This document shows positions 1-64,000 of a stretch of 64,000 nt of DNA, piece by piece. Position 1 is the first letter of the stretch. The number at the start of each line of letters is the position of its first letter. Made by a program: the position numbers and the translations under genes. The stretch lies in assembly GCA_035571835.1 (NCBI GenBank), contig DATNBU010000029.1:310001-374000 (forward strand), given 5' to 3'. The notes beneath the pieces are model-generated. The model saw only the letters and a program-made list of their open reading frames with translations. It was not told where the DNA came from and searched no databases. The stretch comes from Candidatus Limnocylindrales bacterium (GTDB lineage: Bacteria; Desulfobacterota; Binatia; UBA1149; CAITLU01).

Positions 1-1
1 C

Positions 2-2368
2 CATCATCGTTTTTCGCTTCCCGCTGGTGTGGGCGCTGTCGTGCTCGCATCGATGGTATTCGCCGCTCCGGCGTTTGCTTTGACGTCGGCCGAAATCGGC
101 TGTCGCGACACCATCGCGAAGAGCACGGCCAAGTACGCCAAGCTCGTCTTCTCGACGATCGCGCGATGCCACGATGAGCGTGACTCAGGAGACCGGTCGT
201 TCTCGGTCGACTGCAACGCGGCCTCCCAGGCCGACAACCTGGGCAAGCTGGTGCGCGCTCGCAGCAAGGCGATCTCCAAGATCGTGGGCGCCTGCAGCGG
301 AGCCAGCGGCATTCTCGACCAGTATCCGGCGTGCCCGTCGCCCGCTTCGAGCGTCGACGACGGCGGGTCTACCCAGAACATCGACGACTTCGAGGAAGTG
401 GCGCGCTGCGAGCTGGCGCTCGTCGACGATGGGGTCGGCGACACCACATTCGACGCGATGGGCAACCCGCAGGAACGGCTGCTCGATGCCGTGATCCGCT
501 GCCAGCTCGGTCTCGGACGCGGAACGAGCTCGCTGATGCGCGCGTACTACGGACAGCGGCGCAAATGTCAGCGCACCAGCGACTCCGACGGCGGCGCAGC
601 CGCCTATTCGTGCGATGGCGCAGACCCCGACGGAAAAATCCTCGCCGCACAGGCCAAACTCGGCGATACGGTCTTCGAGCTCTGCAACGACATCCCGGAA
701 GAGGAGCTCTTCAAGCTTCACGCCTGCAGCAACTCGGCTGACGGGCTTGCCACCTGTGCTCAGGACGCAACCGACCTTCACGGCTCCGAGCTCATCAAGG
801 ACGCCTACGAGCTTCCCGAGCCCGCGAGCACGACGACGACAACCACTACGACTACCACGACCGCTCCGGGATGCGGCTCGACGTTCCCGACATGCGGAGG
901 CGACTGTGCCGCCGGATCGTTCTGCACGAACACCGGAACGCAGTGCGAATGCGTCGTCGGCAGCGGAGCATGCGCGCCGGCCACCGTCCTTCGTCATCTG
1001 AATGCACGCTACGGCGACCCGTACCCGTCGTCGGTAACGCAGCTCAGCACCGGCTGGACCGGCAAGACGCACGTCGTCGACGTCCCCGACGAATCGTTCG
1101 ACGCCGTCGACATCAACTGCGACAGTAACTGCGACAACTGCCAGATCTCCCTGAACCGCAGGGCGGGAGATCCGACCACCAACTGCCGGTGCGCATCCAA
1201 TCCGCGCACGCCGTGCAACGCCGTCAACGCGCCGGATCCGGTCTGCGGCGGCGTCAATCCGATCTGCAACTGCTACTTCGGACCGGGACTCGCGATCTCC
1301 TCGGGCGGCACGCCGGTCTGCGTGCTCAACCAGATTCGCGAGGACTACAGCGGTACCGTCCAGTTCCGCGAAGGCGCCTACAGCGACGTGATCAAGCTGT
1401 CGTCGCTCGTGCACCTCGGCATCAGCCAGACGGCGCCGTGCCCGACGTGTGACGGCGACACGACGTCCAACGACGGAGTGCGCGACGGTACGTGCAACGG
1501 CGGCCTGCAGAACGGCCAGACCTGCGACGTCAACGGCGAGCACGCGTCATTCGGGCCGACGAGCTTCGACTGCCCGCCGGCGGCCTCGACAAACATCAGC
1601 GGAACGGGCCTGCAGATCGCTCTCAACCTGAGCAGCGAGCCGCAGAGCCTGACCGCGGCGCTGCCGTGCGACGCGCCGGCCGGCGAGCTCTGCCCGTGCC
1701 GAGTCTGCACCGGCAACTCGCAGCTCGGCTGCACGTCCAACGCGGACTGCGCAGCCGAAGGCGCCGGAAACTGCACTGCGGGCGGCGACGTCGGCATCCA
1801 GCCGAACGCCTGCACCGACGGAGTCTGCAGCTCCGAGGGCCTGTGCGAAGCGGGACCGGTCGATCACTACTGCGACGGCGTCGTCCACAGGGATGGCCGC
1901 GGCTACATCGCATGCACGACCCAGGCCGACTGCTCGGCACTGAACGCGGGCAGCTGCTCGGTACTCGACCTGCGGCGCTGCTTCACCGATCCGATCACGG
2001 TCGAAGGTAACGCCGACATCTACAATCCGGTCACCGGTGGAATCTTCTGCATCCCGGCGACCACGAACATCGCGGTCAACCAGACAGCCGGCCTGCCCGG
2101 ACCGGGTACGGTCAACCTCGACTTCGATGCGGATGTGCGCTGCCAGAGCGACGTCGACCAGGTCTACGACTTCCCGAACGGCGATGCCTGTCCGAGTGTC
2201 GTTACCACGACGACCACGACCACGACGACCGTGACGCTGCCGCTGCCTCCGTGCACTTCGAACACTGCCCCGGCGGTGTTCCCGGTCTGCGGCGGAACGT
2301 GCCCGGGACTTCTGGTCTGCGCTCCGACGCTGGTTCAGACATGCGCCTGCCAGAGTGCGGGACTGTGA
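2..2368 (+). CDS. Secreted Cys-rich protein with two poly-Thr linkers (5' end outside window)
   Basis: The frame is open back to the left edge, so the true start lies outside. The first visible residues form a hydrophobic signal-peptide core ending in APAFA, and a start at the GTG at 29 would lack the basic n-region. Order of parts: a helical Cys-containing domain of about 240 residues, a run of 11 Thr (codons near 829-861), a Cys-dense domain with many C-x(2-6)-C pairs, a second Thr run (2201-2233) and a short Cys-rich tail. The middle and C-terminal parts share landmarks with the next gene (SGWTG/STGWTG, C-[ND]-CYFG, a GTPVCV/GTPACI stretch, FC[IV]P then AGLPGP), so the two are tandem paralogues. 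No enzymatic motif is visible. Thr runs are probably extended, possibly O-glycosylated linkers (inference). The role is unknown; an exported, disulfide-stabilised surface protein is likely. Confidence 0.8.
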   Translation, partial: HHRFSLPAGVGAVVLASMVFAAPAFALTSAEIGCRDTIAKSTAKYAKLVFSTIARCHDERDSGDRSFSVDCNAASQADNLGKLVRARSKAISKIVGACSGASGILDQYPACPSPASSVDDGGSTQNIDDFEEVARCELALVDDGVGDTTFDAMGNPQERLLDAVIRCQLGLGRGTSSLMRAYYGQRRKCQRTSDSDGGAAAYSCDGADPDGKILAAQAKLGDTVFELCNDIPEEELFKLHACSNSADGLATCAQDATDLHGSELIKDAYELPEPASTTTTTTTTTTTAPGCGSTFPTCGGDCAAGSFCTNTGTQCECVVGSGACAPATVLRHLNARYGDPYPSSVTQLSTGWTGKTHVVDVPDESFDAVDINCDSNCDNCQISLNRRAGDPTTNCRCASNPRTPCNAVNAPDPVCGGVNPICNCYFGPGLAISSGGTPVCVLNQIREDYSGTVQFREGAYSDVIKLSSLVHLGISQTAPCPTCDGDTTSNDGVRDGTCNGGLQNGQTCDVNGEHASFGPTSFDCPPAASTNISGTGLQIALNLSSEPQSLTAALPCDAPAGELCPCRVCTGNSQLGCTSNADCAAEGAGNCTAGGDVGIQPNACTDGVCSSEGLCEAGPVDHYCDGVVHRDGRGYIACTTQADCSALNAGSCSVLDLRRCFTDPITVEGNADIYNPVTGGIFCIPATTNIAVNQTAGLPGPGTVNLDFDADVRCQSDVDQVYDFPNGDACPSVVTTTTTTTTTVTLPLPPCTSNTAPAVFPVCGGTCPGLLVCAPTLVQTCACQSAGL

Positions 2369-2376
2369 GGGCTGTC

Positions 2377-4827
2377 ATGAGCAACTCGACAAGAAACTCA
2401 GAGACTCGTTCTTTGGCTGGTCGCTCGTCGCGGATCACCCTGGCCCTTGCGGCAGCCATCGTCGTCGCAACCACCGGCGTGGCGAATGCCGCTCTTCCCG
2501 CGAACGTGGTCGCGTGCCGCGCTGCGATCGGGAAAAACGCCACCAAGCTCGGAAAGGCTGCGATTCGTGCGGTGAGCAGTTGCCACAGCGCGCGCGATTC
2601 GAACGCCGGCATGGCCGGCGTCGACTGCAACGACCTGACGGCGGCCGACACCAAGTTGCTCGTCTCCAAGGCACAGACCAAGTTCAAAAGCGCCGTGGTC
2701 GCCAAGTGTGCGGGCGTCACGCCGGCCGATGCGCTGTATTCCTCGTGCCCGGGCGACTGCGCGTCGGACGTCCCTTCGCTCGACGGCATGGGCGACGTGG
2801 CCGACTGCATCATCTGCATCACGCGTGATCAGGTGGAAGGGCTGAGCGAGACGATTCACGGTACGCCTTCCACGCCGCTCGCCGGCGCCACTCGCGCGTG
2901 CGAGACGACGGTCGGAAAGGCCAGCTCGAAGCTGTTCAATGCGGTCCTTCGCGACGTGGCCGCGTGCGAAGCGCTCGAGGAAGCGGCCGGCGGAGAGTCG
3001 GCCGACTACTGCACGCTGCAGGCGTTCCCCAGCAACAGAGCCGAAGATGCGCTGTTCGATGCGGAAAACGCGATCGTCGAAGCCTGCGATCTCGCGTCGT
3101 TTGCCGGCCTCGACGGCTGCGCCGATTCGCAGTTCGGCATCGCCGAATGCACCGGCGAAGAGACCCTCACATCGACGCAGGAGCTCGCGCTCGGAGTCTT
3201 CGCGCTGGAGACCCTGGCGACGACCACGACCACCACGTCGACGACCACCACCACGACGCTCCCGCCGCCTGATCCGCAGTGTCCGGACGTCGGCGAGCTC
3301 GTGCTGTATGCGCGGGACTCGAACACCCCGTGCTCGACCAACGCCGAATGCGCCGCACCGCGTACCTGCGATCCGGTGGCCGCGATCTGCAAGAGCCCGT
3401 CGGATCTCGACAGCGGCTGGACGGGACACGCTCACGATTCCGACCTCGACAGCGCCGTGATCACGCGCTCGCGGCTGGTCTGTCCGGGACCGGCACCGGT
3501 GTGCGGCATGTGTTACATCGCCGGCGTCGACCCGTCGTTCAACGTGTGCCGATGCTCGAACAATACCCGGACCGTCTGTGACGAACCGTTCGCGGCCGAC
3601 GCGGACGATTGCGGCGGCGCGACCTGCGATTGTTACTTCGGCGCGCCGATCCCGCTCTCGTCGGCCGGTACCCCGGCATGCATCGTGAACCGCTACGCCG
3701 AGGACATCACCGGAACGGTCAACCTCGACGCGGGATCCTCGGACATCGGGGCCCGCCTGCGCACGCAGGTGTTCCTCGGAATCACGACGACCCAGCCGTG
3801 TCCGATCTGCGGCGGCCGCTGCAGCAACGACACGACGAAGGTCTGCATCATCGACAGCGACTGCGGCGCAGGAAACACGTGTACGGCCGACGTTCCCAAT
3901 GACGGAGTGCGCAACGGCATCTGCTTCAAGGGAACCAACACCGGACTGTCGTGCGACGTGATGGGTCTCAACCCGTCGTTCCCGGCCATTCCGGGTGGAG
4001 CGATCGGCGGCGGTGGATACAGTCTCGACTGCATGCCGAGCCCCGGCATCAACATCTCGGGACAGGGCCTTGCACTGCACGTTACGCAGACCACCGGCAC
4101 CTCCGTGTTGAATGCGACCCTGCCGTGCGAAGGCGGCCAGTGCCCATGCCTGGTCTGCTCGGCGAAAGAGGAAGAAGCGTGCAACTCGAACGCCGATTGC
4201 ACGGGCGCTTCCTGCTCGAACGCGGCGGACTTCGCGTGCACGCAGGACAGCCAGTGCCAGAACCTGAACATCGGCCCGTGCACGCCGATTCACCGCTGCT
4301 CGCTCGAGACCAACAAGACCTGCACGACGAACTCCGATTGCCTGCACTTCGATGGTGGCAGCTGCGCTCCGTCGACGTGCTCGACATTCGGCAGCACCGG
4401 CGTGCCGCCGCAGCCGAACGGCTGCAACAGCGGGCTTTGCGAGGCCCTTCCGGGCGGCGACGAAGCCCAGTGCGCAACGGGCCCGGACGACAAGACGTGT
4501 GACGGCCTGGTGCGCGCCGACGGCACCGGCATCCTCAGTTGTCTCAGCAACTCGGACTGCCAGGCGAACAATCCGCTCAACGGGAACTGCACGCTGACGC
4601 ACAGGCGCAAGTGCTTCCTCGACTCGATCGTCGCGCACGGCGTGGCGAGCACCGAGTTCCCGGTCGGAGCCGCGACGTTCTGCGTGCCGCCGACCGCGAA
4701 CGGATCGATCAACCAGGTTGCCGGACTGCCAGGACCGACGCGCGTCGTGAACCAGGGCGCGTCCAGGGCGTTCTGCGCCGGCAATCACGCGATAGAGTAC
4801 GACCCGGGAACGGGCGGCTGTCCGTAA
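2377..4827 (+). CDS. Secreted Cys-rich protein with a poly-Thr linker (paralogue of previous gene)
   Basis: The start is the ATG 8 bases after the previous stop; it gives an 816-residue protein with a clear signal peptide (basic n-region, hydrophobic core, cleavage near ANA/ALP). A longer in-frame start would have no signal peptide. The N-terminal region of about 280 residues is helical with spaced Cys pairs. A Thr/Ser run (3217-3261) follows, then a Cys-rich region of about 530 residues alternating with stretches that match the upstream paralogue. Several CxSNxDC-type units recur (for example CNSNADC, CTTNSDC, CLSNSDC) and look like short disulfide-bonded modules. It lacks the second Thr linker and tail of its neighbour. 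The two genes are probably co-transcribed and end at the hairpins just downstream. No function can be assigned beyond an exported structural or adhesive protein. Confidence 0.82.
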   Translation: MSNSTRNSETRSLAGRSSRITLALAAAIVVATTGVANAALPANVVACRAAIGKNATKLGKAAIRAVSSCHSARDSNAGMAGVDCNDLTAADTKLLVSKAQTKFKSAVVAKCAGVTPADALYSSCPGDCASDVPSLDGMGDVADCIICITRDQVEGLSETIHGTPSTPLAGATRACETTVGKASSKLFNAVLRDVAACEALEEAAGGESADYCTLQAFPSNRAEDALFDAENAIVEACDLASFAGLDGCADSQFGIAECTGEETLTSTQELALGVFALETLATTTTTTSTTTTTTLPPPDPQCPDVGELVLYARDSNTPCSTNAECAAPRTCDPVAAICKSPSDLDSGWTGHAHDSDLDSAVITRSRLVCPGPAPVCGMCYIAGVDPSFNVCRCSNNTRTVCDEPFAADADDCGGATCDCYFGAPIPLSSAGTPACIVNRYAEDITGTVNLDAGSSDIGARLRTQVFLGITTTQPCPICGGRCSNDTTKVCIIDSDCGAGNTCTADVPNDGVRNGICFKGTNTGLSCDVMGLNPSFPAIPGGAIGGGGYSLDCMPSPGINISGQGLALHVTQTTGTSVLNATLPCEGGQCPCLVCSAKEEEACNSNADCTGASCSNAADFACTQDSQCQNLNIGPCTPIHRCSLETNKTCTTNSDCLHFDGGSCAPSTCSTFGSTGVPPQPNGCNSGLCEALPGGDEAQCATGPDDKTCDGLVRADGTGILSCLSNSDCQANNPLNGNCTLTHRRKCFLDSIVAHGVASTEFPVGAATFCVPPTANGSINQVAGLPGPTRVVNQGASRAFCAGNHAIEYDPGTGGCP

Positions 4828-4846
4828 ACAGAACCGGGTTCAGGCA

Positions 4847-4882
4847 ACCCTTCGCGAGCGCACCGCGAGCGGCGCGAAGGGT
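4847..4882 (+). terminator. Perfect hairpin downstream of the Cys-rich gene pair
   Basis: The arms ACCCTTCGCG (4847-4856) and CGCGAAGGGT (4873-4882) pair over 10 bp with a 16-base loop. It begins 20 bases after the stop at 4827. No T-run follows, so alone it may only stabilise the 3' end. Confidence 0.5.
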
Positions 4883-4885
4883 ACG

Positions 4886-4943
4886 ACCCGGGGGCAGGCG
4901 AGTGTCGCGAAAGCGCACTTGCTTTGCCCCCGGGTTATTTTTT
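4886..4943 (+). terminator. Rho-independent terminator, long hairpin with GAAA loop
   Basis: ACCCGGGGGCA (4886-4896) pairs with TGCCCCCGGGT (4925-4935). Inside it, a nearly perfect second helix closes on CGC-GAAA-GCG, a GNRA tetraloop. A T-rich run (4936-4943) follows directly. This is a strong plus-strand terminator for the two Cys-rich genes and separates them from the convergent gene ending at 4968. Confidence 0.85.
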
Positions 4944-4967
4944 GAGCGGGCCGACGTTCGACGTCGT

Positions 4968-5903
4968 TCAGCGTTTGTCGAGGTGCGCGGACGGCGCAAC
5001 CGATACCTGGCGGCCGCGATTTCCTTCGATACGGCAATCGACGAGGCGCGCGGATGATTGGTCGAGGACGACAACGCCGGCGTCCCCGTTTCCCGCGATG
5101 AGCGATCCGCGCAGATCGACATCGCCGTCGAGCCCGGCGCGCACTCCGTCGCCGTTCGGTGCGGGCTCGCCCGGATCGCGCCCGTTGGCCAGCACGAAAA
5201 CGTCGGTGGCTTCGACGCTCGCTGCCGACGCACCGATCCCCTTGTCGTAGTTGCCGGCGACGACGACGTCCTCGAGGATCGCATGCGAACGGCGGCTGGC
5301 TGTCACGCCGTCGCGATTGCCGATGGCGACACTCCGCACGATCGTCGCCCGCGAATCCGAAAAGACCAGGACCCCTTTCCCTTTGGTGCGGAAACCGTTG
5401 CCCATCAGGATCGACCGCTCGATCGTGACGGGGCCTGCTCCGTCGGAGATTCCGATGCCGTCGTCGAGGTTGTCGACCGAGTGGATGTCCTCGATACGGA
5501 CTCCGGACGTTCGCGGACCGCGGACGGCGATGCCGTCGAGCAGGAATCCCGTGATGCGCAGGTTGCGCACCGTGATGCGCGGGCCGGCGATGACCAGCCC
5601 GTCACAGCCCTTCTTGCGCCCGCCGCGCTCGCAGCGCTCGCCTTCGCGCAGCGTCGCGCCTCCGCCGTCGACGACGGTTCCGGTCGCACGGAGAGCCGGG
5701 AGCTCGCGTTCGAGCATGATCATCACGCCGGACCCGCCGCGGATCTCGATCGTCGATCCCGGCTCGTCGTTGGCGCGCTCGATGGCGTCGCGCAGCGTGC
5801 CGGCACCCTCGTCGGCGTCCGACGTGACGTCGATCGTCGCAGCAACCGCTGGACGCGCGGCCAGCAGGACGACGAGCGCAGTCGCGAGGACCCCCGGATT
5901 CAC
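4968..5903 (-). CDS. Secreted right-handed parallel beta-helix protein
   Basis: The 311-residue protein starts at a GTG that overlaps the upstream SDR stop by four bases (GTGA), so translation is probably coupled. Residues 1-21 are a signal peptide (cleavage near AVA/ATID). The body has the 20-25 residue rhythm of parallel beta-helix (PbH1) repeats: turns such as ITGFLLDGIAVRG, IGISDGAGPVTI, SVAIGNRDGV and VAGNYDKGIG stack in register. The opening stretch with TLRDAI is typical of the first coils of polymorphic outer-membrane or CSLREA-type proteins. No catalytic residues of a pectate lyase can be pinpointed, so carbohydrate binding or an extracellular structural role is as likely as lyase activity. 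It is last in a unit with a PPOX protein and an SDR; the functional link is unclear. Confidence 0.75.
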   Translation of the reverse strand: MNPGVLATALVVLLAARPAVAATIDVTSDADEGAGTLRDAIERANDEPGSTIEIRGGSGVMIMLERELPALRATGTVVDGGGATLREGERCERGGRKKGCDGLVIAGPRITVRNLRITGFLLDGIAVRGPRTSGVRIEDIHSVDNLDDGIGISDGAGPVTIERSILMGNGFRTKGKGVLVFSDSRATIVRSVAIGNRDGVTASRRSHAILEDVVVAGNYDKGIGASAASVEATDVFVLANGRDPGEPAPNGDGVRAGLDGDVDLRGSLIAGNGDAGVVVLDQSSARLVDCRIEGNRGRQVSVAPSAHLDKR

Positions 5904-6736
5904 TGCGACATGTAGATGCCGCCGTTCGGCGAAAGCACCTGGCCGGTGACGAACGTCGAATCCGGTCCGGCCAGGAACAGCGCTGCGGCGGCAATCTCGT
6001 CGGCCGTGCCGAGCCGCCCGAGCGGGGTCTGCATGGCGATCAGCCGTTTCTGCTCCTCTTCGAGCGGCGACAAGAGCGGCGTGTCGATGTAGCCCGGTGC
6101 AATTGCATTGATCAGCACGCCGTAGCTTGCCGCCTCCCGCGCGGTCGAACGTGTGAAGGCGAGGATCGCACCTTTGGCTGCGCAGTAGTCCGGGGCGCCC
6201 TGAAGTGACGCGGTGCCCATGATCGAGCCCATGTTGATGATGCGTCCGCCCTGCCCTCGCCCGCGCATTCTCGGAAGCGCTTCACGCGTGCAGTAGAACG
6301 TGCCGTAGACATGGATGCGCATCATGCGATCGAACATCTCGTCGCTGATGCGATCGATAAGGTCGAGGTGCGTGGAAACCTTGCCGTCGGTCATCAGCTC
6401 GGCCAGCTGGGCCTGGCCCTTCGACTGCACTGCGTCCAGATAGTCGGGATTGGTGTGAATGATGCCGGCGTTGTTGACCAGCACGTCGACCTCGCCGAGC
6501 TTGTCTTCGAACGTCGCGAACGCATCTTTGACCGACGCCGAGCTGGCGACGTCGCAGCGGATCGCGATCGAGCCCGGCGTCGACGTCGCGCATTCGGCAG
6601 CGACCCGCGTGGCGCTTGCGAGATCGATATCGGTGACCGCAATGCGCGCGCCTTCGGCGGCGAACAGGCGACAGATGGCAGCGCCGAGCCCCGAGCCCGC
6701 GCCGGTCACGAAGATATTCTTGCCGGTGAGCTTCAT
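5900..6736 (-). CDS. Short-chain dehydrogenase/reductase (SDR)
   Basis: It is a classical SDR of 278 residues. The nucleotide-binding TGAGSGLG sits at residues 11-18, NNAG at 88-91, catalytic Ser in INMGS at about 171, and the YxxxK pair at Tyr184/Lys188. The start chosen is the ATG whose A is the last base of the upstream TGA (TGATG), giving the usual MKLxGKxxxVTG opening; an in-frame start 24 bases upstream lies inside the neighbouring gene. Between NNAG and the next core helix there is an insertion of about 25 residues (about 98-135), longer than in common SDRs, which may shape substrate binding. Substrate is not predictable; lipid or steroid hydroxyls would suit the wider gene content, but this is inference. 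Confidence 0.88.
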   Translation of the reverse strand: MKLTGKNIFVTGAGSGLGAAICRLFAAEGARIAVTDIDLASATRVAAECATSTPGSIAIRCDVASSASVKDAFATFEDKLGEVDVLVNNAGIIHTNPDYLDAVQSKGQAQLAELMTDGKVSTHLDLIDRISDEMFDRMMRIHVYGTFYCTREALPRMRGRGQGGRIINMGSIMGTASLQGAPDYCAAKGAILAFTRSTAREAASYGVLINAIAPGYIDTPLLSPLEEEQKRLIAMQTPLGRLGTADEIAAAALFLAGPDSTFVTGQVLSPNGGIYMSQ

Positions 6737-7161
6737 CAGAATCCTTTCCCGTAGTCCCACGTGTAACGGCTCGTGACCGTGAGCTCGAGTAGCACGGACT
6801 CTTCGGCAGTGTCCTCGGTTGCTGCGAGATAGGCCGCGCCCGTTTCCTCGCCAAGATAGTGCACGGCCGTGCGGCGGCGGATGCCGTCGTCGGCAGGCAG
6901 CTCACGCGCGGTGCCGTGAAGGATGGCGCCGCGATACGGCGCAACGCGCGTATCGACCGTGAGCGACACGTTGGGGTTGCCGCGGATGTTACGGACTTTC
7001 TTCGAATCGCGGCCGACGTGTACATGGATCCTGTCGCCGTCGGCTTCGAACCAGATCGGCGAGCCCTCCGGCTTTCCGGCCGCGTCCACCGTGCAGAGCA
7101 CGCCGACTTCCGGCGCGGCGAGCAGCTCGCCGAGCTCCTTTTTCGTCAATGTTCCGGGCAT
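6736..7161 (-). CDS. PPOX-family (pyridoxamine phosphate oxidase-like) flavin/F420-binding protein
   Basis: The 141-residue protein has the split-barrel pattern of the PPOX superfamily: a short N-terminal helix (LTKKELGELLAAP), a strand pair with G-x-P-x-GSPIWFE, VRNIRGNPNVSLTVD, and a final strand with YTWDYGKGF. Members bind FMN or coenzyme F420 and reduce small molecules; which cofactor is used cannot be read here. A clear GGAGG lies 9 bases before the ATG. It is first in the unit with the SDR (1-base overlap) and beta-helix genes, so it may supply a redox partner step to the SDR. Confidence 0.82.
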   Translation of the reverse strand: MPGTLTKKELGELLAAPEVGVLCTVDAAGKPEGSPIWFEADGDRIHVHVGRDSKKVRNIRGNPNVSLTVDTRVAPYRGAILHGTARELPADDGIRRRTAVHYLGEETGAAYLAATEDTAEESVLLELTVTSRYTWDYGKGF

Positions 7162-7213
7162 TGCGTCGGTCCTCCTGTTTCGGGCCGGCGAGGACCCTAA
7201 CCCGCGGCGGCCG

Positions 7214-8014
7214 TCAGGTCACGTAACGCACGATTGCAGTCGCGTTGTCGCTTCCGCCCAGTGCGGCTGCGGTCCGAACCATCTCGACTGCGGCCGTCGC
7301 CGCGTCGGACGATTCGCCGAGAATCCTGCTGATCTCGGCGGCAGGCACGGTTTCGGAAACTCCATCGGTGAACGCGAGCACGACATCGCCCGGCTCGAGC
7401 GACCACGTGTGGCATTCGGCCTGGTAACCGCCCGGCAGCCCGACCACTTCGCGAACGAGGTTGCGCGACGGATGTCGTCGCGCCTCGTCGGCCGTCAGTA
7501 CGCCTTCGCGAACCATATCGCCTGCAAAATTCTGATCGATCGTCTCCTGCACCATGCGGCCGAGGCGCCACAGTGCAGCGCGGCTGTCGCCGATCTGCAG
7601 CACCGTCGCCCGAAGTCCGTCGATGAGCACGATGACGAGCGTCGTCGCCATTCCGCGCAGCTGCGGGTATCGCTCGGACGCTTCGATGAGCACCTGCTGG
7701 GCTTCGGCCGCGGCTTCGTGCGCCGTACGGCGGAGCCCGGCTTCGATGCTCTCGGGTGTATTCGCGACCGGCGGATCGGCGGCAGTCGACGCGAGAAACT
7801 GCGATGCTGCGGCGACGGCGAGCGTCGATGCGATGTCGCCGGCCGGCAGGCCGCCGAGACCGTCGGCGACGATCAGCGCCGACGCGTCCTCGGAAATCCA
7901 GAACGCGTCCTCATTGCGCTCCCGGACCGGCCCGATGTCGGTTGCACCTCCGCAACCCGGCCCGCGCTCCAGACGCGCGGCGCGGTGGCTCGCGACTCCG
8001 CGGTCATCGTCCAT
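7214..8014 (-). CDS. PP2C-family serine/threonine protein phosphatase
   Basis: The protein is 266 residues from the ATG at 8014; a longer reading would extend into the divergent upstream region and adds basic, non-conserved sequence. PP2C metal-binding motifs are present: RNEDAF (Asp at about 36), DGLGG (51-55), GDSRAALWR, FTDGVSE and the C-terminal GGSDNATAIV. This corresponds to the compact bacterial Stp/PrpC type that dephosphorylates Ser/Thr-phosphorylated proteins with Mn/Mg. No partner Hanks-type kinase is in the window. It diverges from the methyltransferase starting at 8106. Confidence 0.9.
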   Translation of the reverse strand: MDDDRGVASHRAARLERGPGCGGATDIGPVRERNEDAFWISEDASALIVADGLGGLPAGDIASTLAVAAASQFLASTAADPPVANTPESIEAGLRRTAHEAAAEAQQVLIEASERYPQLRGMATTLVIVLIDGLRATVLQIGDSRAALWRLGRMVQETIDQNFAGDMVREGVLTADEARRHPSRNLVREVVGLPGGYQAECHTWSLEPGDVVLAFTDGVSETVPAAEISRILGESSDAATAAVEMVRTAAALGGSDNATAIVRYVT

Positions 8015-8105
8015 GTGTCCGGAAGCTAGCCTCTTCCTGCGGGTTCGGATAGCGTCGCCGGCCTTCGCACGAAGTGCGCCCCAGGCGAGATCGAGGTCAT
8101 CCCGA

Positions 8106-8789
8106 GTGAAGCGAAAACCCATCAAGCCGCTGCTGCGCACAGCAGCCGGCGTCGTGCAGCAACTCCACCTGCGCAGCTATGAAGTCTACCAGCCCGTCGT
8201 CACGCCTTCCGGATATTCGGGCGGCGTCCGCGAATGCGAGGTGCGCTGGGACGCGATCGCCCCGGTGCTTGCCGCGACCGGCGCCAAAAGCCTCGTCGAT
8301 CTCGGCTGCTCGGAAGGATACTACGTGCTGCGCGCGGCCCGCGGCGGCCTGCCGTTCTGCGTGGGCGTCGATTTCGACCAGCGGCGCATGTTCACGTGCA
8401 CGAGCCAGATGGTGCTGCAGGACCTGCAGCATGCCGGCTTCCTGATGGCGCCGGTCGACGAAACCCTTCTCGACGGTCTGCCGAAATTCGACGCGGTGAT
8501 CTTCCTGTCGGTGATCCATCACATGATGTACCAGGAAGGCGTCGAGTACGCGCGCAAGATCCTGCGGCTGGTCGCATCGCGAACCGGCAAGGTCTGCTTC
8601 TTCGAGATGGGTCAGTCCGACGAGCACAAGGAGTCGTGGGCAAAGAAGATGCCCGACATGGGCAGCGATCCCCACGACTGGATCCGCCGCTTTGCGCTCG
8701 AGAACGGCTTCTCGCGCGCCGACAAGCTCTCGCAGCAGAGCTCGTTCGCCGGCGAAACTTCGCGCGCGCTGTTCGCGCTGTATCCGTAA
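8106..8789 (+). CDS. Class I SAM-dependent methyltransferase
   Basis: A GTG start with GAGG 9 bases upstream gives 227 residues. Motif I of SAM methyltransferases, LVDLGCSEGYY, lies at 63-73, followed by an acidic strand end (VGVDFD) and a motif near DAVIFLSVIHHM. The C-terminal part resembles proteins that methylate small molecules or tRNA wobble intermediates, but no defining motif fixes the substrate. An upstream in-frame extension overlaps the PP2C gene antisense and is rejected. It stands alone on the plus strand, followed after 177 bases by the importer operon. Confidence 0.75.
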   Translation: MKRKPIKPLLRTAAGVVQQLHLRSYEVYQPVVTPSGYSGGVRECEVRWDAIAPVLAATGAKSLVDLGCSEGYYVLRAARGGLPFCVGVDFDQRRMFTCTSQMVLQDLQHAGFLMAPVDETLLDGLPKFDAVIFLSVIHHMMYQEGVEYARKILRLVASRTGKVCFFEMGQSDEHKESWAKKMPDMGSDPHDWIRRFALENGFSRADKLSQQSSFAGETSRALFALYP

Positions 8790-8966
8790 ACTCTGTTAGC
8801 GCTCTGTCCGTAAGAACCATTCCGCCGCGCGCTTCGAATGACGGGCCACTCCGGCGGGCGCTCGGCCGTGCCCGTGTGCGTCGTGCGAAGCGGGAGTGCA
8901 ATGCACCGCCCGGGCTTGCATGAAGCACCCGCGACCGTGAATAACGTTCCACGAGGTGACCGGAAG

Positions 8967-10139
8967 ATGAGTGCGAAAAGGGCGTCCGGCATCGTTGCCG
9001 CAATCTGGGTTGCGACGATCCTGGCCGGTTGTCAGCAGGGACCAACGGTCCCTACCGTCCACGTGGGGATGATCGCAGAGCTCTCGGGCGATCTGCCGGC
9101 GGTCGGTGCATCGTCGCGAAACGCCGCCGAGCTGGCCGTCCGGGAGGTCAACGACGCCGGCGGGCTCCAGATCGGCGACGGAAAGTACCGCATCGAGCTG
9201 GCCGTCGAGGACAACGCGTCCAAAGCGGATCAGTCGGCCGCTGCCGCCCAGAAACTGGCCAGCGACTCCGCGATCGTCGCGATCGTGGGACCCAACGCAA
9301 GCCTTGGAGCCATCCCGGCAGCGGAGATCGCCGAAAGCTCCAGACTCGTGCTGATCACGCCGTGGTCGACGAATCCGAAGACCACGCTCGATGCCCGAAC
9401 CGGTGCGCCCAAGAAATACGTGTTTCGAGCGTGTTTTACCGATCCCTTCGAGGGGCGCGTGCTGGCGAAATTCGCGCTCGACACCCTCAAGGCCCACAAG
9501 GCCGCCATTCTCTACGACCAGTCCTCGGAAGCCCCGAAGAGCCAGTCCGAGCTGTTCCGGAGCATCTTTACCGAAGCCGGCGGAACCGTCGTCGCAATGG
9601 AAACATACTCGACCGGCGACAAGGATTTTTCGGCGCAGCTGACGAAGATCAACCAGAGCGCGCCGGACGTGGTGTTCCTTCCGGCGTACTACAACGACGT
9701 TCCGCTGGTCGTGCAGCAGGCCAAGCGCGTCGGCGTGACGGCACCGTTTCTCGGCAGCGACGCGTGGAGCAGTCCGGACCTCATCAAGCTTTCGGACAAC
9801 GCCGTCGAAGGCTTCTACTTCTGCAACCACTACGCTCCGGACGTTGCGACGCCGGAGGCAACCCGGTTCATCCAGGCGTATACGGCAGCGTACAATCGGG
9901 CGCCGGACGATGTCGCCGCGCTTACCTACGACGCATTCGGACTGCTCTTCGAAGCGCTCAAAGGCGCCGGACGCGTCGAACGGCAGGCAACGCGCGATGC
10001 CCTCGCCAAAATCCCGTCGTACACGGGCGTAACTGGCACGATGAAATTCGCCGAGGGCTCCGGCGATCCCGTCAAGAGCGCCGTGATGCTGCAGATCCGC
10101 GGCGGCAAGTTCGTCTGGGTCATGAACGCCAACCCGTGA
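8967..10139 (+). CDS. livK: Branched-chain amino acid type ABC importer, substrate-binding lipoprotein
   Basis: The 390-residue protein starts at an ATG preceded by GAGGTGAC. It carries a lipoprotein signal with lipobox LAGC (Cys22), so it should be tethered to the outer face of the inner membrane. The Periplasmic_BP_6 fold is recognisable: HVGMIAELSGDLPAVG at the start of domain one, IVGPNAS at the ligand cleft, DKDFSAQL and the late PDDVAALTYDAF segment. It is the first gene of a complete importer with LivH, LivM, LivG and LivF downstream. Such systems import Leu/Ile/Val but also amides, urea, and aromatic or other carboxylates, so the ligand is uncertain. Confidence 0.88.
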   Translation: MSAKRASGIVAAIWVATILAGCQQGPTVPTVHVGMIAELSGDLPAVGASSRNAAELAVREVNDAGGLQIGDGKYRIELAVEDNASKADQSAAAAQKLASDSAIVAIVGPNASLGAIPAAEIAESSRLVLITPWSTNPKTTLDARTGAPKKYVFRACFTDPFEGRVLAKFALDTLKAHKAAILYDQSSEAPKSQSELFRSIFTEAGGTVVAMETYSTGDKDFSAQLTKINQSAPDVVFLPAYYNDVPLVVQQAKRVGVTAPFLGSDAWSSPDLIKLSDNAVEGFYFCNHYAPDVATPEATRFIQAYTAAYNRAPDDVAALTYDAFGLLFEALKGAGRVERQATRDALAKIPSYTGVTGTMKFAEGSGDPVKSAVMLQIRGGKFVWVMNANP

Positions 10140-10203
10140 CCGCACCGGAAGACCTTCAGGCGGGGATCTACGGCAGACAGGCGAATTCCGAAAAATCCCG
10201 CTG

Positions 10204-11079
10204 ATGCTCTACGCCCTGCAACAGTCCCTGAACGCGCTGCAGCTCGGCAGCATCTACGCTCTGATCGCGCTCGGCTACACGCTCGTCTACAGCATCCTGC
10301 GCATGATCAACTTCGCGCACGGCGACTTGTTCATGGTCGGCGCGTTTGCGTGCTTCGCCGCAGCGACGTTCTTCAAGCTGCCGTTCGCCGCGACGCTGGT
10401 CCTGAGCATGCTCGTGACGGCCATTCTCGGCGCGGGGCTCGAGCGGCTGGCCTACAGACCGCTGCGCGATGCGCCGCGCGTCTCCGCGGTGATCACGGCG
10501 CTCGGCTGCGGAATCTTCCTCGAGCATTTCGTGCTGTGGCTGAGTCCCTACCCCCAGCACGTTCCGACCCTGCTCCAGAACCAGACGTGGACCGTCGCCG
10601 GCCTGTCGGTCTCGTCGATCCAGATGGCGATCGTCGCGGTCGCCGTCACGCTCATGTTCGCGCTCGATTTCATCGTGCAGCACACGATGCTCGGGCTGGC
10701 GATGCGCGGGATCTCGATGGACCTGAGAACCGTCGCATTGATGGGGGTTCCGGTCGATCGCGTGATTGCGAGCACCTTCGCGCTCGGCGCTGCGCTCGGC
10801 GGCGCGGCCGGCGTTCTCTACAGCCTCGCGTATCCGGTCGTCGATCCGTACATGGGCGTGCTCATGGGCTGGAAGGCGTTCATCGCCGCGGTGATCGGCG
10901 GTATCGGCCATGTGCGCGGAGCCGTGCTCGGCGGATTCCTGCTGGGCGCGGTCGAGATCTTCGTCATGACCGTCCTGCCTTCTACGTACCGGGATCTGAC
11001 CGTCTTTACGCTCATGCTTGCCTTGCTGGTTCTGCGTCCTCACGGCTTCCTCGGCAGGCCGGCCCTGCAGAAGGTCTGA
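10204..11079 (+). CDS. livH: Branched-chain amino acid ABC transporter permease LivH
   Basis: The 291-residue protein is a multi-spanning inner-membrane permease. It has the LivH signature GYTLVYSILRMINFAHGD near residue 22, several hydrophobic spans, and the conserved cytoplasmic coupling region around RDAPRVSAVITALG. It pairs with LivM, which starts four bases after its stop. A 64-base gap separates it from the binding-protein gene. Confidence 0.92.
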   Translation: MLYALQQSLNALQLGSIYALIALGYTLVYSILRMINFAHGDLFMVGAFACFAAATFFKLPFAATLVLSMLVTAILGAGLERLAYRPLRDAPRVSAVITALGCGIFLEHFVLWLSPYPQHVPTLLQNQTWTVAGLSVSSIQMAIVAVAVTLMFALDFIVQHTMLGLAMRGISMDLRTVALMGVPVDRVIASTFALGAALGGAAGVLYSLAYPVVDPYMGVLMGWKAFIAAVIGGIGHVRGAVLGGFLLGAVEIFVMTVLPSTYRDLTVFTLMLALLVLRPHGFLGRPALQKV

Positions 11080-11083
11080 GCCG

Positions 11084-12094
11084 GTGGCGACGGGGCAGAG
11101 CGACCATATCGCCATTCGGCGCAGCAACTGGCGCATGCCGCTCGTGCTCGCCGTCCTCTTCGCGCTTTCCTGGGTGCTGCCGCGATTCGAGATCATCAGC
11201 CCGTATCTCCAGCTGCTGCTGGTCAGCGTCGGCGTCAACATCATCCTGACAACCAGCCTGAATCTCGTGAACGGATACATGGGCGAGTTCTCCGTCGGCC
11301 ACGCAGGCTTCATGGCCGTCGGCGCGTACGGCGCCGCAATCATGACGGTCAGCGTGCTGCCCTACGGAGACGCCGCACAGTGGCTGTTCCCGCTTGCCAT
11401 CATCGCCGGCGGGCTCGCAGCAGCTCTGCTCGGCTGCGCAATCGCCTTCCTGTCGTTCAAGACGCGAGGTGACTACCTGGCGATCGTAACGCTCGCGTTC
11501 CTGATGATCGTCAAATCCACGCTCGAGAACGTGGACGCCGTCGGCGGTGCGCGCGGATTTCTCGGAATCGAGCGATTGACGACGCTGCCCTGGGTCGTCG
11601 CATGGTCCGCGGTGACCGTCTGGGCGATCCGCAACCTCGTGCATTCGCGCTACGGCCGCGACATCCAGGCCGTCCGCGACGACGAGATCGCAGCCAATCA
11701 GACCGGCGTCGACACGCAGCGCGCCAAGGTGCTCGCGTTCAGCATATCGTCGTTCTTCGCCGGCGTCGCCGGAGGCCTGTACGCCCACCACCTGCAGTTC
11801 ATCAACCCGCGCATGTTCGACATCGTCAAGTCGACCGACATGCTGGTCATGGTCTACCTCGGAGGAATCGGCTCGCTCGGCGGATCGATCCTCGGAGCCA
11901 CGATCTACACGCTGCTCCTCGAGCTGCTGCGACCCTTCGGGGCATTCCGGATGATGCTGATGCCGCTGATGCTGGTGCTGCTCATGCTGTTCCGCCCGCG
12001 CGGCATCATGGGAATGCGGGAGTTCTCGTGGCTCGTGCCTTCGCTCGACCGGCCGAGGACTCGTGGGCGGGCCGCAACGGTCGACGTGGCATGA
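11084..12094 (+). CDS. livM: Branched-chain amino acid ABC transporter permease LivM
   Basis: A GTG start 4 bases after livH gives 336 residues. The family signature NLVNGYMGEFSVGHAGFMAVGAYG is near residue 58. About eight to ten membrane spans are predictable, and the EAA-like cytoplasmic loop with RDDEIAANQTGVDT couples to the ATPases. Its stop overlaps the livG start (ATGA). Confidence 0.92.
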   Translation: MATGQSDHIAIRRSNWRMPLVLAVLFALSWVLPRFEIISPYLQLLLVSVGVNIILTTSLNLVNGYMGEFSVGHAGFMAVGAYGAAIMTVSVLPYGDAAQWLFPLAIIAGGLAAALLGCAIAFLSFKTRGDYLAIVTLAFLMIVKSTLENVDAVGGARGFLGIERLTTLPWVVAWSAVTVWAIRNLVHSRYGRDIQAVRDDEIAANQTGVDTQRAKVLAFSISSFFAGVAGGLYAHHLQFINPRMFDIVKSTDMLVMVYLGGIGSLGGSILGATIYTLLLELLRPFGAFRMMLMPLMLVLLMLFRPRGIMGMREFSWLVPSLDRPRTRGRAATVDVA

Positions 12095-12864
12095 GCGCGC
12101 TGCTCGAGATCAGCGATCTCACGCATCGATTCGGCGGACTGTGCGCGGTGTCGGACTTCCACCTTACGGTCCAGCCGGGAGAGCTTCTGGGCGTGATCGG
12201 TCCGAACGGCGCCGGCAAGACCACGCTGTTCAACCTGATCAGCGGCGTCTACCGGGCGAGCGAAGGCGTCGTACGCTTTCGCGGCGTCGATCTGGTGGGA
12301 ATGCCGCCGCACGAGATCGTCCGGCTCGGCGTAGCGCGCACGTTTCAGACCATCCGCCTGTTCAAGGAGCTGAGCGTGCTCGACAACGTGCGCGTCGCCG
12401 ATGGCGCGCACGCAGGCTACGGTGCCGTTGCCGCGCTGCTGCAGACACCCGCATACCGCCGCGAGGAACGCCTCGCGCGCGAACGCTCCATGGATCTGCT
12501 CGAACGTTTTCAGCTCGACGAGTACGCCGACACGACGGCACGAAACCTCCCGTACGGCTTGCAGCGACGACTCGAGCTCGCGCGCGCACTCGCGACCAAC
12601 CCGCAGCTTCTACTGCTCGACGAGCCGGCGGCCGGCCTCAACATCGGCGAAGTGGATCACCTGATGGACCTGCTTCGCTGGGTGCGCGAGGAGTTTCGCC
12701 CAACGATCATCCTGATCGAACATTCGATGCGCCTCGTCATGCAGCTCTGCGAGCGGCTCAAGGTGCTCGATTTCGGAACGACCATCGCCGAAGGCGATCC
12801 GGCCGCCATTCGCCGCGACCCGAACGTGCTCGAGGCCTACCTCGGCGACGAGGCGACCGCATGA
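12091..12864 (+). CDS. livG: Branched-chain amino acid ABC transporter ATPase LivG
   Basis: The 257-residue ATPase has Walker A GPNGAGKTTLF, Q-loop FQTIRLF, a signature region around YGLQRRLELARAL (here a variant of LSGGQ, as is common in LivG), Walker B LLLLDEPAAGL and the switch His in LIEHSM. The ATG overlaps the livM stop by four bases and livF starts in the same way at its end, so the four genes are translationally coupled. Confidence 0.93.
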   Translation: MSALLEISDLTHRFGGLCAVSDFHLTVQPGELLGVIGPNGAGKTTLFNLISGVYRASEGVVRFRGVDLVGMPPHEIVRLGVARTFQTIRLFKELSVLDNVRVADGAHAGYGAVAALLQTPAYRREERLARERSMDLLERFQLDEYADTTARNLPYGLQRRLELARALATNPQLLLLDEPAAGLNIGEVDHLMDLLRWVREEFRPTIILIEHSMRLVMQLCERLKVLDFGTTIAEGDPAAIRRDPNVLEAYLGDEATA

Positions 12865-13580
12865 CGGCCGGCACGCCGCTTCTGTCCGTCGAGAACCTGA
12901 GCGTGGAATACAGCGGGATACCGGCTGTACACGGGATCTCGTTCGATGCGCTTCCCGGAGAGATCGTCGCAATCGTCGGCGCCAACGGAGCCGGCAAGAC
13001 GTCTACGCTGCGCGCGATCTCGGGTCTCGTCTCGTGGGGCGGAAACATGCTCTACCAAGGTGAGCCGCTGCGCGGGCTCGACGTTCACGAGATCGTACAG
13101 CGCGGCATTGCACACGTTCCCGAAGGCCGGGCAGTCTTCGGGGGCCTGACGGTCCTCGAGAACCTTCGACTGGCCTCGTGGGTCTGCACGAACCGCAACG
13201 CGTTCGAGCAGGCCATGGAGCGGGCATTCACGCTTTTTCCACGACTGAAGGATCGGCGACAGCAGCTTGCCGGCACGATGTCGGGCGGTGAGCAGCAGAT
13301 GCTCGCGTTGTCGCGCGCACTGATCGCATCGCCGAAAGTCCTGCTGCTCGACGAGCCGTCGATGGGCCTCGCGCCGCTCGTCGTGCGCGACATCTTCGAG
13401 GTGCTGGTCGAGATCAACCGCGCCGGCACGACGATCGTACTGATCGAGCAGAACGCGATCCAGGGATTGAAGATCGCCAGCCGTGCGCATGTGCTGGAGA
13501 ACGGTGCGATCGTGCTGTCGGGAAACGGACCGGAGCTGATGCGGGACGCGCGGGTGAAGGCGGCGTACCTCGGCGGGTAG
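12861..13580 (+). CDS. livF: Branched-chain amino acid ABC transporter ATPase LivF
   Basis: The 239-residue ATPase has Walker A GANGAGKTSTL, signature MSGGEQQMLALSRAL, Walker B LLLDEPSMGLAP and switch region LIEQNA. It is the second nucleotide-binding subunit and forms a heterodimer with LivG. It starts by ATGA overlap with livG and ends the operon. Convergent genes begin 24 bases later; no strong terminator is visible between them. Confidence 0.93.
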   Translation: MTAGTPLLSVENLSVEYSGIPAVHGISFDALPGEIVAIVGANGAGKTSTLRAISGLVSWGGNMLYQGEPLRGLDVHEIVQRGIAHVPEGRAVFGGLTVLENLRLASWVCTNRNAFEQAMERAFTLFPRLKDRRQQLAGTMSGGEQQMLALSRALIASPKVLLLDEPSMGLAPLVVRDIFEVLVEINRAGTTIVLIEQNAIQGLKIASRAHVLENGAIVLSGNGPELMRDARVKAAYLGG

Positions 13581-13604
13581 ATTCGAGCCACCGACGATGG
13601 GCCT

Positions 13605-14015
13605 CTACTGCAGCGGCACGTCCGCCCGGATCGGCCACGCGATCGGCTCGCGCGTCCACGGCGCGCTGTCGTCGCCGCTTGCCACGCGCCACTCGACCGT
13701 CACGCGGTAGAGCCCCGGTTCGGGGAACGCGAGTCCGCTGATCCGCACGCGGTGGCGTTCGCCGGCCGGCTTGAACGAAACCGGATCGGATTCGAACGTG
13801 CTGCGAGATCCGTGCAGCACGACGAGCCGCACCTGGTGCTCGACGCCGCCTTCGTCACCGTCGATCTCGAAGAACGCGTGGCTGAACACGGCAAGGCGCG
13901 CCGGATAGCCGGACGGCCGGAACTGTTCGAGCAGGAGGAAAAGGCTGAAATTGTTCGAGTAGCGGTCGAGCGTCGAAGACTGTGCGACCGCGATCATGAA
14001 ACATCGCACGGGCAC
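13605..14015 (-). CDS. Small protein of unknown function (DUF6941-like pattern)
   Basis: The protein has 136 residues from a GTG start; an ATG six codons later (13997) is an alternative. The pattern is a single beta-sandwich: an opening strand with MIAVAQSS, an alternating hydrophobic body (AVFSHAFFEIDGD, VRLVVLHGS), and a closing strand GLYRVTVEWRV. That resembles short DUF6941-type proteins, but I cannot confirm the family. It has no signal peptide or membrane span. It follows rnhA after 88 bases on the same strand and may be read through from that operon. Confidence 0.6.
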   Translation of the reverse strand: MPVRCFMIAVAQSSTLDRYSNNFSLFLLLEQFRPSGYPARLAVFSHAFFEIDGDEGGVEHQVRLVVLHGSRSTFESDPVSFKPAGERHRVRISGLAFPEPGLYRVTVEWRVASGDDSAPWTREPIAWPIRADVPLQ

Positions 14016-14103
14016 ACCTTAGGCAGACACCGGAACGAGAACAACGCGCGGACGGGCCGATCGTCGACCCGTCCTGCGCCCTTTCATGAGCGCCGCAGAC
14101 CTT

Positions 14104-14868
14104 TCATCTGCCGGCCAGAGGATCGTCGAGGGCGCCGCCCCATTCGCGGATCAGCGCACGCTCGTCGGCCGCGCTCGAAGTCTTGCGGAATTTCGCTCCG
14201 GAGCGGCCTTTTACGCGGCGCTCGCACTCGGCCCATGTCGCGTGCGTTGCGACGACGCCGTCGACGACGCTCACGTACGAATGCGCAGCGCCCTTTCCGC
14301 CGGAGGATTTGCCCGACGACTTCGAGCGAGCCCGCTGCTGGCCCGGCGCAGGAAGATGCTCGAGATCGAAGCCGTAACCTTCGTACGGACCCGAATAGAG
14401 CTTCGGCGCATGGAGCAGCGCGAACTCGGACGCGATCTCGTCGGCGCGGACGTTTCCGGGAAAGCCCGAATGGCCGGGAACGTGCCGCCACCGGACGTGC
14501 AGGCAGCCGTCAATGGCCCGCTCGAGTCGCTCCCACAGGTCCCGGTTCGCGACGTCCTCGCCCTGCAGCGTCTTCCAGCCTCGCCTCTTCCAGTTCGCGA
14601 CCCATTCGGTCACGCCGCGCAGCACGTACGTGGAGTCGGTGACGACGAGGACTTCCATCGGCTGCTTCGCGTCGCTCGCTGCGAGCCATTCGAGCGCACA
14701 GGTGACCGCCATCATCTCCATGCGGTTGTTGGTGGTGTGGCCGCCGCTTGCGCCGAGCTCGCGCACCGAAGCCCGGGCGATCAGCATCACGGCACCCCAG
14801 CCGCCGGGACCGGGGTTGCCCTTGGCCGCGCCGTCGGTGAATGCGACGACCTGCAGTGAATCGGTCAT
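14104..14868 (-). CDS. rnhA: Ribonuclease HI with a C-terminal hybrid-binding (caulimovirus VI-like) domain
   Basis: The 254-residue protein cleaves RNA in RNA-DNA hybrids. The catalytic DEDD set is intact: Asp12 (FTDGAAKGNPGPGG), Glu51 (NNRMEMMAV), Asp78 (VVTDST) and Asp143 (RADEIA), with His133 in the flexible loop. After a basic Ser/Lys/Gly linker (about 178-194) the last 50 residues (YVSVVDGV...W-x-C...V-G-x-G-AKFRK) match the RNase H1 hybrid-binding/viroplasmin domain. In eukaryotic RNase H1 and many bacterial two-domain enzymes this domain is N-terminal, so the order here is reversed. It is third in a tight operon with dnaJ-like and cbpM genes (ATGA overlap with cbpM). Confidence 0.9.
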   Translation of the reverse strand: MTDSLQVVAFTDGAAKGNPGPGGWGAVMLIARASVRELGASGGHTTNNRMEMMAVTCALEWLAASDAKQPMEVLVVTDSTYVLRGVTEWVANWKRRGWKTLQGEDVANRDLWERLERAIDGCLHVRWRHVPGHSGFPGNVRADEIASEFALLHAPKLYSGPYEGYGFDLEHLPAPGQQRARSKSSGKSSGGKGAAHSYVSVVDGVVATHATWAECERRVKGRSGAKFRKTSSAADERALIREWGGALDDPLAGR

Positions 14869-15140
14869 TCGTCGGTCGCGCAGACCGGTTCGTCGCCGAG
14901 AAGCACGAAGATCGTCTCGAAGCTCATTCCCTGGTAGCGCCCGAGACGGACGATTTCGGCGACACGATCGAGAACCCGCACGCTGAGCACGATCGTTCCC
15001 GAGTAAACGCGGCCGCCGCCGAGCAGCCCGAACTCGTAGGCCTCACGAAGCCACGTGACTTCGCATTCGTAGCATTCCGAGATCGCCTCGAGCGACAGCC
15101 AGGTCTCGTTGTCGATGCGGATCGTCACGTTCGTCGTCAT
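14865..15140 (-). CDS. cbpM: Chaperone modulator CbpM-like protein
   Basis: The 91-residue protein has a MerR-like winged-helix opening (an LSLEAISECYECEVTWLREAYEFGL stretch) followed by a helix rich in Leu/Arg (VLSVRVLDRVAEIVRLGRYQG), matching CbpM, which binds the J-domain of CbpA and blocks its stimulation of DnaK. Both boundaries are four-base ATGA overlaps, with the DnaJ gene upstream and rnhA downstream. The tight pairing with a CbpA-type DnaJ supports the assignment. Confidence 0.8.
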   Translation of the reverse strand: MTTNVTIRIDNETWLSLEAISECYECEVTWLREAYEFGLLGGGRVYSGTIVLSVRVLDRVAEIVRLGRYQGMSFETIFVLLGDEPVCATDE

Positions 15141-16162
15141 CGGCCGGCCTCCTCGCGCGCACCGCCGCGAGGCAATGCCGTTCCGCTCGTCGCGAGCTCC
15201 GCCATCAGCTCGGCCTGCTTCGGCGTCAGCTCGGGAAGCGCGAAGCGAAGCACCGCGTAGAAGTCGCCGCGTTTTGCGTCCGCGTTCTCGAAGCCTTTGC
15301 CGCGCAGGCGAAGGCGCGTGCCGGCTTTGCTGCCGGCGGGCACGCCGAGCGTGACCGCTCCATCCGGAGTCCGCACCTGGACCTTCGCGCCGAGCACGGC
15401 CTCCCACGGCGCCACAGGAACGTCCGCCTCGACGTCGCCGTCGTCCACGCGGTAGACGTCGTCGGATGCGATGCGGATCGTCAGGTAGAGATCGCCCTTT
15501 TCGCCGCCTTCTTCTCCGGCTTCTCCCATGCCGGCGAGCCGCATCGTCATGCCGTCGCGAACCCGCGACGGGATCGTGAGGTCGATCGTGCGGCGTCCGT
15601 GCACCTGGCCGACGCCGACGCAGCGGGGACAGACGTGTTCGGCTACGAAGCCGACACCGCCGCAGCGGTCGCACGGCTCGGTCGTCGGTACGTCGAAGCG
15701 CGACTTTCCTCCGGCGATCGCAACGCCGGCCGGAAGCGAAAGATCGGCCCGTACGTCGGCGCCGCGGTGCCGGTAGCGCCGGTGCCGCGTCGAACCGCCG
15801 GCCTGTCGCCGCATGTCGTCTCCGAAAGCCGACTTGAAGAAGTCCGAGAAACCGCCGCTGCCGAACATCTGCTCGAACTCTTCGGGCGACATCCGCGAGC
15901 CCTGGTTCGGAGGCGGACGGAAATCATCGCCCTGCTGCCAGTTCTGGCCGAAGCGGTCGTAGCGGCTCCGCTTGTCGGCGTCCGAAAGGACCTCGTAGGC
16001 TTCGGCGATGCGTTTGAACTGCGCCTCGGCGTCGGCGCGCTTGTCTTCGGGATGCCGGTCCGGATGCCACTTGAGAGCGAGCTTGCGATAGGCCTTCTTG
16101 ATGTCGTCGGGCTTGGCATCGCGCGCGACGCCGAGAACGGCGTAGTAGTCCTGGAACTCCAC
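15137..16162 (-). CDS. cbpA: CbpA-type DnaJ co-chaperone with a single zinc centre
   Basis: The 341-residue protein starts at a GTG. Its J-domain (1-72) contains HPD at 33-35, needed to stimulate DnaK ATPase. A Gly/Phe/Arg-rich linker follows, then substrate-binding beta domains and a dimerisation tail. Between these sit only two CxxCxG-like motifs, Cys164/Cys167 and Cys178/Cys181, i.e. half of the classical four-motif zinc finger of DnaJ. True CbpA usually has none, so this is intermediate between the two types. The downstream gene encodes its likely regulator CbpM. Confidence 0.87.
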   Translation of the reverse strand: MEFQDYYAVLGVARDAKPDDIKKAYRKLALKWHPDRHPEDKRADAEAQFKRIAEAYEVLSDADKRSRYDRFGQNWQQGDDFRPPPNQGSRMSPEEFEQMFGSGGFSDFFKSAFGDDMRRQAGGSTRHRRYRHRGADVRADLSLPAGVAIAGGKSRFDVPTTEPCDRCGGVGFVAEHVCPRCVGVGQVHGRRTIDLTIPSRVRDGMTMRLAGMGEAGEEGGEKGDLYLTIRIASDDVYRVDDGDVEADVPVAPWEAVLGAKVQVRTPDGAVTLGVPAGSKAGTRLRLRGKGFENADAKRGDFYAVLRFALPELTPKQAELMAELATSGTALPRGGAREEAGR

Positions 16163-16222
16163 GCGGCAATCCTAGCGCGGACGGGTTTTTAACGCCCGCG
16201 GATGCGTCCCCGTCTGGTGCGC

Positions 16223-17509
16223 TCAATCCTCATCCGGCGCGATCTCCTCGAGCACCCTTCCCGCCGTTTCCGGGACGAACGCGAGCAGGATCACAGGGCT
16301 CGCCAGCGCAGCCCACGCCATCGCGGTGATGGCTGCGGCATGGCTGCCGAGGGCAACGAAAAGCGTGCCTTCGACGGTCAGGCCGGTGGCGATCGCGAGC
16401 GTCGAGACGATGCTGCGCACTCCGGACGCGCTCGAGCGATGCGCGGTCGCGAACAGCTCGCTGCCGAGCGCGCCGAACAGTACGTCGATGCCGAACTGCG
16501 TAAAGATCGTCAGCACCCAGACCAGCGGCACGATGCGACCCGGCGAATTGTAGAAAGCGATCGTCGCGGCGACGTTGACCAGAATGGCAGCCGACAGAAC
16601 CCGTCGCCGTCCGAACCGGTCGCTCGCGCGTCCGAACAAGAGGCCGCCCGTCATCGCAAGCGGCCCGCCCATCAGGAACAGCAGGCTGACGTCGCCCGGC
16701 GCATATCCGTGAACGGACTGGAGAAACTTCGACTGGAACTGGATCGCCGTGCCGCCGGCGAATGCGACCGGCACGAGCGCGGCGGAAATCGCGGCGACCC
16801 GCCCGGGATAGCGCGCGATCAGCTTTGCGATCGGCGCCGCGTAACTCTGGGCGAGCGGATCATGCCGTGCCGCCGACGCACGGAAGCGTCCGGTTTCCTC
16901 GAGCGAGCGTCGCATCCACGCGATCAGCAGCAGCGGCGCCGCACCGAGAAAATAAAGCGCACGCCACTCGAACGGCAGGTGGTTGACGGCCGAAAACATC
17001 AGCGCCGACAGGCCGTGCCCGAGCGCGCCGAACGCGATCATCAGCCCGATGCCCCATCCCCGTGCATGCGGCTCGAGCTCTTCGGTGACCACGACGATGG
17101 CGAGGATGTCTTCCGCGTACACGAACGTGCGCGCGAAGAACTGCAGCACCGCAAACTCGGTTGCCGTGCGCGTAAAGCTCGTCAGGAACGTGCAGAGCGT
17201 AAAGCCGACGATCGTCAGCAGCAGCAGCCGGCGGCGTCCGAGGCGATCGGCGAGAACGCCGAGCGCGAACGCCGGCAGGATCCCGAGCCGCACGAACGCG
17301 GCGAGCTTGCCGATGTCCTGCTCGGACAGGGCGAACGACTTCTGGATCTGCGCGAGCGCGAGATTGAGGATCCCGAGGTCATACGCGTTGACGAGGAAGG
17401 TCGCGCCGAGCACGCCGAGCATCGTCCACTGGCGCCGCGTGATGCCGGCGGGGACCGGTACCCAGAAGAAGATCCGCGCCCACCAGGGCCTGGGCTCGGG
17501 ACCGGTCAC
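16223..17509 (-). CDS. Major facilitator superfamily transporter
   Basis: The 428-residue protein (GTG start) has about 12 hydrophobic spans and two halves. The MFS loop motif D-R-x-G-R-R-x appears as ADRLGRRRLL after TM2 and again as SDRFGRRRVL in the second half. A ProP/sugar-acid type member is plausible, but no substrate-defining motif is visible. It lies between ilvD and the cbpA operon on the same strand with gaps of 28 and 60 bases. Confidence 0.85.
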   Translation of the reverse strand: MTGPEPRPWWARIFFWVPVPAGITRRQWTMLGVLGATFLVNAYDLGILNLALAQIQKSFALSEQDIGKLAAFVRLGILPAFALGVLADRLGRRRLLLLTIVGFTLCTFLTSFTRTATEFAVLQFFARTFVYAEDILAIVVVTEELEPHARGWGIGLMIAFGALGHGLSALMFSAVNHLPFEWRALYFLGAAPLLLIAWMRRSLEETGRFRASAARHDPLAQSYAAPIAKLIARYPGRVAAISAALVPVAFAGGTAIQFQSKFLQSVHGYAPGDVSLLFLMGGPLAMTGGLLFGRASDRFGRRRVLSAAILVNVAATIAFYNSPGRIVPLVWVLTIFTQFGIDVLFGALGSELFATAHRSSASGVRSIVSTLAIATGLTVEGTLFVALGSHAAAITAMAWAALASPVILLAFVPETAGRVLEEIAPDED

Positions 17510-17537
17510 ACCGCTTCCGATCTACTCCAGCCGCGCG

Positions 17538-19226
17538 TCAGTCCGTAACCGCGCCGAGCGATGCGCTCGAGACCTGCTTCGCATACTTCGCGAGCACGCC
17601 GGTGCGGTAGCGCGGCGCCGGAGCTTTCCATGCTTTTCGCCGCTCGGCGATCTCGGACTCCGCCACGTTGAGCTCGAGCTTCGCATGCTCGCCGTCGATC
17701 GTGATGCTGTCGCCTTCGTGGACGAGCGCGATTGTGCCTCCGACCGCAGCTTCGGGAGCCACGTGGCCGACGACGAGCCCGAACGTTCCGCCCGAAAAGC
17801 GTCCGTCGGTGATCAGGCCGACCGAGTCGCCGAGACCCTTGCCGATGATCGCCGACGTCGGCGACAGCATCTCGCGCATGCCCGGACCGCCGCGTGGTCC
17901 TTCGTAGCGGATCACGAGCACGTCGCCGGGCTTGATGCGGTCGTTAAGGATCGCGCGCATCGCGTCCTCTTCGGAATCGAACACGCGGGCGGGACCGGTG
18001 ATCCTCGAGCTCTTGAGCCCGCTGATCTTCGCGACTGCACCTTCCGGCGCGAGGTTTCCGCGCAGCACCGCGAGATGACCCTGCGCGTAGATCGGCTCGT
18101 CGAACGGCATGACGACGTCCTGGCCAGCAGGCGGCGACGATGGTGCGTTTCGCAGATTCTCGGCAATCGTCTTGCCGGTCACCGTCATGCAGTCGCCGTG
18201 GATCAGCCCGCGGTCGAAGAGCATCCGCATGACGAGCGGAATGCCGCCGACGCGGTGAAGGTCGGTCGCGACGTAGGCACCCGACGGCTTCAGGTTCGCG
18301 AGCACCGGGACCTTCAGCCGCATCCGCTCGAAATCGTCGAGCGTCAGATCGACGCCGGCCGCGTGCGCGATCGCAAGCAGATGAAGAACCGCGTTGGTCG
18401 AGCCGCCGACCGCAAACACGACGGCGATGCCGTTCTCGAACGCTTCCTTCGTAAGGATCTTGCGGGCCGTCAGCTGGCGGCGCACGCATTCGACGAGCGC
18501 AAGGCCGCTTGCGTGCGCGCTGTCGGCCTTTTCCTGGTCTTCGGCAGCCATCGTCGACGACGCCGGAAGGCTCATGCCCATCGCCTCGAACGCGCTGCTC
18601 ATCGTGTTGGCCGTGTACATGCCGCCGCACGAGCCTTTGCCGGGAATGGCGGCGCGCTCGACCGAGCAGAACTGGTCGCGCGAGATGCGGTTGGCGCCGA
18701 GCTCGCCGACGGCTTCGAACACGCTGACGACGGTCAGGTCTTTTCCGGAAAGATGTCCGGGCTTGATCGTGCCGCCGTAGACGAACACGGCAGGGATATC
18801 GAGGCGCGCCATGGCGATCATCGCGCCCGGCATGTTCTTGTCGCAGCCGCCGACGGCAACGACCCCGTCCATCATCTGCCCGCGGCAGACTGTTTCGATC
18901 GAGTCGGCGATCACCTCGCGGCTGACGAGCGAGCACTTCATGCCTTCGGTGCCCATCGAAATGCCGTCGCTGATGGTGATGGTCCCGAACGTCTGCGGCA
19001 TGCCGCCGGCCTCGCGGATGCCGCGGGCGGCTTCGACGGCGAGCTCGCCGAGACCGGCGTTGCACGGCGTGATGTCGCTCTGCGCGCTGGCGACGCCGAC
19101 GATCGGTTTGCCGAAGTCCTCGTCGCGAAATCCGACCGCGCGCAGCATCGAGCGGTTCGGTGCGCGCTCGTCGCCGTCGGTGATCGTGCGGCTGTTCCTG
19201 TTCAATCCGATCGTCGTCTCGCTCAT
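17538..19226 (-). CDS. ilvD: Dihydroxy-acid dehydratase
   Basis: The 562-residue protein has the normal IlvD length. It dehydrates 2,3-dihydroxy-isovalerate and 2,3-dihydroxy-3-methylvalerate in Val/Ile synthesis. Fe-S ligand cysteines are in SDITPCN (Cys55), GGCDKNMPG (Cys128) and [13 protein letters not shown]. The C-terminal [19 protein letters not shown] block is also present. The ATG giving MSETT was chosen because the upstream in-frame stretch is basic and unconserved. A minus-strand TATAGT lies 100 bases upstream (19326-19331), but without a convincing -35. No other ilv gene is nearby. Confidence 0.95.
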
Positions 19227-19367
19227 GTTCGTGTCCACCGTCAACGCCGCTGCGGGCCGGGTTGCGCTCGAAATCGCGCGTGTGCCGCGGTTCCGGATTG
19301 TGATGCTCAGGCTGCGAAGCGTCGCACTATAGCCGAGCATGGAAAGAGGGGAATCGAGGCCGGCTTC

Positions 19368-19727
19368 TCAGCGGCCCGGATTCGGTTCGGTTGTCTGGAT
19401 GACCTCGTGGATCTCGAGTACGTTCGGCCCGGCGAACATCTCGGCCGGCGGGCGGTTCGAATGCGCGATGCGAAAGCTTTCGCTGCGCGTCCAGTCCCAG
19501 AACGCCTCCTCGCTCTGCCAGTACGTCTGCACCAGATAGTAGCCTCGCTCGGTCGACTCGACCCAGCCTCCGGTCGCATGATCGAAGCGGCGCCGCACCG
19601 GTTTGAGGATGAGGTTCTTTATGAAGCCCGGCGACTGGTCGATCAGGTGCGCGCGCTTGCGGAAGCGCTCCTCGAAGTCGGCTTCGAACGCTTCGGCGAC
19701 GGGAATCCTGTTGGTGACGACGAACAT
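19368..19727 (-). CDS. Antibiotic-biosynthesis monooxygenase (ABM) domain protein
   Basis: The 119-residue protein starts with MFVVTNRIPV, typical of the dimeric ferredoxin-like ABM fold. A helix (AFEADFEERFRKRAHLID), the loop SPGFIKNLILKPV, a strand YYLVQTYWQSEEAFWDW and the helix SESFRIAHSN follow in the family order. Members include heme-degrading IsdG/HmoB-like enzymes and quinol oxygenases; the heme ligands cannot be placed with certainty. The AAGGAGAAAA stretch just before the ATG is a good ribosome site. Longer readings contain basic, unconserved sequence and are rejected. Confidence 0.8.
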   Translation of the reverse strand: MFVVTNRIPVAEAFEADFEERFRKRAHLIDQSPGFIKNLILKPVRRRFDHATGGWVESTERGYYLVQTYWQSEEAFWDWTRSESFRIAHSNRPPAEMFAGPNVLEIHEVIQTTEPNPGR

Positions 19728-19782
19728 CGGTTTTCTCCTTCGGTGCGGCCGGACAGTAGCAAGAAGGCCCGGCGCTACAACG

Positions 19783-20850
19783 TCATGCGCACGCACGTCT
19801 CGACGGCGCGCCCCCGTGCGCAATTTCTTCGAGCAATGCGGCCGTTTCGTCCCAGCCGATGCACGCATCGGTGATGGATACACCATAGGCGAGCGCATCC
19901 GCGGTCCAGTCCTGCCGCCCCTCGGCGATGTTGCTTTCGATCAGCAATCCCATGAGCCGCCGCTCGCCGAGCTGCAGAGCTCTTGCCACCTCGCGCGCGA
20001 CGCCGGATTGCCGCCGATAGTCTTTCGACGAGTTTCCGTGCGAGCAGTCGACCATGACCGGTCTCGCGATGCCCTCTCCGGCGACCATGTCGGCCGCCCG
20101 CGCGATGTCGCCGATCGCGTAGTTCGTGGCGTTTCCTCCACCGCGCAAGACAACGTGCCGGTCCGGGTTGCCGCGCGTGCGGATGATCGCCGTCGCGCCG
20201 TCCTCGTCGATGCCGAGAAACGCATGCGGATGCCCGGCCGAGATCATCGCATTCTTTGCCACGTCGAGGCTTCCGTCGGTTCCGTTCTTGAAGCCGACGG
20301 GCATCGAAAGGCCGCTCGCCATCTCGCGATGCGTCTGGCTTTCGGTCGTGCGCGCACCGATGGCCGCCCAGCTCACGGCGTCGCCGATGTACTGGGGCGT
20401 CACCGGATCGAGGAATTCGGTTCCGCACGCGACGCCGAGCGTGTTGATCTCGACCAGCAGGCGGCGTGCAAGCTCGAGGCCGCGATCGATGTCGCAGCTG
20501 CCGTCGAGGTCCGGATCGTTGATGAGCCCTTTCCACCCGATCGTTGTGCGCGCTTTCTCGAAGTACGTCCGCATCACGATCACGAGGCGATCCTCGAGAG
20601 GTCTTGCGATGCGGCTGAGCCGCCCGGCGTAGTCGAGCGCCGCATCCGGCTCGTGGATCGAGCACGGACCCACGACCACGGCGATGCGTTCGCGGTCGCG
20701 CCCGCCGAGGATCTCGCGAAGAGCGTGGCGCGTGCGGCGGACAGTCTCGAGCGCGCGGCCTTCGAGCGGATGGGCCTGCTTGATCACCCGCGGCGGACGC
20801 AGCGGCGATACCCGGGTTACGTGGATGTCTTCGATGTCACTGGTTTTCAC
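19783..20850 (-). CDS. aroG: 3-Deoxy-7-phosphoheptulonate (DAHP) synthase, class I alpha
   Basis: It condenses phosphoenolpyruvate and erythrose 4-phosphate, the first step of the shikimate pathway. The 355-residue length and motifs are those of the AroF/G/H type: VGPCSIHEP near residue 60, a TYFEKARTTIGWKG stretch, GTEFLDPVTPQYI, WAAIGARTTESQTHREMASG and DCSHGNSSKD. The GTG start at 20850 has GAGGGAAG 5-12 bases upstream. A promoter, a 24-residue leader peptide rich in aromatic residues and a terminator hairpin lie directly upstream, so expression is probably attenuated by aromatic aminoacyl-tRNA levels. Which amino acid feeds back on the enzyme cannot be read. Confidence 0.94.
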   Translation of the reverse strand: MKTSDIEDIHVTRVSPLRPPRVIKQAHPLEGRALETVRRTRHALREILGGRDRERIAVVVGPCSIHEPDAALDYAGRLSRIARPLEDRLVIVMRTYFEKARTTIGWKGLINDPDLDGSCDIDRGLELARRLLVEINTLGVACGTEFLDPVTPQYIGDAVSWAAIGARTTESQTHREMASGLSMPVGFKNGTDGSLDVAKNAMISAGHPHAFLGIDEDGATAIIRTRGNPDRHVVLRGGGNATNYAIGDIARAADMVAGEGIARPVMVDCSHGNSSKDYRRQSGVAREVARALQLGERRLMGLLIESNIAEGRQDWTADALAYGVSITDACIGWDETAALLEEIAHGGAPSRRACA

Positions 20851-20931
20851 GTTGCTTCCCTCACGGACTGTTCTCGATTTCGTCAATCTCGTCGATGCGC
20901 TGGCGCTCCGGCTCGCGCGACGCGGAAGGCC

Positions 20932-20965
20932 AAAAAAAAGCCCCGGGAACTTCTTCCCGGGGCTT
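20932..20965 (-). terminator. Attenuator terminator hairpin upstream of DAHP synthase
   Basis: On the minus strand the arms GCCCCGGGAA and TTCCCGGGGC (20963-20954 and 20949-20940) form a 10-bp stem, extendable by two A-T pairs, around a 4-base loop. It is followed by eight T (20939-20932). It stands between the leader peptide stop and the aroG start, which is where an attenuator must be. The 5' arm can alternatively pair with CCGGGGC inside the leader peptide gene. Confidence 0.88.
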
Positions 20966-20999
20966 CCTTCCGCATCGCGCGGCAATTTTGTTCAGCTCG

Positions 21000-21074
21000 C
21001 TACGCGCACGTCGTCGGCCCCGGTTCCTGCGGGATAAAATAGGACCATACGACGAAGATCGCGCTCGGCTTCAT
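21000..21074 (-). CDS. Aromatic-rich leader peptide of the DAHP synthase attenuator
   Basis: The 24-codon ORF runs ATG to TAG. Residues 7-13 read FVVWSYF, so Phe, Trp, Tyr and Phe fall within seven codons. Codons 18-20 carry CCGGGGC, which is complementary (7 bp) to the 5' arm of the terminator downstream. A ribosome waiting at the aromatic codons would leave this segment free to form an antiterminator; one reaching the stop codon would cover it. No good ribosome site is seen; the predicted transcription start is at or near the ATG, so initiation may be leaderless. I know of no described relative with this exact peptide. Confidence 0.75.
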   Translation of the reverse strand: MKPSAIFVVWSYFIPQEPGPTTCA

Positions 21075-21083
21075 GACGGGGCG

Positions 21084-21112
21084 ACCATACTCGGGCGTCG
21101 GCCGCGTGGCAA
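21084..21112 (-). promoter_or_regulatory. Sigma-70 type promoter for the DAHP synthase leader
   Basis: On the minus strand TTGCCA (21112-21107), a 17-base spacer and TATGGT (21089-21084) match five of six and four of six consensus positions. The -10 ends nine bases before the leader peptide ATG. Confidence 0.6.
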
Positions 21113-21139
21113 GCCCCATGTCGAGGTTGACGGTGAGCG

Positions 21140-21679
21140 TCAGGAGATGCCGAGCTTGGTGCGGCCTTCCTCGGAGATCATGTGGGGAGTCCACGGCGGA
21201 TCCCACACGACGCGCACGCTCGCGTCTTTTACGCCGGGAATCGAGCGGATCTTGTCCTCGGCATCGGCCGCGATCGAGGCGCCCATCCCGCAGCCCTGCG
21301 CGGTCAGCGTCATCTTGATGTCGACGCGCCAGCCGCCTTCGGGAAGGTCGCTGATGCGGGTGTCGTAGACGAGGCCGAGGTCGACGATATTGACCGGGAT
21401 CTCCGGGTCGTAGCACGTGCGAAGCGCCCCATCGACGAGCGCGTCGATGTCGCCCTCCGCCGACTCGAGCGCTTTTGCCTCGGGCGGAATCTCCAGACCG
21501 AGAGCGTCCGCATCGCGGCCGGCGATGCGGAACAGACCACCGTATTGCGGCGCCTGCACTGTGAACGAGCCTCCCAGCGACTGGCTGAGGTAGATTTCCG
21601 TTCCGGCCGCGAGGCGAACCTTGTCGCCCTGCGGGATCTTGACGGCTTCGCATTCGCGGACGAGATCGAGGCGTTCCAT
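21140..21679 (-). CDS. sufT: SufT family Fe-S cluster assembly protein
   Basis: The 179-residue protein has the two-part SufT layout. An N-terminal beta domain (about 1-70, with KIPQGDKVRLAAGTEIYLSQSLGGSFTVQ) precedes a DUF59/MIP18 domain (about 78-175, with YDPEIPVNIVDLGLVYD and LTAQGCGMG). The Cys in TAQGCGMG is the conserved DUF59 residue. SufT helps mature Fe-S proteins under high demand. It lies alone here, divergent from moaA, whose product is itself an Fe-S enzyme, and upstream of the aroG leader. Confidence 0.88.
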   Translation of the reverse strand: MERLDLVRECEAVKIPQGDKVRLAAGTEIYLSQSLGGSFTVQAPQYGGLFRIAGRDADALGLEIPPEAKALESAEGDIDALVDGALRTCYDPEIPVNIVDLGLVYDTRISDLPEGGWRVDIKMTLTAQGCGMGASIAADAEDKIRSIPGVKDASVRVVWDPPWTPHMISEEGRTKLGIS

Positions 21680-21734
21680 GAAGCGATCGTAGTCCGGGAC
21701 CCCGCGGGTACAAGCGGCGCCGCCCGGGCCTCGT

Positions 21735-22832
21735 GTGGACTCCTTCGGCCCGCGTCAGCATGATCGCCCCGTGGGCGCCACCGACATCGGCAACGTCAGC
21801 GACACCACCGTCAAGCCGGCTCCGGATGCGCCGCGCGACCTGTTCGCGCGTCCGCTGCGGGACCTGCGCATTTCGGTGACCGACCGCTGCAATTTCCGCT
21901 GCCCATACTGCATGCCGGCCGAAATCTACGGCGAGCGCTACGAATTCCTGCCGCGTCCGGAGATCCTCACGTTCGAGGAGATCGAGCGTCTCGCGCGGCT
22001 GTTCGTCGAGCTCGGCGTAACCAAGATCCGCCTGACCGGTGGCGAGCCGCTGTTGCGCTCGCAGCTTCCGCACCTGGTTCGCGCGCTTTCGTCGATCGAC
22101 GGCCTCACGGATGTCACGCTGACGACCAACGGCGTGCTGCTGGCCGAGCACGCGGCCGCGCTTCGCGAAGCCGGCCTGCGCCGGGTCACCGTCAGCCTCG
22201 ACAGTCTCGACGAGGAAGTGTTCTCGCGCATGAGCGGGCGCCGCGCCGGCCCGGCCGTCGTGCTCGCCGCAATCGATGCCGCACGCGCAGCCGGCTTGTC
22301 GCCGATCAAGATCAACTGCGTCGTGCAGCGCGGCGTCAACGACCATACGGTCGTCGATCTCGCCGCACATTTTCGCGGAACCGGCGCGATCGTGCGCTAC
22401 ATCGAATACATGGACGTCGGGACGCTCAACAAGTGGGATCCCGCCGATGTGGTCAGCGCGCGGGAAATCGTCGAGCGCATCGGCGCGACATTTCCGCTCG
22501 AGCCGGTCGGCGCCAACTATCGCGGCGAGGTTGCGAGGCGTTACCGCTACGTCGACGGTTCGGGCGAGATCGGCGTGATCTCGTCGGTAACGCAGCCGTT
22601 CTGCGGCGAATGCTCGCGCGCGCGCCTCACCACGGATGGCCACTTCGTCACGTGCCTGTTCGCTTCCGGCGGCGTCGACCTGAAGACACCGATGCGGCAC
22701 GGCGCCACCGACGACGACCTGCGCGGGCTCATGCGCTCGGTGTGGACGAACCGCGGCGACCGGTACTCCGAGGAACGGGCGACGCGGCGCGAAGGCGGCC
22801 GCAAGATCCAGATGTTTCAGATCGGCGGGTGA
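21735..22832 (+). CDS. moaA: GTP 3',8-cyclase MoaA (molybdenum cofactor biosynthesis)
   Basis: MoaA converts GTP to 3',8-cyclo-GTP using SAM radicals. The radical-SAM motif CNFRCPYC is at Cys52/56/59, the second cluster ligands are CGECSRARLTTDGHFVTC near the C-terminus, and the protein ends in the conserved Gly-Gly. With the GTG at 21735 it is 365 residues, somewhat long; the GTG at 21771 would give 353 and is a fair alternative. No other mo genes are in the window. Confidence 0.93.
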   Translation: MDSFGPRQHDRPVGATDIGNVSDTTVKPAPDAPRDLFARPLRDLRISVTDRCNFRCPYCMPAEIYGERYEFLPRPEILTFEEIERLARLFVELGVTKIRLTGGEPLLRSQLPHLVRALSSIDGLTDVTLTTNGVLLAEHAAALREAGLRRVTVSLDSLDEEVFSRMSGRRAGPAVVLAAIDAARAAGLSPIKINCVVQRGVNDHTVVDLAAHFRGTGAIVRYIEYMDVGTLNKWDPADVVSAREIVERIGATFPLEPVGANYRGEVARRYRYVDGSGEIGVISSVTQPFCGECSRARLTTDGHFVTCLFASGGVDLKTPMRHGATDDDLRGLMRSVWTNRGDRYSEERATRREGGRKIQMFQIGG

Positions 22833-22894
22833 CGTGTGGCGTGTTGCCATAAGTGCGCTCCAGCTTCAGGGTCGCCGCTCGAGGTGAAACGCCC

Positions 22895-24112
22895 ATGCCA
22901 GATCCCGTCTCGATCCTGTCCGGCCTGAAGGTCATCGACTGCGGCACTTTCGTGTTCGGTCCCGCAGCTACGACTGTCCTCGCGGACTTCGGAGCCGACG
23001 TCATCAAAATCGAGCCGCCGGGCATCGGGGACCCGTATCGCTATCTGCAGAAGATGCCGCCTCTGCCCGATGCCGACTGCGCGTACGGCTGGCAGCTGAC
23101 CAACCGCAACAAGCGCGGCATCGTCGTCAACCTGAAGTGCGCCGAAGGTCAGGAGGTATTGCACCGGCTCGCCCGCTCGGCGGACGTATTCGTCACCAAC
23201 TATCATCCTTCGGTGCTGCGGGCGGTTGGTGCGACGTACGAAGAGCTCGAGCCGCTCAACGCGCGTCTCGTCTATGCGCAGGCAAGCGGTTACGGCGAAC
23301 ACGGCGAGGAAATCGAAAAGCCCGGTTACGATGCGACCGCATGGTGGGCGCGAAGCGGCCTCATGGACGTCGTTCGCGAAGCCGACTCCGTGCCTGCGCT
23401 GTCGGTCGCCGCGATGGGCGACCATCCGTCGGCGATGACGCTGGTAGCCGGGATCCTGCTCGCGCTGCTGCATCGCGAACGCTCGGGCAAAGGCACGAAG
23501 GTTTCCTCATCACTGCTCGCCAACGGCGCGTGGGCCAACGCCTACATGCTGCAGGGCGTGTTTGCCGGCGCGCCGCTGTTCCAGCCGATCACGCGCAACG
23601 ATACGCCGAATGCGCTCGTCAATCGCTACCAGACGAGCGACGGCCGCTGGATCCTGCTCGCGATGGTACAGGAGCAGAAGGACTGGCCGCGCCTTCCGGT
23701 CGCGCTTTCGCGGCCCGACCTGCTGACGGATTCGCGCTTCGAAACGCTTGCGGCCAGGCGTGCGAACGCCGCGGCACTGGTCGGCGAGCTCGACGCGATC
23801 TTTGCGTCGAAAGACCTCGCCCACTGGCGCGAGGCTCTCGATCGAAACGACATCACGTTCGGCGTGGTCGGTCGGTTGCAGGATGCGGATACGGACCGGC
23901 AGATGATCGCCAACGGCATTCTGCCGATGGCCACGCTGGCGGACGGGAAACAGATGCGGACGGTCGACAGTCCGCTTACGGTTGCTTGCGCGCGAAAAGC
24001 GTCGCCAGGGCCGGCCCCGAACGCCGGCCAGCATAGCGACGAGGTATTGGCCGAGCTCGGCTTCGACGTGAAGGACATCGCCGGAATGCGCGAGCGCGGC
24101 GCAATCTGCTGA
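22895..24112 (+). CDS. CaiB/BaiF class III CoA-transferase
   Basis: The 405-residue protein starts at an ATG with GAGGTGA 8 bases upstream; an in-frame start 42 bases upstream is unlikely. Class III CoA-transferases move CoA between carboxylates through an aspartyl-CoA thioester. The catalytic Asp is probably Asp146 in PGYDATAWWARSGLM. The opening LSGLKVIDCGTFVFGPAATTVLADFGADVIKIEPP is the family N-terminus. Related enzymes act on formyl, carnitine, bile-acid and alpha-methylacyl (racemase) CoA esters. With acyl-CoA dehydrogenases 2-4 kb away, a lipid or steroid side-chain role is reasonable but unproven. Confidence 0.9.
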   Translation: MPDPVSILSGLKVIDCGTFVFGPAATTVLADFGADVIKIEPPGIGDPYRYLQKMPPLPDADCAYGWQLTNRNKRGIVVNLKCAEGQEVLHRLARSADVFVTNYHPSVLRAVGATYEELEPLNARLVYAQASGYGEHGEEIEKPGYDATAWWARSGLMDVVREADSVPALSVAAMGDHPSAMTLVAGILLALLHRERSGKGTKVSSSLLANGAWANAYMLQGVFAGAPLFQPITRNDTPNALVNRYQTSDGRWILLAMVQEQKDWPRLPVALSRPDLLTDSRFETLAARRANAAALVGELDAIFASKDLAHWREALDRNDITFGVVGRLQDADTDRQMIANGILPMATLADGKQMRTVDSPLTVACARKASPGPAPNAGQHSDEVLAELGFDVKDIAGMRERGAIC

Positions 24113-24216
24113 AATCACAGGCTTGGACGCAGGCGGACCGCCGGGCTCGACCTCGGGCGTTTCTGTGGCGCCCTACCCGATTGCCCTTTCCCTCGAGTCT
24201 CACTCACGTGGTAGTG

Positions 24217-25989
24217 ATGGGAATGCGCAGCAACCCGTGGACACTCCTCATCGCGGCGACCATCTCGATTCTTGCATCTCTGACAACGCCTGCATTGGCA
24301 GACTATGACATGTCGGGCCGATGGCTCGCATATATTACAGGTGGCGCGGCTCCGGGCCCGCAGCCTATGCAGTACGATGTCCAGCAGATCGCCGGCGAGA
24401 TCCTGCTCACGAGCTGGGACGCGAGCCGCAGCTTCACTCAGGCCGGGATGATCGACGAAAACACGGGAGAGTTCAGCCTGTACTTGCCGCAGACTTCCTC
24501 GTACCCGTGGTGCGGAACGAGCTGGTCTACCGGATCGGTCGCCGCCGACGGCAAGACATTCACCTCCGAATATTACGTTCATGCGGTTGTGTTCGTACCC
24601 GGTTACGAACCCCATGGCGGTCACTTCGAATGCTCGTCGACTGCGGGGCTGCTCTACTCGTTGTTCGGCACCCGTTGCGGCAACGAGCAGATCGACGACG
24701 GCGAGCTCTGCGACGACGGCAATGCAAACGACGGCGACTGCTGTACGGCGTCGTGCACGCTCGGCGCCGACGGCTCGGGGTGTTCGGACCTATACGGTTG
24801 CGCGACGGGAACCTGCGCGGGTGGTGCGTGCGTAACGTCCACTCCGGCGGCGCAGGGAAAGGCATGCACTTCCGAAACCAATCTGTGCATCGCGGACGTC
24901 TGTGACGGAGCGGGGTCGTGCGGAGGCTCGACACCGGCAACGGCAGGGACGCATTGCGAGGCCGACACCGACCCCTGCACCAGTGACACCTGCGATGGCA
25001 GCGGCACCTGCCTGCATCCGTTCAATACAGCGCCCTGTCACAGCGACGACGACCCGTGCACGACGGATGTCTGTGACGGCGCAGGCAACTGCTCTCACCC
25101 GTTCAACACCGCTCCGTGCACCGATGACGGCGATCCATGCACGACCGACATCTGCGACGGCGCCGGCGCCTGCGGACACGTGTTCAACTCCGCTCCCTGC
25201 GCCAGTGACGGCGACCAGTGCACGACGGACGTCTGCAACGCAGGTTCGTGCACCCACGTCGACAACAGCTTCCCGTGCGTAGTCGAATGTGGTGCGGGAA
25301 CCTGCTCGGGCGGCTCCTGCGAAGTCACGCAGCCTCTGGCCCTGGGAACGCCCTGCGATTCGGAAGCGGCCGCGTGCACGCCCGCATTCTGCGATGGCGC
25401 GGGTCACTGCAATGCGAGCGACACGGTCGGCTGCGGCCCGTGTGCGACCTGCAACGGCGTAAGCTGCGTCGCCGACGGCGGCGATTGCGATGACGCTGCC
25501 GACGAGATTTCCGTGGCGCTCAGCTCGGACCCAGCCGACGGCAGCAGCGCGAAGCTCAAGATTTCGATCAAGCAGGCGCTCGATGCAGCCGACATCGGCG
25601 ATCCGACTCTCGGCACGAGCTACACGCTGTGCCTCAATCGACCCGACGTGGACGGCGTCCTGAGAAACGTCGCCGCCATGACCGTGACAGCAGGCGGCAC
25701 GTGTGAAAGCGCCGAATGCTGGACACAGACTACTCGAGGCTTCGATTACAAGGATCGTGCGTTCGCCTCCGACGGCATCTCTTCGATTCGCCTCGACCAG
25801 GCCAAGGGCATCAAGATCAGCGGAAAAGGTCCTGGTCTTCCGATGTCGCAGGGGTCGCTGGTCGACCTGGAATCGATTACTCCGCGCGTTGTCGCGAGCG
25901 ACGGTGTGACGACCCGGTGCTGGTCGCACGAAGTTCCGGCCGATGTCTTCTCGGTGAAAAAATTCCGGGGCAAGTACTCCGCAGACTGA
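24217..25989 (+). CDS. Secreted Cys-rich repeat protein (DUF4215 plus CTDC-type repeats)
   Basis: The 590-residue protein has a signal peptide (cleavage near ALA/DYD); the ATG at 24223 is an equally possible start. Residues about 28-150 form a non-repetitive beta-rich domain. A DUF4215-type unit follows (CGNEQIDDGELCDDGNANDGDCC region). About seven tandem repeats of roughly 22-24 residues come next, with the pattern D-x-C-T-T-D-x-C-D-G-x-G-x-C, like Dictyostelium CTDC repeats. A C-terminal domain without the repeats closes the protein. Exported repeat proteins of this type occur in predatory and complex-lifestyle bacteria. The exact role is unknown; it is functionally parallel to the two Cys-rich genes at 2-4827 but not their close paralogue. 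Confidence 0.8.
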   Translation: MGMRSNPWTLLIAATISILASLTTPALADYDMSGRWLAYITGGAAPGPQPMQYDVQQIAGEILLTSWDASRSFTQAGMIDENTGEFSLYLPQTSSYPWCGTSWSTGSVAADGKTFTSEYYVHAVVFVPGYEPHGGHFECSSTAGLLYSLFGTRCGNEQIDDGELCDDGNANDGDCCTASCTLGADGSGCSDLYGCATGTCAGGACVTSTPAAQGKACTSETNLCIADVCDGAGSCGGSTPATAGTHCEADTDPCTSDTCDGSGTCLHPFNTAPCHSDDDPCTTDVCDGAGNCSHPFNTAPCTDDGDPCTTDICDGAGACGHVFNSAPCASDGDQCTTDVCNAGSCTHVDNSFPCVVECGAGTCSGGSCEVTQPLALGTPCDSEAAACTPAFCDGAGHCNASDTVGCGPCATCNGVSCVADGGDCDDAADEISVALSSDPADGSSAKLKISIKQALDAADIGDPTLGTSYTLCLNRPDVDGVLRNVAAMTVTAGGTCESAECWTQTTRGFDYKDRAFASDGISSIRLDQAKGIKISGKGPGLPMSQGSLVDLESITPRVVASDGVTTRCWSHEVPADVFSVKKFRGKYSAD

Positions 25990-26014
25990 GGTCTGCCGGG
26001 GGAACGTTCCGACC

Positions 26015-27145
26015 TCAGGCCGGCATCCGGCCGGCCGCCAGCTGCGCGCCGATCCTCGCAAGATGCTCGTGCGCACCGCCGAGCGTGAGCTCGATCTGCT
26101 TGGACAGCAGATAGTAGCGGTGCAGCGGATAATCCTTGTCGACGCCGATGCCGCCGTGAAGGTGCTGGGCGGCGTAGCACGCGCGGTGCCCGCCCTCGCT
26201 TGCCCAGAACTTCGCGATCGACAGCTCGCGCGTCGCGGGCAGGCCTTCGGCCAGCCGCCAGATCGCCTGCCACGTGGTGAGCCGGACCGCTTCGACGTCG
26301 ATGTACGCGTCGGCTGCCCTCTGTGCGACGGCCTGGAACGTCGCGATGACCTTTCCGAACTGTTTTCGCTCGGCGGTGTACTTGGCCGTCATCCGCAGCG
26401 CACGCTCGGCAATGCCGAGCTCCATCGCGCACAGTCCGGCGATACTGCGCTCGAGCAGCCACGCAAGCACCGCCGCGCCGCGATCGGGCCCGGCGAGGAG
26501 ATCGTCCGTCGCGACCTTCACGCCCGCCAGCGTCACGCGGTAGAAAAGATCGCCGCTCGTCGTCTCCTGCGCATCGAGCGTGACGCCGTCGGCTTCCGGC
26601 GAAACCAGCGCCATGATGATCGAGCCGTCCGCCGTCGTCGCGGGCACGACGATGCGCGACGCAAGGTGTGCAGCCGGAACGCAGATCTTCACGCCGTCGA
26701 GCGTCCACGCTGTGCCGTCGGCGTTCGCCGTGGTCGTCGGTCGCGACGCATCGCGCGTGTCGGATTCGACGAGCGCAGCGGTAAGGATCGTCTTTCCGGT
26801 GACGACCTCCCCGAGCCAGCGCTTTTTCTGTGCATCCGATCCGAACTCGGCAATCGGCGCGGCGCCGAGGACGAGCGTCGGAAACAGAGGAATCGGCGCG
26901 ACGAAGCGCCCGGCCTGCTCGAGCAGGATCGCGAGCTCGGCAATACCGAAGCCCATGCCGCCGAATTCTTCCGGCAGAGCGACGCCGAGAAGGCCCGCAT
27001 CGGCAAGCGCCTTCCACAGCTCGCGGTCGAGCCGCTCGCTCGCCTTCTCGAAGTCGGGCAGCCGTTCGGTCTTGCAGAAGTCGCCGAAGAGCTTCTCGGC
27101 AAGGCTGCGGATGTCTTCCTGTTCGCTCGTGAATCCGAAATCCAT
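26015..27145 (-). CDS. Acyl-CoA dehydrogenase, second subunit of a pair
   Basis: The 376-residue protein has the acyl-CoA dehydrogenase fold: N-terminal helices (FTSEQEDIRSLAEKLF), beta domain with ALVESDTRDA, and C-terminal helices with AERKQFGKVIATFQAV (FAD/dimer contact) and QHLHGGIGVDKDYPLHRYY (ADP-binding loop). The usual YEGT catalytic Glu at the C-terminus is absent; a Glu in LLERS (Glu232) sits at the alternative helix-G place. It follows its partner gene by 10 bases. Adjacent, divergent pairs of this type form alpha2beta2 enzymes in steroid side-chain oxidation (FadE26/27 type), which would explain the arrangement. Confidence 0.88.
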   Translation of the reverse strand: MDFGFTSEQEDIRSLAEKLFGDFCKTERLPDFEKASERLDRELWKALADAGLLGVALPEEFGGMGFGIAELAILLEQAGRFVAPIPLFPTLVLGAAPIAEFGSDAQKKRWLGEVVTGKTILTAALVESDTRDASRPTTTANADGTAWTLDGVKICVPAAHLASRIVVPATTADGSIIMALVSPEADGVTLDAQETTSGDLFYRVTLAGVKVATDDLLAGPDRGAAVLAWLLERSIAGLCAMELGIAERALRMTAKYTAERKQFGKVIATFQAVAQRAADAYIDVEAVRLTTWQAIWRLAEGLPATRELSIAKFWASEGGHRACYAAQHLHGGIGVDKDYPLHRYYLLSKQIELTLGGAHEHLARIGAQLAAGRMPA

Positions 27146-27155
27146 TGTCGTCTCC

Positions 27156-28331
27156 TCAGCGCAGCGAGCGCGGCATCTCGAGGCCGGCCATCGCGATGAT
27201 GTCGCGCTGGATCTCGTTGGTTCCGCCGCCGAACGTCAGGATCAGCATCGAGCGGTACATGCGCTCGATGCGTCCGCCGATCAGGGCCTCGGGCGAATCG
27301 CGCCGGATCATGCCGGCCGCGCCGAGCACCTCGAGCAGCAGCCCGTAGGCTTCGATGTAGAACTCGCTTCCGAAAACCTTGACGGCGGACGCTTCGGCAA
27401 AGTGAAACGTCCCGTGTTCCATGTTCCACGCCTGGCGCCAGTTGATCAGCCGCAGCACTTCGAGCTTGGCTTCGACGCGTGCGAGGTTGAGCTGCACCCA
27501 CGGGATGTCGATCACGCGCGAACCGTCGGCGAGATGTTTGTCGCGTGCCCAGGCCGCGGTTTCCTCGAACAGGCGCCCGACGATGCCCGCCGACATCAGC
27601 GAAACACGCTCGTAGTTGAGCTGATTGACGATCAGGCTCCAGCCGTTGCCTTCGCCGCCGACCAGCGACGATGCCGGCACGCGCACGTTGTCGTAATACG
27701 TTGCGTTGGTCCTGATGCTTCCGATCGTCCCGATCGGCGTGTGGCTGAAGCCGGGACTCTTCGCGTCGACGATGAACATCGAGATGCCGGCATGTTTCGG
27801 AGCATCCGGATTGGTGCGGGCGGCAAGCCACACGAAGTCGGCGAAATCGGCCAGGCTCGTCCAGAGCTTCTGGCCCTGGATCACCCAGTCGTCACCGTCG
27901 CGTGTCGCACGCGTCTTGAGCGACGCGAGATCGGTGCCGGCATCGGCCTCCGAGTATCCGATGCAGAACAGCGCCTCCCCGGCGAGGATGCGCGGCAGGT
28001 AGGTCTTGCGCTGCTCTTCGGTGCCGTACTGCTGGATCGTCGGGCCGACGGTGCTGATCGTCAGGAACGGAAACGGAAAGAACGCGCGCTGCGATTCGTC
28101 GGCGAACAGGAACTGTTCGATCGGTCCCATGCCGCGTCCGCCGTACTCGGTCGGCCAGCCGATACCGAGCCATTTGTCGCGGCCCATCTTGCGCATCGCC
28201 TGGCGGAACAGCGGTCCGCCGCCTTCGCTGCGCGCGACTTCGGCGGTCAGCTCGGGTGTCATCAGTTCGGCAAAGTAGCCGCGAAGCTCATCGCGCAGGG
28301 CGCGTTGCTCGCGAGTCAGGTCGAAATACAT
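27156..28331 (-). CDS. Acyl-CoA dehydrogenase, first subunit of a pair
   Basis: The 391-residue protein starts at an ATG (MYFDLTREQR) with GGAGG upstream. The beta-domain motif GYSEADAGTDLASLKTRA and VIQGQKLWTS are typical, and the C-terminal FGGGTNEIQRDIIA is the family end, with Gly in place of the canonical YEGT Glu. Glu241 in QLNYERVSL aligns with the helix-G catalytic Glu of isovaleryl-CoA and FadE26-like enzymes. The proposed function is alpha,beta-dehydrogenation of a branched or steroid side-chain acyl-CoA together with the next gene. A plausible promoter lies at 28353-28381. Confidence 0.9.
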   Translation of the reverse strand: MYFDLTREQRALRDELRGYFAELMTPELTAEVARSEGGGPLFRQAMRKMGRDKWLGIGWPTEYGGRGMGPIEQFLFADESQRAFFPFPFLTISTVGPTIQQYGTEEQRKTYLPRILAGEALFCIGYSEADAGTDLASLKTRATRDGDDWVIQGQKLWTSLADFADFVWLAARTNPDAPKHAGISMFIVDAKSPGFSHTPIGTIGSIRTNATYYDNVRVPASSLVGGEGNGWSLIVNQLNYERVSLMSAGIVGRLFEETAAWARDKHLADGSRVIDIPWVQLNLARVEAKLEVLRLINWRQAWNMEHGTFHFAEASAVKVFGSEFYIEAYGLLLEVLGAAGMIRRDSPEALIGGRIERMYRSMLILTFGGGTNEIQRDIIAMAGLEMPRSLR

Positions 28332-28352
28332 GGATTGGCCTCCGCGCAGCGG

Positions 28353-28381
28353 GTTATGCGCGAAACTAGAACCTGTTTCAA
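28353..28381 (-). promoter_or_regulatory. Candidate promoter of the acyl-CoA dehydrogenase pair
   Basis: On the minus strand TTGAAA (28381-28376), 17 bases, then CATAAC (28358-28353), 22 bases before the start codon. The -35 matches five of six positions and the -10 four of six. Confidence 0.4.
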
Positions 28382-28421
28382 TACGGCCGGGATTCCCGGG
28401 CCTGGCGGGGATTTTCGGGGA

Positions 28422-28433
28422 CCCGACGTCGGG
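28422..28433. promoter_or_regulatory. Perfect 12-bp palindrome upstream of the acyl-CoA dehydrogenase promoter
   Basis: CCCGACGTCGGG is its own reverse complement. It lies 40 bases upstream of the candidate -35 box and 8 bases below the SUMF1-like gene stop. It may be an operator, but such GC-rich palindromes also arise by chance. Confidence 0.3.
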
Positions 28434-28440
28434 CCGATGC

Positions 28441-29205
28441 TCAGCGGTCGCGGCAGCAGCGGACCCCGACGGTTCCGGACTTGAGACCCTTATCGTTGCC
28501 GGAGCACACGTCGCCGCAGCCGGCAAAATGCTCGATCGGCTCATTGCCGACGTAGGCTGCGCCGCGGAACTTGCAGTAGTCGCCTTTGCAGTCGGACACC
28601 CACTCGCTGACGTTGCCGCTCATGTCGAAAAGACCGGCGAGCCCGCCCTGGCATTCCGGGATGCTGGCAGTCGGAATCGTCGTCCGGCCGCCGGGGCCGG
28701 GAAGGTCGTAGGAACCGACGTGACAGCGTGACGGCTGGAACTCCGGGCCGTACGGGAAGGCCCGCTGGTCGGTCCCGCGACATGCCGCCAGCCATTCCTT
28801 GCTGTTGCACAGACGGCCGCCGAGGTAACCGCACAGCGCGATCGCGCCGTCGTGATCGATGCAGTTGATCGGATACTCGAGGCGTGTGGCGTCGCCGAAA
28901 TTGCACGTCTTGTCGACGCTGTCGGCCTTGCACTTGCCGGCCGCGACGCATGCCTTGAATTCCTTGACCGTGGCTTCGGTCGCCAGGATGTCGAACGGCT
29001 CGACAGGATGGGCGATCCACCTGCCGGACGCTGCCGATTTGCTGGACGCCACCGGTTTTGTGGACGCCGACGATTTACTGACGGCTGGTGCTCGCGAAGC
29101 CGATGGACGAGGTCCGGCAGGCTCCGCGCCGCCGGACGGGGCTGAAACCAGGACCGCCGATGCGGCCATCAGGCACGCAACGACAAACGAACGACAGGCC
29201 GGCAT
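28441..29205 (-). CDS. Secreted SUMF1/formylglycine-generating-enzyme-like protein
   Basis: The 254-residue protein has a signal peptide (1-27) and a Ser/Ala/Pro/Lys linker (about 28-60). A SUMF1-type domain follows, with the motifs NCIDHDGAIALCGYLGGRLCNSKEWLAACRG and GLAGLFDMSGNVSEWVSDC and the closing VGVRCC. The copper-binding Cys pair of true formylglycine-generating enzymes (in the R-G-G-S-x-x-C...C region) is not recognisable; here the equivalent stretch reads FRGAAYVGNEPIEHFAGC. It is therefore more likely a non-catalytic, carbohydrate- or surface-binding SUMF1 protein. At least 12 Cys suggest an oxidising compartment. It diverges from the HEAT-repeat gene at 29251. Confidence 0.78.
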   Translation of the reverse strand: MPACRSFVVACLMAASAVLVSAPSGGAEPAGPRPSASRAPAVSKSSASTKPVASSKSAASGRWIAHPVEPFDILATEATVKEFKACVAAGKCKADSVDKTCNFGDATRLEYPINCIDHDGAIALCGYLGGRLCNSKEWLAACRGTDQRAFPYGPEFQPSRCHVGSYDLPGPGGRTTIPTASIPECQGGLAGLFDMSGNVSEWVSDCKGDYCKFRGAAYVGNEPIEHFAGCGDVCSGNDKGLKSGTVGVRCCRDR

Positions 29206-29250
29206 CGTTCTTCACCTTTGAACGAATCGCTGTGGCGGTACAATCGCGCC

Positions 29251-31032
29251 ATGGGTCTGTTCGACTGGCTGCGCCGAGGCACAAAAGAAGCACCGGCGGC
29301 CAGTGCTGCAGCTGCGACCGGCGAGTCCGACAGTCCGCATGCCGGCAGCGTCCAGACCGGGTCGCAGCTCGCGCAGCCATCCGCTCACGCCGACTCGCCC
29401 TCTCCACTGACTCCGTCACGCCCATCGGATGAAGAAGCCGCACCGCGACCGGATCACGACGATGCGGAGAAAGCGTCATCGCCAGCCGACGCGATCCATC
29501 CGGTCGATCGCCTGATCGCGGCGCGGTCGGTCGGCGCCGTGCGCGGCATGCTGTCGGCAATTCGTGACGAAGAGGTTCTCGCCGACGTCGCGGCCCGCGC
29601 GGCTTCGCACGAAGTGGCGAAGCTCGCGCTTCGCAGCGTCGAGTCGCCCGCGCTTCTGGCGGCAATTGCGTCGAACGCGCACGACCGCAGCGTCGCGCAG
29701 GCTGCGCTGCAGCGGACGCATGAGGCTTCGATGCTTGCGCTCGTCGCCGACACGGCCCGCGATTCGGTCGTCGCTCGCACGGCGGTCAAGCAGCTGCACG
29801 ACGACGAAGCGCTTGCTCGTCTTGCGCTCGAGTGTCGCGACGACGTCGTCGCGCGGCTCGCGGCGCGTGGCATCGAGGCGCCGGCCGTGCTCGCCAGAGT
29901 TGCCGCGACCGCACGGCGCGTCGACGTGCGGCGAGCTGCGGCCGACCGCATCGGCGACCTCGAGGCACTCCGCAACCTTGCCGTCCACGAAGAAGATGCC
30001 GGCATCCGCGCGTCGTCGCTCGAACGCCTCGACGACGAAGCGGCTCTTGTCGAAGCGGCAAGCTTCGATCCCGAGCCGGACATCCGGTCGCGTACGCTTG
30101 CGCGACTTCACGGCGAGAGCGCGCTCGCGGCAGTCGCGCTGCAGAGTCCTCACGCCGACGTAAGGCGCAAGGCCGCCGCGCGCATCGAAGATCCCGAAAC
30201 TCTCGTCGCAATCGCGTGCCGCGACGACGACCACGACGCGCGCAGCCTCGCCTTCCGCAAAGTTGCGGGGAACGAAGCGTTCCTGCGCGTGCTGCGCGAA
30301 GGCGAGCACGCCGACGTTCGTGCACAGGCCGTGCGCCGGATCCACGACCAGGACCTGCTCGAGGCGCATCTCCTCGGAGATCGCGACTGGCAGGTGCGGG
30401 CGTCTGCCGCACGCAAGGTGAAAGACGCGGAGCTGCTGGCAAAGGCCGCACGCGGCGACGCCGCATGGCAGGTGCGCGAAGCCGCAACGACGCACGTGCG
30501 CGACGAAACGGTGCTCGCCGCGATCGCACATGACGACGACGCGTGGCAGGTTCGCCGCGCCGCTACGGTGTCGTCGCGCGATGCCGCGCTGTTCGCCAAC
30601 CGTGCGCGATGGGACAAATCGTGGCAGGTCCGGAAGGTTGCGATTACGCGCGTCGAGGATCAGCCGGTGCTCGAGAACCGCGCAAAGAATGACGACGACT
30701 GGGGCGTGCGGCGAGTCGCCGTGCAGCGCCTCGCCGACCTCGACCTGGTCGTCAACCGCGCCCGCTGTGACGAGTCGCCGCGCGTACGCGAAGCTGCCGT
30801 CCTGCGTGTCGAGTCGCCGATGCTGCTGCGCGAAATCGAAGCAGCCGATCCGGACGAGGCCGTTCGCGCTGCCGCTGCGCAGCGCCTCGCGGAGATCGAT
30901 GCGGCCGGCGATTCCTCCGTGAATGCCGGGCGCGGCCACCGGCCCGGCGAAGATGCGTCCGCGCGCGACGAAGCCGCGCCTCCGGCGGGCAGCGACGAAT
31001 CAGGTCGTCTCGGGAATTCCCAGGATTCTTGA
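29251..31032 (+). CDS. HEAT-repeat protein with a 26-residue unit
   Basis: The 593-residue protein starts at ATG (MGLFDWLRRGTK) and has no signal peptide. After a disordered, low-complexity region (about 20-90), residues from about 95 to 560 consist of consecutive HEAT-like helical repeats. The clearest block has exact 26-residue spacing, each unit opening W-Q-V-R-x-A-A and closing near L-x-x-x-A-x-x-D-x, repeated four times, then WGVRR and PRVRE units. Similar repeats scaffold protein assemblies or act as lyase-like subunits. No catalytic motif is evident. Its 3' end overlaps the convergent TetR gene by 33 bases. Confidence 0.78.
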   Translation: MGLFDWLRRGTKEAPAASAAAATGESDSPHAGSVQTGSQLAQPSAHADSPSPLTPSRPSDEEAAPRPDHDDAEKASSPADAIHPVDRLIAARSVGAVRGMLSAIRDEEVLADVAARAASHEVAKLALRSVESPALLAAIASNAHDRSVAQAALQRTHEASMLALVADTARDSVVARTAVKQLHDDEALARLALECRDDVVARLAARGIEAPAVLARVAATARRVDVRRAAADRIGDLEALRNLAVHEEDAGIRASSLERLDDEAALVEAASFDPEPDIRSRTLARLHGESALAAVALQSPHADVRRKAAARIEDPETLVAIACRDDDHDARSLAFRKVAGNEAFLRVLREGEHADVRAQAVRRIHDQDLLEAHLLGDRDWQVRASAARKVKDAELLAKAARGDAAWQVREAATTHVRDETVLAAIAHDDDAWQVRRAATVSSRDAALFANRARWDKSWQVRKVAITRVEDQPVLENRAKNDDDWGVRRVAVQRLADLDLVVNRARCDESPRVREAAVLRVESPMLLREIEAADPDEAVRAAAAQRLAEIDAAGDSSVNAGRGHRPGEDASARDEAAPPAGSDESGRLGNSQDS

Positions 31033-31692
31033 GATCGCCAGTACCGTCTGCGCTTCGAATCGCTGTCGTGAAGGTCGGTCTCCGTCCGCGTCCAGGCCCG
31101 TGAAACATGCGCGCAGCGATGCCTCCATGAGACCGAACAGGATCTCGGCCACTACCGGCGCATCAACGTCGTCGAGGATGTGCCTGGACGACCAGACCTC
31201 CAGCATGCGCTCGACGGCCTGCGTGATCGCTACGCGATTGGCTTTCTGGGCCAGCGGCGCAGCCGACGGATCGTCGCTCAGCAGGAACAGTCCGAACCCC
31301 GGCCAGCTCTCCGAGACGAAATCGAACGCGCGCCGGACCATCTGCTCGACGGTCTTTCGCGATGCGACCGGTTCGATCACGCCGAACATCGCCGTCGCAA
31401 ATCCCGCGCCGTAGCGTTCGCCGACGGCCTTCAGCAGCTCCGGCTTGGATCCGAAATAGTGAAAAACGTTTCCTTCGGCGACGCCCGCCGCGCGCGCGAT
31501 GTCGCCGGTGGAAACCGCGGCGTATCCTCGCTCGGAAAACAGCCGCGTCGCTTCGACGAGCACGCGCTCGCGACGGCCATGCGGATCTTTTTTCCACGTT
31601 ACGGGCTTGCGCCCGGGCCGGCTTGCGCGCCGCGTGGCCTTCTCCGTCGCGTTCGCGCGGACGGCTCGGTCGTTTTCTTTGATACCGGTCAT
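31000..31692 (-). CDS. TetR/AcrR family transcriptional regulator
   Basis: The 230-residue protein has an N-terminal TetR helix-turn-helix at about 45-88 (RERVLVEATRLFSERGYAAVSTGDIARAAGVAEGNVFHYFGSKPELL). An all-helical ligand-binding region follows. The ATG overlaps the upstream Fe-S/SCP2 gene stop (ATGA), so regulator and target are on one mRNA. A 21-bp palindrome lies before that operon (33344-33364) and is the natural binding candidate, giving autoregulation. The ligand could be a lipid or fatty-acyl CoA, given the operon partner. Confidence 0.88.
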   Translation of the reverse strand: MTGIKENDRAVRANATEKATRRASRPGRKPVTWKKDPHGRRERVLVEATRLFSERGYAAVSTGDIARAAGVAEGNVFHYFGSKPELLKAVGERYGAGFATAMFGVIEPVASRKTVEQMVRRAFDFVSESWPGFGLFLLSDDPSAAPLAQKANRVAITQAVERMLEVWSSRHILDDVDAPVVAEILFGLMEASLRACFTGLDADGDRPSRQRFEAQTVLAISRILGIPETT

Positions 31693-33308
31693 GTACCCGA
31701 GGGGCCTCGCGCGTCCGCCGCTGCCCTGCCCTTTCGCAGCCATCGCCGCGCATGCCACATGGCCCGCGCAAGCGGCCCCTCGGCGGGATCGAGCGCGAAC
31801 ACGGCGGGAAATTTCAGAAACAGCCGGCGGTCTCCGGAAAGACGCACCTTGCCGGTCAGAAGCGCCCACGGCGCGCTGCGCGTCCCCTGCTGGATTTCGA
31901 GGAAGATGCGGCCTTCGCACGCGACTTCGAGATCCGGCGCATCGGCCGTTCCCGTGCGCACCTCCGCCCGTCCGCGCTGAATGCGAAGAATCCAGTCTCC
32001 TCGTCCGCTTCCATGAAAACGAAACTGGGTGGTGAAATCGAGATCGCCGGCCTCTTCGGCGCGGAAAAAATGCGGCATGTTGCGCATCATCGCATCGACG
32101 TCGAGCGACGAAATGCGCGAAAGCGGGATGAGGCGCGTCGTACGTGATGCGGGTTTGCCGGCGTCGCCCGCCGTCCGCCATTCGCCTGGCGCGATTCCTA
32201 GACGCTCGCGCGCCGACGGCGTGTCGATCACGAACTGCTCGTCTTCGACGGATCGTGTATGCGACAGGGGCTTCAGTGTTTCGTCGAGATAGCGCCGCCG
32301 CACGTTCCGGTCGGCATGAAACGCTTCGTGCATCTCGGCCGGGCATGTCGCCACGCAGTTGAAGCAGCGATACTCGACCTTGTACGCGAGCGCCTGCCAC
32401 AGCGCGGCGATTTCGGCGTTGTTCCAGCGTTTGCGAAAGCGCTTCGCGTTACCACGCGACAGGTCGTGGACGATGTCGAGAAAACCCGGGATCGAATCGC
32501 GATACGTGTGATTGTAGCAGGCGAAAAAGTCGAAATCGCCGTCCGGCTTGATCGCTTCGGTCGGACACGACGCCACGCACAGGTTGCACGAAAGACACGG
32601 ATTCCACTCGACCGGCGAATCGAGGGCATCGAATTCGAGATTCGTGACGACGGTATCGATCAGGCAGTACGCGCCGAACTTCCTGTGCAGGAAGTTGCGG
32701 CTGGTGCCGATGACGCCGAGACCCGCGGCCTGGGCGACCAGCTTGTGGCTGAGCGGCCAGATCTTGTCGGCCCAGCGCTGGCTGACTTCCTGCGGCCAGC
32801 CGATCGTGGTCGTGAGCGACTCGCCGCCAAGCGAGCGAATGTACGCAATCGTGCGATGACCCATCGCGAAGATGCGCTCCTCGCACGAGTACAGCTCGTG
32901 GTTGGCTGCAGGAAGATAGCGCGACTGCATCGACGGCTTGTTCTCTTCGCCGATGAGGCAGACGAGCGAACGGGCATGCGGATAGACGTAGCGGATCTCG
33001 TCGATTTCGTGCGCGATGGCCGGATCGTCGATCGAGATCACGCCGACGTCGTCCGCCCACGTCGCGACGGCGTTCTTGAACTCGGCGAGCGGCACCGGGC
33101 TTTTCACGCCACGGCCCGGAAGGCGCTCGGCATCGATCGGCCGGAACGGCCACGCGTATGCGGTTCTCGGCGCGATTCGCGCGTCATCGTCGCGACGCGG
33201 CCGGCCGGGGGCCGGGAACGGAAACTTCCATTCAGCGTGCGTGGTGGGGGCCTCAATGCGCCGTGGCGGAATTTCGCTCGCGACGGGATCGATGTCGGGT
33301 GGTCGCAT
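31689..33308 (-). CDS. 4Fe-4S (RdhA/QueG-like) protein fused to a C-terminal SCP2-like domain
   Basis: The 539-residue protein has a QueG/reductive-dehalogenase-like core, including GLGVIGTSRNFLHRKFG then TNLEFD at about 196-226. Two 4Fe-4S sites follow: Cys238/241/244/248 (CLSCNLCVASCP) and Cys264 with Cys315/318/322 (CFNCVATCP). From about residue 420 the pattern (DFTTQFRFHGSG...WILRIQRG...GDRRLFLKF) matches SCP-2 lipid-transfer domains. There is no Tat or Sec signal, unlike membrane dehalogenases. A cobalamin is possible by analogy with QueG but not shown. The fusion suggests redox chemistry on a bound lipid; function is otherwise unknown. The TetR gene is co-transcribed. Confidence 0.8.
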   Translation of the reverse strand: MRPPDIDPVASEIPPRRIEAPTTHAEWKFPFPAPGRPRRDDDARIAPRTAYAWPFRPIDAERLPGRGVKSPVPLAEFKNAVATWADDVGVISIDDPAIAHEIDEIRYVYPHARSLVCLIGEENKPSMQSRYLPAANHELYSCEERIFAMGHRTIAYIRSLGGESLTTTIGWPQEVSQRWADKIWPLSHKLVAQAAGLGVIGTSRNFLHRKFGAYCLIDTVVTNLEFDALDSPVEWNPCLSCNLCVASCPTEAIKPDGDFDFFACYNHTYRDSIPGFLDIVHDLSRGNAKRFRKRWNNAEIAALWQALAYKVEYRCFNCVATCPAEMHEAFHADRNVRRRYLDETLKPLSHTRSVEDEQFVIDTPSARERLGIAPGEWRTAGDAGKPASRTTRLIPLSRISSLDVDAMMRNMPHFFRAEEAGDLDFTTQFRFHGSGRGDWILRIQRGRAEVRTGTADAPDLEVACEGRIFLEIQQGTRSAPWALLTGKVRLSGDRRLFLKFPAVFALDPAEGPLARAMWHARRWLRKGRAAADARGPSGT

Positions 33309-33343
33309 GCTGGCCTCGGCGGGGCTTCGGACGCCCGGGGTCA

Positions 33344-33364
33344 GAATTGAGTACGACTCAATTC
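33344..33364. promoter_or_regulatory. 21-bp perfect palindrome, probable TetR operator
   Basis: Arms GAATTGAGT and ACTCAATTC flank ACG, 36 bases upstream of the Fe-S/SCP2 start codon. It is AT-rich in an otherwise GC-rich region and has the size and symmetry of TetR-family operators. The regulator encoded as the second gene of the same operon is the obvious candidate. Confidence 0.7.
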
Positions 33365-33408
33365 GTACCGTCCCGGCCGCCGCCCGTCAAGGGCTTCGGC
33401 GCCTGCAC

Positions 33409-33441
33409 AAAAAAAGGGGCCGGGAGAAAACTCCCGGCCCC
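33409..33441 (-). terminator. Rho-independent terminator of the DUF1329 gene
   Basis: On the minus strand the 11-bp stem GGGGCCGGGAG/CTCCCGGCCCC with a 4-base loop (33441-33416) is followed by seven T (33415-33409). It ends the transcript from the DUF1329 gene. Confidence 0.85.
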
Positions 33442-33491
33442 TTTCAGGTCCCGATTGGCCGCGCCTTGGCGGCCCCTGGCTCAGGCCGCTT

Positions 33492-33561
33492 TAGCGACCC
33501 GCTGCCACAGGGTCGCGTCTAGCGACCCGCGGCCACAGGGTCGCGTCTAGCGACCCGCGGC
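33492..33561. repeat. 28-bp tandem repeat (2.5 copies), each unit a hairpin, spanning the DUF1329 stop codon
   Basis: Units begin at 33492, 33520 and 33548 with period 28 and one visible mismatch between the two full copies (CTGCC against CGGCC). Each full unit contains GCGACCC...GGGTCGC, a 7-bp stem. The third, partial copy is the last coding triplets and the TAG of the DUF1329 gene, so the repeat arose by duplication of the gene end into its 3' untranslated region. Confidence 0.85.
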
Positions 33562-34827
33562 AATGATCGCCGACAGCTCGAACTGAGCCTCGACCGTTCC
33601 TTCCTTGTCGCCGACGTTGATGTACCAGCCCTGCTCGCCGGGGAACCGGCTGCTGGGCAGCGAACAGTATGTCGCGTGCTCGAGCTGCATGTCGATCATC
33701 GTGATCGACGGGAAGAAGCGCCGCTCGTACTTGCTCTCGTACGCAGCCTCGTCACGCGGCTTCTTCGAAATCTTGAACTCGTTGACCCACATCTTCCAGA
33801 GCTCGCCGGCGGTATCGTAGATGTCGGAGTATGCGATGAAGTAGCTCTCCTGGTCCAGATACATCACGCGCTTCGAGTACGCGTACTGCGGCAGCTTGGA
33901 GATACCTTCGATGATCCAGACCTTGCGCGGCTCCCACACGTCGGCGTGCATGAAGTCGCCCGACGGCTCGCCCCACTGGACCGGCATCTTCTTGCCGTGC
34001 ATCGACGACAGCACCGTCTTCTCGCCGAGATACTTCCAGTCCATCCACGCGATGTTGCCCGCGTAGCCGCCGTAGCTGTCCTGGTCCGTGTCCTGTCCGA
34101 ACAGCGCGTCCGAGCGCTGCGCGGAAGACAGACGACGCACGCGACGGAGCTGAGGCAGATAGAGCCAGCTGTCGTCCTGCTTCGAGTTGTCGAGGTAGCG
34201 GTTGTACGTAAAACCCGTGCCCTTCAGATCGAACGGCTCGATCAGAGGATAGAGCGATTCCTTGTAACGCACGCCATCGCGGTTCGGCTCCATCGCCGGC
34301 TTCGGGTCGACTTCGAGACGACCGGTAAAATACAGGCGCCGGAAGTGATCGATCAGGAAGTGGCGCTCGACCTTGACCGGGTCGCCGTTCTTGCCGACGG
34401 CACCGGTGTCGCAGTCGAAGTTTCTGAGGTCGAGGTCGTCGATCTCGATCGCGGCCTCGTAGTTGAACATGTGCTTGACGGCTTTGTCGGGGTCGCCGTC
34501 GGCGATGGCCGGGAACGGAAGGCCGGCCACGTAATTCTCGACATGGATCTTGTCGGCGCCGAGCTTGACCTGACCCGAATACTTTTCGGTCGCTTCCTTG
34601 ACGGGAGCCGGCTGCTCGATCTTCTGGTACGGGCCGACGTTGATCTTCACGCCGCGTTCGATCGACCAGATCATGGCCGGACCGAAGAGCTCCTTGTACT
34701 TGTCCAGGTTGGAGCGGTCGATGACCGTTCCTGGCGCGGGGGTGTCTGCCAACACGGTCATCGGCAAAGCCGACGCGGCAAAGGCCACTGCACCGAGCGC
34801 CAACCATGTCGCGCGGGTCGCTTTCAT
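33547..34827 (-). CDS. DUF1329 family secreted protein
   Basis: The 426-residue protein starts at an ATG preceded by GAGGAGG (8 bases). A signal peptide (cleavage near VLA/DTP) and the DUF1329 core follow, with VKHMFNYEAAIEIDDLDLRNF, YLPQLRRVRRLSSAQRSDALFGQD and WGEPSGDFMHADVWEPRKVWIIEG. DUF1329 proteins resemble LolA/LolB-like lipid carriers and are common in steroid- and hydrocarbon-degrading proteobacteria, often near RND lipid exporters; none is adjacent here. Extending the frame upstream runs through the tRNA region and is rejected. The mRNA ends with two hairpins and a strong terminator. Confidence 0.9.
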   Translation of the reverse strand: MKATRATWLALGAVAFAASALPMTVLADTPAPGTVIDRSNLDKYKELFGPAMIWSIERGVKINVGPYQKIEQPAPVKEATEKYSGQVKLGADKIHVENYVAGLPFPAIADGDPDKAVKHMFNYEAAIEIDDLDLRNFDCDTGAVGKNGDPVKVERHFLIDHFRRLYFTGRLEVDPKPAMEPNRDGVRYKESLYPLIEPFDLKGTGFTYNRYLDNSKQDDSWLYLPQLRRVRRLSSAQRSDALFGQDTDQDSYGGYAGNIAWMDWKYLGEKTVLSSMHGKKMPVQWGEPSGDFMHADVWEPRKVWIIEGISKLPQYAYSKRVMYLDQESYFIAYSDIYDTAGELWKMWVNEFKISKKPRDEAAYESKYERRFFPSITMIDMQLEHATYCSLPSSRFPGEQGWYINVGDKEGTVEAQFELSAIIAAGR

Positions 34828-34994
34828 GCGGAATCCTCCTCGGTCCTTCGAATCGATGATTGCGCCCGCGGCTCTCGTGCCGTCCGGAAGCATCGCCCTA
34901 ACGGGCAGAACGGGATTATGCCTGATTGTCAGTTTGCGTCCAGCCGGTTGAGGCGCTGCCAGCACTCTGTAAACCCGGGCGAGTGAAGGGAAAG

Positions 34995-35071
34995 TGGGTG
35001 CGGGGGGAGGATTTGAACCTCCGACCTGCGGGTTATGAGCCCGCCGAGCTACCAGACTGCTCCACCCCGCG
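34995..35071 (-). tRNA. Initiator tRNA-fMet (anticodon CAT)
   Basis: The 77-base sequence including CCA folds as a cloverleaf: acceptor CGCGGGG/CCCCGCA, D-arm GAGC...GCTC, anticodon CTCATAA, T-arm GGAGG...CCTCC with TTCAAAT. Three hallmarks of initiators are visible: the unpaired C1-A72, three G-C pairs at the base of the anticodon stem (GGG/CCC), and purine 11-pyrimidine 24. CCA is encoded. The discriminator reads C73, not the usual A. No other tRNA is in the window. Confidence 0.95.
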
Positions 35072-35076
35072 GGCGC

Positions 35077-35105
35077 GGTGTATGGAGCACAACGCGGGAT
35101 GTCAA
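35077..35105 (-). promoter_or_regulatory. Promoter of tRNA-fMet
   Basis: On the minus strand a perfect TTGACA (35105-35100), 17 bases, then TACACC (35082-35077), five bases before the mature tRNA 5' end, with a GC-rich discriminator (GCGCC) as in stringently controlled promoters. The start site would then lie very near the mature 5' end. Confidence 0.6.
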
Positions 35106-35120
35106 CATTTTGCCGGAAAT

Positions 35121-35954
35121 TCAGGCGCTGCGACGGTTCGTTCGAGGCCGCGGCGTTCGGCTCGACGGCCGCTCTTTTTCCGTCGCGGTCGCGGCCTCCT
35201 TGAGCAATTTCACTTCTGCGGAAGAGAGCGTTCGCACGTCTCCGACTTCGAGCTTGCCAAGCTCGAGAGGTCCGATCGCCTCGCGCCTGAGCTTCTCGAC
35301 CCTCGCTCCAACGGCTTCGAACATGCGGCGGATCTGCTGGTTGCGACCCTCCCGGATGCGCACGTCGATCCAGCTCTTGCCGCCGGCATGCCGCATTTCG
35401 CGAACATACGCCGGCGCCGTGGTCACACCGCGCAGCCGCACGCCCGCGCGAAGCGCTTCGATCGCTTCGCGTGACGGCCTCGGACTGACTTTTACGGCGT
35501 AACGTTTCTCGACGTGAAACTTCGGGTGCGTCAGAAGCTGCGCGAGCTCTCCGTCGTTGGTCAGCAGCAGCAATCCCGAGGTGTGGAAATCGAGCCGTCC
35601 GACCGGATAGAGCCCGGGAACGGCAAGTGCGCGAACGACGTCCCCGATGCAGAAGCGCCCTTCCGGATCGCGCAGAGTCGACACGCATCCGTCGGGCTTG
35701 TGGTACGCGTAGTAACGATGCTTCGCCGCTCCGTGCAGCAGGCGACCGGAGACGCGCACGTGATCGACGCCTTCGCGCGCACGCGCACCCGCTTCGGTGA
35801 CGACTTTTCCGTTGACCTGGACTTCGCCGGCGGCGATCAGCCGCTCCGCATCGCGACGCGAGCATTCACCCGCGCGCGCGATCAGCACATGAAGCCGGGT
35901 CCCTTCAGCCTTTGTCGTCTCCGTCTTCGTCTTCGTTTTCGTCGGCTTTTTCAT
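35121..35954 (-). CDS. rluB: Pseudouridine synthase of the RsuA/RluB/RluE/RluF family
   Basis: The 277-residue protein has an N-terminal Lys/Thr-rich tail, an S4 RNA-binding domain (about 20-80, RLHVLIARAGECSRRDAERLIAAGEVQVNG) and a synthase domain. The latter includes VGRLDFHTSGLLLLTND, whose Asp is catalytic, and REGRNQQIRRMF. It modifies rRNA; the exact site (RluB 23S or RsuA 16S) cannot be fixed from sequence, though the scpA-scpB-rluB gene order is the common one for RluB. Its start lies 50 bases inside scpB. It ends the long operon. Confidence 0.9.
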   Translation of the reverse strand: MKKPTKTKTKTETTKAEGTRLHVLIARAGECSRRDAERLIAAGEVQVNGKVVTEAGARAREGVDHVRVSGRLLHGAAKHRYYAYHKPDGCVSTLRDPEGRFCIGDVVRALAVPGLYPVGRLDFHTSGLLLLTNDGELAQLLTHPKFHVEKRYAVKVSPRPSREAIEALRAGVRLRGVTTAPAYVREMRHAGGKSWIDVRIREGRNQQIRRMFEAVGARVEKLRREAIGPLELGKLEVGDVRTLSSAEVKLLKEAATATEKERPSSRTPRPRTNRRSA

Positions 35955-36675
35955 GATGGTCGTCTTGCCCGGCCTGATCGGCGTCTTCCTGGCTTCGCTC
36001 TTCGATTTCGGCGCTACCGCTATCGGCGCTGTCGAGCGGCAGGATCTCGCCCGGTTCGTTCTCGGTGAACCCGCCCTGCTCGGACATGCGCTCGAAGTCG
36101 CTGCCGAGCTCGGGCAAGGTCGGCAGCTCGCGGATGTTGCGCAGGCCGAACAGCTCGAGAAATTCCTGGGTGGTCGCGTAAACCAGCGGCCGGCCCGGAA
36201 CGTCCTTGCGGCCGATCACCTTGGCGAGCCTCTTTTCGACCAGCGATTCGAGCACGCCGCCGCTGTCGACACCACGCACGGTTTCGATTTCCTGGCGCGT
36301 CACCGGCTGCTTGTACGCGACGATCGCTATCGTTTCGGTAGCAGCACGCGTCAGTCGCTGCGGCCGCTCGCGGAACAGCTTGCGCACGTAGCGCTGGTGC
36401 TCGGGCGCAGTCCGAAGCTGCCAGCCGCCGGCGACTTCGATGAGCCGGATCCCGCGCGTGAGATATTCGGTGGCCAGCTCGGCAAGCGTGGCCTTGACCT
36501 CTTCGATGGTCGCGCCTTCGACGAATTCGACCATCTTCTTTGCCGGCAGCGGATCTCCGGCTGCGAACACGAGTGCCTCGATGACCGGCCGCAACCGATC
36601 GACGGGCCACGTGCCGGATGCCGTGCCGGCGGTCTCGTCCGCCGGAAGATCTTCGCGTGGTTCGTCATTGCTCAC
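35905..36675 (-). CDS. scpB: Segregation and condensation protein B
   Basis: The 256-residue protein has the two winged-helix domains of ScpB: VIEALVFAAGDPLPAKKMVEFV, then YKQPVTRQEIETVRGVDSGGVLESLVEKRLAKVIGRKDVPGRPLVYATT. It ends in an acidic disordered tail. ScpB binds ScpA and the SMC condensin in chromosome segregation. The GTG start overlaps the scpA stop (GTGA). Confidence 0.93.
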   Translation of the reverse strand: MSNDEPREDLPADETAGTASGTWPVDRLRPVIEALVFAAGDPLPAKKMVEFVEGATIEEVKATLAELATEYLTRGIRLIEVAGGWQLRTAPEHQRYVRKLFRERPQRLTRAATETIAIVAYKQPVTRQEIETVRGVDSGGVLESLVEKRLAKVIGRKDVPGRPLVYATTQEFLELFGLRNIRELPTLPELGSDFERMSEQGGFTENEPGEILPLDSADSGSAEIEERSQEDADQAGQDDHHEKADENEDEDGDDKG

Positions 36676-37565
36676 GATGAAACCCCATCCTCGTCGTCCG
36701 CTTCGTTCTGCGCGCCAGGCGATTCGCCGGATTCACCAGGCGTTTCGCCGGATTCACCAAACGTTTCGCCCTCGGCCCGTTCCAGCGCTTCGGCCGCGCT
36801 CGTCTGCGGCCCGTACATCTCGGTCAGGTTCGCGATGGTCTCGTCGACGTTCTGGTCGACGAGCCTGAGCCAGATCGGACCGAAGCGTCCTTCCTGCTCG
36901 GCGCGGATTACCTGGTTCTTGACCATCTCGAGCAGCGCAAGAAATGTCGCAATGACGAGCCCGCGCGGGACGTCGTCGGCGAACAGCTCCTGAAACTCGA
37001 TCCGCTCTTCGGCCTTGAGGCGGTTCACCATGGACCGCGCAGCATCCGAAACGCTGAACTCCTCGCGCGAAACCGTATGCGGCCTGCGGGCAGCCGACTT
37101 GGCGAGCACGCGCCGGAGCGCTTCGAACAGATCCGCCATGTCGAGCTGGCGCAGCGGCACTTCTTCGGCCTCGCCGTCCGGCACCGTCGGCGAGCGGCGG
37201 AACACGTCGCGATCGAGCAGCAGGCGATCGCGAAGCACTTCGCTCGCCTCGCGAAAGCGCTGATACTCGGCGAGCTGGCGGACGAGATCGGCGACTTCTT
37301 CGTCTTCCTCTTCGTCGTCCTCGTCGTCGCGCGGCAGCAGCAGGCGCGATTTCATGTACATCAGCGACGCGGCCATCAGCAGGTATTCGCCGGCAACGTC
37401 GAGGCTGAGCTCCTCGAACATGTTGATGTACGCAACGTACTGGTCGGTGATCTGCGCGATCGGCAGATGATAGATGTCGAGCTCGTTCGAACGCACCAGG
37501 TGCAGCAGCAGGTCGAGCGGCCCTTCGAACGCATCGAGGCGCACGGTGTAAGCCGGAGTCGCCAT
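36672..37565 (-). CDS. scpA: Segregation and condensation protein A
   Basis: The 297-residue kleisin begins YTVRLDAFEGPLDLLLHLVRSNELDIYHLPIAQIT, the ScpA N-terminal SMC-neck-binding helices. A middle acidic linker with DDEDDEEEDEE, a C-terminal winged helix (VIATFLALLEMVKNQVI) and a Glu/Ser-rich tail follow. The ATG shares its A with the trpS TAA (TAATG). Longer readings duplicate trpS sequence in another frame and are rejected. Confidence 0.93.
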   Translation of the reverse strand: MATPAYTVRLDAFEGPLDLLLHLVRSNELDIYHLPIAQITDQYVAYINMFEELSLDVAGEYLLMAASLMYMKSRLLLPRDDEDDEEEDEEVADLVRQLAEYQRFREASEVLRDRLLLDRDVFRRSPTVPDGEAEEVPLRQLDMADLFEALRRVLAKSAARRPHTVSREEFSVSDAARSMVNRLKAEERIEFQELFADDVPRGLVIATFLALLEMVKNQVIRAEQEGRFGPIWLRLVDQNVDETIANLTEMYGPQTSAAEALERAEGETFGESGETPGESGESPGAQNEADDEDGVSS

Positions 37566-38572
37566 TACAGGCCCATCCTGGAGCGAACCTCGGTCATCGT
37601 CGTCTCGGCAGTTTCGGTCGCGCGCCTTTCGCCTTCCGCAAGGGCGTCGGCGACCACGTTGCGCGTGCCTTCGAGCGTGCGCCGCCGCTCCTGGATCGGC
37701 GCGAGCTCCTGCTGCACGGCGCGGATCATCACCTTCTTGCAGTCGACGCATCCGATCGACGCAGTCCGGCAGCCGATCGTCAGCTCGGCACGCTCGTCGT
37801 CGGTGCAATAGATCTCGTGCAGGCGGAACGCGGGGCAGTCCTTCGGATCGCCGGGGTCGGTGCGGCGCTGGCGCCGCGGGTCGGTGACCATGCGCACGAG
37901 CTTGTTATAGATCGTGTCGGCGTCATCCGTGAGCGCCACGGCATTGCCGTAGCTCTTGCTCATCTTGCGGCCGTCAGTGCCCGGCACCCGCGCGGCGGCG
38001 ACGACCAGCCCTTTCGGCTCCGGAAAAACATCGCCGAACAGGCGGTTGAAGCGGCGCGCGACCTCGCGCGTGAGCTCGACGTGCGGAAGCTGGTCCTCTC
38101 CGACCGGGACCGAAGTCGCCTTGTACAGAAGGATGTCGGCGGCCTGCAGCAGCGGGTAACCGAGAAATCCGTACGTCGAAAGGTCGCGGCCCGACAGCTG
38201 CTCCTGCTGCTCTTTGTAGGTGGGCACGCGCTCGAGCCACGGCACGGGAATGATCATCGAGAACAGCAGATGCAGCTCGGCGTGCTCGCGGACGCGCGAC
38301 TGCCGGAAGATCACCGACCTCGCCGGATCGAGCCCGACCGCAAGCCAGTCGAGGATCATCGCGTTGGTGCTTTCGCGTATGCCCGACGGATCGGCGTAGT
38401 CGGTGGTCAGAGCGTGCCAGTCGGCAACGAAGAAGTAACAGTTGCCGGCTTCCTGCAGACGCACCCAGTTCTTGAGCGCGCCGTTGAGATGCCCGAGATG
38501 CAGCGCACCGGTCGGACGCGTTCCCGACACGACGACCTCACGGGAAGGCGTTGCTGGTTTCGCCGCGCCCAC
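37565..38572 (-). CDS. trpS: Tryptophanyl-tRNA synthetase with a C-terminal cysteine quartet
   Basis: The 335-residue class I synthetase charges tRNA-Trp. Its motifs are HLGH (25-28) and KMSKS (203-207). Near the C-terminus Cys246, Cys268, Cys275 and Cys278 have the spacing C-x21-C-x6-C-x2-C within TIGCRTASIGCVDCKK. This is almost the C-x22-C-x6-C-x2-C signature that binds a 4Fe-4S cluster in Thermotoga maritima TrpRS. GTG start. It is 6 bases from the upstream S2P stop. Confidence 0.95.
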   Translation of the reverse strand: MGAAKPATPSREVVVSGTRPTGALHLGHLNGALKNWVRLQEAGNCYFFVADWHALTTDYADPSGIRESTNAMILDWLAVGLDPARSVIFRQSRVREHAELHLLFSMIIPVPWLERVPTYKEQQEQLSGRDLSTYGFLGYPLLQAADILLYKATSVPVGEDQLPHVELTREVARRFNRLFGDVFPEPKGLVVAAARVPGTDGRKMSKSYGNAVALTDDADTIYNKLVRMVTDPRRQRRTDPGDPKDCPAFRLHEIYCTDDERAELTIGCRTASIGCVDCKKVMIRAVQQELAPIQERRRTLEGTRNVVADALAEGERRATETAETTMTEVRSRMGL

Positions 38573-38578
38573 GACCGG

Positions 38579-39244
38579 CTACCCGAACAGCGCCTGCAGC
38601 ACGCCGAGGATGGCACCGGCGACGGGCCTGAGAATCGAATCGAGCATGTGCGTGGCCAGAAGCACCATGACGATCAGAAAACCGTACGGCTCCAGGCGCG
38701 CGACGTTGTACGCGAGCTCGCGCGGAAGCAGCCCGACGGCAACGCGCCCGCCGTCGAGCGGCGGGATCGGGATCATGTTGAACACCGCCAGCACGACATT
38801 CAGCATCACGCTGTTCTGGCACATCCTGGCCAGAGGCTCGGCAATGCGGAATCCGCCGTCGGGCCCGGCCGCCATCGGCACCATGGAAATGATCAGCGAC
38901 AGCAAGGCGGCGCTGGCGAATGCGAGCGCGAGGTTCATCAGCGGCCCGGCCAGCGCGACCAGCACCATGTCGCGGCGAGGGTTGCGCAGCTGGTGGAACG
39001 AGATCGGCACCGGTTTCGCCCAGCCGAACAGGAACGGTGCGCCGGTCATCATCAGGAAGGCCGGAAGCGCGAGCGTGCCGACAGGGTCGATGTGTGCCAG
39101 CGGATTGAGCGTCAGGCGCCCGGCGATCGATGCGGTGTTGTCTCCGAGCTGTTTGGCCACGTAGCCGTGCGCCCACTCGTGGAACACGACCGCCATCAGG
39201 AACGGTACGACGAACAGTGCGAATTCTGCCGGATTCAGGTGCAT
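38579..39244 (-). CDS. Site-2 protease family (M50) zinc metalloprotease
   Basis: The 221-residue integral membrane protein has HEWAH at 22-26 in the first long span, NPLAHIDPVGT (about 47-57), and a second metal ligand in PIPPLDGGRV near residue 168, the hallmarks of the compact, PDZ-less S2P group. About five spans are predictable. Such proteases cut transmembrane anti-sigma factors or remnant signal peptides; no partner is adjacent. Co-transcribed with xerD and trpS. Confidence 0.88.
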   Translation of the reverse strand: MHLNPAEFALFVVPFLMAVVFHEWAHGYVAKQLGDNTASIAGRLTLNPLAHIDPVGTLALPAFLMMTGAPFLFGWAKPVPISFHQLRNPRRDMVLVALAGPLMNLALAFASAALLSLIISMVPMAAGPDGGFRIAEPLARMCQNSVMLNVVLAVFNMIPIPPLDGGRVAVGLLPRELAYNVARLEPYGFLIVMVLLATHMLDSILRPVAGAILGVLQALFG

Positions 39245-39345
39245 ACAGGGCTACGAAGGCCCCAGCGCAGGGCGGCCAACCGGCCACGCATACCAGCGCC
39301 CCCACCGGCGGGCAACCGGGTGATGTTCGCGAGCTTGCGTATCAA

Positions 39346-40293
39346 TCAGCGTGGCGGGCCTTTGCCTCCGACACCTTCACGCGAAACTTTCATCCGCGAA
39401 CGCGGATGGTGCTTGCGATGAACCTCCGAGAGACGCCCGGCGGCAACATGCGTGTAGATCTGCGTCGTCGTGATGTCGGCGTGCCCGAGCATCAGCTGCA
39501 CCGAGCGCAGGTCGGCACCGCCTTCGACGAGATGCGTGGCAAACGAGTGCCGCAGTACGTGCGGCGACAGGTCGGGAAGCCCGGCTTTGGCGGCCAGGGT
39601 CCGCAGCCGCTTCCAGAAGCCCTGTCTCGTCAGCTTCTTGCCGCGGCGGCCGAGAAACAGCGCGCGCGAGCGGCCCGACGGGTCGAGCAGGCCGCGATCG
39701 CTCGCCATGTATTCGCGCAGCGCCGCCATCGCCTTGCTGCCGATCGGCACCGCCCGCTCCTTGGATCCCTTGCCGATCACGGTCAGGTAGCCCTGGTCCA
39801 GATGAAGGCCGGAAGCCGCGAGCTCGACGGCCTCGGTCACGCGCAGACCGCACCCGTAGATCAGCTCGAGCATCGCCCGGTCGCGCGACGCGAGGATGTC
39901 GCCGGCGGCAGCCGCGCCGAGCAGCGCGACGATTTCATCGATCGAAAGCACCTTCGGCATCGGCCGGCTGCGGCGCCCGGGGCGCAGGTCGAGCACCGGC
40001 GATGCCTCGAGCTCTCCCTCGCGAACGAGATGCTTGAAGAATCCGCGCACCGCCGACAGCGTGCGCGCGCGCGAGGAAGGTGCGAGCCCTTCGGTTTCGA
40101 GCTGTTCCAGGAAACACACGAGGTCGGCGCGCTCGACGCTCGCCGCCGTCGCGCGATGCCTTGCACGCATCGCCGTCAGAAAACGCCGCAGGTCGATCGC
40201 GTACGCGTCGACCGAATTTCCGGAGAGGCCTTTTTCGGTCGAGAGGTGGTCGAGGTAGTCGTCCACGAGCCTGGCCAGGACAGATTCCGCCAT
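39346..40293 (-). CDS. xerD: Tyrosine recombinase XerD
   Basis: The 315-residue recombinase has an N-terminal SAM-like domain (about 8-93, DDYLDHLSTEKGLSGNSVDAYAIDLRRF). The catalytic core has Arg in GCGLRVTEAVEL, Lys in GKGSKERAVP, HVLRHSFATHL, LGHADITTTQIYTHV and the nucleophile Tyr in IYTH. It resolves chromosome dimers at dif with XerC. Its place in a housekeeping operon after glnD argues against a phage integrase. Which Xer paralogue it is cannot be settled without the other gene. Confidence 0.92.
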   Translation of the reverse strand: MAESVLARLVDDYLDHLSTEKGLSGNSVDAYAIDLRRFLTAMRARHRATAASVERADLVCFLEQLETEGLAPSSRARTLSAVRGFFKHLVREGELEASPVLDLRPGRRSRPMPKVLSIDEIVALLGAAAAGDILASRDRAMLELIYGCGLRVTEAVELAASGLHLDQGYLTVIGKGSKERAVPIGSKAMAALREYMASDRGLLDPSGRSRALFLGRRGKKLTRQGFWKRLRTLAAKAGLPDLSPHVLRHSFATHLVEGGADLRSVQLMLGHADITTTQIYTHVAAGRLSEVHRKHHPRSRMKVSREGVGGKGPPR

Positions 40294-40301
40294 CGGCGTG
40301 C

Positions 40302-43052
40302 TCAGAAGACGCGAACCGCGACGGCGGAAGCCGCCGGCACCGGCGCGGGCACGTCGTCGCGATCGAGCGCATCGGCGATCGCGGCACGGATTTCGTCGAG
40401 CCGAACCGAATCTTCGATCTTCGAACGATTGGAGTCGGTCACGTAGAAGACATCGAGCACGGCGGTAAGGTGCGTCGAGATCTTCGCCAGATGGATGTCG
40501 AGGCCGAGGCGGAAAATCGCGTCGGCGACCAGGAACAAAAGCCCCGGCCGGTCGCTCGCGTACACGTCGATCACGGTGAATTCGCGCGAGAGCCGGTTGT
40601 CGATCTCGACGCGGGTCGCCGAACGGCGCGCGGCACTGCGATCGCCGATGCGCCGGGTACGGCTGAGCAACACCTCGCGCACGATGCTCGACGCGTCGAC
40701 CTCGCCGGCGAAGATGCGCTCGAGGGTCGCGGCAACGCCCGCCCAGACGTCGACCGAGGCGACATCGACCTCGGCTTCGTTGTGCTCGATGCGGAACACG
40801 TCGAGCGCCCAGCCGGTCGACGTCGTCACGAGCCGCACCGACAGGATGTTGAGCCCGTGCGAGGAAAGTGCGCCGACCATGTCGCGGAACAGCCCGATGC
40901 GGTCGCGCGCGCAGATCGTGAACTCGGTGAATCCGCGCTCGGGGAAATGTTCGACGCCGTGGCGGAAGATCGACTTTCCGACCGACTCGTAAAGCCGCCA
41001 GTGATCGATGATCTTCTCGTCCGGATTGCCGAGGAAGTACGAAGTGGGCAGTGCGGCGAGGAAGTCCTGCAGCCGCGCGTGCTCGGACGTGCCGGCGGTG
41101 CGCGCGAGCAGACGAAGCCGGGTCCGTTCGGCGCGGCTTTCCATGTCCGCTTCGCTTACGACACCGGTTTCGAACACTTCGACCGCGCGCCGGTATAGCT
41201 CCGCCAGCAGGTGATCCTTCCAGCTGGTCCAGATCACGGGCCCGACGGCACGCATGTCCGCAAACGTCAGCAGGTAGAGCAGCGTGAGGTTTTCGGCCGT
41301 GCCGACGTCGCGGACGAAATCGAGGACGAGGTTCGGATCGTCGATGTCGCGGGTCTGCGCGAGCATCGACATCAGCAGGTGGTTGCGCACGAGGAATTCG
41401 AGGGTGTCGCGATCGTCCTCGTGCATGTACAGGCGCTCGGCGATCTCGCGCACCATCTGGGCGCCGCGCTCGTCGTGGTCGCCGCCGTAGCCCTTGCCGA
41501 CGTCGTGAAACATCATCGCGAGAAACAGGAGCTCCGGGCGATCGCAGTCGCGCATGGTCTGCGTGAGGAACGGGCTCTTCTGCTGGAGCTCGCCCTGGCG
41601 CAGCGATTCGAGCTCGCGAATGCCGATCAGCGAATGCTCGTCGACCGTGTACACGTGGTAGTAATCGTGCTGCACCATGCAGAACAGGCGGCCGAACTCG
41701 GGAATGAGCTTGCCGAGCACTCCGAGCCGATTCATCTGCGCGAGCGTCCGGTAGACGCCGTCTTTCGCGCGCAGGATGTCGAAGAACAGGTCGACCGCAG
41801 CCTTGCTCGCGGCGACCTCCGGCGTGATCAGGTCGACCTTCTGGCGCAGGAGCTCGCGCGATCTCGACGACAGCCGCAGGTCGAATCTCTGGCAATCGGC
41901 GAATACCGCGATCAGGTTGAGCGGATCACCGTCGATCGCTTTTTCCTCGATCTGCAACCGGTCGCCGACGACCGTGACGCCGGGCCGGAGCGCGCGCTGC
42001 TTGACGAGCCGCTCGAGAAGGCCCGTCCGCTCCGGCGGCGACAGCAGCCGGTCGATGATGTCGTCGGTCGTTCGCCACATCACCGCAGCGTGGTGGTAGT
42101 AGTCGCGCATGTACATGTCGCCGACCGAGTTGTTGCCTTCGGCCGGATAACCGAAGCGCGCGCCGATCGCGTCCTGGCGCTCGAACGTGAGCTGCTCGGT
42201 CTTGCTCTTGGTATGGAAATGCAGCGCCGCGCGCGTGCGGAACAGGAACTCGCGTGCAGCTACCAGCTCTTCGTATTCGCGGGCAGTGACGATCTCGCGG
42301 TCGAACAGGGCTTCGAGATCGGAAGCGTCAGCCTTGACGCGCGCGATCCACAGCGCGTGGTTGAGATCGCGAAGCCCGCCCTGCCCTTCCTTGACGTTCG
42401 GCTCGAGGATGAACACCGAACCGCCGTGCCTGGCGTGCCTGCCCCGCGTCTCGGCGATCTTGGCGGCGACGAAGACCTCGACGTCGCTGGTCGCGAGCTT
42501 CTTTCGCACGATGCTTTCGTATTCGCCCGCCAGCTCCGGGCTTCCGCACAGGAAGCGTCCGTCGAGCAGCGCGGTCTTGATCGTAAGGTCGCCGGCCGCA
42601 AGGCTCACGCATTCCTGCGCGTTGCGTACGGCGTGCCCGACCTGCAGGCGCGCATCCCACAGGCTGTACAGAAGCGACTCGGTCACGGTTTCGACGAACG
42701 GCGTGACCGATCCCGAATGCAGGACCAGCAGGTCGACGTCCGATTGAGGGCACTGCTCGCGGCGCCCGTAGCCGCCGAGCGCGAACACCGCGCAATGCTG
42801 GCGGGTGCGCGCATAGCGCCGGCCGTAGCGCTCGATCGCGGCGTCGAAAAGGAACCGGATCAGGTTGTCGAGGCACGCCGCGAAGCGCAACGCAGTGTCG
42901 GTGCCGCTCGCGCCCGCCCAGTGGGCGGTTTCGAGCTCGTCGCGCACGGCTTCGAAGTAATCGCGCGCGATGTCGGAGAGTTTGCCCGAGACGCTTCCGG
43001 GCGCGGGAAGGATGATCGACCTCGACGGGCCCGGAGGCGCACCGGTGGTCAT
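40302..43052 (-). CDS. glnD: [Protein-PII] uridylyltransferase / uridylyl-removing enzyme
   Basis: The 916-residue sensor couples glutamine level to PII uridylylation. The domains are a nucleotidyltransferase with GGYGRREQCPQSDVDLLVL (about 85-110), a central helical region, an HD phosphohydrolase with HDVGKG (about 485) and two C-terminal ACT domains (FTICARDRIGLF and FTVIDVYASDRPGLLF). The ATG with CGGAG seven bases upstream was chosen over the GTG seven codons earlier. It sits between the amidase and xerD. Confidence 0.95.
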   Translation of the reverse strand: MTTGAPPGPSRSIILPAPGSVSGKLSDIARDYFEAVRDELETAHWAGASGTDTALRFAACLDNLIRFLFDAAIERYGRRYARTRQHCAVFALGGYGRREQCPQSDVDLLVLHSGSVTPFVETVTESLLYSLWDARLQVGHAVRNAQECVSLAAGDLTIKTALLDGRFLCGSPELAGEYESIVRKKLATSDVEVFVAAKIAETRGRHARHGGSVFILEPNVKEGQGGLRDLNHALWIARVKADASDLEALFDREIVTAREYEELVAAREFLFRTRAALHFHTKSKTEQLTFERQDAIGARFGYPAEGNNSVGDMYMRDYYHHAAVMWRTTDDIIDRLLSPPERTGLLERLVKQRALRPGVTVVGDRLQIEEKAIDGDPLNLIAVFADCQRFDLRLSSRSRELLRQKVDLITPEVAASKAAVDLFFDILRAKDGVYRTLAQMNRLGVLGKLIPEFGRLFCMVQHDYYHVYTVDEHSLIGIRELESLRQGELQQKSPFLTQTMRDCDRPELLFLAMMFHDVGKGYGGDHDERGAQMVREIAERLYMHEDDRDTLEFLVRNHLLMSMLAQTRDIDDPNLVLDFVRDVGTAENLTLLYLLTFADMRAVGPVIWTSWKDHLLAELYRRAVEVFETGVVSEADMESRAERTRLRLLARTAGTSEHARLQDFLAALPTSYFLGNPDEKIIDHWRLYESVGKSIFRHGVEHFPERGFTEFTICARDRIGLFRDMVGALSSHGLNILSVRLVTTSTGWALDVFRIEHNEAEVDVASVDVWAGVAATLERIFAGEVDASSIVREVLLSRTRRIGDRSAARRSATRVEIDNRLSREFTVIDVYASDRPGLLFLVADAIFRLGLDIHLAKISTHLTAVLDVFYVTDSNRSKIEDSVRLDEIRAAIADALDRDDVPAPVPAASAVAVRVF

Positions 43053-43103
43053 CCACGACTCCGTAGCGGCCACGGCCGCCAGACCGGGAATCGATCGAAG
43101 CCG

Positions 43104-44525
43104 TCAGAGCACGCCGGGTTTTCCCGCCGCTCCGTTGTCGCTGCTCGCTGCGCCGCTTCGCTGCTCTTCGAGAAACAGGCGGATGCCGCGAGCGACGCCG
43201 TCGGCGATCTGTTCGCGGTAGACCTCGGATCGCATGCGTAAACCTTCTTCACGATGGGTGAGAAACGCGGCCTCGACGAGCACACTCGGGGCCGCATTGT
43301 TGCCAATGACGAAAAAAGGCCCTTCTCTTGCGCCGAGATCGCGAACGGCCTCATACCGCAGATCCAGCTGGCGCACCAATTCGCTTTGCACCAGCGTCGC
43401 AAGCCGCGCCGACTCCTCGCCATGATCCGCGACCGGCAACGCCGAACCGCGCAGCGACGCACGCGAGACCTTGGCTGCCGAACGCCCACGCACCGATTGA
43501 CCGTCGTTCTCGAGCCGCGCAAGCCGCCGGACCAGTCGGTCAGCCGGCGCGTTGGCCGCCGGGCTGTCGAGTGACCGGGTGCGATAGTACGTCTCGAAAC
43601 CGCGCGCCGCGGCGCTTTTGCTGGCGTTCGCGTGGATCGACACGAAAACGTCGGCGTTCCAGCGTCGCGACGTGTCGCGCCGGTCAGCGAGCTCGACGAA
43701 CTCGTCGCCGCTGCGTGTCATGACGACATCGATGTCGCCGCGGCTGCGAAGCCTTCGCGCAACGCGCTCGGCGACGTCGAGCACGATGTCTTTCTCGTAC
43801 TCGCCCGTCCATGCGCTCGCACCCGGATCCTTGCCGCCATGGCCCGGATCGAGGACCACGACGGGCTTTTCCATCACCGAGGGCACCGAGGGCGCCGAGT
43901 GGACCGAGCGCGCGAGCAGCGGCGCAGCCGGCTCTGTCGCGAGTCTGGTCGCGTCCGAAGCTGCTGCAGCCCTGCTCGCGCGCGATGCTGGAGGATTTCC
44001 GTTCGACGTGCCGGCGCGCGGCCTCGAGGACGTCGAACCAGACATGCTTGCGTCCGATGCACCCGACATTGCGCGCGAAGCGCCCGCGGCGCGCGCCGTC
44101 GCCGGGTTCGGCGGCTGCGAAGCATCGACGAAGCTCAGGATCAGATGCGACGCGTCGGCGCTGGCCTCGAGCCTCGGCGGGATGCGGCCGGCCACGTCGA
44201 CCGAGATGCGAACCATGTGCGAGGATTCGTCGACCAGCACGATCACGCCGTCGACGCGTGCGTCCGCAACCGGAAGCATGCGCGGGACGCCGTCTTCGGC
44301 CGTCGATTCTTCGATGTCGGCGAGCACCGACCTGCCGTCGTCGCTCGCGTGAATCCGATAACGCAGCTCGCCGCCGGTCTCGACGATGATGCGGGTTTCG
44401 CCGTCGGCATGGATCGCGCGAACGCCGCGCACGACGGCGGCCTCGCTGCCGCCGGCGACCAGCAGCAGTGCAGCGCCGCAAAGCGACGCGAACGAAATCG
44501 GACGGAAAAGGAGCGCCAGCCGCAC
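43104..44525 (-). CDS. amiC: N-acetylmuramoyl-L-alanine amidase (AmiC type) with AMIN domain
   Basis: The 473-residue periplasmic protein has a signal peptide (1-30), an AMIN domain (about 31-128, for septal targeting), a long Ala/Ser linker (about 132-215) and an Amidase_3 catalytic domain (about 222-455). Zinc-binding and catalytic residues lie in DPGHGGKDPG, the SIHANA motif and EAAFLTHREE. The start is a GTG seven bases after GGAGG. It hydrolyses peptidoglycan to separate daughter cells. The operon partner mutS lies 56 bases upstream. Confidence 0.9.
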   Translation of the reverse strand: MRLALLFRPISFASLCGAALLLVAGGSEAAVVRGVRAIHADGETRIIVETGGELRYRIHASDDGRSVLADIEESTAEDGVPRMLPVADARVDGVIVLVDESSHMVRISVDVAGRIPPRLEASADASHLILSFVDASQPPNPATARAAGASRAMSGASDASMSGSTSSRPRAGTSNGNPPASRASRAAAASDATRLATEPAAPLLARSVHSAPSVPSVMEKPVVVLDPGHGGKDPGASAWTGEYEKDIVLDVAERVARRLRSRGDIDVVMTRSGDEFVELADRRDTSRRWNADVFVSIHANASKSAAARGFETYYRTRSLDSPAANAPADRLVRRLARLENDGQSVRGRSAAKVSRASLRGSALPVADHGEESARLATLVQSELVRQLDLRYEAVRDLGAREGPFFVIGNNAAPSVLVEAAFLTHREEGLRMRSEVYREQIADGVARGIRLFLEEQRSGAASSDNGAAGKPGVL

Positions 44526-44581
44526 CACACAACCTCCACAGCGAACCGGCGGCGGCGCATCGCCGTCCGGTCCACCGCGAA

Positions 44582-47245
44582 TTATTGCGCTGCCTTGGCT
44601 TCCTCCACAAGGCGAGCAAGGAGGTTCAGGGCTTCGAGCGGCGTCATCGACTCCGGCGCGAGCGCCGCGACGCGGGCCGCGAAGCCCTCGGCGGCGCTCT
44701 CCTCGGGCCCGCGCCCATCTCCAGACCTCGCCGAGAACAGGCTGAGTTGTCCGGCACTTGCGGCTCCGATCCCCTCGCCGCTCTCGAACTTTGCAAGGAT
44801 GCCGCGAGCCTTGTCGATGACGGCATCCGGCACGCCGGCCAGCCGCGCGACCTCGATCCCGTAGCTCCCGCTCGTCGGTCCCTCGGCGATCCGGTACAGG
44901 AAGATGACCGAGCCCTTGTAGCGCCGGATGGCGACCGAGAAGTTCTCGGCAAGCTCGTGCTCGGACTCGAGCGCGGCCAGCTCGTGGTAGTGCGTCGCGA
45001 ACAGCGTCTTCACGTGCCGCTCGAGCATCGCTTCGGCGACGGCCCACGCGATCGAAATGCCGTCGAACGTCGACGTGCCGCGCCCGATCTCGTCGAGAAC
45101 GACGAGGCTGCGCTCGGTCATCGCCGCCAGGATGGCCGCGGTCTCCGACATCTCGACCATGAACGTCGACTGTCCGGCAGCAAGGTTGTCGCTCGCGCCG
45201 ATGCGCGTGAAGATCCGGTCCACCAGCGGAATGCGTGCGCTCGTCGCCGGCACGAAGCAGCCGCAGTGGGCGAGCAGCACGATCAGCGCAGTCTGGCGCA
45301 GGTACGTCGACTTGCCGGCCATGTTCGGTCCGGTGATGACCATCAGCAGCCGGCTGTCCTCGCCGAGGCGGCAGTCGTTGGCGACGAACGACGATCCGAG
45401 TCGCGCTTCGACAACAGGATGGCGGCCTCCGATGATGTCGAGCTCGCATCCGTCGTGCATCTCCGGCCGCACGTAGCCGCGCTGATGGGCTGTTTCGGCG
45501 AGCCCGGATAACGCATCGAGCGTTGCCAGCGCCGCCGCGGTTCGTCCGAGGCTTGGCTGTGAAGGAGCGAGAGACGCAACCAGCGCATCGAAAAGCTGCC
45601 GCTCCTTGGCGAGAAGTCGCTCTTCGGCGCCGAGCACTTCGTTCTCGCGCGACTTGAGCTCGGGCGTGATGTAGCGCTCGGCGTTGGCGACGGTCTGCTT
45701 GCGCGTGTAGCTGGCCGGAACCAGCGCCTGATGCGTGTGCGTGACCTCGATGTAGTAGCCGAACACGCGATTGAACCCGACCTTGAGCGACGGGATTGCC
45801 GTCCGTGTCTTCTCCTCGGCTTCGAACGACAGGATCCAGCCTTTTCCGTCGCGCGAGATCGCACGCAGCCGGTCGACGTCGGCATCGAAACCGTCGCGGA
45901 TCACCGCGCCTTTTCCGATCGCGGCGGCGACTTCGTCCGTCAGCGTCGCCGTGATCCGGCTGCGCACGCCGGCGAGCCCGTCGAGGCTGGCGGCATGGCG
46001 TGCGAGCGCTGCGCCGGAGCGCGAGATCCGCTCGCCGAGCTCTTCGATGCTCGCGAGCGCGTCGGCAAGCCGCCGCACGTCGCGGGGCGATCCGCTTCCG
46101 GCACCGATGCGACCGATCAGGCGCTCGAAATCGCCGATGCGGCGAAGGCTCTCGCGGATGTCGGCGCGCAGCGAGTAGTCGTCGATCAATGTCTCGACCG
46201 CGTCGAGACGCTCGCCGATCGCCGCCGGATCGGCGAGCGGGCGAACGAGCCACGTCCGCAGCAGCCGCTTGCCCATTCCGGTCGTCGAGCGGTCGAGGAC
46301 CGACACCAGCGAGCCGCGCGAGCTGCCGTCGTACGATTCGAGCAGCTCGAGGTTGCGGCGCGTCGATGCGTCGAGATGAAGATAGGCTGCCGTCTCGTAG
46401 CGAACCGGCGCGCGCAGGTGCTCTACGTGCCCGCCCTGCGTCGCGGTCGCGTAGCCGCGCAGTACGGCGCACGCAGCATCGGCAGCATCTTTGGCGTCGC
46501 TGGCGGCCGGCCGCTCGCTGATCACGCAGCGCGGAAGAAGGCGCGCGATGCGTTCGCGAAGCGCGCCCATCGCCGGCGCGCGGCTATCCGCTTTGTTTCC
46601 CGGTCCGGTCCGGATTGACCGCCCCGCTTCGCTTTCCAGCACGATCTCCGCCGGGGCCGCTGCCCGAAGCTCGTCGTCGAGCCGTTCGCCGGAGACGAGC
46701 TCGGTCGCGCGCATCTCTCCGGTCGAAAAATCGCAGATCGACAAGCCCCACGATTCACCGCGCTGCACGACGGCCGCAAGGTAGCTCGCACGGTCGGGCG
46801 CGAGGCTTTCCTCGTCGACCGTCGTTCCCGGCGAGATCACGCGCGTGACTTCGCGGCGTGCGATGCCTTTTTCGGGAAGCTCGAGCTGCTCGCAGACGGC
46901 CACCTTGCGGCCCGCTTCCATCAGCCGCGCCACGTACGGGCGCAGCGCATGGTACGGAATGCCGCACATCGGGATCGGGTGCTCGTCGTTGCGGTTGCGC
47001 GACGTCAGCGTCAGGTCGAGAAGCTCGGCGGCGGTTTCCGCATCCTCGAAGAACAGCTCGTAGAAATCTCCCATCCGGAAGAACAGCAGCGCGTCCTCGT
47101 GCGCGGATTTGAACTCGAGGTACTGCTGCATCGCCGGCGTCAGCTTCGCGGCGATGCGCGCGCGCGAGCTGCGCGTCGAAGGCGGCAATGTCTCGCCGCC
47201 GCCGCTCGCTCCGGCGAGGCCCTCGGTGGACGCGACTCCGCTCAC
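44582..47245 (-). CDS. mutS: DNA mismatch repair protein MutS
   Basis: The 887-residue protein begins at a GTG overlapping the VWA gene stop (GTGA). It has the MutS mismatch-reading domain (LTPAMQQYLEFKSAHEDALLFFRMGDFYELFFEDA, containing the Phe-x-Glu wedge), the connector and clamp, and the ATPase with GPNMAGKSTYLRQ and DEIGRGTSTFDG. It recognises mismatches and recruits MutL, which is not in the window. Longer readings into the VWA gene are rejected. Confidence 0.95.
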   Translation of the reverse strand: MSGVASTEGLAGASGGGETLPPSTRSSRARIAAKLTPAMQQYLEFKSAHEDALLFFRMGDFYELFFEDAETAAELLDLTLTSRNRNDEHPIPMCGIPYHALRPYVARLMEAGRKVAVCEQLELPEKGIARREVTRVISPGTTVDEESLAPDRASYLAAVVQRGESWGLSICDFSTGEMRATELVSGERLDDELRAAAPAEIVLESEAGRSIRTGPGNKADSRAPAMGALRERIARLLPRCVISERPAASDAKDAADAACAVLRGYATATQGGHVEHLRAPVRYETAAYLHLDASTRRNLELLESYDGSSRGSLVSVLDRSTTGMGKRLLRTWLVRPLADPAAIGERLDAVETLIDDYSLRADIRESLRRIGDFERLIGRIGAGSGSPRDVRRLADALASIEELGERISRSGAALARHAASLDGLAGVRSRITATLTDEVAAAIGKGAVIRDGFDADVDRLRAISRDGKGWILSFEAEEKTRTAIPSLKVGFNRVFGYYIEVTHTHQALVPASYTRKQTVANAERYITPELKSRENEVLGAEERLLAKERQLFDALVASLAPSQPSLGRTAAALATLDALSGLAETAHQRGYVRPEMHDGCELDIIGGRHPVVEARLGSSFVANDCRLGEDSRLLMVITGPNMAGKSTYLRQTALIVLLAHCGCFVPATSARIPLVDRIFTRIGASDNLAAGQSTFMVEMSETAAILAAMTERSLVVLDEIGRGTSTFDGISIAWAVAEAMLERHVKTLFATHYHELAALESEHELAENFSVAIRRYKGSVIFLYRIAEGPTSGSYGIEVARLAGVPDAVIDKARGILAKFESGEGIGAASAGQLSLFSARSGDGRGPEESAAEGFAARVAALAPESMTPLEALNLLARLVEEAKAAQ

Positions 47246-48882
47246 AGGACCTTGCGTTTCTTGCCGACGTGGTCGACGAGCACGAAGTGCCCGAGCTGCT
47301 CGGGAGTCGTATAGAACGCCCGGCCGCGGTTGATGGCGGTCATCTTCTGAACGAACGCGCGCAGCAGCGGGCTGTCGTCGAGCATGAACGTATTGATGCG
47401 GACTCCGCGGCGCGTGACGCGCTCGACTTCCTTCAGCGTCTCGACGGTTGCGCGCGACGAGATGCCGCCGACGCTCATCGGCCATTCGCAAAACAGGCGC
47501 CCTTCGCTGAAGTACGCGGTCGGCTGGCCGTCGGTGATGACGATCATCTGGCGGGTGGTGGCCGGATGGCGGTCGAGAAGCCGCGACGCCACGCGCAGGC
47601 CGTCCTGCAGGTTCGTGAACGGGTCGCCCATGTTCCACGTGACTTCGGCAAGATCGGCGGGCCGCAGTTCGACGGCGCGCGTATAGAAACCGACCATGCC
47701 GAAGTAGTCGCGCGGGAAACGCGTGCGCATCAGCGTTTCCATTGCCATCGCGACTTTCTTGGCCGCGGCGAAGCGGCCTTCCCAGCTCATCGACCAGCTC
47801 ATGTCGAGCAGCAGCACGGTCGACGTGCGCGTCGTGCGCAGGCTTTCCTTGACCTGCAGGTCATCCGGCTCGAGCTCGACTTTTCCGGGACGGCCGCGGG
47901 TTTCGGTGGAGCGAGCGCCATGGGTATCGCTTGTGCCGGCGCGCGCGTGCCGTTCTATCGCGACTTTGACGGTGGCGGCGACGTCGATCGACATCGTGTC
48001 GCCGAATTCGTACTGGCGGACCTGCTCGGTGGTCTGCTCGCTCGGGCCTCTTCGCGACGTATCGTGGCGTCCGGCCGCATCCGGAAGCAGCTCGGACAGC
48101 ATTTCTTTCAGCGCGAGCCGTCCGAGCCGCCGCGCGGCTTTCGGCGTCAGCGACGCACGCCCGCCGCGCGACACCACGTAGCCGGCGTCGACGAGAAGCC
48201 GCATCATCTGCCGCAGCCGGTCGATCGCATCGGCGAATTCCTGCCCGAGCAGCTCGGCCAGCGCTTCGCCGTCGAGCGAGTCGATGGCCTTTTCGCGAAG
48301 CGCTTTCTCCAGGTCGCGAAGCTTCTCGAACTTCTCGATCAGCGACAGCGTGCCTTCGAAATCGAGGCTCTCCGGCCCCTGGAACTGGTCGCGGAAACGC
48401 CGCTGGAAGCGCTCGACGCGTGCGATATCGCCGCCGCGCTCCTTCAGGCGGTCGAACGATTCCTTCGCGTCGAGGTCATCGAACGGCCGGTTCTCGAGCT
48501 GCGAAAGGCGCTCCTCGAGAATGCGCGACAGGGATTCGAGCTCCTGGCGGCGGCGCGCACGCTCCTCGGCGGACGGATGCGAATCGGCGGCTTCTTCTTC
48601 GGCCGCGACGATGTCGTCGGCGTTCTCCCACGGCTCTTCGAGCGAACGCGACAGATTGAACTTGTCGAACAGCTCGCGGATGGCTTCGCGGACGCGGTCG
48701 GCGAGCTCGTCGAGGCCGATGGCTTCGAACTCCTCGCCCTGCATGCCTTCGCGAAGCAGGCGCGCGAGCGCCTCGGACAGATCGTCGGTCGCGGCGAAAT
48801 GCTCGGCTAGCCGGTCGAAGATTTTCTCGGCATCGAGTGCGAGCTTCTGACGGCCGTCCCAGATCGTGTAGCGACTTTTCAT
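47242..48882 (-). CDS. Von Willebrand factor type A domain protein, partner of a MoxR-type ATPase
   Basis: The 546-residue protein has a long helical, acidic region (1-320) with several coiled-coil-like stretches. A C-terminal VWA domain follows with the MIDAS motif DMSWSMS near residue 358, a Thr in the next loop and a TDGQPTAYF stretch. It pairs with the AAA+ ATPase 39 bases upstream in the arrangement of MoxR-VWA, CbbQ-CbbO and Mg-chelatase I/D systems, which remodel or load metals into client proteins. No client is encoded beside it; the following genes are DNA repair and envelope genes. Confidence 0.88.
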   Translation of the reverse strand: MKSRYTIWDGRQKLALDAEKIFDRLAEHFAATDDLSEALARLLREGMQGEEFEAIGLDELADRVREAIRELFDKFNLSRSLEEPWENADDIVAAEEEAADSHPSAEERARRRQELESLSRILEERLSQLENRPFDDLDAKESFDRLKERGGDIARVERFQRRFRDQFQGPESLDFEGTLSLIEKFEKLRDLEKALREKAIDSLDGEALAELLGQEFADAIDRLRQMMRLLVDAGYVVSRGGRASLTPKAARRLGRLALKEMLSELLPDAAGRHDTSRRGPSEQTTEQVRQYEFGDTMSIDVAATVKVAIERHARAGTSDTHGARSTETRGRPGKVELEPDDLQVKESLRTTRTSTVLLLDMSWSMSWEGRFAAAKKVAMAMETLMRTRFPRDYFGMVGFYTRAVELRPADLAEVTWNMGDPFTNLQDGLRVASRLLDRHPATTRQMIVITDGQPTAYFSEGRLFCEWPMSVGGISSRATVETLKEVERVTRRGVRINTFMLDDSPLLRAFVQKMTAINRGRAFYTTPEQLGHFVLVDHVGKKRKVL

Positions 48883-48921
48883 CGGCAGCGCTGGCCCCCG
48901 GCACCTCTATACCTGGCCCGC

Positions 48922-50334
48922 TCAGGCCGCGTAAGAAAGGCGTCCCCCGTCGCGCTCCCGGTTGAGCTTCTTCAGCAGATGAAGCCCTTCGAACACGAAC
49001 TCGACCGCGGCGGCTGCAAGCCCGGGACTCTCGAACGGACCGAGCCGCTCGACCACGTCGCGCAGTCCGGGAATGGACGAGAGCGCCTCGGCGTAGTCCG
49101 CCGACGGCATCGTATCGGAGACCGCCACGCCCCAGCCGCGGCCGAGATACTCGACCACCGGAGCGAGCTCGGCGGCCGAGATGCGCGCGTCGAATGCACC
49201 CTTGACGGCAAGCGACAGCAGGCGGTCGATGACGGCGGCTTCGCGCGCGCCTTCGAGCCCGTATTCGAGCTCGATCTTGCCGTTGCTCGACGCGAACAGC
49301 GCGTGCAGGTCGCTGATGCGCGGTGCGATCTCGGCCTCGCGGCAGCGCATCGCGCGTTTCTCGGCGTTCGCGAGCAGCGTCTCGTAGTTGTTGATGCTGA
49401 CGCGCACGCTGACGCCGGAGCTCTGGTTGACCTCGGGCGCCTTGCGCGCTTCCATCGTAAAGCGCGCGACGATCTCCTTGAGAAAGTCGGCAACGCGCAG
49501 CGGCCTGCCGGAGCGTGACGTCGTGCCTGCCTCCTGCTCCATGATGGCGACTTCTTCGGCGACCGTGCGCGGATAGTGCGTGCGGATCTGCACGTCGAAG
49601 CGGTCCTTGAGCGGCGTCACGATGCGGCCGCGGCTCGTGTAGTCTTCCGGGTTGGCCGTGGCCACCACCAGCACGTCGAGCGGCAGGCGGATCTTGAAAC
49701 CCTTGATCTGCAGATCGCGCTCTTCCATCAGGTTGAACAGGCCGACCTGCACTTTCTCGGCAAGGTCCGGGAGCTCGTTGATCGCGAAGATGCCGCGGTG
49801 GCTGCGCGCGGCCAGACCGAAGTGAATCGTCTCTTCGTCGGAAAGATAGCGGCCCTCGGCGACACGCACCGGGTCCACTTCGCCGATCAGGTCGGCGATG
49901 GTCACGTCGGGCGTCGCGAGTTTTTCGGAATAGCGCAGTGCGCGCTCGATCCAGACGATGGGCAGCGCATCGCCTTCGTCGGCCGCGCGGCGCCGGCATG
50001 CCGCACAGATCGGACGCAGCGGATCGTCGTGGATTTCGCAGCCGGCGATGGCGGGGACGACCTCGTCGAGCAGGGCCGACAGTGCGCGGATCAGCCGCGT
50101 CTTGGCCTGTCCGCGTTCGCCGAGAAGCACGATGTGATGTCCGGCGAGAAGCGCGTTTTCGAGCTCGGGGATGACCGTCTCGTCGTAGCCGACGACGCCC
50201 TGGAAGATGCGGCTCGTGTCTCCGTCGCTCTCGAGCACACGGATCAGGTTTTCGCGAAGCTCGTCGCGCACGCCGCGCGGGCGATAACCGCCGGCGCGAA
50301 GCTCGCCAACGTTCGAGGCGTCGCCTGGTGTCAT
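48922..50334 (-). CDS. MoxR/Mg-chelatase-type AAA+ ATPase
   Basis: The 470-residue ATPase has Walker A GERGQAKTRLIRAL (about 76), a Walker B/ELP loop in GIFAINELPDLAEKVQVGLFNLMEERDLQIKGF, sensor I in VVATANPEDYTSRGR and the sensor II/arginine region later. Between Walker A and B there is a Cys cluster (CEIHDDPLRPICAACR) as in this ATPase subgroup, perhaps binding a metal. The ATG at 50334 was chosen; a GTG nine codons earlier is possible. A promoter is visible at 50412-50440, so this gene probably leads the operon through mutS to rluB. Confidence 0.88.
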   Translation of the reverse strand: MTPGDASNVGELRAGGYRPRGVRDELRENLIRVLESDGDTSRIFQGVVGYDETVIPELENALLAGHHIVLLGERGQAKTRLIRALSALLDEVVPAIAGCEIHDDPLRPICAACRRRAADEGDALPIVWIERALRYSEKLATPDVTIADLIGEVDPVRVAEGRYLSDEETIHFGLAARSHRGIFAINELPDLAEKVQVGLFNLMEERDLQIKGFKIRLPLDVLVVATANPEDYTSRGRIVTPLKDRFDVQIRTHYPRTVAEEVAIMEQEAGTTSRSGRPLRVADFLKEIVARFTMEARKAPEVNQSSGVSVRVSINNYETLLANAEKRAMRCREAEIAPRISDLHALFASSNGKIELEYGLEGAREAAVIDRLLSLAVKGAFDARISAAELAPVVEYLGRGWGVAVSDTMPSADYAEALSSIPGLRDVVERLGPFESPGLAAAAVEFVFEGLHLLKKLNRERDGGRLSYAA

Positions 50335-50411
50335 TCGGCCGCGCTCATGCTGCCCGATCACCTTTTCGGCCTGCCCGCAGCCTTTGCCGGTTCGCCTGCA
50401 TCACGCCTCGC

Positions 50412-50440
50412 ACTATAGGAGCCGGAACTGCTCGCGGCAA
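50412..50440 (-). promoter_or_regulatory. Promoter of the MoxR-VWA-mutS operon
   Basis: On the minus strand TTGCCG (50440-50435), 17 bases, TATAGT (50417-50412). The -10 matches five of six and the -35 four of six positions. It lies in the 179-base gap between the LapA-like gene and the ATPase. Confidence 0.6.
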
Positions 50441-50513
50441 TTGGGCAATCGGGCCTCGTGTGCGCGAACGGCGCCGCTGCGCGCCGGCCCGTCGGCGTAC
50501 CTCATGCCGAGGC

Positions 50514-50981
50514 TCATGCCGGCGGCGGTGCAAGCTGCAGCGCGGCCTCTTCGGCGCGGCTTCTTTCCTGCTCGGCAAGTGCGAGGGCCCGGGATGCGGA
50601 TTCCTCGGCCCGCTTGGTGCGATCCTGCTCGACAGCGAGGTCGGCGCCGCGCTGCTCGAGCTCGGCCTGTGCCTCTTCCAGAGCCGCACGTGTCTTTTCC
50701 AGATCGGTTCGCAGCCCTTTGACGACTTTTGCGTTGCGACGCACGAGGAACCGCAGGCGCACGTGCTCGACGAACGTACCGGTGCCGGCAACGAACGCCC
50801 CGGCAAGAAGGAATGCCAGCAGCAAGAGCGCGAGCGGCACTTCGATCTCGGCGGGCTCGCCGGTCCGCAGCAATGGAACACCCGGCAGATAGACGAAGTG
50901 CACCGGGGTCATGTTTGCACTGGCCAGCACGATGCCGGCGACGATCACAAGGATGTAGATGAGGTTTCGAAGAATTCTCAC
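50514..50981 (-). CDS. lapA: LapA-like (DUF1049) inner-membrane protein
   Basis: The 155-residue protein has two hydrophobic spans (about 5-27 and 48-70) with an intervening periplasmic loop, then a C-terminal cytoplasmic coiled coil rich in Glu/Ala/Arg. It starts at a GTG with GGAGG directly upstream. LapA with LapB regulates LpxC turnover in enterobacteria; no lapB is seen here, so the name is by family only. It is last in the hisC-to-HIT run. Confidence 0.75.
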   Translation of the reverse strand: MRILRNLIYILVIVAGIVLASANMTPVHFVYLPGVPLLRTGEPAEIEVPLALLLLAFLLAGAFVAGTGTFVEHVRLRFLVRRNAKVVKGLRTDLEKTRAALEEAQAELEQRGADLAVEQDRTKRAEESASRALALAEQERSRAEEAALQLAPPPA

Positions 50982-51020
50982 GTTTCCTCCGCGAAGAGCC
51001 GCTGCGGCGGCTCTCGCTTC

Positions 51021-51521
51021 TTACTGCTCTTCTTCCGCGAACAGCGGCAGCAGGCGGTCATACGTCGCGAGCAGGTGTTCCGGCATCACGCGGGTTTCGG
51101 AGAGCATGGGCATGAAGTTCGTATCTCCGACCCAGCGCGGAACCACGTGCCAGTGCAGGTGATCGGCAATGCCTGCGCCCGCCGCCCGCCCGAGGTTCAT
51201 GCCGATGTTGAAGCCCGCCGGCGAGAACGCTCGCGCGAGCACCCGCATCGAAAGCTGCAGCTCGCGTTGCAACTCGGCCGACAGACGCGGATCGAGCACC
51301 GAAAATTCGGCGGTATGTTTTCGCGGCGCGACGAGCAGATGCCCGTTCGAATACGGGTACAGGTTCATGATCACGGAAGTGTGCTCGGTCACGCGCAGCA
51401 CGAGGTTTGTTCGCCGCTCGTCGGCCGATTCGAGATTCGGTTTGTCGCAGAAGATGCAGCCGGAGGCTGTGTCGACGTTTTCGACGTAGGCAAGGCGCCA
51501 CGGAGCCCAGAGAACACGCAT
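51021..51521 (-). CDS. HIT-domain hydrolase
   Basis: The 166-residue protein has the HIT motif HLHWHVVPR, whose middle His is the nucleophile, plus the CIFCDKP zinc-knuckle pair at residues 22-25 as in Ap4A phosphorylase-like HIT proteins. These hydrolyse or transfer nucleotide groups from dinucleoside polyphosphates. It lies between ihfB and lapA. Confidence 0.87.
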   Translation of the reverse strand: MRVLWAPWRLAYVENVDTASGCIFCDKPNLESADERRTNLVLRVTEHTSVIMNLYPYSNGHLLVAPRKHTAEFSVLDPRLSAELQRELQLSMRVLARAFSPAGFNIGMNLGRAAGAGIADHLHWHVVPRWVGDTNFMPMLSETRVMPEHLLATYDRLLPLFAEEEQ

Positions 51522-51545
51522 CTGGAGGCCCCGCGCGGGAGACGG

Positions 51546-51908
<363 letters not shown>

Positions 51909-51948
51909 CGGACGACTGCCTCCCAGTGACGACGGCCCGGACGGCGAC

Positions 51949-53700
51949 TCAGCTTTCGTCGCCGCCACTGTCACGGCGACCCCGCCGTGCAAGCTTTTCT
52001 TGGATCATGTCGCCAAGGGTAACGCCACCGGTTCGGCCGGGCGTTTTTTCGGCATCGGCCATGTAGGCACGCATCTCTTCTTTCTCGGCCGACTGCAGCA
52101 TCGACCGGATCGACAGCGAGATGCGGCGCTCGCGAATGTCGACCTGCGTCACTTCGGCCTCGAGCTCCTGGCCGACCTGGAACAGATCGCGCGGATTGTC
52201 GACGCGGTCGCGGCCGAGCTGGGAGACGTGGACGAGGCCCTCGACCCCGTCCTCGATGGCCACGAACAGGCCGAAATCGGCAATGTTGGTGATCTTGCCG
52301 TGCACCCGCGATCCGACCGGATAGCGGTCGGCCATGCGGCGCCACGGATCTTCCTCGAGCTGTTTGACGCCCAGCGACAGGCGCTCGTTCGGAATGTCGA
52401 TGCCGAGGACCACGCAGTGGACCTCGTCACCTTTCTTCAGGAGCTCGGACGGATGATGGACCTTCTTGGTCCAGTGCAGGTCCGAGATGTGAACGAGGCC
52501 ATCGATGCCTTCCTTGACGTTCACGAAGACACCGAAGTCGGTCACGCTGGTGACCTTGCCGGTGACCTGGGTGCCGACCGGGTGCTCGATCGGCAGCATT
52601 TCCCACGGATTCGGCGTGACCTGCTTCAGCCCGAGCGAGATCCGGCGATTTTCCGGATCGAGCGACAGGACCATGACGTCGACCTCGTCGCCGACCGTGA
52701 CGATCTGCGACGGGTGCGTGACCCGGCGGGTCCACGACATCTCCGAAACGTGCACGAGGCCTTCGATGCCTTCCTCGATTTCGACGAACGCACCGTAGTC
52801 GGTCAGGCTGACCACCTTGCCGCGAACGCGGCTGCCCGGGAACAGGCGGTCGGCCACCGTCACCCACGGGTCGTCGTGAAGCTGCTTGAGACCGAGCGAG
52901 ATGCGATGCGAGTTGGCGTCGTACTTGAGCACGACGACTTTCACGGTGTCGCCGGGACGGACGACCTTCGACGGATGACTGACGCGCCCCCACGACATGT
53001 CCGTCACGTGAAGAAGCCCGTCGATGCCGCCGAGATCGACGAACGCGCCGTAGTCGGTCACGTTCTTGACGGTGCCTTCGAGGATGACGCCTTCTTCGAG
53101 AATCTTGAGCGTCTCGCCGCGCACGGCTTCCTGCTCTTTTTCGAGCAGCGCCTTGCGCGAGACGACGACGTTGCCGCGAGCGCGGTTGAACTTGAGGATC
53201 GTGAACTGTCCGACTTCGCCGATGTAGCGATCGAGGCTTCGCGTCGGACGCGTGTCGACGTGCGAGCCCGGAAGGAACGCGGCCACTCCGACGTCGACCT
53301 TGAGACCGCCCTTGACGCGGCCGACGATCGTACCGGTGATCGGGGTGCCTGCGTTGAATGCGTCTTCGATGACTTTCCAGACGATGTTCTGGCGTGCGCG
53401 CTGATACGAGAGGCGCAGCTCTCCGTTGTCCCCACCGGTCGACTCGACGAATACGTCGACGTCCTGGCCTTCCTCGACGAGCATGTTGCCGTCGCGGTCG
53501 CGGAACTCCCAGGCGGGAATGATTCCTTCGGACTTGTAGCCGATGTCGACGGTGACCACTTCCTGGTCGATGGAAACGATGCGGCCTTTGACGACCTCAC
53601 CCGACTGGACCGAGCGTAGGGACGCTTCGAACAGATCCGAGAAGCTCTCGGACGTACTTCCTGGCTGGCTCAGCTCATTGGCGGCCTTCTCCTGTTGCAT
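51949..53700 (-). CDS. rpsA: 30S ribosomal protein S1
   Basis: The 583-residue protein contains six S1 domains; the four C-terminal ones are the clearest, with repeated GxVxxxxxYGAFVxL/I and HVSxMSW motifs. It binds mRNA on the 30S subunit. The ATG giving MQQEK was chosen with GGAGG 12 bases upstream. The C-terminus ends in a basic tail. It sits between cmk and ihfB. Confidence 0.95.
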   Translation of the reverse strand: MQQEKAANELSQPGSTSESFSDLFEASLRSVQSGEVVKGRIVSIDQEVVTVDIGYKSEGIIPAWEFRDRDGNMLVEEGQDVDVFVESTGGDNGELRLSYQRARQNIVWKVIEDAFNAGTPITGTIVGRVKGGLKVDVGVAAFLPGSHVDTRPTRSLDRYIGEVGQFTILKFNRARGNVVVSRKALLEKEQEAVRGETLKILEEGVILEGTVKNVTDYGAFVDLGGIDGLLHVTDMSWGRVSHPSKVVRPGDTVKVVVLKYDANSHRISLGLKQLHDDPWVTVADRLFPGSRVRGKVVSLTDYGAFVEIEEGIEGLVHVSEMSWTRRVTHPSQIVTVGDEVDVMVLSLDPENRRISLGLKQVTPNPWEMLPIEHPVGTQVTGKVTSVTDFGVFVNVKEGIDGLVHISDLHWTKKVHHPSELLKKGDEVHCVVLGIDIPNERLSLGVKQLEEDPWRRMADRYPVGSRVHGKITNIADFGLFVAIEDGVEGLVHVSQLGRDRVDNPRDLFQVGQELEAEVTQVDIRERRISLSIRSMLQSAEKEEMRAYMADAEKTPGRTGGVTLGDMIQEKLARRGRRDSGGDES

Positions 53701-53746
53701 CAAAAAACGAATCCTCCGTGGTATGACGCCCGAACGGGCATCGGCG

Positions 53747-53775
53747 TTAGTAACGCGGCGCCGTTGCGAGTTCAA
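53747..53775 (-). promoter_or_regulatory. Possible internal promoter of rpsA
   Basis: On the minus strand TTGAAC (53775-53770), 17 bases, TACTAA (53752-53747) lie in the 105-base gap before rpsA. The -35 matches five of six positions but the -10 is poor, so this is tentative. Confidence 0.35.
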
Positions 53776-53805
53776 GGCAAACCGGGAAAGTCGGAGGATT
53801 CTCGC

Positions 53806-54498
53806 CTACTTCGGGTGCCGGCGTTTCTCGACCTCGAAGACGATGCGCGCGACGACTTCGCGAAACGGAACATTTGTCGTGTCCATCACGATTGCGTCTT
53901 TCGCACTGGCGAGAGGAGCCACTGCACGAGTGCGATCGCGGAGATCGCGCTCGGCCATTTCCTCGGCCACACGCGCGATCGTCTCCGGCGACGCAGCCTT
54001 GGCCGCAAGCTCGAGCGATCTGCGGCTTGCTCGTTCTTTGGGCTCGGCATCGAGGAAAATTTTGAGGTCTGCATCAGGAAAGATCACCGTGCCGATGTCG
54101 CGTCCCTCGGCGACAGTGCCCGGAGGCAGGACCGCTCCCCGCTGGATCGAAATGAGCGCTTTTCGAACCGACGGACACGCCGAGCTCCGGGACGCGGCCT
54201 GACTGACTTCGGGAGTGCGGATGCGGGCCGTCACATCGGTTCCGTCGAGCTCGAAGCGTCCGTCGTGGGTCTGCCGAATCGCGAGCGATCCCGCGAGGTC
54301 GCCGAGCGCGGCGTCATCGTCCGTCGCGATGCCCTTCTCCAGCGCCGCAAGCGCAATGCAGCGGTATAGGGCGCCCGAATCGAGGTACGCGAAGCCGAGC
54401 GCCGCGGCCACGGCGCGCGCCGTAGTCGATTTGCCCGCACCGGCCGGGCCGTCGATCGCCAGAATGAACGGGCGCTCGCTGGCGGCAGCAGCGGTCAT
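53806..54498 (-). CDS. cmk: Cytidylate kinase
   Basis: The 230-residue enzyme phosphorylates CMP/dCMP. It has the P-loop GPAGAGKSTTARAVAAALG near residue 17, the DSGALYRCIALAAL nucleoside-binding stretch and GRDIGTVIFPDADLKIFLDA. The ATG overlaps the aroA stop (ATGA). Confidence 0.94.
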   Translation of the reverse strand: MTAAAASERPFILAIDGPAGAGKSTTARAVAAALGFAYLDSGALYRCIALAALEKGIATDDDAALGDLAGSLAIRQTHDGRFELDGTDVTARIRTPEVSQAASRSSACPSVRKALISIQRGAVLPPGTVAEGRDIGTVIFPDADLKIFLDAEPKERASRRSLELAAKAASPETIARVAEEMAERDLRDRTRAVAPLASAKDAIVMDTTNVPFREVVARIVFEVEKRRHPK

Positions 54499-55787
54499 GC
54501 GCCGAGCCTCTCAAGCGTCGGAAAGAACTCGGGAAACGAAACGCCGACCGGCTCGGCGTCGTCGAGCGCGACTCCGCCGCCGGCAGCGGCCAGGGCTGCG
54601 ACCACGGCCGACATCGCGATGCGGTGATCGGCGTGCGTGGCTACGGACGCGCCGCCCGACGGCCGCCCGCCGCACACGACAAGACCGTCTTCTTTTTCTT
54701 CAACTTCAATACCGAAAGCCCTGAGCAACGCAGCAGAAGTTGCGATACGATCGCTTTCCTTGACCCGCAGCTCCGCAGCGCCGGAAATCACCGATTCGCC
54801 GTCGGCGAACGCGGCGGCAACCGCCAGCAGCGGCAGCTCGTCGATGGTCGCGGGGATCTCGTCGGCTCCGATCCGGAATGCACGCAGGCCGGACGCGCGG
54901 CAGCGGATGGTCCCGACGGGCTCTCCGCCCTCGTGCCGTTCGATCCGGCAGTCGACATCAGCGCCCATGCGACGCAGCACTTCGAGAAATCCGAGACGGG
55001 TCGGATTCAGGCAGACGCCCTCCACCGTAACATCCGAGCCGGCAACCAGAGCCGCCGCCACAAGCAGGAACGACGCTGAGGACGGGTCTCCCGGAATCGC
55101 GACATCGACGCAGCGGGGAAGCGCCGGACCAAGGATCGAAGTGCGCAAACCCTCCGAAAAAACTTCGACTCCCATCGCAGCCAGCAGCTTCTCCGAATGG
55201 TCCCGGGTGGGGGCTGGCTCATTTATCTCGGTGCGGCCGTCGGCCTGCAGGCCGGCGAGCAGAGCCGCGCTCTTGAGCTGTGCACTCGCGACCGGAAGCG
55301 TCACTGCGGCGCCCCTAAGCCTGGCGCCGGTGATCTCGAGCGGTGCGTGGCCGTCGGACGTCCGGATGCGCGCGCCGAGCAGCTCGAGCGGAGCGGCCAC
55401 CCGCTTCATCGGCCGGCGCGACAGCGAGTCGTCGCCGACCAGCGTCGCAACGAGGCCGTCCTGCCCCGCGAGGAGGCCGCTCAGCAGTCGCATCGTCGTG
55501 CCCGAATTTTCACAGTCGATCGTTCCCGGCCGACGCTCGAGCTTCATTGCGCGCCCGCGGATTCGGACCGTTGCCGGTCCGGCGCTTTCGATCGTCGCGC
55601 CGAGGCTCCTCATCGCGGCCATCGTCGATGCAACGTCGCGTCCGCTCGGCAGCCCGCGCACCACGGCTTCACCGTCGGCGGCCGCATTGAACATCACCGC
55701 GCGATGCGCAATCGACTTGTCGCCCGGCACGCTGACGCGACCGATCAGCGGACCGCGCGCCTTGTCGACGAAACGCGGGCTCGTCAT
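54495..55787 (-). CDS. aroA: 3-Phosphoshikimate 1-carboxyvinyltransferase (EPSP synthase)
   Basis: The 430-residue enzyme joins shikimate 3-phosphate and PEP in aromatic biosynthesis. Motifs: PGDKSIAHRAVMF near residue 21 (active-site Lys), NSGTTMRLLSGLLAG, and the D-E-L-P-L-L-A-V-A-A-A-F-A-D-G stretch late. It overlaps cmk downstream and tyrA upstream by four bases each. Confidence 0.94.
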   Translation of the reverse strand: MTSPRFVDKARGPLIGRVSVPGDKSIAHRAVMFNAAADGEAVVRGLPSGRDVASTMAAMRSLGATIESAGPATVRIRGRAMKLERRPGTIDCENSGTTMRLLSGLLAGQDGLVATLVGDDSLSRRPMKRVAAPLELLGARIRTSDGHAPLEITGARLRGAAVTLPVASAQLKSAALLAGLQADGRTEINEPAPTRDHSEKLLAAMGVEVFSEGLRTSILGPALPRCVDVAIPGDPSSASFLLVAAALVAGSDVTVEGVCLNPTRLGFLEVLRRMGADVDCRIERHEGGEPVGTIRCRASGLRAFRIGADEIPATIDELPLLAVAAAFADGESVISGAAELRVKESDRIATSAALLRAFGIEVEEKEDGLVVCGGRPSGGASVATHADHRIAMSAVVAALAAAGGGVALDDAEPVGVSFPEFFPTLERLGA

Positions 55788-56644
55788 CCGGCGATCTCCC
55801 GGCGCAGTTTCTGCGACGCCATGATGATCGTACGCATCGCGGCGTCGTCGCGATCGGCGACAGCATCGCGCAGATCGTCCCAGACCATGCTGAATTCATC
55901 CATCGCATCGACGATCGCTTCGCGGTTGAGCCGCGCGATGTCGATCCACATTGCCGCATCGCTCGACGACAACCTCGTCGTGTCGCGAAACCCGCCGGCA
56001 ATCAGCTTCACGACTTCGTCGCGCATCACGGCCGCATCGGCGGTCGCGGCGAGCGCAAATGCAATCATCTGCGGAAGATGGCTCGACGTTGCCAGCACGG
56101 CGTCGTGATCGGCCGCTTCCATCACGGAAACTTCGGCTTCGACCGACGTCCAGAGATGCTGCATCTCGGCGACGAGCTCGGCCGGAGTATCCGCCTCGGG
56201 CGTCAGCACCACGCGGCGTCCGCGAAACAGATCGGCGTCGGCAGCGGCCGCGCCGGTCTCGGCTTTTCCGGCGAGCGGATGCGCACCGATGAACCTGGAA
56301 ACCAGCCCGCGGCGGCGCGCCTCGGTCAGGATCGGCTGCTTGACGCTTCCGACGTCGGTGAAAACCGCAGTCTCGGGCGCGTGCTCGGCAAGCTCGTGCA
56401 GCTGTGACACCGCCGTGAAGACCGGCGTCGCGACGACCACCAGATCCGCTCCTTCCAGCGCCTTGAACGTGTCGGTGCGCGCCTCGTCGATCAGGCCTCG
56501 CTGTTCGGCAAGCTTGAGGTTCTCGATCGATCGCCCGCAGCCGACCACGTGCGAGAAGAGCCCGCGCTTCTTGCCGGCACCGCCGAGCGACGCACCGATC
56601 AGGCCGGTGCCGACGATCACGCATCGCTCGAAGCGCTCTCTCAT
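55784..56644 (-). CDS. tyrA: Prephenate/arogenate dehydrogenase
   Basis: The 286-residue NAD(P)-dependent enzyme makes 4-hydroxyphenylpyruvate or tyrosine. The Rossmann start VIVGTGLIGASLGGA (about 9-23), GAHPLAGKAETGAAAA and the substrate region SHLPQMIAFALA are typical of TyrA without the ACT domain. The start is the ATG overlapping the hisC stop; upstream in-frame sequence is hisC antiphase. No pheA or aroB is beside it. Confidence 0.93.
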   Translation of the reverse strand: MRERFERCVIVGTGLIGASLGGAGKKRGLFSHVVGCGRSIENLKLAEQRGLIDEARTDTFKALEGADLVVVATPVFTAVSQLHELAEHAPETAVFTDVGSVKQPILTEARRRGLVSRFIGAHPLAGKAETGAAAADADLFRGRRVVLTPEADTPAELVAEMQHLWTSVEAEVSVMEAADHDAVLATSSHLPQMIAFALAATADAAVMRDEVVKLIAGGFRDTTRLSSSDAAMWIDIARLNREAIVDAMDEFSMVWDDLRDAVADRDDAAMRTIIMASQKLRREIAG

Positions 56645-57801
56645 CGCCTTGCGCCTTCGATGCCGCGGGCATCGGCCATACCGTCGTGAACCGCTTCGAG
56701 TTGTCCGCCGGCACCGTCGAGCACCGTCGCAAGCGCAGCAATCGCGCGCTCGTCTTCGGCCGGCGTGCCGAACGTGATGCGGATGTGATCCGCAAAACCG
56801 TACGCGTCCATGGGTCGTACGATCACGCCGAGACGCAGCAGCCGGTCGGTCACGTCCGCGCCGCGCCCGACCTTGACGAGCACGAAGTTCGCATGCGTCG
56901 GTACCGCTTCGAGCCCGAGACGCCCGAAGGCCGCAGCCCACCTCGCCTTGCTCTCGCGCACGAGACGCCTGGAGGCCTCGACGTGCTCGACGTCGTCGAG
57001 CGCCGCTGCGGCCGCGACCTGCGCGAGCAGATTGACGTTGAAGGGCTGGCGAAGCCTCGCCATGCCATCGATCATTTCGAACGAGCCGGCGCCGTACCCG
57101 ATGCGCAGCCCGGCGAGCCCGTGAATCTTCGAGAACGTGCGCGTGACCACCAGCCCCGGATGACGCTCGAGATACGTCATGCCGTCCGGGTAGAGCTCGT
57201 CGTCAACGAACTCGAAGTACGCTTCGTCGAGCACGACGGCCACGTGGTCCGGAACGCGGGCGAGAAAACGCTCCCATTCCTGGCGTCGCACGATGGTGCC
57301 GGTCGGATTGTTCGGATTGGCAACGAAGATGACTCGCGTGCGCGGCGAGATCCGCTCGGCCATGGCGTCCAGGTCGTGCTCGAAGCCCCTTGGTGGGACG
57401 CGAACGGCGGTGGCACCGACCGCGATGGTCACGAGCGGATAGACGAGGAACGCATCCGCGGAGAACAGCACTTCGTCACCGGGCCCGGCGAGCATCCGGC
57501 AGACGAGCTCGAGGATCTCGTTCGATCCGTTGCCGAACACGAGCCGGCGGGGGTCCAGGCCAAGCTGGCCGCCCAGCTTCTCGGCGAGCACGACCGCACC
57601 GCCGTCCGGATAACGGTGGATGCCGGGAAGCGCCTGCGCGAGCGCCGCGAGCGCGAGCGGCGACGGGCCGAGCGGATTCTCGTTGGACGCGATCTTGATC
57701 GAACCGCTGATCCCCAGCTCGCGTTCGACCTCTTCGATCGGCCTCCCCGGCTTGTACGGCGTCAGCGAACGGATCCTGTCGGGAATCGGAGGTCCGGACA
57801 T
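56641..57801 (-). CDS. hisC: Histidinol-phosphate/aromatic aminotransferase
   Basis: The 386-residue PLP enzyme (class I/II) has the Schiff-base Lys225 in TRTFSKIHGLAGLRIGYG, Asp192 in VVLDEAYFEF and NPNNPTG. It is the first gene of the aro cluster and is followed by tyrA, so its main role may be transamination of phenylpyruvate/4-hydroxyphenylpyruvate rather than histidinol phosphate; the two are not separable by sequence. Upstream lie a palindrome and the 22-bp repeats. Confidence 0.9.
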   Translation of the reverse strand: MSGPPIPDRIRSLTPYKPGRPIEEVERELGISGSIKIASNENPLGPSPLALAALAQALPGIHRYPDGGAVVLAEKLGGQLGLDPRRLVFGNGSNEILELVCRMLAGPGDEVLFSADAFLVYPLVTIAVGATAVRVPPRGFEHDLDAMAERISPRTRVIFVANPNNPTGTIVRRQEWERFLARVPDHVAVVLDEAYFEFVDDELYPDGMTYLERHPGLVVTRTFSKIHGLAGLRIGYGAGSFEMIDGMARLRQPFNVNLLAQVAAAAALDDVEHVEASRRLVRESKARWAAAFGRLGLEAVPTHANFVLVKVGRGADVTDRLLRLGVIVRPMDAYGFADHIRITFGTPAEDERAIAALATVLDGAGGQLEAVHDGMADARGIEGARR

Positions 57802-57848
57802 CCCGCGGCAATACCGCGAATTTCCCTCTGACTCGAACGGGAGCTACC

Positions 57849-57864
57849 CACAGGTCGACCTGTG
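57849..57864. promoter_or_regulatory. Perfect 16-bp palindrome upstream of hisC
   Basis: CACAGGTCGACCTGTG is its own reverse complement, 47 bases before the hisC start codon and adjoining the repeat array. It is of operator size; the binding protein is unknown. Confidence 0.5.
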
Positions 57865-57865
57865 A

Positions 57866-58002
57866 CGTACGGAACAGCCGATAGAAACGTACGGAACAGC
57901 CGCTCGTGACGTACGGAACAGCCGCTCGTGACGTACGGAACGGCCGCTCGTGACGTGACGTACGGAACGGCCGACAGACACGTACGGAACAGCCGATGGA
58001 TA
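57866..58002. repeat. Array of six 22-bp direct repeats
   Basis: Copies begin at 57866, 57888, 57910, 57932, 57959 and 57981, with core CGTACGGAAC[AG]GCCG and a more variable 3' part. One 5-bp duplication (CGTGA, 57954-57958) shifts the spacing between copies four and five. Degenerate halves continue to about 58050. The unit starts with the palindromic CGTACG and is two helical turns long. It lies in the only gene-free stretch over 300 bases in the window (57802-58173), between hisC and the small Lys-rich gene; nothing else was recognised there apart from a short inverted repeat TGTTTC-TT-GAAACA near 58063-58076. Confidence 0.9.
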
Positions 58003-58173
58003 CGAACGCAGCGGCTGCCAGGAACATGCTGGGAACAGCCTGCGGTTGCGCTTGCAGCGTTGTTTCTTGAAACAGTGCGGACGATCGCACAAGAGATTGC
58101 ACGCGGGCACGGCAACGACTTACGCGCGTGACCGGCAAACGACCAGATTGCAGCAGAAGGAGGATCGAGCGTC

Positions 58174-58278
58174 ATGGCCAAAGGTGTCGAGAAGAAAGCG
58201 ACGAACAACAAGACCAAGCTGAGCATCAAGGAGAAGCAGGCCAAGAAGAAAGAGAAGCAGGCAGCCAAGGGCAAATAG
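58174..58278 (+). CDS. 34-residue lysine-rich protein
   Basis: The ATG follows AAGGAGGA with 8 bases spacing, the strongest ribosome site in the neighbourhood. The protein begins MAKGVEKK and has about 15 Lys in 34 residues plus several Glu, Gln and Ala, with one short amphipathic helix (LSIKEKQAKKKEK). Tiny basic proteins of this style occur beside unrelated genes in many soil bacteria; a nucleic-acid or ribosome-binding role is possible but unproven. The permease gene begins 91 bases downstream. Confidence 0.65.
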   Translation: MAKGVEKKATNNKTKLSIKEKQAKKKEKQAAKGK

Positions 58279-58369
58279 CCTCTCCGCAAGTTCCCTCCAG
58301 CGAGTGAATGCCCAGTTGCGCGCCGCGTGCTGCCGCGCAATCGCGCACTCTTGCGTTCCAGCGACTTGG

Positions 58370-59542
58370 ATGTCTACGACGGTTGCGGAAAACGCCGTGA
58401 CCGCACCACCTGCCAAGACGTCCGCGCAAAAACTCGCTGCGCTTCGCGAGGCTTTCGTCGAAGAGCCCGAGGCCACCGGCCAGCCCGCGGTCGACGAGCG
58501 TACTCGCTCCAACATGGAGGTCTTCTTCCTCGGCGGCCTCTTCGTGCTGGCGCTGCTGGCCGCACTCGATGCGGCCAGCGCGGTCGTATTGCCGACCGTG
58601 CTTGCGTTCATGCTCAAGCTGCTGCTGCAGCCGACGGTCCGCGTGCTCGAGCGGGTACGTATTCCGCGCCGCATCGGTGCGCTCTTCGTAATGTTCGCGG
58701 CAGCAGGCGTTCTTGGAGGACTGGTCACCGCGCTGTCGGTCCCGGCGGCTGCATGGACGGCACGCCTGCCGCAGGTCGTTCCGCGCGTCGAAGCCCAGAT
58801 GGTGGCGCTCACGCGGCCGATCGGCGCGCTGCAGAAATTCATCCAGCGCGCCGAGCAGGCCGGCGGTGCGGCCCCCAAAGCACAGCCCGTCGCCGTCGTG
58901 AACGATTCCAGCCTGGGCAGTACGCTGTTCGAAGGCACCAGGGTCGTGCTCGACGGCATCGTTACGACGATTGTGGTCCTTTATTTCCTGCTGGTCGCCG
59001 GAGACACGTTCCTCCGGCGTCTGGTCGAGCTGCTGCCGAAGTTCAGCGACAAGAAGCACGCGGTCGAGATCTCCCAGCAGATCGAAGCCGACATCTCGGC
59101 CTATCTGGTCACGATCACGGTCATGAATGCGGGCGTCGGAGTCGCTACGGCCGTGACGATGTGGGCGTGCGGACTGGGCGATCCCGTGCTGTGGGGAGCA
59201 GTGGCGTTCCTGCTCAACTACATTCCGATCGTCGGTCCGCTCGTGGCGACCGTCATGTTCTTCGTCGCCGGCCTCGTGATCTTCGACGATGCGTACTCGG
59301 CGTTCCTGCCGCCCGCCGTCTACTTCGTCATCCATCTGATCGAAGGCGAAACGCTGACGCCGATGCTGGTCGCGCGCCGCTTCACGCTGAACCCCGTGCT
59401 GGTGATCCTGTCGATCGTGTTCTGGTTCTGGATGTGGGGAGTTCCCGGCGTCGTGCTCGCGGTGCCGATGCTCGCGATCGCCAAGATCATCTGCGACGGC
59501 GTGCGCCCGCTGATGCCGCTCGGGCATTTCCTGGGCGGATAG
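58370..59542 (+). CDS. AI-2E family transporter (YdgG/PerM type permease)
   Basis: The 390-residue protein starts at an ATG (MSTTVAEN). After a soluble N-terminal region of about 48 residues it has the two-part PF01594 fold: about eight spans, including FLLNYIPIVGPLVATVMFFVAGL and VYFVIHLIEGETLTPMLVARRF, the family signature near the C-terminus. The first named member exports autoinducer-2, but most members have unknown substrates, so the name should not be taken as function. An in-frame start 66 bases upstream lacks a ribosome site. Confidence 0.85.
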   Translation: MSTTVAENAVTAPPAKTSAQKLAALREAFVEEPEATGQPAVDERTRSNMEVFFLGGLFVLALLAALDAASAVVLPTVLAFMLKLLLQPTVRVLERVRIPRRIGALFVMFAAAGVLGGLVTALSVPAAAWTARLPQVVPRVEAQMVALTRPIGALQKFIQRAEQAGGAAPKAQPVAVVNDSSLGSTLFEGTRVVLDGIVTTIVVLYFLLVAGDTFLRRLVELLPKFSDKKHAVEISQQIEADISAYLVTITVMNAGVGVATAVTMWACGLGDPVLWGAVAFLLNYIPIVGPLVATVMFFVAGLVIFDDAYSAFLPPAVYFVIHLIEGETLTPMLVARRFTLNPVLVILSIVFWFWMWGVPGVVLAVPMLAIAKIICDGVRPLMPLGHFLGG

Positions 59543-59572
59543 CGACCGATACTCCGGGCGCCACGGGACGTT

Positions 59573-60466
59573 CTAGTCCCAGTGGATTCCGTCGGCCGAG
59601 TTCAGGATGCGTCCTCCGATTCCGACGACGACGAAGATCCCCTCGCCATATGTCACGCTCTGGAGATGCCGGTCGGTGGTCGAATCGGTGGGGTAAAAGC
59701 TCAGCTCCGCGGTCGACGTCAGGATCGTGCCGGTATCACCGACGGCCACGTAGCGACCGCCTCCGTACTCGACGTCGCGCAGGGTTTCGCCGAGCGGCGG
59801 CTCGACCAGCGACCAGTCCACACCGTTCGGCGACGAGACGATGACGCCGTCGCGGCCGACCGCAAGAAAGCGGCCGCCGCCGTATCCCACGCCGAACAGG
59901 TCCTCACCGGTTGCGGAATTGCGCACTGCCCAGTGGCTGCCGTCCTGCGACGTCAGGATCGTCCCGCCATCGCCTACCGCGACGAAGCGATCCTCTCCGA
60001 ATGCGACGTCCTGGAGGTTGCGCGAAACCGGGCTGTCTTCGGAATCCCACGCTCCGGCATTCGGCGAAGTGAAAATGTTTCCCTCGTCGCCGACCACGAC
60101 GAACGTCCCGTTCCCATACGTAACGCCGCGCAGGATGTGGCTGGTGGTGAGAAAGTCGATGAACCAGTGCGACGAATCGTCCGACGTGGCGACTACGCCG
60201 CCGCTGCCGACCGTGACCCATTCGCCTTCGCCGAACACGACGGACTGGAACGTTCCCTCGCCGTCGGAAGCCTGCTCGCGGAAGTCGTGGCCGTCGGTCG
60301 AATTGGCGATCGAGTAATGCTGCCCGGACGCAACGAAGACTCCGTCCGCGAACGAGACGGCGAACAGGTCGGGCGGCCAGTCGTCGCTGAACGGGTCATC
60401 GTCTCCGCCGCAGGCGAAGAGCTGGAAAGCCAGTACTGCAAGGAATGCGGAGCGTGCGAGCTTCAT
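59573..60466 (-). CDS. Lipoprotein with repeated YCF48/WD-like beta-propeller units
   Basis: The 297-residue protein has a signal peptide with a lipobox-like FACGG at Cys19. From about residue 30 a 38-45 residue repeat recurs at least six times, each with a core F-[GA]-x-G-x-[FY]-V-A-V-G-x-x-G-x-I-x-T-S-x-x-G-x-x-W, as in BNR/YCF48-type propellers. It is probably anchored in the membrane and faces the periplasm or exterior. It is last in the unit with the sulfotransferase (3-base gap). Confidence 0.8.
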   Translation of the reverse strand: MKLARSAFLAVLAFQLFACGGDDDPFSDDWPPDLFAVSFADGVFVASGQHYSIANSTDGHDFREQASDGEGTFQSVVFGEGEWVTVGSGGVVATSDDSSHWFIDFLTTSHILRGVTYGNGTFVVVGDEGNIFTSPNAGAWDSEDSPVSRNLQDVAFGEDRFVAVGDGGTILTSQDGSHWAVRNSATGEDLFGVGYGGGRFLAVGRDGVIVSSPNGVDWSLVEPPLGETLRDVEYGGGRYVAVGDTGTILTSTAELSFYPTDSTTDRHLQSVTYGEGIFVVVGIGGRILNSADGIHWD

Positions 60467-60469
60467 TGG

Positions 60470-61744
60470 CTACCCCCGGATGCGGGGCGGACTATCGTCT
60501 ATTTCGTGGCGTACTCCAAATTTTTTCCGGTACGCGGCGAACAAAGGTTCGACACCGTCGGCATCGAGACCGAAGTCCGCGAGCCGGTAGCGATGCTGCC
60601 CGTGTTTGTGTTGTGGATTACGTTTCTTCGTCGCGATCATGCTTCGCTCGGCGTCCGGGGTCAGCCGAAGCCCCAGGCCCGCGTACAGCTCCCCGACCGT
60701 GCGGACCGGGTCGTCGATCAAGTCGTAATACGACACGTCGAGAAATCCTTCGTCGCGGGCCTGTTCGCGAACAGCCATGCTGCGCGCCAGCAGCCGGCCG
60801 ATCTTGCGCGACCAGTGGTCGCCGACTTCCGCCCGTGGAACGTCGTCGCTGAACACTCCACGCCCGTGCCAGACCATGCTGCAGAACGACGCGAGCGTGC
60901 GGGCCGGGTCGCGGTGCGTCTGCACGATCTGCACACCGGGAAACACCCTGCGCAGCACGTCGAAGTATTCGAGATGGTGCGGGGTCTTCAGCACGAACCG
61001 CGACGGACCGTGGTGGTGCGCAAGTATCGCGAGCAGCGTGCGGAAATCCTCGTATGCCGCCGTGTGGTCCTGGGTTTCGAGCCAGCTCGCATAAGTCGGC
61101 ACGTGAAGCGTGGCTTCGGGGGTCGTGCTCATGAACGTGCAGTCGAGCAGCAGGACGTCCTCTTCGGGAGCCGACGCTTCGACCGGATGGATCGCGAAGA
61201 ACGCAGGCGCCATGTAGGCGAGCGCACGCTCACTCGCCCTGGCCTTGGCATATCGCGTGTCGACCTTCAGGCGGCCGCCGGAAGGAATGGGCGCCATTCC
61301 CTCCCACGACAACACGGCTCGAAGACGCGGATCGCTCGCGAGCAGCCGATGCAGCATCGTCGTGCCGGTGCGCTGGAGCCCGGCGATGACGACGGGCGGC
61401 GGCAGCTGCGACTGCAGAATCTGCGGGTGGCGAACGACGTAGTCGCGCATGCGCAGCCGCGTCGCGAGCGCCGCGACCAGGCGCGCCTTCGTGATCAGAC
61501 GTCCGACGGTGTGCAGCCGCGCCTCGCTCTCGAGCGAATCGAGCAGCACGGCCAGCGGCACGCGAAAGCGTTCGTCCCCGAAATCGCTGAGCCCGGTGCT
61601 GCGCCGCGCCGCACGGATGAGCTCGTCCTCCGACCAGCGGCCGGCGCCTACGCCAAGCCCGCGCAGCCGCTCTCCGATCGAATTGACGAGCCGGATCGCA
61701 CGCGGTCGATACGGCCGTGCACGATCGAAGTCTGCCGTGGTCAT
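60470..61744 (-). CDS. Sulfotransferase family protein
   Basis: The 424-residue protein transfers sulfate from PAPS. It has the 5'-phosphosulfate loop GLQRTGTTMLHRLLASDP, and the 3'-phosphate region THRDPARTLASFCSM, typical of the Sulfotransfer_3 group. A catalytic His may be in the VLKTPHHLEYF stretch. The ATG overlaps the DUF1214 stop. Acceptor unknown; steroid or lipid hydroxyls are plausible. Confidence 0.85.
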   Translation of the reverse strand: MTTADFDRARPYRPRAIRLVNSIGERLRGLGVGAGRWSEDELIRAARRSTGLSDFGDERFRVPLAVLLDSLESEARLHTVGRLITKARLVAALATRLRMRDYVVRHPQILQSQLPPPVVIAGLQRTGTTMLHRLLASDPRLRAVLSWEGMAPIPSGGRLKVDTRYAKARASERALAYMAPAFFAIHPVEASAPEEDVLLLDCTFMSTTPEATLHVPTYASWLETQDHTAAYEDFRTLLAILAHHHGPSRFVLKTPHHLEYFDVLRRVFPGVQIVQTHRDPARTLASFCSMVWHGRGVFSDDVPRAEVGDHWSRKIGRLLARSMAVREQARDEGFLDVSYYDLIDDPVRTVGELYAGLGLRLTPDAERSMIATKKRNPQHKHGQHRYRLADFGLDADGVEPLFAAYRKKFGVRHEIDDSPPRIRG

Positions 61745-62898
61745 CGCTGCGGCAGTCGCTCGAGGTCCGCGAGCTTGACGACGCGCGTCTCGGGAACGGG
61801 ATTGACCTCGGCGCGCACCCATCGAAAGCACATCGTGCCGAACGTGTGGCCGGCGGTCTCGAGCCAGTTGTCGACGTGAGCTCCCGGATTGCGAGCCGTA
61901 ACCACGATGCGAAGGCTGCCGTCGGCCTCGAGCTTTGCGCTCGCCTTGTTCAGCGTGATCCTGTGGTAGCGGTAGTCGAGTGATTCCATCCAGTAGTTGT
62001 TGAGCTGGAAGTTCCAGTACTCGCAGTCGGGCGGCGTGGTCTCGATGACGAGCGCTTCATCATCGGCCAGCTCCCAGTAGCTGTGGTAGTACGCGATGTT
62101 CGGATCGCCGCCGAACATCCGCGACAGATCCGGATCGAAACGCGGCAGCGCGTTGGCGTGAGCACGAAACCCGTCGGCCCAGCCCGGGAAGATCATCGCA
62201 CACGCTCCGACCAGGCTCGCGGCGCTCGCGAGGCCGCTGTCGATCGCATCCGCCGTAAGCGCGGGAGGTGCGGCCGGTCCCTCGATGCGTTCGAGCGTGA
62301 GCTCGGCGCGCGTCTCCTTCGAACGATCGAGAAAAGTCTGGCGGATGATCAGCGTTCCATAGCCGTCGCCGAGCGGCAGCCAGTTTCCGGGCCGCCTGTC
62401 GCGGCTCAGGATGAGCTCGAGCGATCCGTCGCCGGCGATGACGAGATCCTTCGCTTCGAGAAAACCGGCCGGCGGCATGCCGCCGCCCTGGCCGTAGTGT
62501 CCGACCTGCGTCGCGATGCTCAGGTACGGAACCGTGCCGCGCGTGCCGTGCAGCCGGTAGACGCAGTCGCCGTGAACAGGCGCGTTCTCGTACCAGTTGT
62601 CGGGATTGTCGGCGCCCATCTTGACGGTCTCATGGACGGCCCGCCGCAGTACCGGCGCCATCGGATCGGCAAACTCGACGAATGTCTCGAGCGCCGCGCG
62701 CACCAGGCGCGTCAGATAACGCGTACCCTCCGCGCGGCTGAACGGATCGCTTGCCGCGTCCGCCGCGAAGATCGGATCGCCGGCGCTCTTCAGCCGGTCG
62801 CAGAACTCACGCCAGCTTTCACCGGAGACGATTCGTCTCTCGGGTTCGGAGACTGCGGGCCCGGACGATGCGCTTCCGGAGGTTGTGGATTCGGTCAT
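61741..62898 (-). CDS. DUF1214 domain-containing protein
   Basis: The 385-residue protein starts at an ATG overlapping the SDR stop (ATGA); a GTG nine codons earlier is unlikely. The C-terminal half has the DUF1214 pattern, including the YWNFQLNNYWMESLDYR segment and the closing NPGAHVDNWLETAGHTFGTMCFRWVRA stretch. There is no signal peptide. DUF1214 proteins often lie with steroid- and terpene-related genes in actinobacteria and proteobacteria; the molecular role is unknown. Confidence 0.8.
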   Translation of the reverse strand: MTESTTSGSASSGPAVSEPERRIVSGESWREFCDRLKSAGDPIFAADAASDPFSRAEGTRYLTRLVRAALETFVEFADPMAPVLRRAVHETVKMGADNPDNWYENAPVHGDCVYRLHGTRGTVPYLSIATQVGHYGQGGGMPPAGFLEAKDLVIAGDGSLELILSRDRRPGNWLPLGDGYGTLIIRQTFLDRSKETRAELTLERIEGPAAPPALTADAIDSGLASAASLVGACAMIFPGWADGFRAHANALPRFDPDLSRMFGGDPNIAYYHSYWELADDEALVIETTPPDCEYWNFQLNNYWMESLDYRYHRITLNKASAKLEADGSLRIVVTARNPGAHVDNWLETAGHTFGTMCFRWVRAEVNPVPETRVVKLADLERLPQR

Positions 62899-63866
62899 CG
62901 CGTTTTCCCTTCGCGGTTTCGGCACGATGCAAGGAGCGTTCGGCTCTTCTCGTAGAGTGCGTCACCCTTGGCGACGTCGAGGCATTCGTCGTCCGGCGGT
63001 TTCTCTTCGAGCACGTGAAGGTAGCTGCCGGTTTCGCCGTCGAGCCGGCGCGCCCCGGCCAGATACACGACCGGCGCCGCCGCGTCCTCCGGCGAACGGA
63101 AGAACGCCCGCATCACCGGACGCAGCAGCGGCTTCATCCAGGCCGGCGCTTCGCGCGCAATGTCGCTGTTGATCGGACCCGGGCAGCACGCGTGCACCGA
63201 CGCGAGAGGTCCGAGGCGTCGCGCGAGATGCGCGGCGTACGTGCTCAGCAGCAGCTTCGAATAACCGTAGACCCGCATCCCCGTCATCGCTCCGAACGGA
63301 CGGAATGCTCCGAGACCGGCAAGATCGATCGGACCCGCGCCGCGATGCGATTCGCTCGTGACGAACACGATTCGCGGCGGCGCGTCGGCCGACGGCACGA
63401 CGACGCCCGCGTCGAGCAGCCCCTCGACGAGCGCAACGTTGGCGAGATAGTTGACGCCGAACATCAGCTCGAAGCCCTGCGCGGTCGGCCTGGCCGCCCG
63501 CGGAACCACGCCGGCATTGAGCACCACGATGTCGAGCTTCCTGCCTTCGCTCACGAGCCCGGCGATCAGGCGGTCGACGCTCGCCAGATCGGCAAGGTCG
63601 ACGTGGCGCGTCTCGACCTGATCCGAGCCGCTCTCGCGCGCAATCCGGGCCGCGGCTTCGGTGATCCCGGAACGGCACGCGAGCACCACGCGCGCGCCTC
63701 GCTCGGCGAGACGTGTCGCGACGGCGCGTCCGAGCCCGCGATTGGCGCCGGTGATCAGTGCGACGCGGCCGTCGAGACGCTCGCCTTCGGCGAGCGGTAC
63801 GATCGAGCTGGATGGCGCGCGCATCTGCCACAGGCCCTGCAGCGTCGCCGAGACCGGGTTCTTCAT
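62895..63866 (-). CDS. Short-chain dehydrogenase/reductase, retinol dehydrogenase-like
   Basis: The 323-residue protein starts at an ATG (MKNPVSAT) seven bases after the histidine kinase stop. It has TGANRGLG (about 40), the late NAG in LNAGVV, Ser in VTSESHRG and YxxxK as YGYSK, the order of classical SDRs of the extended retinol-dehydrogenase/WWOX-like group. It may oxidise or reduce a steroid or lipid alcohol together with DUF1214 and the sulfotransferase. Confidence 0.88.
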   Translation of the reverse strand: MKNPVSATLQGLWQMRAPSSSIVPLAEGERLDGRVALITGANRGLGRAVATRLAERGARVVLACRSGITEAAARIARESGSDQVETRHVDLADLASVDRLIAGLVSEGRKLDIVVLNAGVVPRAARPTAQGFELMFGVNYLANVALVEGLLDAGVVVPSADAPPRIVFVTSESHRGAGPIDLAGLGAFRPFGAMTGMRVYGYSKLLLSTYAAHLARRLGPLASVHACCPGPINSDIAREAPAWMKPLLRPVMRAFFRSPEDAAAPVVYLAGARRLDGETGSYLHVLEEKPPDDECLDVAKGDALYEKSRTLLASCRNREGKTR

Positions 63867-63873
63867 GCTCCTG

Positions 63874-64000
63874 TCAATCGTTGCCGCGCAGCGTGAAGTA
63901 AAACGTCGCTCCGTGGCCGGGGCTGCCCTCGGCCCAGATGCGGCCGCCATGCCGGCGTACGATCCGCTCGCAAATGGCGAGCCCCATCCCCTCGCCTTCG
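63874..64000 (-). CDS. C-terminal end of a sensor histidine kinase (truncated by the window edge)
   Basis: The frame open from the right edge ends [18 protein letters not shown] then [16 protein letters not shown], the G2 box and last strand of a HATPase_c domain. Only about 41 residues are visible. The SDR begins seven bases after the stop, so the kinase and SDR may be co-transcribed. Confidence 0.85.

Follow-up and report, generated by a model that had tools for sequence, protein, structure and literature searches.

The type I DAHP synthase gene in the window, by which the whole 64,000-nucleotide stretch analysed here is meant, is very probably controlled by a ribosome-mediated transcription attenuator of the trp/phe type. 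Computation bears this out in the anatomy of the region, in conservation among relatives, in co-variation of the pairing across many loci and in energetic feasibility. Loci, genomes, contigs and families are referred to below by our own labels (L, G, C and f, respectively) where they need to be told apart.

Anatomy of the leader region

The attenuator elements are all on the minus strand, as is the DAHP synthase gene (Table 1). An earlier note on this DNA, made from the letters, had listed a promoter, a 24-codon aromatic peptide, the segment CCGGGGC, a terminator with eight T and a DAHP synthase gene, with no mention of the strand, and every one of these elements is present. The sigma-70-like pair TTGCCA-17-TATGGT is the sole promoter-like match between 19700 and 22000 (shuffle mean 0.3), and 9 nt separate its -10 hexamer from the leader ATG (21074); going by spacing only, transcription would start at about 21078-21076, 2-4 nt 5' of that ATG. 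No Shine-Dalgarno-like string was found 5' of the window leader ORF. Residues 7-13 of the leader peptide read FVVWSYF and include four aromatic codons, namely TTC (F7, 21056-21054), TGG (W10, 21047-21045), TAT (Y12, 21041-21039) and TTT (F13, 21038-21036).

Table 1 Features of the leader region and the DAHP synthase gene in the window.
Feature	Positions	Strand	Basis and remarks
-35 hexamer TTGCCA	21107..21112	-	Promoter scan
-10 hexamer TATGGT	21084..21089	-	Promoter scan; 17 nt spacer from -35
Leader ORF MKPSAIFVVWSYFIPQEPGPTTCA, 24 codons, stop included	21000..21074	-	ORF translation; comparable leaders elsewhere
Control codons region	21036..21056	-	F7, W10, Y12, F13
Possible protector hairpin, codons 7-12 with codons 18-22	21009..21054	-	MFE fold of the whole leader
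Antiterminator segment CCGGGGC	21017..21023	-	Codons 18-20 (Pro-Gly-Pro); duplex, recoding and compensatory-change results
Intrinsic terminator GGAAGCCCCGGGAA-GAAG-TTCCCGGGGCTTTT	20936..20967	-	Fold and terminator scan
Type I DAHP synthase gene, aroFGH family	19783..20850	-	TIGR00034, 459.6 bits (cut-off 173.2)

The complementarity claimed between CCGGGGC and the 5' arm of the terminator is found as GCCCCGG at 20963-20957, the letters CCGGGGC recur in the 3' arm, and the T run, with eight T in all, occupies 20939-20932. The terminator scan of the 64 kb returned three strong terminators including this one, which is the only one of the three with an aromatic-rich short ORF 5' of it. A simpler scan did not list the terminator at 20967-20936, the likely reason being that some of the T run is taken up in the stem. 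The fold of the window leader beats all 200 shuffles (z -3.2). In the MFE fold an outer stem, GCGGAAGG...CCTTCCGC, encloses the terminator and the T run (20975-20920, minus strand), so that the full hairpin exceeds the terminator itself. The pairing of the possible protector hairpin has a probability of 0.03 in an RNA ending before the terminator 3' arm. The DAHP synthase gene starts with GTG at 20850, with GAGGGA upstream.

Downstream on the same strand (19736-17538, minus) there are genes coding for a small HmuQ-like protein, with the similarity below the cut-off, and for ilvD; both are also found near the DAHP synthase gene in L004. Elsewhere in the window, a strong intrinsic terminator (33445-33412, minus) lies behind a gene ending at 33547, and GGGTCGCTAGACGCGACCCTGTGGC is repeated between the two.

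Proposed mechanism and ribosome-position model

In the mechanism that we infer, which covers the start point, stalling, termination in vivo and the sensing of all three amino acids, transcription would begin very close to the leader AUG. A shortage of Phe-, Tyr- or Trp-tRNA would make the ribosome stall at codons 7-13 and leave CCGGGGC (codons 18-20) free to pair with the terminator 5' arm, and the antiterminator thus formed would let RNA polymerase read on into the DAHP synthase gene. With the aromatic tRNAs charged, the ribosome would come to stand at the stop codon and cover CCGGGGC, upon which the terminator would form and transcription would end.

The model gives the ribosome an assumed footprint that extends from -18 to +11 nt relative to the A site, and the energy measure is the number of kcal/mol for holding the terminator 5' arm in other pairs. 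For the window this measure is 4.4 without a ribosome, 13.0 at F7, 12.4 at W10, 14.2 at Y12, 14.4 at F13 and 6.4 at the stop codon, with 13.5 for the stalled state; by this measure the earlier suggestion that a ribosome held at any of the aromatic codons frees the segment holds within the model. Only the energy measure separates the ribosome states in the window; the pairing probability barely differs (0.48 free, 0.49 stalled, 0.44 at the stop codon) because other pairs take over in the shortened RNA. The stalled state exceeds the stop-codon state at 40 of 46 loci by energy and at 45 of 46 by probability, and three of the 12 Binatia leaders (L006-L008) show no preference for it by the energy measure. 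The last Trp codons are very near the segment in L010 (W16), L011 (W16), L018 (W11), L033 (W15), L036 (W16-W17) and L044/L127 (W15), where a stalled ribosome should therefore cover the segment.

Conservation in Binatia

Leaders were called in the DNA upstream of DAHP synthase homologues as short ORFs with four or more F/W/Y within nine residues, accompanied by a terminator that lay no more than 15 nt upstream or 100 nt downstream of the leader stop codon. Of 181 upstream regions the caller picked out 52, and 45 of 172 once duplicate loci were removed; in windows taken elsewhere in the same loci it was positive in 0 of 875, and in dinucleotide shuffles in 1 of 860. A close DAHP synthase, defined by E <= 1e-125, was met in 23 of 148 Binatia genomes, and the conservation check called for in the earlier note came out in its favour: the reading frame is kept in relatives, with leader and terminator in 12 of the 23 (11 by the caller and L008 by eye). 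In L009 the contig end falls inside an aromatic leader (..RLGFFYFPVTHRGRGST). The remaining ten, nine of family f7 and L017, show no such leader, and inspection of seven of these loci by eye revealed nothing convincing, so the leader is dispensable. The caller made no call on the more distant Binatia DAHP synthases L019-L032, of which L028 has no upstream DNA.

The Binatia peptides vary (examples from the alignment are MSTFAAAYFAYFTWPDLGAGGCVNG, MIASQTRSWFFGYFTWRRPGLREGLTSA and MSRGAFRFAYFTFPWWAPGRRRTT), with F-x-YFTW-like runs and a Gly after them being kept, and with PG in seven of the 12 aligned. Phe, Tyr and Trp are all present in each of the 12, and aromatic leaders with terminators recur across several Binatia families. 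Phe codons in the Binatia leaders are TTT 21 times and TTC 14 times, as against 6 and 40 in the downstream genes (Fisher p 1e-5). The TTT excess may tune the sensitivity or keep the stall region unstructured, although the notion that rare codons raise attenuator sensitivity is disputed in the available part of one account (PMC1183508).

The leader profile A1, built from 11 Binatia leaders of the set and one from Myxococcales, was run over 143 Binatia genomes and gave E below 1e-4 at 11 sites, every one before a DAHP synthase gene, while missing its own member in G023. Since the profile was built from such leaders, the result says only that there is no close copy before other Binatia genes. Among its weaker matches most had no locus, and in L261-L269 the caller found no leader with a terminator. 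In the window's own genome no leader was found at the second type I DAHP synthase fragments at contig ends (C36, C43) or at a probable kdsA (C45, assigned from the neighbouring genes).

Other aromatic genes of the relatives were covered in the 600 nt before the domain match. A Trp leader with a terminator was present at four of 30 trpE loci and no leader at any of 30 pheA loci, a set without the own genome's pheA; none was called at the trpE of the own genome (L293). WRW or WWRW-like short ORFs followed by a terminator precede trpE in L278, L288 and L290 (family f12 Binatia) and L292 (f5), and these are probable Trp attenuators.

Probable near-leaderless start

Among 18 leaders from Binatia, Myxococcota and Chloroflexota, 17 have the motif TTG[ACT]C at a distance of 35-47 nt 5' of the leader start, and in the 18th, L093, TTGAC is also upstream if the start is taken as its ATG and not as a downstream TTG. 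This spacing predicts a transcript start about 0-6 nt before the start codon (11 in L005), and the leader mRNA is thus probably near-leaderless in these three groups. A weak purine-rich Shine-Dalgarno-like string precedes six of the 18 presumed near-leaderless leaders; such a string precedes 12 of 28 Desulfobacteria leaders.

Antiterminator pairing

Downstream of the last aromatic codon comes the segment that pairs with the terminator 5' arm. Over 46 loci the mean antiterminator duplex energy is -18.20 kcal/mol with the arm of the same locus and -14.85 kcal/mol with permuted arms (0/1000 permutations), and differences in the same direction were obtained for the 28 Desulfobacteria (-18.27 and -16.30, 0/1000) and for a further, separate collection of 46 Desulfobacteria leaders, all distinct (-17.83 and -16.23, 0/2000). 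The covariation anticipated in the earlier note is seen in that the pairing tracks the terminator arm over many loci; the test is not significant in the 12 Binatia alone (-18.71 and -18.14, 148/1000), because their arms are nearly alike. Binatia together with the two Myxococcota gave 31/1000.

Compensatory forms are CCGGGGC:GCCCCGG, CCCAGGGCT:AGCCCTGGG (L010) and CAGGGC:GCCCTG (L044, L127), a G-C of the first having become A-U in these three loci. A control in which the segment is recoded with synonymous codons yields a weaker duplex (z below -1) for each of the 12 Binatia and two Myxococcota and for 23 of 28 Desulfobacteria; it fails for three of four Chloroflexota. The synonymous-codon controls and the modelled ribosome positions fit stalling-induced antitermination.

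Distribution in other phyla

Aromatic leaders with terminators recur outside the Binatia as well as in several of their families, and the interpretation of the window locus as an attenuator gains support from this. In Desulfobacteria, by which the class of a Desulfobacteraceae genome is meant, leader and terminator were called at 28 of 30 loci and in 50 of 60 further upstream regions, and eight of the ten uncalled regions have an aromatic leader by eye, with the terminator not called. These leaders include runs such as YYYFYYYYYY. Two Myxococcota genomes were called, the count being two of six close loci in the class of a Myxococcales genome, where the upstream region of L128 contains N. Four Chloroflexota genomes were called, including L056 and L093; in the class of a Chloroflexi genome the caller found two of 24 loci, and L164 was added by eye. 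Five of the best 80 loci of the genome-collection scan were called, and none of the Enterobacteria and Cyanobacteria loci among these 80.

In the tree of DAHP synthases (156 rows), leader presence taken as a label needs nine changes, at least five of which are forced by well-supported branches, as against about 29 for shuffled labels, a comparison to which near-copies contribute. The attenuated genes of Binatia and Myxococcota fall within one supported clade of 31 (14 with and 17 without a leader, by the caller), which also contains Nitrospirota genes without a leader. Desulfobacteria form a separate clade and Chloroflexota are placed elsewhere, and the distribution may reflect a single origin followed by losses or several origins.

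Two further features were observed in Desulfobacteria. In L134-L137, L154 and L159 a second terminator-like hairpin with a GGCCGTGG-type stem lies between the attenuator terminator and the DAHP synthase gene, and two DAHP synthase genes are located close together on one strand in G577:C1:4036310-4039588, G600:C1:3099533-3102766 and G513:C302:275-3438.

Alternative explanations

Attenuation could be real with one aromatic amino acid counting in practice and the other codons being bystanders, an alternative that we consider somewhat doubtful but that deserves serious attention. AroR of Corynebacterium glutamicum responds to Phe, with Tyr availability reported not to matter in the part of the article available (PMC11802643); the Trp codons near the segment are expected to be poor stall sites in several relatives, and in the two Desulfobacteria sets no more than 11 of 28 and 23 of 50 leaders contain Trp. 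Against this, all three residues are present in 12 of 12 Binatia and two of two Myxococcota leaders, and by the energy measure the four aromatic positions of the window free the antiterminator about equally.

It is very unlikely that the hairpin serves only as an ordinary terminator for a sufT-like gene upstream of it (21140-21679) and that the short ORF arose by chance. That gene does lie just upstream on the same strand (201.6 bits, just under the cut-off of 202.6), and the terminator at 20967-20936 would stop its transcripts too. However, within about 1.3 kb of upstream DNA sufT occurs only in L003-L005, whereas in other Binatia leader and terminator stay with the DAHP synthase gene; aromatic leaders were observed in unrelated neighbourhoods, none of the 875 background windows combines a leader with a terminator, and the pairing follows the leader of its own locus.

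A metabolite-binding riboswitch or a T-box in place of a translated leader, to which the structured leader (z -3.2) might point, is the least probable explanation and extremely so, as no Rfam family, amino-acid leaders and T-box included, reaches the gathering score in 13 loci (the window having sub-threshold matches only), what recurs is a reading frame for aromatic residues, and in 96 close Desulfobacteria pairs, which are not independent, synonymous changes make up 213 of 773 codon differences when the leader frame is read, compared with 95 of 727 and 157 of 745 when the two other frames are.

Relation to known leaders and significance

A ribosome-mediated attenuator at a DAHP synthase gene has its closest known precedent in AroR, the leader peptide of C. 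glutamicum aroF, which Neshat et al. reportedly described in 2014 and whose transcript is reported to be leaderless. In trpL and pheL, the attenuators of E. coli and other enterobacteria, a leader ORF with control codons is combined with an antiterminator/terminator alternative. The window resembles these in its leader ORF with control codons, its alternative hairpins and the aromatic-synthesis gene downstream, but its leader sits at the common first step and contains several aromatic residues; no Shine-Dalgarno-like string precedes it, and the antiterminator segment falls within the ORF itself.

AroR (Phe-Tyr-Phe) precedes aroF, coding for DAHP synthase, according to the available parts of two articles (PMC11802643, PMC4046766), the second of which reports four leaderless small mRNAs without names. 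The earlier note had named the trp and phe operons of enterobacteria as established cases of attenuation; this kind of control is not limited to them, given AroR before a DAHP synthase gene. As compared by description, a short aromatic leader stands directly before the DAHP synthase gene in both C. glutamicum and the window; they differ in that Phe-Tyr-Phe there corresponds to FVVWSYF...PGP here, with Trp added, in another phylum, and the FYF motif is absent from the window peptide. Leaderless leaders have been described, in the parts of the sources at hand, for trpL of Sinorhizobium meliloti (PMC7298713) and for leader peptides of Streptomyces lividans (PMC8079986). Their mRNA starts with the start codon or directly adjacent to it, as predicted for the window leader; they precede other genes, and the S. 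lividans account, as far as available, includes no DAHP synthase leader.

In the open-access work read, no leader before a DAHP synthase gene was found besides that of C. glutamicum, nor a description of an aromatic DAHP synthase switch in the bacterial groups carrying the leader here; one may exist in subscription papers, a 2004 survey of proteobacterial attenuators among them. As AroR and leaderless leaders were already known, the mechanism is not new; the gain lies in its distribution, in a leader with all three aromatic residues and in the evidence from comparison.

It is tentatively suggested, as a possibility that we hold nearly in balance, that this is a multi-phylum control of shikimate entry, with a leader that acts as an OR-gate for all three aromatic tRNAs. 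In Binatia, Myxococcota and Chloroflexota it would be near-leaderless; in Desulfobacteria, where runs such as YYYFYYYYYY would be read, it might be the standard control of DAHP synthase. The DAHP synthase genes of E. coli are under the repressors TyrR and TrpR in the account available (PMC11802643), whereas in uncultured Binatia the control is apparently exerted by a translated RNA switch, found also in most examined close homologues of Desulfobacteria, a class of sulfate reducers. One short peptide could thereby report simultaneously on three amino acids. Altogether 96 leaders were collected (46 and 50); they are natural variants for relating stall position, codon choice and antiterminator strength to the response, and such leaders predict a regulated DAHP synthase gene in organisms with little genetics.
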